The notes beneath the pieces were generated by a model. It saw nothing but the letters and a program-made list of their open reading frames with translations, did no database searches and was not told the DNA's origin. Shown here piece after piece: positions 1 to 38,132 of a DNA stretch of 38,132 bases. A program made the position numbers and the translations under genes. The stretch lies in the NCBI GenBank assembly GCA_011043415.1, contig DQXH01000059.1, positions 1-38,132 on the forward strand, written 5' to 3'. Source of the stretch: Thermoprotei archaeon. GTDB taxonomy: Archaea; Thermoproteota; Nitrososphaeria; Geothermarchaeales; JDFR-13. Each line of letters opens with the position of its first letter. Within the stretch, counting starts at the first letter, position 1.

Positions 1-108
1 GAGTCCATAGCCTCCCCTAGAACCAGATTTCCTATGCTGACCTACTCTACCCCATCCATATGTTCTACTTCCTCTCTGCCATCTAGTCTTCCTATATCTA
101 TGAGGCAT
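1..108 (-). CDS. rpl15: 50S ribosomal protein uL15, N-terminal part only (gene runs off the window)
   Basis: Reverse translation from ATG at 108 gives [36 protein letters not shown], the typical archaeal uL15 N-terminus; next in the conserved spc order after uL30. Confidence 0.88.
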
Positions 109-154
109 GAAAAAACACCTTATTCAATTATAATTAAATCGATTTAACATATTT

Positions 155-619
155 TTAAAGCATTTTAAGTATTAACTTTCCAATATCCTCTCTATAACCT
201 AATTCTCCACCAGCGGTTATATGTTTCTTTATCGATCTTCTAAAACCCCCTCGTGGAGGATGCAGTCTAAACACAGGCTTCAAACCCTTGATATCCTTCA
301 GCTTCATAGACCCCTCAGCAATCTTCTTTGCCACAGTATCCAAATCCAATCCAGTCACTTTCTTAATATACTCCTCTGATACAGGCTTATTCCCTATCAG
401 CCTACCCCTCTTTAAGATAAGCTCCTTTACGATCTCAGGGGTTGCAGGGCCATATGTTATATAATCCTTCACCTTAAATATCATACCTCTATATACTTCA
501 GTATCAGGAACTATAGTTGCGTGGAACTTACGTACTAAGTGTAGCCTCTTAAGCGTTTCCTTAATATCATATCTTACATCAGGTATTCCCCTAATTCTAA
601 CTAGGATGAAGCCGGGCAT
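155..619 (-). CDS. rpl30: 50S ribosomal protein uL30
   Basis: ORF with L30 fold sequence (FILVRIRGIPDVRYDIKETLKRLHLVRKFHATIV); spc operon position. Confidence 0.95.
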   Translation of the reverse strand: MPGFILVRIRGIPDVRYDIKETLKRLHLVRKFHATIVPDTEVYRGMIFKVKDYITYGPATPEIVKELILKRGRLIGNKPVSEEYIKKVTGLDLDTVAKKIAEGSMKLKDIKGLKPVFRLHPPRGGFRRSIKKHITAGGELGYREDIGKLILKML

Positions 620-621
620 AT

Positions 622-1266
622 TTATTCTAACCTCTCATCAGGTAATACAATCTTATATGTATTTCTCAATGCATCGTATGTAGCCATAGCGAATGAAAGC
701 GGTGTTCTAGTTTCTCCAAATGCAATCACCCATACATCCTGGATACCAGCTAACTGAATAACCTTCTTTGCAGTATCACCGGCAACTATACCTAAACCCC
801 TTGGAGCAGGCTTAAGAAATACTTTAACACTCCCCCACTTACCTTCTGAAGCCGTAGCGATAGAGTGTGAAGCCCCACATCCACACTCCCAACTACCACA
901 TCCTCTCTTGACGGGAGCTATATTTAGTAAAGCTTTATTTAAAGCCTTTTGAATAGCCTGAGGAACTTGCCTATCCTTATCTATACCTACTCCGACTAAT
1001 CCAGCCCTATTGCCTACCACTACCGCAGCCCTAAACTTAGATCTCTCACCTGAGTCGGTCTGCTTCTGAACCAATCTAATCTCAATAACTTCATACTCTA
1101 GATCAGGCACTAGAAACTTAACTATCTCAGGCTCCTTAATTACATATCCATACTGAAAGATTTCGTATATAGATGTTATCCTACCTTCCTTAACTAATTT
1201 ACCTAGCTTCGTCTTAGGCTCCCAATCCTCTGGTGGAGGCTCTACTTTACTAACCATCTGTATCAC
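622..1266 (-). CDS. rps5: 30S ribosomal protein uS5
   Basis: VVGNRAGLVGVGIDKDRQVPQAIQKALNKA and GCGSWECGCG motifs typical of archaeal S5. Confidence 0.96.
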   Translation of the reverse strand: MIQMVSKVEPPPEDWEPKTKLGKLVKEGRITSIYEIFQYGYVIKEPEIVKFLVPDLEYEVIEIRLVQKQTDSGERSKFRAAVVVGNRAGLVGVGIDKDRQVPQAIQKALNKALLNIAPVKRGCGSWECGCGASHSIATASEGKWGSVKVFLKPAPRGLGIVAGDTAKKVIQLAGIQDVWVIAFGETRTPLSFAMATYDALRNTYKIVLPDERLE

Positions 1267-1858
1267 CCAAATCAGAGATTATCTTATTCTTCACATCCTC
1301 AAACATTTCAGGTATTTTCATAGGGTCTATACCCATTTCTAAGTATATGGAGAATCTCCTTTTAAATAAATCTGGATCTCTCTCCTTCAGAAGCTTAGCA
1401 TATTCAGCTATATGAAGACCTTTAATCCTGTCTTCATCCACTAAAACCTCTTCACCCATCGGAATATCTAATCCAGCGTCACGCGCCCCCATGACGGCGG
1501 CATATGGAATAGAAGCGTTTTTACTCCATGCAACACCTAAATTTAAAATAGCTTCTTTAACACCTTTTTTCAATGCATATTTCCCAGCTATATAACCTGT
1601 TAGATATGCGGCTGGAGTATTTTTAAGGCCATACCACCCGTATTTATCCTTTAAGATCTTTGATGATACAGATACTATAGTCTTATCTCCACCTATATCA
1701 GGCTTCATAATAGAGACATATATATACTTTAGACTACGTCTAACTACGAAAAGCGGCTTATCACTCTTTAAAAGCTTATATCTTAGTCTATAGTTTGTCC
1801 TAGCCTCCCTCCGCCTCCTAAATGGGACTTGATACGTAGGTCCTTTAGCCCTACCCAT
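1250..1858 (-). CDS. rpl18: 50S ribosomal protein uL18 (ORF track start at 1933 is too long; likely start is MGRAKGPTYQVPFRRRREARTNYRLRYKLL)
   Basis: Archaeal L18 N-terminus; the start at 1858 avoids overlap with eL19. Confidence 0.93.
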   Translation of the reverse strand: MGRAKGPTYQVPFRRRREARTNYRLRYKLLKSDKPLFVVRRSLKYIYVSIMKPDIGGDKTIVSVSSKILKDKYGWYGLKNTPAAYLTGYIAGKYALKKGVKEAILNLGVAWSKNASIPYAAVMGARDAGLDIPMGEEVLVDEDRIKGLHIAEYAKLLKERDPDLFKRRFSIYLEMGIDPMKIPEMFEDVKNKIISDLGDTDG

Positions 1859-1859
1859 G

Positions 1860-2282
1860 TTAATCACTCCAGACATGTGTCTTAATATATTCAAGTAGAT
1901 GAGCCTTACTTCTAAACATCCCTCCCTTGACAAGCCTATATAGATGTCTATAATCCTTCCGACTCAGTTTCCCCTTATCCCTCAAGCTTCTTAACAGTCT
2001 TCTCTGAGACCTAACCCTCATAATCCATAGACGTTTACGAGATATTATAGCAGTCTTCTTACCCTTCCTACTCCCAGGTCCTCTCTTCCTCTTCCTAACC
2101 CTATGCACCTGACCTTTAACCGGTAGTACCTTAATTATACCTCTCCGATATAATATTTTAATATCTTCACGTGTATCTATATCCATAACCTCATCTAAAT
2201 GATCTGGATCTATCCATATTCTATCTACTCCAACCCCTAATACCCTAGCCGCAATCCTACGTTTATTAGCTATATTCACCAT
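1860..2282 (-). CDS. rpl19e: 50S ribosomal protein eL19
   Basis: NKRRIAARVLGVGVDRIWIDP and RKRKRGPGSRKGKKTA motifs. Confidence 0.95.
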   Translation of the reverse strand: MVNIANKRRIAARVLGVGVDRIWIDPDHLDEVMDIDTREDIKILYRRGIIKVLPVKGQVHRVRKRKRGPGSRKGKKTAIISRKRLWIMRVRSQRRLLRSLRDKGKLSRKDYRHLYRLVKGGMFRSKAHLLEYIKTHVWSD

Positions 2283-2284
2283 TT

Positions 2285-2689
2285 CTATAACCTCCTATTC
2301 AATACTTTAATACCCAATTTATCAGCCATTTTTATAATCTCAATCCGCTTCCTCCTACCTACAGTAGATGCTATTCTAATCGCATACCTCTTAGGATCTA
2401 TATCCTCCAACTCCTTTACATTATGTACCAATACCTCTATAAATCCCGATGGGTGCCTACCCCTAACGATCTTAGGCACTCTATAACCTATATTTGGTAT
2501 AGGAGGTCTCCCCTTCTTCTTCAGCCTCATCTTACTATCTATACCTCGAGGCCTCCTCCAGCTTTCCTTAACCCTTACATATCTCCAACTCTCCTGCCTT
2601 ATGAAATCGGGTTCCCTCTTCTTCATAACCTTCCTTAATTCCAGCATCTTAGTCTCTAACTCACTTAACTCAGGCTTTCTCCTGCTCAT
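2285..2689 (-). CDS. rpl32e: 50S ribosomal protein eL32
   Basis: [32 protein letters not shown] motif. Confidence 0.95.
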
Positions 2690-3248
2690 TTATCCCAACC
2701 CCCTTGTAATATAGGTAGATCCCATCTAAAAATACTCTAGGATCCTTATTCTTGACCTTAGTCGCGAGATATATATTCGCTGCAGTCTGCCCAACTAGAT
2801 CCTTATCTATACCAGTTATAATCAGATCTATATCAGTACCTTTCTTAATAACCCTTACATTCACTCCAGGTAAGATCTTCGCCCTCCTAACTCCCCGCTC
2901 ACCAGCGAAATTAGATATTATTACATAATCATTTTCAACCCTTATATTCATCGGGAAATGAACATAGTATGCCTTCATTTTATATACGAATCCCTTTGTA
3001 ACACCTGTAAAAACATTCCGAATTCTACCTGCAATAGTATTTATTAGTGCATAACCCTTCTTACCCTTCCAATAAATTTCATATTTAATCCTATTATCCT
3101 CTAACTTAAATTTCACAGGCACGCCTCCAAAGTCCTTTATGACTGTGCCAAGAGGGCCGGATACTTTAATAGTCTTCTCATTTAGCAACTCTACATTTAC
3201 TCCCTCCGGGATCTCAACCTCACCATAATGAATCCTTTTAGCAGTCAT
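2670..3248 (-). CDS. rpl6: 50S ribosomal protein uL6
   Basis: L6 family sequence and operon position. Confidence 0.94.
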
Positions 3249-3257
3249 ATAACCACC

Positions 3258-3650
3258 TTAATATACGTACGCTACTAAAACACCCCCCAACCCTTCATTT
3301 AAACACTCTTGATGTGTTTTAACGCCTTTAGGAGTTGAGATAATTAAGATTCCAATATCTCTAGATGGTAGGAAATGTTTTGCATATTCAAGGATCTCAG
3401 TTTTCTTAACGGGAAAGCGGGGTTTAATAGCTCTACATTTATTTATCTTACCTGATAATTCGATTCTAATCTTATTCCCCCTACCATCTTCAATCAGCTG
3501 AAAATCTTTAATATATCCCTCTCTCTTCATAATCTTAAGTATCTCAAGTGCAAACTTTGATGCAGGATGTATAATTACCTCTTTCTTCCTCACAGCTTCC
3601 GCATTACTTATCGCCGACATTATATTACTAATTATATCTATCTGAACCAT
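3258..3650 (-). CDS. rps8: 30S ribosomal protein uS8
   Basis: SNIMSAISNAEAVRKKEVIIHPASK ... GGVLVAYVY. Confidence 0.95.
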   Translation of the reverse strand: MVQIDIISNIMSAISNAEAVRKKEVIIHPASKFALEILKIMKREGYIKDFQLIEDGRGNKIRIELSGKINKCRAIKPRFPVKKTEILEYAKHFLPSRDIGILIISTPKGVKTHQECLNEGLGGVLVAYVY

Positions 3651-3662
3651 ATCACCCCACCT

Positions 3663-3824
3663 TTACATGTACTTCTTGAAGCCTAATTCCTCGGCGATCT
3701 CCCTGAAGCATCTTCTACATAGCATTAATCCATGTGCCTGTATAACTGCAACATGAGTCCCACATCTCATGCATCTTCTACTACCCTTACCATATTTTCT
3801 CTCCTTAGGCTTCTGCTTAGCCAT
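3663..3824 (-). CDS. rps14: 30S ribosomal protein uS14, zinc type (not in the supplied ORF track)
   Basis: My translation: [53 protein letters not shown]; two CxxC motifs; conserved S8-S14-L5 position. Confidence 0.95.
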
Positions 3825-3825
3825 G

Positions 3826-4356
3826 TTAAACCACCTCTACACCCAACTCCTTCTTTACAAATTCAATAGCCTCATCCTTTTTAACTATAGCATTCTTACC
3901 TGTCTTCGACCTTCTAAACCTTCTATTCTCTACGCGTAAACCAGGCTTAGCGAGATGTACTATAACATCCATCCCAAATACACCTATATTAGGATCATAC
4001 TTCGTATCGGGTATCATTAAATGCTCTTTAATCCCGAATGCAAAGTTTCCATACTCGTCGAATGAAGAGCTCTTAATCTTCCTATCGACGGCCTCTAAAG
4101 CCTTCTCTAGGAATGCCCTGGCTTTATCGCCTCTCAACGTAACCATCACCGAAATCGGCTGCTTCCTACTTATTCCGAATGCTTTAATCGTTTTCTTAGC
4201 CTTCCTAAATATAGGCTTCTGTCCTGTGAGAGTTTCTAGAAGCTTTGCAGCCCTTTGAAGCCTATCCCAGTCGCTCCCAACACATATATGCACAACAACC
4301 TTCTCTATCTTCACTCTCTCCATAGGATTCTTTTTAATCGTCTCTTCAGCACTCAT
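3826..4356 (-). CDS. rpl5: 50S ribosomal protein uL5
   Basis: [37 protein letters not shown]. Confidence 0.96.
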
Positions 4357-4366
4357 ATACTACCAC

Positions 4367-5107
4367 CTAGTACCAAGGAATTTTTATTATCGGTTTATCA
4401 GAGCCTATTGGGAATATATATTCGAAGACAGTCTCATACTCCTCGCTATCACCTACTAATCTAACGATTCTAGGCTTCAAGGGATGAGGCTTTAAAATAT
4501 CTTTAATTTTACCTAGCCTACCTATTTTACTACCTCCTGTAATTAATGCCATATTCCCAGGTTCAAGTCTTATATAGCCATCTAACTTATTTTCATTATA
4601 ATTATATATTAGAGTATCACCAGGCTTCAAGGTATAGTATTCAGACTCTTTATCAAATAAGAAATTCCTTCCATCATGCGTAGTTAATTGGATTCGAGAC
4701 CATTTAACCATAGTCTTATTCTTAATCTGTAATGGCTTAATTAACACATCATCCGCATCAGATATTTCATATGGATATATTAGATTAATTTTATGCGGTA
4801 GGATTCTATAGAATTTATTTTCCGGGACTAATTCTATAACATCCATTAAACCTATTGGAAAATGATAATCTAGAATTTTTTTACCATCAACCTTAATGTA
4901 TCCCTTACGAAGAATATATTTGACCTCTCTCAAGTTATTTGCGATTCCCAATATATCCCTTATCAATATACCTAATGGTATTGCACGATCCGCTGGATGA
5001 GGCCCTGGATTAATTCTAATAGTCCATTTCCCCAATTTCCTTGGAAGCTTATATGTTATAGGCGCTGCCAACCTTTTTAAATGTCTAGACCCCCCTTTCT
5101 TCGTCAT
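4367..5107 (-). CDS. rps4e: 30S ribosomal protein eS4
   Basis: RHLKRLAAPITYKLPRKLGKWTIRINPGPHPADRAIPLGILIRDILG; S4 and KOW domains. Confidence 0.96.
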   Translation of the reverse strand: MTKKGGSRHLKRLAAPITYKLPRKLGKWTIRINPGPHPADRAIPLGILIRDILGIANNLREVKYILRKGYIKVDGKKILDYHFPIGLMDVIELVPENKFYRILPHKINLIYPYEISDADDVLIKPLQIKNKTMVKWSRIQLTTHDGRNFLFDKESEYYTLKPGDTLIYNYNENKLDGYIRLEPGNMALITGGSKIGRLGKIKDILKPHPLKPRIVRLVGDSEEYETVFEYIFPIGSDKPIIKIPWY

Positions 5108-5493
5108 TACTCACCACCTACTTTAGATACACTTTCAAGCTTCTTCTTCCTATATTCATCAGATAGGTCCAACTCTATAATCATTAGATTTGAATAATGT
5201 ATAGGTATATATACTTTTTCACCCCTACTATTTTCCCTAGTCACCCCCTCTATAAAGACACGATATTTCTTTCGGTCAACCTTGGTGACTTTACCCTCTA
5301 CACCCTTATGATCCCCCCTCATAATCCTGACTTTATCACCTACTCTAATCGGGAAACTTCTTATACCATACTTTTCTCTAAGCTCCTTAGATAAGTGGAC
5401 AGACATAATCTTACCTCTTTTATGTAGAGGCGCGTTGAAGAAGCTTTTTCTCTGTTTAGACGGTTTTTTACTTAACCCACTCATATTAGACAC
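5107..5493 (-). CDS. rpl24: 50S ribosomal protein uL24
   Basis: KOW motif [19 protein letters not shown]. Confidence 0.95.
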
Positions 5494-5925
5494 CTATATA
5501 ATTAAAGTAGCCATACTGGCTATACGAGACCATATATCAGCAGCTTCTTTAGCGACAGGGCCCTTAATTTCGGTCCCAATCGGATTTCCTTCTGGAGTAA
5601 TTAAGACTGCGGCATTATCCTCGAACATCACCCTAGTTCCATCGGGACGCCTTATCGGAAACTTCTGCCTAACTAATACAGCATCTAATACCTGCTTCCT
5701 AAGTTTATATGGTCCTACATAGACAGTTACTTTGATATGATCACCTACACATGCTGCAGGCCTTCTCTTCAACCTACCTTTATAACCCACTACCTGAATC
5801 ACCTTAAGCTTTTTTGCACCACTATTATCTGCACAATTAATTATACTACCTACTGGAATTGCACGTGTGATTTTAGGTCGTCTAAGTAAGACGCCTCCAA
5901 TACTTACTCTACCCACTAGATTCAC
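5494..5925 (-). CDS. rpl14: 50S ribosomal protein uL14
   Basis: GSIINCADNSGAKKLKVIQVVGYKGRLKRRPAACVGD. Confidence 0.97.
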   Translation of the reverse strand: MNLVGRVSIGGVLLRRPKITRAIPVGSIINCADNSGAKKLKVIQVVGYKGRLKRRPAACVGDHIKVTVYVGPYKLRKQVLDAVLVRQKFPIRRPDGTRVMFEDNAAVLITPEGNPIGTEIKGPVAKEAADIWSRIASMATLII

Positions 5926-6259
5926 CTCCCTTCGTCTTATTATATACTACGACGAAGGAAATTGTTTTACTTAATGGTCTACATTCAGCTGCCACAACCT
6001 CATCTCCTTCATCCACATTCATACAAGGCGGGATGTATACACTGATTTTAGACCGCCTTCTCGCATAACGCCTATATTTCTTATCATAATGTAGATACTC
6101 CCTTAATAACACCCCGGCCTTCTGCATCTTAACACTTACGATTCTACCTTCTATCAATATCCCCCTCACCTTTAAATGTCCGTGATACGGACATTTAGGG
6201 TCGTCACATGTCTTCTTCGGTGGGGGGAAACCTAGTCCAGGGTCTCTAACCTTAGTCAT
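5909..6259 (-). CDS. rps17: 30S ribosomal protein uS17
   Basis: CPYHGHLKVRGILIEGRIVSVKMQKAGVLLREYLHYDKKYRRYARRRSKI. Confidence 0.96.
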   Translation of the reverse strand: MTKVRDPGLGFPPPKKTCDDPKCPYHGHLKVRGILIEGRIVSVKMQKAGVLLREYLHYDKKYRRYARRRSKISVYIPPCMNVDEGDEVVAAECRPLSKTISFVVVYNKTKGGESSG

Positions 6260-6510
6260 ATTTTCTCCAACCTCCTAACATAGTCTCCTAATAAATCATC
6301 TCCCGATACCTTAAGAATCTTATTACCTATCTTAATTTCAAATAAACATCCCTTCTTCCCTATCCTATATATGGCACCTTTATCATCCATAATTACAAGA
6401 GTATTTTTTGTATCGTCTATAATGACACCTTCTATCCCAATCTGTGATTTATTAGGAGACCATATTATCTTCATCCTACTTCCTATTGTAGATACAAATG
6501 TTTTAATCAT
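6256..6510 (-). CDS. rnp1: RNase P protein component 1 (Rnp1/Pop4-like)
   Basis: Small protein between uL29 and uS17; GIEGVIIDDTKNTLVIMDDKGAIYRIGKKGCLFEI is typical of the archaeal p29 family. Confidence 0.88.
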   Translation of the reverse strand: MIKTFVSTIGSRMKIIWSPNKSQIGIEGVIIDDTKNTLVIMDDKGAIYRIGKKGCLFEIKIGNKILKVSGDDLLGDYVRRLEKI

Positions 6511-6716
6511 ATCTTAATTCCCCTCTCCCTCAATATTGTTAATATCCTTGCACGGGTTTTCCTCAGATGCTTTACCCTACCCGGCTTCTCAACTGCTCCA
6601 CCGGATTCAATCACTCTTCTTATCTTAAATAACTCCTCATTCAACTCATTTAATATTTTAATTAATTCTTCATTAGACTTCTCTCTTAATTCATCTAGAC
6701 TCTTCACTTGACTCAC
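6507..6716 (-). CDS. rpl29: 50S ribosomal protein uL29
   Basis: LNELNEELFKIRRVIESGGAVEKPGRVKHLRKTRARILTIL. Confidence 0.95.
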   Translation of the reverse strand: MSQVKSLDELREKSNEELIKILNELNEELFKIRRVIESGGAVEKPGRVKHLRKTRARILTILRERGIKI

Positions 6717-7350
6717 CTCCCTCCGATTCCTTAACCATAGATCGGGACATGAGATACTCGTCTAAGCTCATCTTCATTATAGATACTTTAACTCCAATTA
6801 TACCATGTTTTGTTAATACAGGCCTCTTCGCAGATTCAACTAATTTTTTAGCTATATCCCCGCTCTTCAACACTGTTCCAGCAGTGAATTTCTCGAACGC
6901 CGATCTTACTGTTCTAAGCTTTCCACTTATCACGATCTCGACGCCAGCAGCGCCGGCATTCATAATTACATTTAAAGCCCAGAAGCCGACTCTCCTATAC
7001 CTTATTCCCCTTAGAAGCTGTCTCTCAATCTGCCAAGCCATTATCCTTGGATTCAACTCCGGCTCCTCGACTTCATACACCGATATATTTACGTCTTTGT
7101 AGTTGAATACCTCTTCAATCTTCTTAGCCAATTCCTTAATTTTAGCTCCTCTCCGACCTATAACCAATCCAGGTCTCAATGCATATATAATTATTCTAGT
7201 TCCAAGGGCTTCTCTAGGGGTGGATACTACTCTAACGCCAGCGTAACCTGCATTCGAAAGCTCTTCATCAAGCCACTCGTCTAGCAATATCTTCTTCCTC
7301 TCACGCTCTATAAACAATTTTATCTTAGACCTCTCCCTATCTAACGACAT
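6691..7350 (-). CDS. rps3: 30S ribosomal protein uS3
   Basis: KH domain GLVIGRRGAKIKELAKKIEE; archaeal S3 sequence. Confidence 0.96.
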   Translation of the reverse strand: MSLDRERSKIKLFIERERKKILLDEWLDEELSNAGYAGVRVVSTPREALGTRIIIYALRPGLVIGRRGAKIKELAKKIEEVFNYKDVNISVYEVEEPELNPRIMAWQIERQLLRGIRYRRVGFWALNVIMNAGAAGVEIVISGKLRTVRSAFEKFTAGTVLKSGDIAKKLVESAKRPVLTKHGIIGVKVSIMKMSLDEYLMSRSMVKESEGGESSEESR

Positions 7351-7352
7351 GG

Positions 7353-7820
7353 TTACACCTCCTTAGCCACCATTTCTACATGTATTAAGGTATCGAAATA
7401 GGGAGACGATCTTCCGAAAGCCCTAGGAATATATTTCTTAATCTTCCTTCCACGGTGTGCAACACAGTGAATAATCTTTAATCTAGATGTATCTAAACCC
7501 TTATCCTCAGCATTATTTACCAGATTATCAACTAGCTTAAGGAAGAATGAAGCTGCCTTCACAGGATATCTACCAGCATACCATTTATTCAAGCCTCTTC
7601 TATGAGGGACCTTCTTTTTATATCTCTTGAATGGTACAGGCCTCTTTAGACTTATTACTTCCTCCAAGTACCTACGGGCATCATCAACAAACATCCCTTT
7701 AATCTCTCTCGCTATTTCAACAGCATGTTTCGGCGATATAGAGACCTCTCTTAAACTAGCCTTAACATACTTCTCTTCCTCTTCTTCCGGTATCTGTATA
7801 CTATATCTCCATGTCGGCAT
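7353..7820 (-). CDS. rpl22: 50S ribosomal protein uL22
   Basis: EVSISPKHAVEIAREIKGM and HRRGLNKWYAGRYPVKAA motifs. Confidence 0.96.
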   Translation of the reverse strand: MPTWRYSIQIPEEEEEKYVKASLREVSISPKHAVEIAREIKGMFVDDARRYLEEVISLKRPVPFKRYKKKVPHRRGLNKWYAGRYPVKAASFFLKLVDNLVNNAEDKGLDTSRLKIIHCVAHRGRKIKKYIPRAFGRSSPYFDTLIHVEMVAKEV

Positions 7821-7918
7821 TTATTATACACCCTAAAGCCTATCAATTAAGAATTATGTCTAAAATATTAATCTTTATTGAAGTAAACCTAGAATTTAAA
7901 TAAGTATATATGTAAAAA

Positions 7919-8500
7919 CTATCCTTCAGACTCGGGTATATCCTCTTTAATAACCTCCTCTTTAAAATAACTATTCATAATCTTCTTCATCTCAGACAAC
8001 GCCCACTTTATTGCAGCGATCAACCTGCTATTATCATAAGGCATTAGAGTTTTACCACATAGGGGACATTTAAACATATTATCGGCAGCTTCACTAAATG
8101 TATATCTATCATGCCCCTCGGTTAAACACCAATAAAATATGTTTGACGTCTCATATTCAAGCTTCTTTTCAAGCCTATCAATAATTTTTCTATATAAGCC
8201 TAATAGAATACCATCCACCTGATCTAATGGAAGGACCCAGTAAAATGTTATCCAACCAGTTTCACTTGTCACTCTCTTAGAGGTGATTAAACCTTCACCA
8301 GCTAATACCCATATAACCCTTCTAACCTCACTCTCATCTACACCTAGTATCTCAGAGATTTCATTATCTGTTATCTCACCCTTATCAGCTATCACCTCTA
8401 TTATACGCCTAGCAATCTCCCCCTTATATGATTCGGCGAGTGTAGCTAGTATATGGACTGCAGACTTATATAAATCATCTGAAGAAGGCTTATCATCCAT
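7919..8500 (-). CDS. tfe: Transcription initiation factor E alpha homologue (TFE)
   Basis: N-terminal winged helix (GEITDNEISEILGVDESEVRRVIWVLAGEGLI) plus C-terminal Zn-ribbon-like region with CPLCG. Confidence 0.88.
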   Translation of the reverse strand: MDDKPSSDDLYKSAVHILATLAESYKGEIARRIIEVIADKGEITDNEISEILGVDESEVRRVIWVLAGEGLITSKRVTSETGWITFYWVLPLDQVDGILLGLYRKIIDRLEKKLEYETSNIFYWCLTEGHDRYTFSEAADNMFKCPLCGKTLMPYDNSRLIAAIKWALSEMKKIMNSYFKEEVIKEDIPESEG

Positions 8501-8541
8501 ATTCTAAATCACCATAATGTTATAAAATAATATTATTATCA

Positions 8542-9081
8542 TTACAAACCATTAACTTTTTTCTTTACGATCTTACCTCTCTCAGATGGTATAATATAAT
8601 ATTCTCCTCCAACAAATTTCTTCCTAAGTTCACGGCCTCTAAAATATCGATCCAGGAAAACGGCTATCGCAGCGACTTCAGAATGAGGCTGATTGCCTAT
8701 AGCTACATTATAGTCAGAAATCTCGAAATATATTTTCTCCACCTTCTCCGAACCTACAATTAATACTAGTTTATCATACTTACGTAACTCGTTAATTATA
8801 TCACTAATATTGACCCCATACATTGTTAAGTGAATTATCTTAAAACCATTCATTTTCATTAAGTTGATCCATTTAACGGGATCCTCAATATACTCTACTT
8901 TAAAATCACCACCCCATCTTCTATTTATATCCTTTATTCTATCTTCTAGAGTTGTATCTATATCACCCGAGTACGCCATACCTTCAGCTCCTAATGCACG
9001 CGCCGTTAGGGCAACATGTGTAGTTAGCCGTTTATCTCTTTCCCTTCTATGACTCAGCCTCAATATCCATATCCTCCGCAT
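8542..9081 (-). CDS. tRNA (cytidine(56)-2'-O)-methyltransferase, aTrm56 SPOUT family
   Basis: ILRLSHRRERDKRLTTHVALTARALGAEGM and VGSEKVEKIYFEISDYNVAIGNQPHSEVAAIAVFLDR. Confidence 0.88.
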   Translation of the reverse strand: MRRIWILRLSHRRERDKRLTTHVALTARALGAEGMAYSGDIDTTLEDRIKDINRRWGGDFKVEYIEDPVKWINLMKMNGFKIIHLTMYGVNISDIINELRKYDKLVLIVGSEKVEKIYFEISDYNVAIGNQPHSEVAAIAVFLDRYFRGRELRKKFVGGEYYIIPSERGKIVKKKVNGL

Positions 9082-10339
9082 GTGGTAAACCCTCTAGAAC
9101 CTCAATTCTATTCTTTTTTATATATTCAATCGCCCTATCATTGAATAAGCCTTCGACGATTATTGAGTCATTCTCAAATGAAAGACTAAACTCCCTATCA
9201 GAATTCCTCTTCAGATAATCAAGTATATTATACCAGTTTGGATTACTATATGATACTCTTACCTTTATATATCTTCCCCTGCCTAATATGTCTTCAATGA
9301 TCTCTAATAATCCATCTAAATTTATTCCTTTTAAAGCAGAGATAAATATGTAGTAGTTACTATAGCTGTTAAATAATGATTCAATAGGCTTCAAATATTC
9401 GATATTATTAATTACATCAATTTTATTACCAACTATCACAACATTCCCATTATAATTTAATTTTCTAAGTATTTCATATGATGCCTCTAGCTTATTCTTA
9501 ATATAATCATATGGTTCAGAGACGTCGACTACCAATAATACCAAGTCAGAATACGTAATCTCCTCAAGAGTAGAGTAAAATGCATTTATCATAAATGGAG
9601 GTAGATCTGTGATAAATCCTATTGTATCAACTAGATAGATGTCCCAGACTCCAATCTTAATTATTGAGAATTTAGTGGATATTGTGGTAAATGGTTCAGG
9701 GCCGGTTCTTCTATTTAACCCAGTTAATGCATTGAATAAAGTTGTTTTCCCCGATGAAGTATATCCTGCGATTGAAATCGTTCTAAATCCTCTTTTACGT
9801 CTATATTCCCTGTGAAGCTCTCTTTTCTTACGTTCCTCCTCCAGCTTAGCCTTTATATTTTGAATCCTTCTTTTAACTTCATTATAATATACGTCGACCT
9901 CATACTCACCTGGACCTAGTACTAGAGCTGGTTGCTCACCTAATTTAGCTAGCTTCACCCTTTCTTTAGCACGCGCTAACTCTATCTGAAGACTAGCTAG
10001 TTTAATCTGGAGATCGGCCTCCTTAGACGGGGAATGCATTTTAAATATCTCGAGAATAATTTCTAGCCTATCCTTAGGCTCTACACCCAGTTCTTTAGCA
10101 ATATTATAGATGTAATTCGGCTTTAGCTGTGTATCAAAAATTACATTTTCCGCTCCAGTAGACTCCATCAGACTCTTTATCTCATTAATTTTATAGTCAC
10201 TTATTCCCCTGCTAGTAAATCGCCTAAGATATACTATACCTACAATTTCATATCCGGCTTCCTTTACAAGCGATTCAAACTCCTTATAACTCTCTCGTTT
10301 ATACACCACTACGATGGCTCTCTTATTCACCCTCCTCAC
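9047..10339 (-). CDS. hflX: GTPase HflX
   Basis: N-terminal HflX domain and G domain GYTSSGKTTLFNALTG ... DTIGFITDLPPFMINAFYSTLEE ... NKID. Confidence 0.93.
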   Translation of the reverse strand: MRRVNKRAIVVVYKRESYKEFESLVKEAGYEIVGIVYLRRFTSRGISDYKINEIKSLMESTGAENVIFDTQLKPNYIYNIAKELGVEPKDRLEIILEIFKMHSPSKEADLQIKLASLQIELARAKERVKLAKLGEQPALVLGPGEYEVDVYYNEVKRRIQNIKAKLEEERKKRELHREYRRKRGFRTISIAGYTSSGKTTLFNALTGLNRRTGPEPFTTISTKFSIIKIGVWDIYLVDTIGFITDLPPFMINAFYSTLEEITYSDLVLLVVDVSEPYDYIKNKLEASYEILRKLNYNGNVVIVGNKIDVINNIEYLKPIESLFNSYSNYYIFISALKGINLDGLLEIIEDILGRGRYIKVRVSYSNPNWYNILDYLKRNSDREFSLSFENDSIIVEGLFNDRAIEYIKKNRIEVLEGLPHAEDMDIEAES

Positions 10340-10799
10340 CGAGATCCATTAAATCACCTAATGTAAGGGAGTGGTCTGCTACATCCTCCTTATAATATTC
10401 ATACTCCTCCGCTTTACCCGTAAGTTTAATATTCAGAAGCTTCTCGAGTTTACGAATAATTTCAGGGGTTGGAACCATCCTCTCATTTTCAATTTTCTTT
10501 ATATAACTTAATTTAACCTTTAATTCTCTAGCGAGGTCTTCCTGTGTAAGGCCGAGCGCCTCTCTAGCTGATTTAATTAATTTGCCATAGCCCTCAACCA
10601 GTTCCTCAACATCGGAATCCAGAATATTTTTAACTTGTCTCCTGACTCGTCTCCTCGGCAAAGTCTTTACATTACTTCTAATTATATGGAGATTATATTT
10701 CTTAATACATGATAGACAGGCATAGACTCTTCTACCCTGGAAAATCACTTCATATACATTCGCCCTCTCTCCGCATATCTCGCACTCCATACCTATCAA
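10323..10799 (-). CDS. Multiprotein-bridging factor 1 homologue (Zn finger plus HTH_3)
   Basis: N-terminal CEIC..C..C zinc motif; HTH LIKSAREALGLTQEDLARELKVKLSYIKKIENERMVPTPEIIRKLEKLLNIKL. Confidence 0.92.
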   Translation of the reverse strand: MIGMECEICGERANVYEVIFQGRRVYACLSCIKKYNLHIIRSNVKTLPRRRVRRQVKNILDSDVEELVEGYGKLIKSAREALGLTQEDLARELKVKLSYIKKIENERMVPTPEIIRKLEKLLNIKLTGKAEEYEYYKEDVADHSLTLGDLMDLGEEGE

Positions 10800-10853
10800 A
10801 TAATCTTTTATTAGTTTATCAACTAAATAATCTATTTCAATTATTTAGAGAAT

Positions 10854-11201
10854 ATGAAGATATCAAGTCGTGACTTAAGAAGACTTATGAAGAAAGCTGG
10901 AATTGAATTACTTGACACCCCTGAAATTGAGTATATTGAATTCATCTATAAAGATGGCAGAAGAACGAGAATACATAATCCCATGGTTAGTAAAATGAAA
11001 GTCGGAGATCAAATAACATACCAGATAATAGGTGAAGAGGAGGAAGTTGAGGAAGAGTTGGAGGTAGAACTCAGCGAGGAAGATATCAAGATAGTTATGG
11101 AGCAGGCTGGTGTAGATAGGGAGCTTGCAATTAAGGCACTACAATTAACGAATGGAGATATAGCTCAGGCAATAATAATCCTGAAAGAACAAAATATATA
11201 G
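10854..11201 (+). CDS. nac: Nascent polypeptide-associated complex protein (archaeal NAC, NAC plus UBA domains)
   Basis: NAC domain followed by a C-terminal UBA-like segment DIKIVMEQAGVDRELAIKALQLTNGDIAQAIIIL. Confidence 0.92.
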   Translation: MKISSRDLRRLMKKAGIELLDTPEIEYIEFIYKDGRRTRIHNPMVSKMKVGDQITYQIIGEEEEVEEELEVELSEEDIKIVMEQAGVDRELAIKALQLTNGDIAQAIIILKEQNI

Positions 11202-11212
11202 TTTATATTAAA

Positions 11213-11287
<75 letters not shown>

Positions 11288-11334
11288 ACTATAATTACAT
11301 TTTGAAACTAGATTTGAAAAAATTTATTTTGATA

Positions 11335-11426
11335 TGGTGGGCCCGGCCGGATTTGAACCGGCGACCCCCGGGTTATGAGCCCGGTCTCGAAGGTGAGCCT
11401 GCTCCGCCAGGCTGAGCTACGGGCCC
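11335..11426 (-). tRNA. tRNA-Met (anticodon CAT) with a 15-nt intron at 25/26; CCA present in the genomic sequence
   Basis: GGGCCCG acceptor, CCGGG-CTCATAA-CCCGG anticodon arm, GCCGG-TTCAAAT-CCGGC T arm; extra 15 nt AGGCTCACCTTCGAG between the D arm and anticodon arm. Confidence 0.92.
11386..11400 (-). other. tRNA-Met intron (noncanonical position 25/26)
   Basis: BHB fold: outer helix GCCTGG/CCGGGC, central 4-bp helix CGGA/TTCG (one G-U), bulges GC|A and AG|A, inner GG-CTCA-CC hairpin. Confidence 0.85.
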
Positions 11427-11457
11427 TATTCATTATTTTTAAATTAATTTTATGTTA

Positions 11458-12219
11458 TTAAAGTTTTGCTAAACTTATTAGATGTTTCAGTTCCAATAGG
11501 TATATGGCGATTATTATAATAAGCGATATTATAATATATGCATAATCGACGCCGGACAATACTAAGGTTTTATAGGATGTTCTTTTGACGCCTGGTCTTA
11601 ACCCCCTAATTTCGAGCGCCTCTGCTACCTCAATACTTCTCTTAATACTTAATACTATAAGTGGAATTAAAAGCGGGATATAATTCCTGATTCTAGTAAG
11701 TATATTCCCTTTATCTAACTGTAGCCCTCGAGAAATCTGGGCCTCTATAATATCATTTAATTCCATGGATAATGTAGGTATGAACCTTAATGCTAGCGAG
11801 AATGATAGTGATATCGTCATAGGTAGTCTAAGCGCCTCCAACGTAAGTGAGAAATCATCCGGGCTCGTAGTAAAGAAGAATAAGTCTACAGCCATCACAA
11901 ATAATAGAAATCTTAGTAGTGGAGAGAGAGTATCGATGATATCATATGTAGCAAGGTAATTTGCTACAATAATTAAGATTAGTATAGGTGTAAGATATAA
12001 TATTGATCTTAATACTTTAAACAGAACTTTACCTAATATCTTGAATTCGACTAATAATGTTGCCATGAGTATACCTATTTTAATAGGATCTTGTATAAAG
12101 AATACAATAACCATTAGTATTATAGACTTTATCAGCTTAATCCTCGGATCCAGCCTAAAGAGTAGCGCATCCTTCTCCTCAAATAGAAAAACCTTAGAAA
12201 ACCTACTTATTACACTCAC
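11458..12219 (-). CDS. ecfT: ECF transporter transmembrane component (EcfT/CbiQ family)
   Basis: Multi-TM protein with the coupling-helix pattern (AQISRGLQL and ALEIRGLRPG); downstream of two ATPases. Confidence 0.88.
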   Translation of the reverse strand: MSVISRFSKVFLFEEKDALLFRLDPRIKLIKSIILMVIVFFIQDPIKIGILMATLLVEFKILGKVLFKVLRSILYLTPILILIIVANYLATYDIIDTLSPLLRFLLFVMAVDLFFFTTSPDDFSLTLEALRLPMTISLSFSLALRFIPTLSMELNDIIEAQISRGLQLDKGNILTRIRNYIPLLIPLIVLSIKRSIEVAEALEIRGLRPGVKRTSYKTLVLSGVDYAYIIISLIIIIAIYLLELKHLISLAKL

Positions 12220-13040
12220 CCCCCTTTAATTAGATTATATATTTTGTCTACAGCATCATCATAGTTCTTAAAAACAACGTACTTACCTTCTTTCCTCAAA
12301 GTTTGAATCAATTTAGATAGAGATGGAGGCTCTAATCCAGCTTCGATGAGTAACTCTGGATAATTGTTAAATAATTCTACTGAAGAGCCATCGTAAATAA
12401 TTTCCCCTTTATTAAGGACTATTATCCTACATTCAGGTAGCTCAAAAACAAATTCAATGTCATGTGTCGCTAATATAATAGTTTTTTCTCGATATACTAT
12501 ATTCCGTATTATATCAATTAATATCTCTCTTTGAAAACCGTCTTGACCTGCGGTAGGTTCATCTAATACAACATATTTAGGATCCCATGCTAATGCAATA
12601 GCTATGGCAAGCCTACGTTGCTCTCCACCGCTTAATGTAAATGGGGATCTATCTCTATATTCCCATAACCAAAACATATTTAAGACTTTTCTTATTCGGT
12701 GAACGCGTATATCCTCCTCAAATCCGAAATTCGCTAGGGCAAATTCAACCTCCTTCCATACACTTTCTGTAAAGAACATTCTTTCTGGATACTGAAATAC
12801 CAACGCAACTTTCTTTGCGAGATCAGAGACAGACGTCTCCTTCGTGTTTAATTTATCTACATAGACCTCGCCCTTAGACGGTTTAAGTAAGCCATTAATA
12901 TGCTTTAGTAATGTAGTTTTTCCAGCTCCATTATCGCCTAGTATACATACAATCTCACCTTCCTTAATTGTAATATTGATATTTTTCAATACGTAATCTC
13001 TGTCACCATATTTGAACCATACATTATCAAATATTATCAT
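12216..13040 (-). CDS. ecfA: ECF transporter ATP-binding protein
   Basis: Walker A GDNGAGKTTLLKHINGLL, LSGGEQRRLAIAIAL, VLDEPTAGQD. Confidence 0.93.
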   Translation of the reverse strand: MIIFDNVWFKYGDRDYVLKNINITIKEGEIVCILGDNGAGKTTLLKHINGLLKPSKGEVYVDKLNTKETSVSDLAKKVALVFQYPERMFFTESVWKEVEFALANFGFEEDIRVHRIRKVLNMFWLWEYRDRSPFTLSGGEQRRLAIAIALAWDPKYVVLDEPTAGQDGFQREILIDIIRNIVYREKTIILATHDIEFVFELPECRIIVLNKGEIIYDGSSVELFNNYPELLIEAGLEPPSLSKLIQTLRKEGKYVVFKNYDDAVDKIYNLIKGG

Positions 13041-13053
13041 AAATCATACCTCC

Positions 13054-13893
13054 TTAATTGATAATGTCTGCTAACTCGATATGATCTAGAGGTATCTTAT
13101 CTAATCGGATCCCCCGGAGATAAAGCCTCTCATAAATCTTTACTGTAGTGGGTATATTTATACCGAGTTTCTTGTTAATTAAGTTCTTAAATATAGTTTG
13201 CGGATCCCCATCCTGATATATAATCCCATCATACATTATGATTACTCTATCAGCTAGTTTAACAAATAAATCGAGCCTATGATCGATTAACATAATACCA
13301 GTGCCGTACTCTTTATTTAATGACTTTATAATTGAAATTAATCTTTTCAATGAACGCGGCGATAGATATGCGCTGACCTCGTCTAGAAGTAGCATCTTCG
13401 GCTCCATAACCAGCACCCCAGCTAACGCAACTAATTGTTTTTCACCTCCCGATAAGGTATCTATCTTCCTATTAACTAAGTGCTCTATACCCAGAGTCTT
13501 TAAGATCTTGGTAATCCTATTCCTCATTTCTTCACGGGTGAACCCCCTATATTCCAGGCTAAATGCGATATCCCTCTCAACAGTATCCATGATTATCTGA
13601 TTATCCGGATTCTGAAATAGATATCCTATACATGTTGCTAGATCGGGTATAGGCGTCTTCGCCGCATCATATCCACATACTAATACATTGCCGCTATATT
13701 CACCTTTATAAAATTGTGGAATCAATCCCGTTAATGAGCGTGCAAGTGTAGTCTTTCCGCACCCGCTTGGCCCCGCTAAAATCACGATTTCCCCATTTTT
13801 AATAGATAAATTAATGTTCTTTAGGACGAATTTATTAGTCCCCTGATATTTGAAGCTAAGGTTTTTTACCTCTATCAAATGCATTTTACTCAC
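13054..13893 (-). CDS. ecfA: ECF transporter ATP-binding protein
   Basis: Walker A GPSGCGKTTLARSLTGLIP, TLSGGEKQLVALAGVLVMEPKMLLLDEVSAYLSP. Confidence 0.93.
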   Translation of the reverse strand: MSKMHLIEVKNLSFKYQGTNKFVLKNINLSIKNGEIVILAGPSGCGKTTLARSLTGLIPQFYKGEYSGNVLVCGYDAAKTPIPDLATCIGYLFQNPDNQIIMDTVERDIAFSLEYRGFTREEMRNRITKILKTLGIEHLVNRKIDTLSGGEKQLVALAGVLVMEPKMLLLDEVSAYLSPRSLKRLISIIKSLNKEYGTGIMLIDHRLDLFVKLADRVIIMYDGIIYQDGDPQTIFKNLINKKLGINIPTTVKIYERLYLRGIRLDKIPLDHIELADIIN

Positions 13894-13901
13894 ATAAACA
13901 T

Positions 13902-14984
13902 CTATATTGAAATCTCATTGAATTTTGTAGATAATGCATTTTCAAGATAATTTGTAAATGATGATATAAATCTTTCAAGAAATTTCCTACACGACACTTT
14001 CCCTTTATATTCTATATTTAATAGAGTTTTATGGCCTCCATAAGAAATTTCTTGCATATTCTTGAGTAGGTCTCTAAAGACGTCGATACTATGCTCTTGA
14101 AGTAATTCCTCCTTTATTCTAATATTTACTCTACACTGTTTTTTCTTATCAGTATACACTAGAATAATGTCACCTCCAATTCTATGTAATATGGATGATA
14201 CTTGACTTAAATACGCACCTACATTAGTTATAACTAATATTATACTGTTTCCACGATAGACCCTCATCCTCTTTAAAGCTTTCAAATAGGCTAGTTTCTC
14301 AGAGAAACTGGCTTCAGCTCTAATTACTTTATGTATATCACTGAACTTGAAGCCAGCCTCCCTCATTAAAAAGGTGATCCATTTTAAGGCGTAGGGGGTA
14401 GCATACCTTAGAAAATTGGTCTCTAAGTATAGTGCCAGTATACATAATTTCATATATTTATCTTTAAGCCATGTAAGTGGAGAGTATCTTGATATTATAT
14501 CGAGTATGATCTCAATAGTTGATGATGCACTAGTGTCGACTATCGATACATTAAACCTGTCTATAAAACTAGTTTTAACATGGTGGTCTACCAGAATTTT
14601 GATTAGATCCCTGGAACTCAATATCTTAGCACCAGCTTCTCCTAGAACGTCTGAACCACCGACGTCTAAGAAGAAGGCGACTTGATACTTTCTTATTTCC
14701 TCATTACTAATGTCATATAGGTAGTTAGGATTTATCCGTAAATATTTTAATATCTGAATAGTTTTACTGCTTAACCCCTCTGGAAATACATATGTAACTT
14801 TCTTCACTCTAAATACTTTTTTAAGAAATAATCCTAGTATGATACTTGCTGATACAGAGTCGATATCCGCATTCCGATGGCCTACGATAAGATAAGAATT
14901 ATAGCTTTTATCCTTAAAGATACTATCAAGTAACTTAAAATTAGAGTATCTATCCACCCTGCTTTGGTCTTGATACATATTCAC
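13902..14984 (-). CDS. DHH family phosphoesterase (function unassigned)
   Basis: VGHRNADIDSVSASIILG, FFLDVGG, LVDHH motifs. Confidence 0.85.
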   Translation of the reverse strand: MNMYQDQSRVDRYSNFKLLDSIFKDKSYNSYLIVGHRNADIDSVSASIILGLFLKKVFRVKKVTYVFPEGLSSKTIQILKYLRINPNYLYDISNEEIRKYQVAFFLDVGGSDVLGEAGAKILSSRDLIKILVDHHVKTSFIDRFNVSIVDTSASSTIEIILDIISRYSPLTWLKDKYMKLCILALYLETNFLRYATPYALKWITFLMREAGFKFSDIHKVIRAEASFSEKLAYLKALKRMRVYRGNSIILVITNVGAYLSQVSSILHRIGGDIILVYTDKKKQCRVNIRIKEELLQEHSIDVFRDLLKNMQEISYGGHKTLLNIEYKGKVSCRKFLERFISSFTNYLENALSTKFNEISI

Positions 14985-15306
14985 GTATCTCCTGGTTTAT
15001 TCTCTTAATATCATCCATCAACCTCTTTTCCTGCTTCTCTAGAGTAGATATTCGAGCCTCTAATAACGTGATACTCTCCTCCAGTTCCTTAATAACCTGA
15101 TCCTTATCTGTCTTAAAGAAGACTGTTCCAGCCAGTTTATAAACCTCATTTTCCTTCGCAGTTTTAACCGCTTCTAAAGCATTCTTATGCTCTAATAATG
15201 CTGCCTGAAGCTGCTGCTTCTGAGCCACTATAGCATTATATGTTTTCTGATAATCATCTAATTGCTTCAATAGCTGCTGCACTTTAGGAGGAATTTTAGT
15301 GGCCAA
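14950..15306 (-). CDS. pfdB: Prefoldin beta subunit
   Basis: Coiled-coil, KIPPKVQQLLKQLDDYQKTYNAIVAQKQQLQAAL ... YKLAGTVFFKTDKDQVIKELEE. Confidence 0.93.
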   Translation of the reverse strand: MATKIPPKVQQLLKQLDDYQKTYNAIVAQKQQLQAALLEHKNALEAVKTAKENEVYKLAGTVFFKTDKDQVIKELEESITLLEARISTLEKQEKRLMDDIKRINQEIREYVSRPKQGG

Positions 15307-15358
15307 ACTAACATCACCTCATGAATATTTATTCAGTAATTAAATTAGATAAATATAA

Positions 15359-15595
15359 TTAAACCACTGATAAATCTGATATTACTTTAAGTAGTCTTAA
15401 GAGAGAATTTAATACCCCCTTCAACTTCGACATATCTTCTGAATCGATTCTACATATCACCCGATTCCCATCCAGCATTATAGACGCGGCTAATGTTTCA
15501 TACTTGAAGTTCATATCTGGTGATAGAGATGCATAAACCAGCTTAGCGTATCTATCATCTATAAAGTTTATCTCTATCCTAGCACCATAGTTCAT
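15359..15595 (-). CDS. pcc1: KEOPS complex subunit Pcc1 family
   Basis: YAKLVYASLSPD ... LKGVLNSLLRLLKVI; conserved neighbourhood between prefoldin beta and Brix protein. Confidence 0.82.
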   Translation of the reverse strand: MNYGARIEINFIDDRYAKLVYASLSPDMNFKYETLAASIMLDGNRVICRIDSEDMSKLKGVLNSLLRLLKVISDLSVV

Positions 15596-16106
15596 TTCTC
15601 ATTAAAACTACTTTAAGTAGAGGATATATAGGTTCACCATCCATATCCTCAAACTGTAGGATGGTATGTCCTTCCCCCTCCCTTATACTTAGATAACCCT
15701 TAATACCATTTTTTCTTAAAGGATCGTAAAGATATTCGCCTATAAATGTCTTAAGCTTCTCAAATATCCTTTTATCCCCACCTATATAGCGTAACTGTAT
15801 TTCATTTAGAATCGTATGTGTTTTAGAATCAACCTGCAATTTTAACCCGACTATTTCTAGTGTGAGGAAATACTCAAATTTTTTAAGAGAGGGATAAAGA
15901 AAGTTGATTGTACATGGATTTCCCCTTCTGCTAGTTATTATAATAAGTTTGCTGAAGCCCTTGACATACATCAACCTTCTTAAATCGTCTAGACTCATAT
16001 GCCCCCGATTTATTTTAATTGAGAAAGGGATGACCCAGCTTAATTCCTTAGCTAATCTACGTGTTCTTTGGTTAGTCCTTCTTGAAGTAGTTATTAATAT
16101 TGTCAT
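15579..16106 (-). CDS. Brix/Imp4-like ribosome biogenesis protein
   Basis: ILITTSRRTNQRTRRLAKELSWVIPFSIKINRGHMSLDDLRRL; upstream of Pcc1 and adjacent to eL43. Confidence 0.85.
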   Translation of the reverse strand: MTILITTSRRTNQRTRRLAKELSWVIPFSIKINRGHMSLDDLRRLMYVKGFSKLIIITSRRGNPCTINFLYPSLKKFEYFLTLEIVGLKLQVDSKTHTILNEIQLRYIGGDKRIFEKLKTFIGEYLYDPLRKNGIKGYLSIREGEGHTILQFEDMDGEPIYPLLKVVLMRNELWC

Positions 16107-16121
16107 TATAATAAGAGATAT

Positions 16122-16358
16122 TTATTTAACTCCCCTACGTATGATAACTGGCTCGTATGCTCCGCCTGCAAATGTGTAACCACATTTTTTACACCGCCAT
16201 ACACCAACAGATACTCTAACGACTTTCTTATGCATACATCTAGGGCATTCATATTTTTTAACACGTTTAATCATCACTAGATTCCATCGTTTTCTGAGTG
16301 TAGCTCCATATCTAGGGCCGAATCTCGCTGCAATATTTGGATATTTCTTTTTCGCCAT
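16122..16358 (-). CDS. rpl37ae: 50S ribosomal protein eL43 (L37Ae)
   Basis: RFGPRYGATLRKRW ... CPRCMHKKVVRVSVGVWRCKKCGYTFAGGAY. Confidence 0.95.
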   Translation of the reverse strand: MAKKKYPNIAARFGPRYGATLRKRWNLVMIKRVKKYECPRCMHKKVVRVSVGVWRCKKCGYTFAGGAYEPVIIRRGVK

Positions 16359-17207
16359 CTATATCACCTTAATTCCATTTCTTTCTAAAATAGATCTTAA
16401 TTCAATATTTTTCTCATAAGCTATATTTATAGCTTCAAAAACTTGTTCGAATGTTAAACCACCCTTTAATAATTGTATTGAACATAATTCGCCTTTATTT
16501 GTATGTGTTATTGTGATTAGGCTTTCGACAGCGATTTCTTCTGCAAATGTGGGATCGACAATGAACTTATTATTCTTTAGACCTAAAGTAACTGCAATCG
16601 GCAGATCCCTTATTTTAACGCCTACCTTAGGTACTTCTTTAATATTAATACTATTTAATTCATCGATATGCTCTTTAACATAATTTATATCTGGCATCTT
16701 CGCCGTAGCTAATGCAGCTACAGCCGCTAAATTAGCTGCATCGATTAAGTTTCCATCGTCATTTATGATGTTAAAATCGAGAAATATTTTATAGACGACC
16801 TCTCCATGCTTAATAACATATTCTTCGAGCGGCAACATCTCGCTCTCTCTTATACCGCGATCGACTACTCTACTCAATTCGATCTCATACTCATTTGGAG
16901 GCCCTGCCTCAGCTCCAAATGATGCTGTAGGTAGTACTTCACCCTCGACTATTAGAATTCCTTTATCGGGTGAGTCTGGGAAGGGTGTACCCAATTCAAA
17001 ATTGACGCCTGCGACGACCACAGTGTCGCCTAAGGATACCCTAGCAGACCCAAACGCCTTTTCAATGACATTCGTATTAATCTCAATCTCCCTAAATTCT
17101 AGGAAACCCCTCTCATCAATTCTTCTACCTTCACTAAATAATTTCTCTACCTGTTTAATTGTAAGTAACTCTGATAACGTAAGGCCTCTAAATCCCTCTC
17201 CTCTCAT
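16359..17207 (-). CDS. rrp42: Exosome complex component Rrp42
   Basis: RNase PH fold, GRRIDERGFLEFREIEI ... GSARVSLGDTVVVAGV. Confidence 0.94.
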   Translation of the reverse strand: MRGEGFRGLTLSELLTIKQVEKLFSEGRRIDERGFLEFREIEINTNVIEKAFGSARVSLGDTVVVAGVNFELGTPFPDSPDKGILIVEGEVLPTASFGAEAGPPNEYEIELSRVVDRGIRESEMLPLEEYVIKHGEVVYKIFLDFNIINDDGNLIDAANLAAVAALATAKMPDINYVKEHIDELNSINIKEVPKVGVKIRDLPIAVTLGLKNNKFIVDPTFAEEIAVESLITITHTNKGELCSIQLLKGGLTFEQVFEAINIAYEKNIELRSILERNGIKVI

Positions 17208-17935
17208 TCTCTATCCTCTCCCTCTAAAACTTCCATATTTTTAATTACACTCTTTAGTGCATTAATCTGCTCTTCATACAGTTTATAAGCACCCTTTAAC
17301 GCCATATCAAAAGCCTTTTTAAATTCTTCGTGCGTTAATTTACCATCCATTTGGAGCAATACTACTCTCCTTAAGTTTGGCATTATAGCAATAGGTAGAT
17401 CGGCTTCACCCTCCTTATCCTCATATTCACCGACATCTACAATAATCCGACCATTTATTTTACCCGCTGAGCATCCTACAACCAAATCTTTCATAGGTAT
17501 CCCAGCGTCTGCCAACGCGACTGCAGCTGCCGTAATACTAGCAACACGTGTACTACCGTCGGCTTGTAAAACCTCTATAAATACATCGATACTCATCTCA
17601 GGATATTCCTCTAGGATAACGGCTTGCTCTAAAGCAGATCTAATTACCTTCGATAATTCAATCTCCCTACGAGAAGGTTTAGGCGACTTTCTCTCTGAAG
17701 TACTATACGGCGTCATATGATACCTACAATTTAATATTGCTCTATCATGTAGAACTTCAAACTTTGGGAAATGCTCCTTAGGACCATATACCGCAGCTAC
17801 AATCCAGTTTTTCCCTAATCTTATCTCTGCTGAACCATCAGCATTCTTCAATACGTGCGCCTTGATTTTATATGAACGCATTTCATCTGGTTTTCTCCCA
17901 TCCACCCTCCTAAATTCCTCACTCATCACCTTCAC
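17204..17935 (-). CDS. rrp41: Exosome complex exonuclease Rrp41
   Basis: RRVDGRKPDEMRSYKIKAHVLKNADGSAEIRLG ... VLQADGSTRVASITAA. Confidence 0.95.
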   Translation of the reverse strand: MKVMSEEFRRVDGRKPDEMRSYKIKAHVLKNADGSAEIRLGKNWIVAAVYGPKEHFPKFEVLHDRAILNCRYHMTPYSTSERKSPKPSRREIELSKVIRSALEQAVILEEYPEMSIDVFIEVLQADGSTRVASITAAAVALADAGIPMKDLVVGCSAGKINGRIIVDVGEYEDKEGEADLPIAIMPNLRRVVLLQMDGKLTHEEFKKAFDMALKGAYKLYEEQINALKSVIKNMEVLEGEDRE

Positions 17936-18647
17936 CCTCTTCTAACTCAACTCCTAGCATAGACGCTACAGCATTGGTTAGTCCCGCTGCAAACGTTTTA
18001 AATACAATAAAGTTTATGATACGTTTTAAAAGCAGATAATTATTATAATCTCCTTTATATAAAATTACACCATTTTGAGCTATAACTAGATCTCCATCTA
18101 TCTTCTTTTTAATCGTCTTAATCATACTACCTTTTTTACCAATTATCCTAGGTAGTTTCGTCGATGAAACTTTAATCACATAATAATTTTTTAATACACC
18201 TAAATACTTACTCATCTTATCCTTAGCCTCCCCTCTCGTACTTAATAGGAAGTAGCTATATCTATTGGCTTCGACAACCCTAGCCCCAATAATATCTCCG
18301 ACTTTAATATATTCACTTAATTCTACCTCTTTGGGATTAAACTTTTTATCTCTTATATAATCCTGTGCTGGAAGAAAGCCTTTAGTATATGTCCCTAACT
18401 CTATAATCCATCCATTTGGAGCATAATTAACGACTATACCGACTACATAATCCCCTGGCTTAGGCTTATAAATATCTTTATAGGGGATAATAGTATATTC
18501 ATTATTTACTTGATGAAGTAAGCCTAATAGCGTTGAAATATAATTTCTATTTATTTTAATAATATTTTCTCTTATCTTTGCTTTTTTCGGAATATTTAAT
18601 TTAATACCTGGTATAATGATTATGTGTTCCTCCGTCTTCTTAGTCAT
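17919..18647 (-). CDS. rrp4: Exosome RNA-binding protein Rrp4 (S1 and KH domains)
   Basis: PKPGDYVVGIVVNYAPNGWIIELG and KH segment VSSTKLPRIIGKKGSMIKTIKK. Confidence 0.93.
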   Translation of the reverse strand: MTKKTEEHIIIIPGIKLNIPKKAKIRENIIKINRNYISTLLGLLHQVNNEYTIIPYKDIYKPKPGDYVVGIVVNYAPNGWIIELGTYTKGFLPAQDYIRDKKFNPKEVELSEYIKVGDIIGARVVEANRYSYFLLSTRGEAKDKMSKYLGVLKNYYVIKVSSTKLPRIIGKKGSMIKTIKKKIDGDLVIAQNGVILYKGDYNNYLLLKRIINFIVFKTFAAGLTNAVASMLGVELEEGEGDE

Positions 18648-18701
18648 ATATATACACCAAGCTCCATTACAACCACTTAGAATTAAATAGATTAAATAGA
18701 T

Positions 18702-19400
18702 TTAAATTGTTTTCTCCTCTATGATCTCTACATAAGCTGTTCCATTTGTAATACGACCTAATTTCTCTATAAATTCAACTTTTAAACCGGAGGGTATTGA
18801 TATCATTGCCTGCAGAGACCCGTCGTTAAGCCATTCTTCATTTAATAAGTCACCTGCATTCTTCAGATAGCCGTATGCCTTTCCAACGTATATCGCTGGG
18901 ACTTTAATAGATAAGATACTCATCTGCCTTTTTATAGGAATTATTTTTGACATCTCCTCTAGTATATCATTAATCTGCTCCTCTATACTTCTGAATGGAT
19001 CGATCCTTACACCGGCCTCATCCAGTATACTTTCTATCCTAATGGGTGGTATGGGGGCGTTAGTTCGGGCGTCTACACAATATCTTGATATAAAGCTTAC
19101 TATCTGCTTCTTCTTTTCTTCGATAAGTTTACGCCTCTGCTCAGCCCTAATCTGCAAATCTCCCTCCTTAACTATTCTTTCCGCTATTTTTTGAATATCT
19201 GCAGTCCCGAAAACTTCCATCAAATCACTTCTTGATGCCCTTAACCCTTTATTCGCATCAGAATACACCTCATCAAATACTAGGACGCCTGTAAAATCTT
19301 TTCTTCTTCCTAGCTTGTATTCCAATGCCTTATCTGGATCCACCAAAACCTCGAATTTCTTAGAACCTTTTTTAAATCTAGCTATGGTATAATCTACCAT
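18702..19400 (-). CDS. sbds: SBDS ribosome maturation protein
   Basis: RFKKGSKKFEVLVDPDKALEYKLGRRKD ... VFSDANKG-like segment, RRKLIEEKKKQIVSFISRYCVDARTNAPIPPIRIE. Confidence 0.95.
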   Translation of the reverse strand: MVDYTIARFKKGSKKFEVLVDPDKALEYKLGRRKDFTGVLVFDEVYSDANKGLRASRSDLMEVFGTADIQKIAERIVKEGDLQIRAEQRRKLIEEKKKQIVSFISRYCVDARTNAPIPPIRIESILDEAGVRIDPFRSIEEQINDILEEMSKIIPIKRQMSILSIKVPAIYVGKAYGYLKNAGDLLNEEWLNDGSLQAMISIPSGLKVEFIEKLGRITNGTAYVEIIEEKTI

Positions 19401-19438
19401 AATCCCCCTGATATAGATTATAGTCTATATTAATTAAA

Positions 19439-20165
19439 TTATAGGTTATATCTTTCAATAGCGATGCCAATATATCTCTTGGACTCGTCGATAGGTAGAA
19501 ATACTCCTTTACTAGTAGCCTTAGGAATCTCAAGAAATCTAATTTTTAAATCATCCTTCTTCCCAGTAGCGTATATTATTGCAGCTGCTACGAGGACCTT
19601 CATATCCTCTAGATTTAAATCATCCTTATAATATCTCTCTATAAATTCGATGGCTTTTTCGGATCTCGCTCCGATTGCAGATACCTTATATTTAATACAG
19701 GATCCACTTGGATCTGTTACAAATATCTGAGGCGTTTTATCCGGGTCTACTCCTCCGAAGATTATTCCTACTCCAAACGGCCTCACCCCTCCCTGCTGAG
19801 TAAAACTTTGCTTTATATTACCTATTCTCCTTGCAATAACCTCCACGTAAGGTGGTTCATCGTATAGTAATCTCTGATACTGGCTAAATTCCCTAGCATA
19901 ATCTATCAATACACGCCCGTCTGGAACGTATCCAGATATCGCTGCACCAATATTTTCATCTATAATAAATAATTTCCTGCTATATGACTCATCCTGAAAT
20001 TTTGAAAATGATTCCTCTGCTGATAAAATTACACCCTCCTGTGATAATATTCCCAGTGAAATCGTTCCTCTCTTCACAGTCTAAAGCATATTCAACCTGA
20101 AATATTCTTCCATCTGGCGAGAACACCGTTATAGCTCTATCATACGCAGCCTGTGTTGGGAACAT
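19439..20165 (-). pseudogene. psmA: Proteasome alpha subunit PsmA, interrupted by a frameshift at about 20078
   Basis: N-terminal frame 20165..20079 encodes [29 protein letters not shown]; the remainder ([22 protein letters not shown]...) is in another frame from 20077. Could be a real lesion, recoding or an assembly error. Confidence 0.88.
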
Positions 20166-20185
20166 TAAATCACCTTCCTCTTAAC

Positions 20186-20506
20186 TTATAATAGATTCGT
20201 TTTAATATATTTATCTATACCCTTTTTTAATGTGCTGGAGACACCAAGAATAGAGATATCAATATTGTTTAATACTAATGCCTTAAGAGTAGTAAGCAAA
20301 TTAGATGTAGATTTATGGTCGATTCTAATCACCATTATATTATTCTCCTTGAAAACCCTCATTAATTTCATTCTTGAATGAGAAAACTTGATAATTCCAT
20401 ATAATTCGATATATTTCTGTTTAATTAACTTGAAGACTCTGTCATCCTCACCAATATATTTTATAAAAACATATCTATTCCTATGGTACTTTACACACAT
20501 CCTCAA
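20186..20506 (-). CDS. rnp2: RNase P protein component 2 (Pop5-like, Rnp2)
   Basis: KYHRNRYVFIKYIG ... IKQKYIELYGIIKFSHSRMKLM; between psmA and rnp3 as in other archaea. Confidence 0.8.
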   Translation of the reverse strand: MRMCVKYHRNRYVFIKYIGEDDRVFKLIKQKYIELYGIIKFSHSRMKLMRVFKENNIMVIRIDHKSTSNLLTTLKALVLNNIDISILGVSSTLKKGIDKYIKTNLL

Positions 20507-21155
20507 TCAACATATTAAGACGTAGGTATATTTCTTTATATATAAGCCCTTCATCATCTAATAGAGTACTATATATAATTGGTAATTCTGTACGGGAGAT
20601 CACTGGAGTAGATTGTGAAATTATAACCTTGTTCTTACCTTCAAGTATCTTGATACGTGGGAGAATATAAGATTGGGTTTTAATATCCCTTATAATTTTA
20701 TCGATATAAATCTCAAAGAAGAGATTATGGCTATATGTCTTAGCTATATTTCTATATGATAATTTATGCCCTTCAATAATTCTATATGACTTGATTTCAT
20801 TTACAGATAGAATATCCAGGTATTCTTCGTCTATAGATAAAAGCTTGCAGTTATCCATATGCGTATTAATTTTATTCGCTACATTTCTCAGGATCCTCCT
20901 CGCAGTTTTTTTATCAAAGTTTTTAATAAATTTAACATGATATAATACATATACATTTGTGTACATCCGTCTAATTAAATTAGAGAGCTTAATTACATCA
21001 CTGAGGTTCGTAACTGACGGATCATATATGACCTTAACTAACAAGTGTGTGAAACCTAGGTGGTTGATAATATCAATTATCTTATTAAGACCCTCTGTTA
21101 TCTTGTCTAATTCATAATGTTTCTCGATTATGTAATTGGAGTATATATACATCAT
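20481..21155 (-). CDS. rnp3: RNase P protein component 3 (Rpp30-like, Rnp3)
   Basis: Operon position and a divergent PHP-type Rpp30-like sequence. Confidence 0.75.
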   Translation of the reverse strand: MMYIYSNYIIEKHYELDKITEGLNKIIDIINHLGFTHLLVKVIYDPSVTNLSDVIKLSNLIRRMYTNVYVLYHVKFIKNFDKKTARRILRNVANKINTHMDNCKLLSIDEEYLDILSVNEIKSYRIIEGHKLSYRNIAKTYSHNLFFEIYIDKIIRDIKTQSYILPRIKILEGKNKVIISQSTPVISRTELPIIYSTLLDDEGLIYKEIYLRLNMLIEDVCKVP

Positions 21156-21160
21156 GAATA

Positions 21161-21556
21161 TTACTCGAATAGTATTTTCATAAGTCTATCTAATTTAATA
21201 TTTCTAACTACAATTTTTATAGGGTCTGTTATAACGAACTTTACTTGACCCTTACATAGATATTGTTTATCTAAGCGAATATATAGTGAGTTCCTATCGT
21301 AGTATTCATCGATAGACTGCTTTAAAAATTGTAGGTCGATAGGATCTAGCCTATCTCTAATTCTGGTTAATACCGTATTAGACTCTCGTGAATCCAAATT
21401 TATCTTACAGTATATCAATGGATTTCCATAGTGCCCCGATAAATCTCTTCTTGAGAATCTTCTTGTTTCCACTCCCAATGTATTCTTCAATGCATTTAAA
21501 ATTTTATCATAATCCTCAGTTGCGTGAACTATGAAAGATATCTCCATCTTCATCAT
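21161..21556 (-). CDS. RNA-binding domain protein, DUF54 / exosome-subunit-like family
   Basis: FIVHATEDYDKILNALKNTLGVETRRFSRRDLSGHYGNPLIYCKINL; conserved next to rnp3. Confidence 0.8.
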   Translation of the reverse strand: MMKMEISFIVHATEDYDKILNALKNTLGVETRRFSRRDLSGHYGNPLIYCKINLDSRESNTVLTRIRDRLDPIDLQFLKQSIDEYYDRNSLYIRLDKQYLCKGQVKFVITDPIKIVVRNIKLDRLMKILFE

Positions 21557-21600
21557 TAACCAAGATACTTAAAGGATATACAGAATTAAATATTCTAGAT

Positions 21601-22596
21601 ATGTCTACATATGTACTAGGTATCGAGTCTACAGCCCACACACTTGGTATGGCGATAGTTGATGAAAAGCTTAACATATTGAGTGATGTTAGAGAGGTCT
21701 ATAGACCATCAAGGTCCCTTGGTATAGATCCTCATGATGCTGCTGAATATCTTAGTAAAAAGGCTGGATACGTATTTAAGGAAACCCTTAAAAAAGCCTC
21801 TGTGACTGTCGAGGATATCGATGCAATAGCATATAGCATGGGGCCTGGTTTAGGGCCCTGCCTTAGAATCGGTGCAACAATAGCTAGACTATTATCTTGC
21901 AAATATAATAAGCCATTATATCCAGTTCATCATGCAATAGGGCATATTGAACTAGTTCGTCTATATTATAACCTCAATAATCCGCTTGTAATACTTGTTT
22001 CAGGGGGGCATACGCTGATCAGTAGCTTCACAAATAATAGATGGAGAGTTTACGGTGAAACACTGGATATAACACTGGGAAACCTACTTGATATGTTTGC
22101 TAGAGAAATTGGATTAGGTTTCCCTGGAGGCCCTAAAGTTGAGGAGCTGGCATCAAAGGGAAGCAGGTACATTGAATTACCATATACAATAAAAGGTACT
22201 AATCTTCAGTTTTCAGGGTTATTAACCAACGTTGTTTCTCTATATAAGAAAAATATATATACTCTTAAAGATCTCGCTCTATCACTTCAAGAGACCGCCT
22301 TTTCAATGCTTGTAGAAGCATCTGAAAGAGCATTAACCCAACTGAATAATGATTCTATCGCAGTTACGGGTGGTGTAGCATCTAACGATAGGTTATATGC
22401 GATGTTGGTAGAAATGGGTGAGGAACATGGTTTAAAAGTCTATAGATTACCTAAAAGATTAAATTCGGATAATGGAGTACAGATCGCCGTTGTAGGATTA
22501 AAAATGTACTTAAGTAATGTAGAGCCTGTTGATGTTGAAAATGCGATTATTAAACAAAGGTGGAGGTTAGATGAGGTTGAGGTTGTATGGAGATAA
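21601..22596 (+). CDS. kae1: tRNA N6-threonylcarbamoyladenosine synthase Kae1 (KEOPS)
   Basis: LGIESTAHTLGMAIV, YSMGPGLGPCLRIG, PVHHAIGHIE, LVSGGHT, GGVASND. Confidence 0.97.
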   Translation: MSTYVLGIESTAHTLGMAIVDEKLNILSDVREVYRPSRSLGIDPHDAAEYLSKKAGYVFKETLKKASVTVEDIDAIAYSMGPGLGPCLRIGATIARLLSCKYNKPLYPVHHAIGHIELVRLYYNLNNPLVILVSGGHTLISSFTNNRWRVYGETLDITLGNLLDMFAREIGLGFPGGPKVEELASKGSRYIELPYTIKGTNLQFSGLLTNVVSLYKKNIYTLKDLALSLQETAFSMLVEASERALTQLNNDSIAVTGGVASNDRLYAMLVEMGEEHGLKVYRLPKRLNSDNGVQIAVVGLKMYLSNVEPVDVENAIIKQRWRLDEVEVVWR

Positions 22597-23258
22597 GTTA
22601 TATTAATGAAATTATGGAAAAAGGCCGGTTAATTCATAGGGGGGCGGAGGCAATCTTATACTTAGTTGATTTTCTAGGTACCAAAGCGATATTAAAACTA
22701 AGGACCTCTAAAAAATATAGGAATAAAGAGTTGGACAACCTACTTAGAAGGAGAAGGACTGCTAGAGAAGCAAATATACTATATCATTTATATAAGAATA
22801 ATTTCCCAGCACCTAAACTATATTATGTGAATCTAGAGAGAAACGCTATAATAATGGAGTATTTAGAGGGACTTGTATTGAAGGAATATATTAATAAATT
22901 AGAGAACTCTGACGAACTTTATAAGATAGGCTATGATATAGGAAAACTTGTGGCTCATCTCCATAACTTGAATGTTATCCATAATGACCTAGCTACACGC
23001 AATTTTATTGTGACTAAAGAGAAGAGAATTTATCTAATTGATTTTGGTCTAAGTATGTTCTCGCATGAATATAAGGAGAAGGCTCTTGATATAGATGTTT
23101 TTAAGAGAGTATTAGATGTAACTCACCCAGATGAATGTGATATGATATTTGATACTTTCATCCAAGTGTACACTAAAAATGCACTTGATTCAAAGGAGAC
23201 CATCAACTTCTATTATAAATTATCTAAAATGGGTAGGTATCACATAAGAGGGGGGTGA
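22587..23258 (+). CDS. bud32: KEOPS kinase/ATPase Bud32
   Basis: GAEAILY ... IIMEYLEG ... VIHNDLATRNFIV ... IYLIDFGLSMF; overlaps the kae1 end. Confidence 0.95.
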   Translation: MEISYINEIMEKGRLIHRGAEAILYLVDFLGTKAILKLRTSKKYRNKELDNLLRRRRTAREANILYHLYKNNFPAPKLYYVNLERNAIIMEYLEGLVLKEYINKLENSDELYKIGYDIGKLVAHLHNLNVIHNDLATRNFIVTKEKRIYLIDFGLSMFSHEYKEKALDIDVFKRVLDVTHPDECDMIFDTFIQVYTKNALDSKETINFYYKLSKMGRYHIRGG

Positions 23259-23267
23259 ATATGATTT

Positions 23268-23843
23268 ATGAAAGTATTCTTCATCACCACAAATATAAAT
23301 AAATATAAGGAGGCTAAGCAGGTTTTAGAGGAATATAATATTAAACTTATGCTACTTAAATATCCTCTTATGGAGATACAGTCTAAAAGCTTAGTTGAAT
23401 CCATTATATGGAAGGGTGCCCAAGGTTTTAAAATACTAGATGAGTATTATATCGTGGAAGATGCCGGCTTATTCATAAAACCTCTTAAAGGGTTTCCAGG
23501 CGTATATTCTTCATATATATATAAAACCATTGGGATAAATGGGATATTAAAACTAATGGACAATATATCAAATCGTGAAGCATATTTTGAGGCTGTAGGT
23601 TTCCTATCGCTCAAGAATAATATTTTTAAACTGTTTGTAGAGAGAGTTCACGGCATTATATCGAATGAGATAAGGGGAGATAGGGGATTCGGCTTCGACC
23701 CAATCTTCATTCCTAGAGGGTCTAATAAAACATATGCGGAGATGGATTTGAGCGAGAAAAACAGGTTCTCACATAGAGGAAAGTTATTTAGAAAAATAGG
23801 TGAGTACATTAAAAATAATATACTACATGGAAAATCGATATAA
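23268..23843 (+). CDS. Non-canonical purine NTP pyrophosphatase (Ham1/RdgB family)
   Basis: FFITTNINKYKEAKQVL ... VEDAGLFIKPLKGFPGVYSSYIYKTIG ... GFGFDPIFIP ... FSHRGKLFRKIGEYI. Confidence 0.93.
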   Translation: MKVFFITTNINKYKEAKQVLEEYNIKLMLLKYPLMEIQSKSLVESIIWKGAQGFKILDEYYIVEDAGLFIKPLKGFPGVYSSYIYKTIGINGILKLMDNISNREAYFEAVGFLSLKNNIFKLFVERVHGIISNEIRGDRGFGFDPIFIPRGSNKTYAEMDLSEKNRFSHRGKLFRKIGEYIKNNILHGKSI

Positions 23844-23847
23844 GATA

Positions 23848-23855
23848 TTTAAATA
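23848..23855 (+). promoter_or_regulatory. TATA box candidate upstream of rps15
   Basis: TTTAAATA in the short intergenic gap before the uS15 start at 23896. Confidence 0.4.
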
Positions 23856-23895
23856 GATTTATGATTAAGTATTTACTAATTTGAGGGGCTCGTAT

Positions 23896-24345
23896 ATGGC
23901 AAGAATGCATATCCGTAGGAAAGGTAAATCACATTCAAAACGTCCGGTTCATATGGTGAAACCCGATTGGCTAAAGCTGACTCCAGAAGAGGTAAAGGAA
24001 ATTGCTCTTAAACTCGCTAGGGAGGGGAAGTACCCTTCGGAAATCGGAATGATTTTGAGAGACCAATATGGTGTACCGACTTTTAAGCAGGTAACTGGGA
24101 TGAAATTATCCGAATTTCTTGAGAAAGAGGGTATAAAGTATGATTATCCTGAGGACTTGGCGAGATTAATTGAGAAAGCTAAGCGATTAACGGCACACCT
24201 GAAAGTACATAAAAAGGATTATAGGAATAAACATGCGTTAGAATTGATTGAAGCTAAAATCCATCATTTAGCAAAATATTATAAGAGGATTGGGAAGTTA
24301 CCCAAGGACTGGAGGTATAGGACTGTAGTAGCTAAGATCGAGTAA
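23896..24345 (+). CDS. rps15: 30S ribosomal protein uS15 (likely start MARMHIRRKGKSHSKRP at 23896)
   Basis: Archaeal S15 N-terminus and core LKVHKKDYRNKHALELIEAKIHHLAKYYKRIGKLPKDWRY. Confidence 0.95.
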   Translation: MARMHIRRKGKSHSKRPVHMVKPDWLKLTPEEVKEIALKLAREGKYPSEIGMILRDQYGVPTFKQVTGMKLSEFLEKEGIKYDYPEDLARLIEKAKRLTAHLKVHKKDYRNKHALELIEAKIHHLAKYYKRIGKLPKDWRYRTVVAKIE

Positions 24346-24352
24346 ATGGAAG

Positions 24353-25750
24353 ATGTCTGTGAACAGACTAATTAAGGATATCCAGAGTCTATCAAGTTAT
24401 ATACAGAATCTCAAGGGATTTACCGCCATATTAACACATTATGATGCAGATGGCATCTCCTCGGGTGGAATCTTTGCAAGACTATTTTCGTCCTTAAACA
24501 AGAAATTTATATTGAGAAGTACCCCCGATCTCTCAGATGAAGTATTAAATGAATTCTTCAGCATTACGGCACAAAATTATATTATTCTAGATATGGGTAG
24601 TGGAGATATTAGAGACATATATGATAAATGGAGGATTTTAGATGGTGATAAATTAATTGTAATCGATCATCACAAGATTCTACAAGATATTCCTGACGAC
24701 CCAAACTTAATACTATTAAATCCAGAGTTATATGATTTAGACGGCGGTAAGTTTGGATGCACCTCTGTACTTACTAGTCTAATCAGCTACTTTATATCAT
24801 ATGACCCATATCATCTTGAAATCGGAGTTGTCGGCGCAACTGGAGATATGCAATTATTAAATGATGTTAAGGAGATAAATCAAGTATTACTCGACTTAGC
24901 GATTAAGGAGAACATGGTCGAGAAGGAGAGAGACTTCATATTTTTTGTAAATAAGAATATGCCTCTATACAGGGCTATTACATGGAATTACATCCCCTAT
25001 ATCCCTGGATTCTCTGGAAGGGATGATATTGGATTTCAAATTATGCGGAAAGCCGATATACCTATTAAAAGGGATGATGAATATACTACTGTAAAGGATC
25101 TTTCGGATATAGAGAAAGAGAAGATTTTAGAGGTGATTCTCCAATATTTAACGAGCTTAGGGATTAAAGATCTCGATGTTAATCAGCTGATTGTAGATAG
25201 ATATATCCTATTGAGAGAGGATGATGAAAACATAAGAACTTCTGTGGATTTCGCTAATTTACTCAGTGGATTAGGTAGGATGCAGAGGGAGTATCTAGGA
25301 ATACTACTCGCTGCAGGGGTTAGAGGAAGAGTTTTAGAGGAGGCGCTTAAAGTTCAAGAAGAAAGAAGACGTATATTGGTTAAATACTTGGATATGGCTG
25401 AAAACTCGGTTAGCCAATATGATAATATAGCGATAATAGACCTGCGTACTAAAGATTTCGATCATAGGTTCAGCGGGACTATATCTACACTTTTTTCAAG
25501 GTCCATTACATTGAGTGACAAAATAATTATAGTTTTAAGTAAGGTAGGTGAGAACGTTAAGATATCTGCAAGATCGCCCAGAGTATTAGTAGATAAGGGA
25601 CTAAACCTTGCGTATATAATGTCTCAAATAGCTAAAAAATTATCTGGTAAAGGTGGAGGGCATAACATAGCGGCGGGGGCGACTGTAAAAGATAGTAAGA
25701 ATTTAATTGATATTATTCTAGATGTTTTTAGGGAATACGGAAATGTATAA
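24353..25750 (+). CDS. DHH/DHHA1 family RecJ-like single-strand exonuclease
   Basis: LTHYDADGISSGGI, VIDHHKI, GGGHNIAAGATV motifs. Confidence 0.9.
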   Translation: MSVNRLIKDIQSLSSYIQNLKGFTAILTHYDADGISSGGIFARLFSSLNKKFILRSTPDLSDEVLNEFFSITAQNYIILDMGSGDIRDIYDKWRILDGDKLIVIDHHKILQDIPDDPNLILLNPELYDLDGGKFGCTSVLTSLISYFISYDPYHLEIGVVGATGDMQLLNDVKEINQVLLDLAIKENMVEKERDFIFFVNKNMPLYRAITWNYIPYIPGFSGRDDIGFQIMRKADIPIKRDDEYTTVKDLSDIEKEKILEVILQYLTSLGIKDLDVNQLIVDRYILLREDDENIRTSVDFANLLSGLGRMQREYLGILLAAGVRGRVLEEALKVQEERRRILVKYLDMAENSVSQYDNIAIIDLRTKDFDHRFSGTISTLFSRSITLSDKIIIVLSKVGENVKISARSPRVLVDKGLNLAYIMSQIAKKLSGKGGGHNIAAGATVKDSKNLIDIILDVFREYGNV

Positions 25751-25991
25751 AGCGATTAAAATATCTCTTAAAATACGTGGTGAAAATTTAAAGAGAGAAG
25801 ATTTAAACGCTATAAAAAAGGCTTTAAAACCTGATGATGTAGGTTTAACACACACTAGTATTAAATATGATACTAGCAAGGGATACCTAGAGATTTTTAT
25901 AGAGACTAGTAGGAGTATTGACAGCTTAAGAGGAACTTTGAATGACCTATTAAGGTGTCTAAAGACTGCGTTAAATATTTTAGAGGACTGA
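25743..25991 (+). CDS. Second Pcc1-family (CTAG/Pcc1) protein, candidate Pcc2-type KEOPS subunit
   Basis: IETSRSIDSLRGTLNDLLRCLKTALNILED; start at 25743 overlaps the DHH gene end; located between the DHH gene and eS1. Confidence 0.75.
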   Translation: MYKAIKISLKIRGENLKREDLNAIKKALKPDDVGLTHTSIKYDTSKGYLEIFIETSRSIDSLRGTLNDLLRCLKTALNILED

Positions 25992-26046
25992 AACCTTATT
26001 AAGATATTAAATTTAATATTTATAAGAAGTTTAAGAGGTTATAGTC

Positions 26047-26652
26047 ATGTGTCCAGTTAGAAGAGCTAGAAAAGGTAAGAAAAAATACTATTTAACTGTT
26101 AAAGCCCCACCAGTATTAGGGGGCATTGAGCTTCTCCCCATTATTACTACAGATCCTAATAATGCAATCGGGAGACATGTTGAGGTATTATTAGCAGACA
26201 TTACCGGAGATTTTAAACACCAGTTTATTAAAGTTAAACTGAAGATCGTTGCTGTTAAGGACGGGGTGGCAGAAACGATATACAGTGGTCATGAATACTT
26301 TAGGGAATATGAGCGTTCCCTGATTATGAGGGGAACAAGTTATGTAAAAGCGATACGAGACGTCACCACAAAAGATGGATATAGATATAGGATTAGGGTA
26401 GGCGTATTTACTACAAAACGTATAACTAACTCAAGAAAGAAGGCTATCAGAAGATATGTATTTAAAGTATTAGATGAATGGGCTAAAAAAACAGATAATG
26501 AAACATTCATTAAAGATATGCTATTTGGAAACATAGATGAAGAAATTAAAAAGGTTTCAAGAAAGGTATATCCCATTAGGGAAGGTACAGGAATTATGAA
26601 AGTAAAATTAATTGCTATTCCAGAGAAAAAGGAGGTTCTAGAAAGGGCGTAG
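26047..26652 (+). CDS. rps3ae: 30S ribosomal protein eS1 (S3Ae)
   Basis: IGRHVEVLLADITGDFKHQFIKVKLKIVAVKDGVAETIYSGHEYFREYERSLIMRGTSYV. Confidence 0.95.
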   Translation: MCPVRRARKGKKKYYLTVKAPPVLGGIELLPIITTDPNNAIGRHVEVLLADITGDFKHQFIKVKLKIVAVKDGVAETIYSGHEYFREYERSLIMRGTSYVKAIRDVTTKDGYRYRIRVGVFTTKRITNSRKKAIRRYVFKVLDEWAKKTDNETFIKDMLFGNIDEEIKKVSRKVYPIREGTGIMKVKLIAIPEKKEVLERA

Positions 26653-26654
26653 TT

Positions 26655-27851
26655 TCATTTAACAGTGACAATCGAGATAACATCATTATTTCTCAACACA
26701 TAATCTGATTTAATCCTTACCTTCCTTCTAACATCTATACCATATAAAATATTTTTAGCCAAGTCACTATGAATAATTCCGGCAAACTCCTTTAATGTGG
26801 TGCCTCTCTTAACCAAATACGCGTCTGGCAGAACATTTCCATCCCTATCCGTCAATTTATTTGGATCTCGAACTGGATAAACTACAATCATATCTAATAT
26901 CTTAAAAACTGCATAGTTTATTAGAGACTGTACACCTGTACCATTGAATTTCTGCATAAGCCTACTTATGATAGTTAATCCTTTTTCCATTCGGTCTGTA
27001 ATAGCATTGCTGTTAATTACTTTAAAATTAGAGTCACCCGGGATATAGCGTATAACTCCGTCATTAGCCAGTTTTCTTAAAGTTAGCTCAGCTAATGCAG
27101 AGATAGGAATAATGTTATATCCTGCATCTTTAATTCTATCAAGATTTTTTTCAGATATAGGGATATCAAGTTTATTGCCCGCTAATAAAATAGGTTTAGA
27201 ATTAATGAGAATGTATTTAGCTAGGTTAATTTTATCCTCCCTTGTCCATGAACTCGGCTTCTTATTCTTCAAATCTAATTTTTCTAGAGCACTTTCAATA
27301 TGTTGTATGTCGATCTTAACCCCCGAATATATCGAGTATAATGCTTGGGATAACTCTATTTTCCTATGGAAATAGGATTTTTCTAGAGAATGCCAATTAT
27401 CTTCCAGAATTTTATACAACCACATTACAAGCTCTCTTTCTAGAAAGTGAATATCCTCCAAAGGATCATGCGAACCCGGGGGGGCAGGCTTGCCTTCAAT
27501 GTCCGTTGACCCCGCTAGATCTATTACGTGGATAATTACATCTGACATACTTATCTTATTTAAAAATTGATTACCAAGGCCTCTCCCTCTCCATGCGTCA
27601 GGGACCAACCCAGCCGTATCTATTACTTTAACAGGTATAAATCGTTTTCCCTCTATACAACATGAATTACGGGGATTATCTTTTACACCGAATTCATGGC
27701 ATACACAATCCACCCTTACAAATCCTACCCCTATATTAGCATCTATAGTTGTAAAAGGATAGTTTGCTATAGGGACCTCATGCATAGTTAAAGCTGAGAA
27801 TAATGTAGACTTCCCTACATTAGGTTTACCTACTATACCGATTTCAATCAT
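26655..27851 (-). CDS. YchF/Obg-related translation-associated GTPase with C-terminal TGS domain
   Basis: GIVGKPNVGKSTLFSALTMHEVPIANYPFTTIDANIG ... DTAGLVPDAWRGRGLGNQFL ... TGS domain LKEFAGIIHSDLAKN. Confidence 0.93.
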   Translation of the reverse strand: MIEIGIVGKPNVGKSTLFSALTMHEVPIANYPFTTIDANIGVGFVRVDCVCHEFGVKDNPRNSCCIEGKRFIPVKVIDTAGLVPDAWRGRGLGNQFLNKISMSDVIIHVIDLAGSTDIEGKPAPPGSHDPLEDIHFLERELVMWLYKILEDNWHSLEKSYFHRKIELSQALYSIYSGVKIDIQHIESALEKLDLKNKKPSSWTREDKINLAKYILINSKPILLAGNKLDIPISEKNLDRIKDAGYNIIPISALAELTLRKLANDGVIRYIPGDSNFKVINSNAITDRMEKGLTIISRLMQKFNGTGVQSLINYAVFKILDMIVVYPVRDPNKLTDRDGNVLPDAYLVKRGTTLKEFAGIIHSDLAKNILYGIDVRRKVRIKSDYVLRNNDVISIVTVK

Positions 27852-27893
27852 TATAGCCTAATATGAATTATATTTATATGAAGATTAATAGCT

Positions 27894-28847
27894 TTGGTCC
27901 GATTATTAGGGGTCTATATGAGGATATTAATTACCGATAAAGTACCTGAAAGCCTACTTTCAGCCTTCAAGGAGAGAGGCTACAACTTCGATTACATACC
28001 GGATATAGAGAAAGGAGAGTTACTTAAGATTGTTAGCAAATACGAAATTTTAATTGTTAGAGGAAGAACGAGAGTCGATAGGAAGTTAATTAATGAGGCG
28101 ACGAATCTTAAGGCTGTTATAAGATTTGGCGTAGGGTTAGATAATATTGATCTAGATCTATGTAAAGAGAAGGGAATTAACGTATATAATACTCCTAGGG
28201 CATTTACAGAGGCTGTAGCCGAGTTAACTCTATCTCTCATTCTAGGACTACTGAGGAATATAGGATTTGCACATTATTCTATATGCGCTGGAGAGTGGAG
28301 GAAGAAGGAGTTATATGGTTATGAATTACTGGATAAAAATGTTGCAGTTATAGGGTTTGGAAGGATTGGACGTAGAGTAGCCGAACTCTTAAAACCATTT
28401 AAAGCCAGAATCATTGTATATGATATCATTAAGTTTGGTGAGGAATTACTTAAACAATATACTGCTGTTCAGGTGGATAGCCTTGTAAATGCTGTTAAAG
28501 ACGCTGATATAGTTACAATTCACGTGCCGTTGACGAAGGAGACTAGGAATATGTTCAGTTATGACATATTTAGGTCGATGACTAGAAAACCGTTTTTAAT
28601 CAATACATCGAGAGGGGAAGTCGTTGATTATGATGCATTGTTATACGCGTTGGATCACGGTTATATTCGGGGATATGCTACAGACGTATATCATATCGAA
28701 CCATTTTACGATGAGAGACTCACTAAGAGGAGGAATGTATTGCTAACACCACATATAGGGAGTCAAACATATGAGGCTGGAGAGAGAGCAGTAGAGGAGA
28801 CTATAGAAATTGTAGAGAAAATATTTAAGAATATAGAAGGGGTTTAA
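27894..28847 (+). CDS. D-3-phosphoglycerate dehydrogenase-like D-2-hydroxyacid dehydrogenase (likely start MRILITDKVPES at 27918)
   Basis: VIGFGRIGRRVAELLKPF, INTSRGEVVDYDALLYALDHGYIRGYATDVY, LTPHIGSQTYEAGERA. Confidence 0.9.
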   Translation: MVRLLGVYMRILITDKVPESLLSAFKERGYNFDYIPDIEKGELLKIVSKYEILIVRGRTRVDRKLINEATNLKAVIRFGVGLDNIDLDLCKEKGINVYNTPRAFTEAVAELTLSLILGLLRNIGFAHYSICAGEWRKKELYGYELLDKNVAVIGFGRIGRRVAELLKPFKARIIVYDIIKFGEELLKQYTAVQVDSLVNAVKDADIVTIHVPLTKETRNMFSYDIFRSMTRKPFLINTSRGEVVDYDALLYALDHGYIRGYATDVYHIEPFYDERLTKRRNVLLTPHIGSQTYEAGERAVEETIEIVEKIFKNIEGV

Positions 28848-28869
28848 TTAGTGAAAGAGGAGAGTCGAA

Positions 28870-29310
28870 ATGGGGATGTATAGATATCTATCAGAGACGT
28901 GGAGGACAATCTGGAGCGATCCGGAATATAGAAGATATCTTACTCAACTTAGGATGAAGTGGAGGAGGGAGAGAGCTATTCAGAGAATAGAAAGACCTTC
29001 TAGATTAGATAGGGCACATGCATTGGGATATAGAGCTAAACAAGGATATATCGTTGTAAGAGTAAGGGTGCGGAAAGGAGGTTTAAGTAAGATTCCTCCT
29101 AAACTTGGAAGAAGGCAGAAGAGAATGGGTATTAGCAAAATAAAGAGACAGTTATCTATGCAAGCTATAGCTGAAGGAAGAGCTAAGAGAAAATATCCTA
29201 ATATGAGAGTACTAGGATCATATTATGTAGGTGAAGATGGTAAATACATATGGTATGAAGTTATAATGAGAGACGAACATCATCCTGCTGTAAAATCTGT
29301 TAGAAGTTAA
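28870..29310 (+). CDS. rpl15e: 50S ribosomal protein eL15, short form
   Basis: RIERPSRLDRAHALGYRAKQGYIVVRVRVRKGGLSK ... RKYPNMRVLGSYYVGEDGKYIWYEVIMRDEHHPAVK; ends soon after this motif. Confidence 0.94.
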   Translation: MGMYRYLSETWRTIWSDPEYRRYLTQLRMKWRRERAIQRIERPSRLDRAHALGYRAKQGYIVVRVRVRKGGLSKIPPKLGRRQKRMGISKIKRQLSMQAIAEGRAKRKYPNMRVLGSYYVGEDGKYIWYEVIMRDEHHPAVKSVRS

Positions 29311-30578
29311 TATCCCTGTTCACATGGATTTCTAGGTTTAAATAGCTCTCTCAAGACTATAGTGGCATAACATCCTCTCTTAATTCCAAATATTAGTTTA
29401 ATGGATCTATTTGGGTCATATATGGATCTATAGTATTTAAATGGGTGAATAAAGCTGATCGCGGCTTCTCTAAACCCGCCAAAGACTTTTATACCAGTAT
29501 CCGGTTGATAAAATAATGATTTATCTAGATCCAGCTCTTTTAAGACGCCGCTGATCATATCGTCAAGATATGAGTCTACATGTGGTCTATAGGAATAGCC
29601 GATTAATGGAATCAGCGGAACCCCATCTTCAAACTCTCTCGACATCCTTATAGCTCCATTAATTAAGCAGTAATCGCCAGAAACACATTTATTTATAGGA
29701 TACCCTAATTCTATTCTTCTACTTAATACTTTGTTGAAAATGTAGCTTTGTAGAGAGTTAATTAAGAAGCGTTTATACCACCTTGGTAGGAAACTAACTA
29801 ACTCCGAATCCCTAACTATGCCCTTTTGATATGCAATATAAAGTTTCGCATCGACATTAGTTACTTTATTGACATGAGATAGATTCTTGAAATCTTCTGT
29901 CCTCTCTTCTAAATATTTATAATATGGTTTGTCAAACCAAGGGAATTTCTCAAAGTAGAGAGTATTAAAAAATCCTTCATAATCCTTCTTTAATATTTTA
30001 AGACCTAGTATATGGTAAATCCTTCTAAAGCCAAATCTTTGGTAACCGTAATAATTTGGTATCTTTAAATCTGTATTAATATCTCTAGAGACCTTCCTGA
30101 GAAGAACAAGTGCCTTTGAAAAGTGATCCAATATTAAAATATCGATATTGAATAGATTTCCTATATGTAGTCTTCTTTTATGATGATATAAATTTATTTC
30201 GGATAATGGAGACATGGAGATATCATTTATCTTTATTATCTCTCCTCTTCTAAATATTCCTTCGCAGAATGGTCTTGGTATTAAGATATATGACACTGAC
30301 GTTGAGTTTGCATCCTTAATCCCTAGATAGTCGATTTTAGATGACCTCACCTTTAATTTCTCTGAAATAATTTTTAGCATGCCTCTAAACTCGAGACCCC
30401 ACGGCTTATAAACGGCTAATAGACATTTACCCTTTCCCTTAATTTCCTGAGTTAACTTACTATTAATTACTTCAACTACTCTAAACGTCGATGCATGAAA
30501 TTTTATCTTATGATTAATTATAGGCCCCTTAATCACATACTTCCCTAGCCCGATGAATCTATCTTCAGGGGGAATCAT
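29307..30578 (-). CDS. truD: tRNA pseudouridine synthase TruD/Pus7 family
   Basis: KINYLGIKDANSTSVSYILI-like catalytic region, PNYYGYQRFG; next to pth2. Confidence 0.88.
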   Translation of the reverse strand: MIPPEDRFIGLGKYVIKGPIINHKIKFHASTFRVVEVINSKLTQEIKGKGKCLLAVYKPWGLEFRGMLKIISEKLKVRSSKIDYLGIKDANSTSVSYILIPRPFCEGIFRRGEIIKINDISMSPLSEINLYHHKRRLHIGNLFNIDILILDHFSKALVLLRKVSRDINTDLKIPNYYGYQRFGFRRIYHILGLKILKKDYEGFFNTLYFEKFPWFDKPYYKYLEERTEDFKNLSHVNKVTNVDAKLYIAYQKGIVRDSELVSFLPRWYKRFLINSLQSYIFNKVLSRRIELGYPINKCVSGDYCLINGAIRMSREFEDGVPLIPLIGYSYRPHVDSYLDDMISGVLKELDLDKSLFYQPDTGIKVFGGFREAAISFIHPFKYYRSIYDPNRSIKLIFGIKRGCYATIVLRELFKPRNPCEQGY

Positions 30579-30940
30579 AATAGCTTCAACCTTCCTGTAA
30601 CCCCGTCTATCTTCTCCCTATAGTCGGGACCTATCCCTAAACATGTTATAGTGCCTGGTTCCAACTCGGTTAACCCGGCATCCTTAATAACTACAGAGAT
30701 CAAATCATTTTTCTCGGCCTCCTCCTTAATAGATAATAGCTCTTCAATAGAGTCGACCTTAACTACTATCTTAGGCTGACCCTCCTCCAACCACTTAATG
30801 GCCAGCTCTCTATTTTTTTGTAGAGTCTCATAAAAAGCAGTTACAGATGCGTGAGCAACCTGAGTAGATAATTTACCCCTGCTCATCTTAAGATCTGAAC
30901 GAACCACAATGACTTGTTTAATATTATATTCAGTCTCCAT
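30575..30940 (-). CDS. pth2: Peptidyl-tRNA hydrolase Pth2
   Basis: VIVVRSDLKMSRGKLSTQVAHASV ... DAGLTELEPGTITCLGIGPDYREKIDGVTGRLKLL. Confidence 0.96.
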   Translation of the reverse strand: METEYNIKQVIVVRSDLKMSRGKLSTQVAHASVTAFYETLQKNRELAIKWLEEGQPKIVVKVDSIEELLSIKEEAEKNDLISVVIKDAGLTELEPGTITCLGIGPDYREKIDGVTGRLKLL

Positions 30941-30996
30941 TTCCAGAGATCCCCTTTAAATCTAATTCCTGTATCTTTTAGTTTTTTATTAGTTTA

Positions 30997-31004
30997 TTTA
31001 TATA
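30997..31004 (+). promoter_or_regulatory. TATA box candidate for the geranylgeranyl reductase-like gene
   Basis: TTTATATA about 28 nt upstream of the start at 31032; would give a near-leaderless mRNA. Confidence 0.5.
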
Positions 31005-31031
31005 ATAAAGAAACTGAAACTAGTTTTAGTT

Positions 31032-32141
31032 ATGACTGTTCATATACTAGGAGGAGGGCCTGCAGGCCTATACACAGGATTACAGCTTCTTAAAAGGGGG
31101 TTTGAAGTTAAGATATACGAGAGGAAGCCCGATATCGGCTTATCACAACATTGTACAGGGATCGTTAGTAAAAGAACAATTGAAAATTATGATCTACCAC
31201 AAAAATTAGTTTTGAATAGGTTTAAAGGAGTCTCTCTTAAAATATCTGATAACCTAATTGAAGTAAGAACGTCTATTCCTAAGGCTTATAGGATAGATAG
31301 ATACTTATTTGAAAAGGAGTTGGAATATAGGGTTTTAAATCTGGGTGGGGATATAATCCTTAATTACCATGATGTAAGCAAGATTAGGTCTTCGTCAGAA
31401 TATATAGTTGACGCTACAGGAAGTATTTCATATATCAAGGATGTTAAGTCCGACTTCCTCCCCTCGCTCCAGCTAGAGTTTCATGCTACAGACTCCAAAT
31501 TATATGATTTATTTGATGACGAGACAGTATATTTGTTTTTTGATAAAGAGTTAAACAGGGACTTTTTTATATGGCTAGTAAAATATTTAGACAGATATAT
31601 AATAGGGTCTGCTAGCCTCCAAAATCTACATAAGATTTTGAGGAACACTTTATCGAATTGGGGAATAAGAAATTATAATATTATAGCGAGATATTACGGA
31701 TTTCTAATAGTAGGCGGCCCGAGACGGAGATTCTATAGTGATAGGCGAGACTCCGTATATGTAGGGGATTCAGCAGGACAAACCAAACCCTCTACAGGAG
31801 GTGGATTATATTATATTTCTATAGCATCGAGAATATTATCTAAAAAATTCTCGGAGGGTGAGCTTGATTATTCAACGGAATTCTATAAAATCCTTGGTAA
31901 GGAAATAGCGTTACAGAAGTTGGCTCGACTAATATTCCTCGAATTAGATAATAAGGAATTTATAAATCTGGTTGAAATAATGTCGAGGAAGGAGCTTTTA
32001 AACATGCTACTTTTATATGGTGATATGGATTACCATGCAACAAGTATGTTAAATTTAATAGATAAGGATATCTTAAAATATCTCTTTAAACATCCACGTA
32101 TTATATCTGAGGGAATCAAAATAATATCCAGTATATTTTAA
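31032..32141 (+). CDS. Geranylgeranyl reductase family FAD-dependent oxidoreductase
   Basis: HILGGGPAGLYTGLQLLKRGFEVKIYERKPDIG ... GPRRRFYSDRRDSVYVGDSAGQTKPSTGGGLYYI. Confidence 0.9.
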   Translation: MTVHILGGGPAGLYTGLQLLKRGFEVKIYERKPDIGLSQHCTGIVSKRTIENYDLPQKLVLNRFKGVSLKISDNLIEVRTSIPKAYRIDRYLFEKELEYRVLNLGGDIILNYHDVSKIRSSSEYIVDATGSISYIKDVKSDFLPSLQLEFHATDSKLYDLFDDETVYLFFDKELNRDFFIWLVKYLDRYIIGSASLQNLHKILRNTLSNWGIRNYNIIARYYGFLIVGGPRRRFYSDRRDSVYVGDSAGQTKPSTGGGLYYISIASRILSKKFSEGELDYSTEFYKILGKEIALQKLARLIFLELDNKEFINLVEIMSRKELLNMLLLYGDMDYHATSMLNLIDKDILKYLFKHPRIISEGIKIISSIF

Positions 32142-32196
32142 TTATGAAAGATATTTAAAGGACGTAGCTTCATTATTATGATAAATCGGTGGTTAC

Positions 32197-32376
32197 ATGT
32201 CCGCTGAATATAACCCGCCAATATGTATCTCATGTGGAAAACCTATAACTACATTTGAGAAGGCAGTTCATTTCTACTGCCCCAGTTGTGGACAAGTATT
32301 AATATGGAGATGCGAGAAATGCCGTAATTTTGCAAGGAAATATACCTGTCCAAAATGCGGTTTTTCAGGACCATAG
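32197..32376 (+). CDS. Small Zn-ribbon protein, COG2888-like, next to aEF1B (not in the supplied ORF track)
   Basis: My translation: MSAEYNPPICISCGKPITTFEKAVHFYCPSCGQVLIWRCEKCRNFARKYTCPKCGFSGP; four CxxC knuckles. Confidence 0.92.
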   Translation: MSAEYNPPICISCGKPITTFEKAVHFYCPSCGQVLIWRCEKCRNFARKYTCPKCGFSGP

Positions 32377-32388
32377 AGGAGATCTGAG

Positions 32389-32664
32389 ATGGCTTTAATA
32401 AATATAATATATAAGATAATGCCGAGTGAGCCTGGCGAAGAACTCGCATCTAAAATAGTATCCAGTATCCGGGATAGAGTGAAATCTTTAAACGCTACTC
32501 TTCGAGACTATAAAATAGAGCCTTTAGCCTTTGGACTATATACAATTAAAGTATTATTTACAGTGCCTGAGGAAGATGATAATGTAATTGATAGCCTGGA
32601 AGATATACTTAGGAATACAAGCGGTGTAAGTAGTATTGAAGTAGTTGGCATGACTAGACTATAG
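32389..32664 (+). CDS. ef1b: Elongation factor 1-beta (aEF1B)
   Basis: IIYKIMPSEPGEELASKIVSSI ... EPLAFGLYTIKVLFTVPEED. Confidence 0.94.
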   Translation: MALINIIYKIMPSEPGEELASKIVSSIRDRVKSLNATLRDYKIEPLAFGLYTIKVLFTVPEEDDNVIDSLEDILRNTSGVSSIEVVGMTRL

Positions 32665-32780
32665 ATAATAGCATTGTTCCCATTAAATCTTTTAATTCTG
32701 TATATTTTATTCAATTGTTATAAAGGACATTAATTCTCTATATAGCAAATCTGTTTAGATTATATTTGTAGGGGTTAGGC

Positions 32781-34952
32781 ATGGAACTGAATTACGTTAA
32801 GCTGAGAGTTAGAGACTCTTACCCTAGAGATATAGATAGGGGTATAGTCCGTATACATAGAGAGATAATGGATAAACTAGGTATTAGGGAGAGGTCTGCA
32901 GTCCTTATTGAAAAGAAGGGTAAGGCTGTAGCATGGGTTGCACCCCTATCCCGTGAAGAACCTATCGATATTATTAGGATGGATGACGACACTAGACGGA
33001 ATTTAGGAGCAAATATAAATGATTATGTAATGGTTAGGCCTATCACCCTAGCTCCGGCAAAGAAGGTGGTGCTAGTACCATATGAAAAGATCGAGAATAT
33101 AGATCGGAATTTTGAGAGGACTATACAGAATAGACTAATTAATAGACCTATTGTAAAGGGAAATATGGTATCGATAAAGTTATTTGGATCAATATTATAT
33201 TTGAGGGTAAAGAAGACATCGCCCGACTCCCCCGTTTATATCTCAGACAATACCCGAATTATAATTGCAACAGATTTATCAAGTCAACTTGATGAGACTG
33301 AAGTCCGTTATGAAGATATCGGTGGACTTGATAAGGAGATAGAGAAGATTAGAGAGATGGTTGAGTTACCTTTAAAATACCCTAAATTATTTAAGCATCT
33401 AGGTATAGAACCTCCTAAAGGCGTTCTTCTACATGGACCTCCAGGATGTGGAAAGACGTTACTGGCTAAAGCTGTAGCTAATGAGTCTGAAGCAAGCTTC
33501 TTTGCGATTAATGGACCTGAAATAACAAGTAAATATTATGGTGAGTCTGAAGCTAAATTACGTGAGATATTTAGGAAGGCCGAGGAAAACGCCCCATCCA
33601 TAATATTCATAGATGAATTAGATTCAATAGCGCCTAGGAGAGAGGAGGTTTCCGGTGAGGCTGAGAAGAGGGTGGTGGCTCAGCTACTTACATTAATGGA
33701 TGGATTAAAGAGTCGTGGTCAAGTTATCGTAATTGGTGCGACAAATAGGATAGATGCGATAGACCCTGCATTGAGGAGGCCTGGTAGATTCGATAGAGAG
33801 ATTGAGATTAGGATACCTGATGAAAAGGGGAGGTATGAAATCTTTAAAATACACACGAGGGGAATGCCACTAGCTGATGATGTCGACTTACATAAACTTG
33901 CAAGTATAACCCACGGATATACTGGGGCTGATATTCAAGCAGTATGTAGAGAAGCAGCTATGAAGGCATTGAGGAGATATCTCCCAATGATTGAGAAGTA
34001 TGAGGAAATTGGAGATATTCCGAATGAAGTATTGTCACAGATCGTGGTTACAATGAAAGACTTCATGGACGCATATAGGGAGATTGTACCCACTGCCATG
34101 AGAGAAGTTGATATATCAATACCGAGAGTCACCTGGGATGATATCGGAGGATTAGAAGATGTAAAGAGAATTTTAATGGAGAATATTGAATGGCCCCTTA
34201 AAAAACCGGATAAATTTAAGAAATTTGGAATAGATCCTCCGAAGGGAATATTGCTATACGGTCCACCAGGTACTGGAAAGACCTTGTTAGCACAGGCAAT
34301 AGCGAATGAGACTAATATGAATTTTATTGTAGTTAAGGGTCCCGAGCTACTGAGTAAATGGGTGGGTGAATCTGAGAAGGGAATAAGAAGAGTCTTTAAA
34401 CGCGCCCGTGAAGTAGCCCCATCCATAATATTCTTTGATGAGATAGAGGCTTTAGTACCTGAAAGAGGTATGGATCTAAGTTCAGGTGTGACAAACAGGG
34501 TTATCAGCCAGTTTCTAACTTAATTCGATGGTATAACGAGGCTTGAGGATGTCATCGTAATTGGTGCGACAAATAGGCCTGACATGGTTGATAAAGCGTT
34601 GCTAAGACCAGGCCGTATGGACTTGCTTATATATGTGCCGCCTCCTGATGTGAATGCTCGATACAGTATATTAAAGATTCACACACGGAATATTCCTCTC
34701 GATGATACCGTCGATTTAAAGAAGTTAGCTGAATTAACTGAATATTATACTGGAGCCGATTTAAAGGCTTTAGTTAGGGAAGCGGCGATGAATGCCTTAC
34801 GAATTGATAGAGAAGCCGTTTCATTTGAGGACTTCCTTATGGCGATGGAGAAGGTGAAACCTTCGTTAAATGACGCGATAATAGAATGGTATGAGAATTA
34901 TGGTAAGAAGATGCAGGTGAGGAAGATAGGGCTACCTGCGGCATTTGCATGA
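32781..34952 (+). pseudogene. Cdc48/VCP-type AAA+ ATPase (N, D1, D2), interrupted by in-frame TAA at 34521-34523
   Basis: D1 [17 protein letters not shown] and [15 protein letters not shown]2 [17 protein letters not shown] and [15 protein letters not shown]; ...[31 protein letters not shown] continues in the same frame to 34952. Confidence 0.92.
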
Positions 34953-35221
34953 GGATTGAGAATATGGAGGAGCGCTGGATAATACGCCCCTTACATAATT
35001 TCCTATATCAGTTGATTAAGAATTTAATTAGTAAAAAGAGGGTGAAGGGTATGGCGGATTTCATAACTCTAGATGAGATCGTTCATGAGATAAGGGAGAG
35101 TAGACTTGAGATAGATATTGATGAAATATTAAGTAATTTGTTAAAGCTTGAGGCGTGGGAATATATAAATGTAACTAATAATGGAGCGACGTTGGAGATA
35201 AGGTTGGAGGAGGGAGCCTGA
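34949..35221 (+). CDS. Small hypothetical protein between cdc48 and fen1, possibly winged-helix-like
   Basis: ATGA overlap with the cdc48 stop; ADFITLDEIVHEIRESRLEIDIDEILSNLLKLEAWEYI resembles a helical wHTH pattern. Confidence 0.7.
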   Translation: MRIENMEERWIIRPLHNFLYQLIKNLISKKRVKGMADFITLDEIVHEIRESRLEIDIDEILSNLLKLEAWEYINVTNNGATLEIRLEEGA

Positions 35222-36241
35222 ATGGGGGTTAATATAGGACCACTAATCTCCGAGTTTAAAATAAAGAAGTCTTTTCCAGATTTTAGAAATAAGGTTATTG
35301 TTATAGATGCCTATAATGCAATATATCAATTTTTAACCACTATAAGGGACCAGACTGGCAAGCCGTTGAGAGATAAATATGGTAGGGTAACTAGCCATTT
35401 AAGTGGATTACTCTATAGAAACGTCAATTTACTTAAGGAGAAAATTAAGTTAGTATATGTGTTTGACGGTAAACCTCCTCTTAGAAAGATGAAGGAGCTT
35501 GAGAAGAGGAAGGTCATAAAAAGTGAGAGTTATCAGAAATATCTTGAAGCTATAGAAAGAAAGGATTGGGAGGAGGCGAGGAAATATGCTGCATTAGCAG
35601 CTACTTTAGAGGAATATATGGTGAATGACGCTAAGAAATTGCTGGAGCTACTTGGTATACCAGTTGTACAGGCACCTTCTGAGGGTGAGGCACAAGCTAG
35701 TTATATTGTTAAAAAGGGAGATGGATGGGCTGTAGGATCGCAAGACTATGACTCTCTATTGTTTGGGGCCACGAGAATCGTTAGAAACATTACATTAACA
35801 GGGAAGCAGAAGTATCCTAGTAAGGGTATCGAGATTAAGCTAGAACCTGAACTAATAATTTTGAAGAATGTACTAGATAATTTAAAGATAACACGTGAAC
35901 AGCTGATTGACATTGCAATAATAATTGGCACCGATTATAATGAGGGTGTCAAGGGTATAGGACCGAAGAAAGCATATGAACTTATTAAAATGTATGGATC
36001 GGCGGATAAAATACCTGAAGTCAGAAGGGTACTTTCCCCTGAGGAGATACAGGAGATTAGGGATCTGTTCCTAAATCCAGAGATTACAGATAATTATAAA
36101 TTGGAGTTTAGAGACCCTGATTATGATGGCATCATCAAATTCTTGTGTGACGAACATGATTTTAGTGTCGATAGAGTATCTAAAGCCTTGAAAGAGTTGA
36201 AAGAGAGCTTGAGTATAAGGGGACTAGATCAGTGGTTCTAG
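35222..36241 (+). CDS. fen1: Flap endonuclease 1
   Basis: MGVNIGPLI ... VIDAYNAIYQFLTTIRDQTGKPL ... APSEGEAQASYIVKKGDGWAVGSQDYDSLLFG ... IGTDYNEGVKGIGPKKAYELIK. Confidence 0.96.
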   Translation: MGVNIGPLISEFKIKKSFPDFRNKVIVIDAYNAIYQFLTTIRDQTGKPLRDKYGRVTSHLSGLLYRNVNLLKEKIKLVYVFDGKPPLRKMKELEKRKVIKSESYQKYLEAIERKDWEEARKYAALAATLEEYMVNDAKKLLELLGIPVVQAPSEGEAQASYIVKKGDGWAVGSQDYDSLLFGATRIVRNITLTGKQKYPSKGIEIKLEPELIILKNVLDNLKITREQLIDIAIIIGTDYNEGVKGIGPKKAYELIKMYGSADKIPEVRRVLSPEEIQEIRDLFLNPEITDNYKLEFRDPDYDGIIKFLCDEHDFSVDRVSKALKELKESLSIRGLDQWF

Positions 36242-36308
36242 AAGATGTTATCTATCTAATATAAAAAATTTTAAAAATAAACTTGAAGATTATAATCTAA
36301 TAAGTTTC

Positions 36309-36395
36309 GCGGCCGTGGTGTAGCCTGGAAGCACGCGGGCCTGCCAATATGTAGCAGAACGCCCGAGATCCCGGGTTCAAATCCCGGCGGCCGCA
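36309..36395 (+). tRNA. tRNA-Gly (anticodon GCC) with a 13-nt intron at 37/38
   Basis: GCGGCCG/CGGCCGC acceptor; anticodon stem CGGGC/GCCCG; loop CTGCCA(C); T arm CCGGG-TTCAAAT-CCCGG. Confidence 0.93.
36347..36359 (+). other. tRNA-Gly intron ATATGTAGCAGAA
   Basis: BHB: central helix CTGC(32-35)/GCAG with 3-nt bulges CA|A and AA|C. Confidence 0.85.
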
Positions 36396-36454
36396 TCATA
36401 AATTAATGATAAAAACCTTATAACCTTATATTGAAAATAATAAAGTTGGTCGAT

Positions 36455-36529
<75 letters not shown>

Positions 36530-36548
36530 TTTAATAAAAGATATATGA

Positions 36549-37007
36549 TTAAATTAGTGTATCAAACTCCTTAGGAATTATAAAGATGTATCTATCTATA
36601 CATTCCCTTACAAACCCTATAGGATATATATCTTCATGTAGTCTTACAAGAAGGATCTTTATATCGTGGCTGCCACGGCTTTCTAATTCACCTCCCTTCG
36701 GTATAAAACCTTTCTTCAAAAATCTGATAAATTCGCTGTAGTCTACAATAACAAAATTTGTTTTTGCTTTACGCCCAACTAATTTTGCGAATTGTATCGT
36801 CGCTCTCCCCCTTAAATCCACTATATTCAACCCGATTGAATTAATTAGATTCGCACCTAACTTACTTAGAGTATTAAATAAATAATTGAGGTTGTCGGTA
36901 TCGATATAATAGTATTTAGATCCTACTTTAAAGAATTTACCCTTGATTTTAGATTTCTTTAACCCATATAGCTTGATAATTTCATCGATCATAGACATTC
37001 TCCTCAA
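36549..37007 (-). CDS. Hypothetical protein with a PUA-like C-terminus (Nip7-like?), coupled to an RNA methyltransferase gene
   Basis: FVIVDYSEFIRFLKKG and KGGELESRGSHDIKILLVRLHEDIYPIGFVRE resemble PUA-type ends; ATGA overlap with the upstream gene. Confidence 0.5.
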   Translation of the reverse strand: MRRMSMIDEIIKLYGLKKSKIKGKFFKVGSKYYYIDTDNLNYLFNTLSKLGANLINSIGLNIVDLRGRATIQFAKLVGRKAKTNFVIVDYSEFIRFLKKGFIPKGGELESRGSHDIKILLVRLHEDIYPIGFVRECIDRYIFIIPKEFDTLI

Positions 37008-37945
37008 ACCTTTTTAAACACTGCAATATATAGTAGACCTATATTTCCACTATATTGCTTGTAATTTAAATCAGGTAGTATTTTAACTGTATTAGATATT
37101 GAAGAATCGTATTTTTTATTATTCCATTCAGTAACTCCCTTATAGTATTTAGCTGGAATATTTTTAGGCTTCAACACCTTTAAACCTAATTTTATACCGT
37201 ACTCGGCTACTTCTTCACACTCCTCTATAGTCAGTGTGCATGTCGAGTACACTAGTATTCCATCAACTGATAATACTTCATACATCCTCTTTAAAATACT
37301 CCTTTGAATCCTTACGTATTTGTTTATATTCCTGAGATTCTTCAGTACATCGTCGGGATTCTTGTAGAATTGGTCGATGGAGGTGCATGGGGCGTCGAAT
37401 ATTATAAGCTTAATATCATCTATTAGGGGGAAATCCTCACCCATATAACTTGTGACTATAACGTTATCGAGCCCGAGCCTATTGATATTTGAGGTCAGCC
37501 TACTTAACCTCCTTTTATATGGGTCATTCGCGATTATCAGCGGTTTATCCGGGTATAAGTAGTTGGATATTAGAAAGGTTTTTCCTCCCGGTGCTGCCGA
37601 TATATCCAGTATGATGCCATTGACCCTATCCAAGTTTATTAGAATAGGATAGAGGGAATTTACATAGTTTGTTATATAGTATAGACCCATATGATGGAAT
37701 AGATGGGAACCGATGTTATATCTTGTCATACATGCATCTTGCCGGCCATAGGATATACATTTTAAATCTGGATAAGATTCTTTGAGTATATTTGTAATTA
37801 AATCACGGTTAGTTATTAGACGCTTATTTAATATAGCTGACTTCAGAGGCCTTTCACTAAGTACCTCCGCGAGATAATATGGATCATCAATATATTGATA
37901 TCCTTTAATCATTTCCGCAAGTGCTTCAACCCGGTTTCGCATCAA
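37004..37945 (-). CDS. NOL1/NOP2/Sun family RNA (cytosine-5) methyltransferase
   Basis: ILDISAAPGGKTFLISNYL, FDAPCTSIDQFYKNPDDV, LVYSTCTLTIEECEEVAEY. Confidence 0.9.
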   Translation of the reverse strand: MMRNRVEALAEMIKGYQYIDDPYYLAEVLSERPLKSAILNKRLITNRDLITNILKESYPDLKCISYGRQDACMTRYNIGSHLFHHMGLYYITNYVNSLYPILINLDRVNGIILDISAAPGGKTFLISNYLYPDKPLIIANDPYKRRLSRLTSNINRLGLDNVIVTSYMGEDFPLIDDIKLIIFDAPCTSIDQFYKNPDDVLKNLRNINKYVRIQRSILKRMYEVLSVDGILVYSTCTLTIEECEEVAEYGIKLGLKVLKPKNIPAKYYKGVTEWNNKKYDSSISNTVKILPDLNYKQYSGNIGLLYIAVFKKV

Positions 37946-37998
37946 TCATTAAAAAGATACAAAATTATAAAAACAGAATTATTTTATATTGAATTGTA

Positions 37999-38130
37999 GG
38001 GGCCGTGGCGCAGCCAGGTAGCGCGGCGGGCTCCAGACTATATTAAGACGGGTATGATGACCTCTGGGATGATTGGAGTCTGGAGCTTTGGGATACCCGT
38101 CGGTCGTGGGTTCAAATCCCACCGGCCCCA
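37999..38130 (+). tRNA. tRNA-Trp (anticodon CCA) with a long intron in the anticodon loop
   Basis: GGGGCCG/CGGCCCC acceptor, GCGC D stem, GCGGG/CCCGT anticodon stem, GTGGG-TTCAAAT-CCCAC T arm; about 58 nt inserted after CTCCAG. Confidence 0.9.
38037..38094 (+). other. tRNA-Trp intron, about 58 nt, with a box-C-like TGATGA
   Basis: Extra sequence between CTCCAG and ACCCGT; the exact boundary is ambiguous by 1 nt because of a repeated A. Confidence 0.75.
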
Positions 38131-38132
38131 TC

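Follow-up and report, generated by a model that had tools for sequence, protein, structure and literature searches.

A probable box C/D-type methylation guide lacking canonical terminal boxes in the tRNA-Trp intron of a Thermoprotei archaeon

Introduction

The closest described relatives of the RNA studied here are the guides in euryarchaeal tRNA-Trp introns (Pyrococcus sR50, Haloferax), which occupy the same gene and intron position and share with it guides to nt 34 and nt 39, a D'/C' motif and the N+5 rule. Their guide duplexes reportedly span both exon-intron junctions, as they do here, an observation attributed to Clouet d'Orval in 2001. Box C/D RNPs have 12-nt spacers, and Yang, Lin and Ye are said to have found in 2016 that the guide duplex is limited to about 10 nt. 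Excerpts of PMC7994747 and PMC4090602 cite Clouet d'Orval 2001, Bortolin 2003 and Singh 2004 on the euryarchaeal intron guide and state that the Haloferax tRNA-Trp intron guides Cm34 and Um39; the N+5 rule of box C/D RNPs is given in an excerpt of PMC7089733. Compared with this type, the intron described here, which lies in a stretch of 38,132 nt (the window, meaning the whole stretch analysed), has no canonical terminal boxes C and D, its D' box reads ATGA, and nt 39 is C rather than U. It is also shorter, with 58 nt versus 103 nt in Haloferax according to an excerpt of PMC7714728.

Standard archaeal box C/D sRNAs share with the window's RNA a kink-turn with sheared GA pairs, the 10-nt guide window, the 12-nt spacing and N+5, but the latter has one kink-turn instead of two and lies inside a tRNA precursor. 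According to excerpts of PMC8413462, archaeal box C/D RNPs reportedly require two symmetric motif pairs, and eukaryotic box C/D snoRNAs with non-functional C'/D' likewise have one functional kink-turn; those snoRNAs keep the terminal motif and lose the internal one, the reverse of the window. The tRNA-Met intron of N. equitans also holds a C/D-type RNA with a mutated box, but the tRNA is a different one, and the excerpts of PMC3491384 report no such conserved two-guide layout. The literature covered, in part as excerpts, describes the tRNA-Trp intron guide generally or for Euryarchaeota, and for Sulfolobus it reports Cm34 and a circular intron. Within it we found no description of a phylum-wide variant lacking the terminal boxes; the primary papers of 2001-2003 lie outside this coverage, and priority is uncertain.

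Results

The gene of interest, located at the end of the window, carries an intron inserted after G37 of the anticodon loop CTCCAG(A):

37999-38130, + strand: tRNA-Trp(CCA) gene with intron (Rfam RF00005, 55 bits)
38037-38094, + strand: intron of 58 nt, spliced at 37/38 through a bulge-helix-bulge (BHB; from exon alignment and parsing)

ARAGORN, run on the window, did not call the tRNA-Trp gene, and no Rfam family matches the intron itself. Our model R1 gives the gene 130.7 bits (E 3e-25); the window's tRNA-Trp is among the 12 sequences on which R1 was trained. Genes for fibrillarin, Nop5 and the splicing endonuclease were all found in the host's draft genome (about 1.24 Mb, 84.67% complete).

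Elsewhere in the window, a CDC48-like AAA ATPase reading frame is apparently split into two ORFs (32781-34523 and 34584-34952), which suggests a frameshift or an assembly error near 34523-34584. An intron-containing tRNA at 36309-36395 (Rfam, 55.9 bits; not called by ARAGORN) is probably a tRNA-Gly(GCC) whose intron measures about 15 nt. The divergent neighbor at 37004-37945 (- strand) looks by eye like an RNA cytosine methyltransferase of the NOL1/NOP2/Sun type.

A scan of named genomes yielded 86 stretches, and a covariance model was run against the order to which the window belongs and against 250 genomes from the same phylum. The resulting set comprised 121 distinct introns, of which 67, the window's included, are non-redundant at <85% identity. 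The first scan demanded parts of helix a (defined below) and of C' and is biased towards introns having those, while intron nt 2 onward, the entire nt-39 guide and D' were left unspecified; the structure of the covariance model contained helix a and also leans towards introns with it. Loci L120-L149 were excluded as noise from a class-wide pattern search. In the parser that located D' and C', a Watson-Crick D'1-C'5 pair earned a small bonus and stem length a larger one, which mildly favors both; D'2-C'4 covariation earned none. P values from shuffling are optimistic, since relatedness among the introns remains in the controls.

In the alignment, the relatives show a recurring layout of guide, D' (NNGA), short stem-loop, C' (GATGANN), a second guide ending in GGAGC or similar, and 3' splice site. 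This variant extends to relatives of Nitrosopumilus, one Sulfolobales genome and Methanomethylicia, and apparently also to the Asgard-labelled contigs L085 and L106. Genome G067, of the window's class, has the same tRNA-Trp intron sequence as named Nitrosopumilus contigs, and on this ground we assign the window to Nitrososphaeria (phylum Thermoproteota). Introns of thaumarchaeal type were also seen in contigs labelled Deltaproteobacteria (L041, QMLA01000148.1), Marinimicrobia (L069, BPEH01000011.1) and Woesearchaeota (L083, QMQQ01000037.1), which are probably mis-binned. In many relatives, among them L009-L011, L014, L015, L035 and L038, the anticodon stem of tRNA-Trp seems to carry a second intron; L007 has one in the 3' exon.

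The window's intron contains two strands complementary to the exons around it, forming helices a and b:

38030-38039, + strand: target strand of helix a, G31-G37 and intron nt 1-3 (C34 = 38033)
38077-38086, + strand: guide to C34 (guide positions 11 to 2), placed by the 12-nt spacing from C'
38047-38055, + strand: guide to nt 39, the D' guide GACGGGTAT (positions 10 to 2)
38093-38101, + strand: target strand of helix b, last two intron nt and nt 38-44 (C39 = 38096)

Helix a, for which a preliminary description had given 8 bp (38031-38038 with 38078-38085), is real and in fact comprises 10 exact bp; helix b has the 9 exact bp claimed for it. Of 20,000 dinucleotide-preserving shuffles of the window's intron, six produced helix a with 10 bp or more, six produced helix b with 9 bp or more, and none produced both. 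Each duplex crosses one splice junction, the D' guide the 3' junction and the guide downstream of C' the 5' junction, and because each takes in intron bases of its target, the substrate would be the unspliced precursor.

The register of both guides was examined across the relatives, with guide bases numbered from the D or D' side. In the window, nt 39 faces the fifth base before D'; the D' guide, thought in the preliminary description to be missing, is GACGGGTAT. At least 7 pairs at an offset of exactly 5 from D' occur in 34 introns (offset 6 in one), and the nt-39 guide is thus kept in 34/67; a C34 guide of at least 7 bp is present in 64/67, a count inflated by the search bias. Positions 2-11 of the nt-39 guide are paired in 76-100% of cases, position 1 in 18% and position 12 in 24%. 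For the C34 guide, positions 2-11 are paired in 70-100%, position 1 has no Watson-Crick pair at all, and position 12 (intron nt 4) pairs less often than in shuffled sequences (25% versus 42%, P 0.001). In 59/64 introns, 12 nt separate C' from the expected box D, as in the canonical locus L020. This spacing and the pairing profile give C34 as the target, not C32 as first proposed. Both window guides share the duplex length of about 10 nt and the N+5 register of standard archaeal box C/D sRNAs, and N+5, the 10-nt duplex and the 12-nt spacing together place the targets at C34 and C39. The comparison with relatives that had been recommended as a check bore out covariation: helix a covaries at intron nt 1-3, its pair 10 (intron nt 2) occurring as AT, GC, TA and CG, and compensated guide:target changes were seen.

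The minimum-free-energy fold of the precursor, computed for RNA alone with no proteins, favors helix a over the anticodon stem and makes it the main hairpin, which is consistent with guide pairing ahead of splicing. As anticipated, there is competition between the guide helices and both the BHB and the anticodon stem. The a-b-a'-b' order of the strands, earlier taken to mean a pseudoknot or alternative folds, follows from two guides directed at two exons. An intron whose pseudoknotted or bistable fold regulates splicing, without any guiding of methylation, would account for interlocking helices, a weak BHB and a naive fold that favors a guide helix, but is hardly credible: half of the relatives retain a single helix, either one or the other, so that no pseudoknot is conserved, and the registers match the box C/D rule exactly. 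The central BHB helix, which in the canonical form has 4 bp between two 3-nt bulges, does have 3/4 pairs in the window, as reported. Three pairs, earlier considered weak, are common: 27 of the 67 introns have three and 39 have four.

Between the two guides lies an intact internal motif, the D'/C' kink-turn of the euryarchaeal-type intron guide:

38057-38060, + strand: box D' variant ATGA, the last four bases of TGATGA (from the alignment; NNGA in relatives)
38061-38067, + strand: kink-turn stem CC/GG with TCT loop (stem covaries in relatives)
38068-38074, + strand: box C', GATGATT (D'1-C'5 and D'2-C'4 covariation)

TGATGA (38055-38060) is present as described but is not a box C. Aligning GGGTGAT/CTGA/CC with GGGTATG/ATGA/CC resolves it into the last two guide bases followed by D'; relatives without TGATGA, which had been named beforehand as speaking against the box C reading, exist, and both complementarities persist in many. 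In the window, A1 of ATGA faces U5 of GATGATT, an A-U pair instead of C-G. Among the 67 introns, D'1-C'5 is CG in 29, AT in 7, TA in 5 and GC in 1, and D'2-C'4 is UU in 32, CG in 9, AT in 7, TA in 6 and GC in 2, with 24 of the 35 non-UU combinations being Watson-Crick. The first pair of the kink-turn stem is CG in 55, UA in 6 and GC in 2. For each of these three positions, none of 20,000 shuffles scored as high. The kink-turn covariation is still significant at 75% clustering; at 65% (11 sequences), several tests hold, D'2-C'4 being significant and D'1-C'5 not. To produce several pair types at one position in distant lineages takes repeated changes.

The picture at the intron ends is different, and the expected box D coincides with the splice-site structure:

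38088-38091, + strand: expected box D position, reads TTGG (from the 12-nt C'-to-D spacing)
38089-38092, + strand: 3' strand of the BHB, TGGG, pairing with 38031-38034 (3/4) and overlapping the expected box D

Terminal box D is absent from 38088-38091 in the window, and no box C (RUGAUGA) was found upstream of the D' guide by the same script that found both boxes in L020. An exact CTGA at the expected D position occurs in only 1/64 introns (L020), and a box C matching in at least 6/7 positions upstream of the first guide in only 3/64, the best again in L020. Canonical terminal boxes C and D are lacking in 63/64 introns, the window's included. L020 itself sits on a short draft-genome contig and could be foreign to that genome. 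GGGA is indeed found at 38090-38093, where box D had been suspected, but the 12-nt spacing puts D at TTGG; the broader proposal, in which the RNA has diverged from the box C/D guide of tRNA-Trp introns and one terminal box has degenerated, agrees with this reading.

We also considered a weak D box of the form NNGA at N+5 and rejected it: offset 5 was seen in 19/64 introns, yet offset 7 in 18. NNGA near the D position probably reflects the G/A-rich sequence of the BHB and not a kept box. The expected box D overlaps the 3' strand of the BHB in 43/64 introns, an overlap which suggests that splice-site sequence may have taken over box D as the introns shortened.

With just D'/C' intact and box D gone, the D' half alone could be active, so that nt 39 is methylated while the C34-complementary strand is structural (a hairpin) or masks the anticodon loop and thereby slows splicing. 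In line with this explanation, the predicted fold has helix a as its main hairpin, and helix a competes with the BHB strand for C32-C35. We nevertheless regard it as unlikely. More introns retain the C34 guide than the nt-39 guide (64 versus 34 of 67, the first scan being biased to the C34 guide), and the C34 guide respects the 2-11 limits and the 12-nt C' spacing, which only the measuring rule of the RNP needs; a hairpin stem would have no cause to avoid pairing at position 12.

Relatives have dropped one or the other guide, half of them the nt-39 guide, and neither is thus indispensable. In genera g2, g4 and g5 of the window's family, the C34 guide is gone while the nt-39 guide remains, and changes at the 3' end of the intron are compensated (e.g., L015 versus the window). 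The reverse loss, with the nt-39 guide gone and the C34 guide retained, is found in Nitrosopumilaceae and Methanomethylicia. As the kink-turn is retained in all introns, whichever guide was lost, it serves either guide. In L035, L036, L046 and other Nitrosopumilaceae, the D' guide AACTAAGCTAAA before CTGA is conserved but has lost its match to nt 39, and its target may be another one.

Repeated independent losses of either guide, the window's own family included, and weak D' variants would also fit a decaying relic, that is, a descendant of a full box C/D guide whose function fades lineage by lineage and whose complementarity is a leftover. This is very unlikely, as compensatory changes persist phylum-wide at the kink-turn and in the guide:target pairs, the window's own D' A1 being matched by U5 of C', whereas relaxed evolution predicts mostly unpaired changes.

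Discussion

The self-guiding tRNA-Trp intron is a known kind of RNA, of which the window holds a diverged example. The window's intron is very probably homologous to the box C/D tRNA-Trp intron guide; as terminal boxes were searched for and not found, it is not classed as a canonical member. We propose that it acts as a box C/D-type guide that directs 2'-O-methylation to C34 and C39 of the precursor containing it, a reading to which we assign a probability of about 80%. The missing canonical boxes C and D count against it, as do the guide losses among relatives.

In the proposed mechanism, L7Ae, Nop5 and fibrillarin would assemble on the single intact kink-turn formed by ATGA (38057-38060) and GATGATT (38068-38074). 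The D' guide would pair over the 3' splice junction and bring nt 39 to N+5, and the guide 3' of C' would pair over the 5' splice junction and bring C34 to N+5 of the vanished box D. Both duplexes would form on the unspliced precursor, either in cis or from another precursor or an excised intron; methylation of C34 and C39 would follow as the predicted step. The duplexes would presumably have to come apart first, so that the BHB and the anticodon stem can form for splicing. In the half without box D, measurement from C', assistance from a cryptic end motif or a contribution from a dimer might account for the choice of C34. Only tentatively, and with more doubt than confidence, do we suggest that Thermoproteota and a few Asgard-labelled contigs share a dual guide on one kink-turn in which the guide lacking box D would still methylate C34, its register coming from the 12-nt distance to C' and not from box D; within this same tentative reading, a cryptic end motif together with the splice-site helix is the alternative to the C' distance.

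In favor of the proposal, Cm34 was measured in tRNA-Trp of S. acidocaldarius (excerpt of PMC7668247), and according to an excerpt of PMC12558985 a circular tRNA-Trp intron was identified in every organism reanalysed, Sulfolobus included. Against the proposal, the methylations predicted at C32 and C39 of P. furiosus tRNA-Trp went undetected according to the same excerpt of PMC7668247, and Haloferax is viable without its tRNA-Trp intron (excerpt of PMC4090602).

The guide RNA described here is natural, covarying and spread over a phylum. With one motif pair dropped and the exact register kept beside the missing box, it would allow the rule by which the enzyme measures its target to be tested directly.
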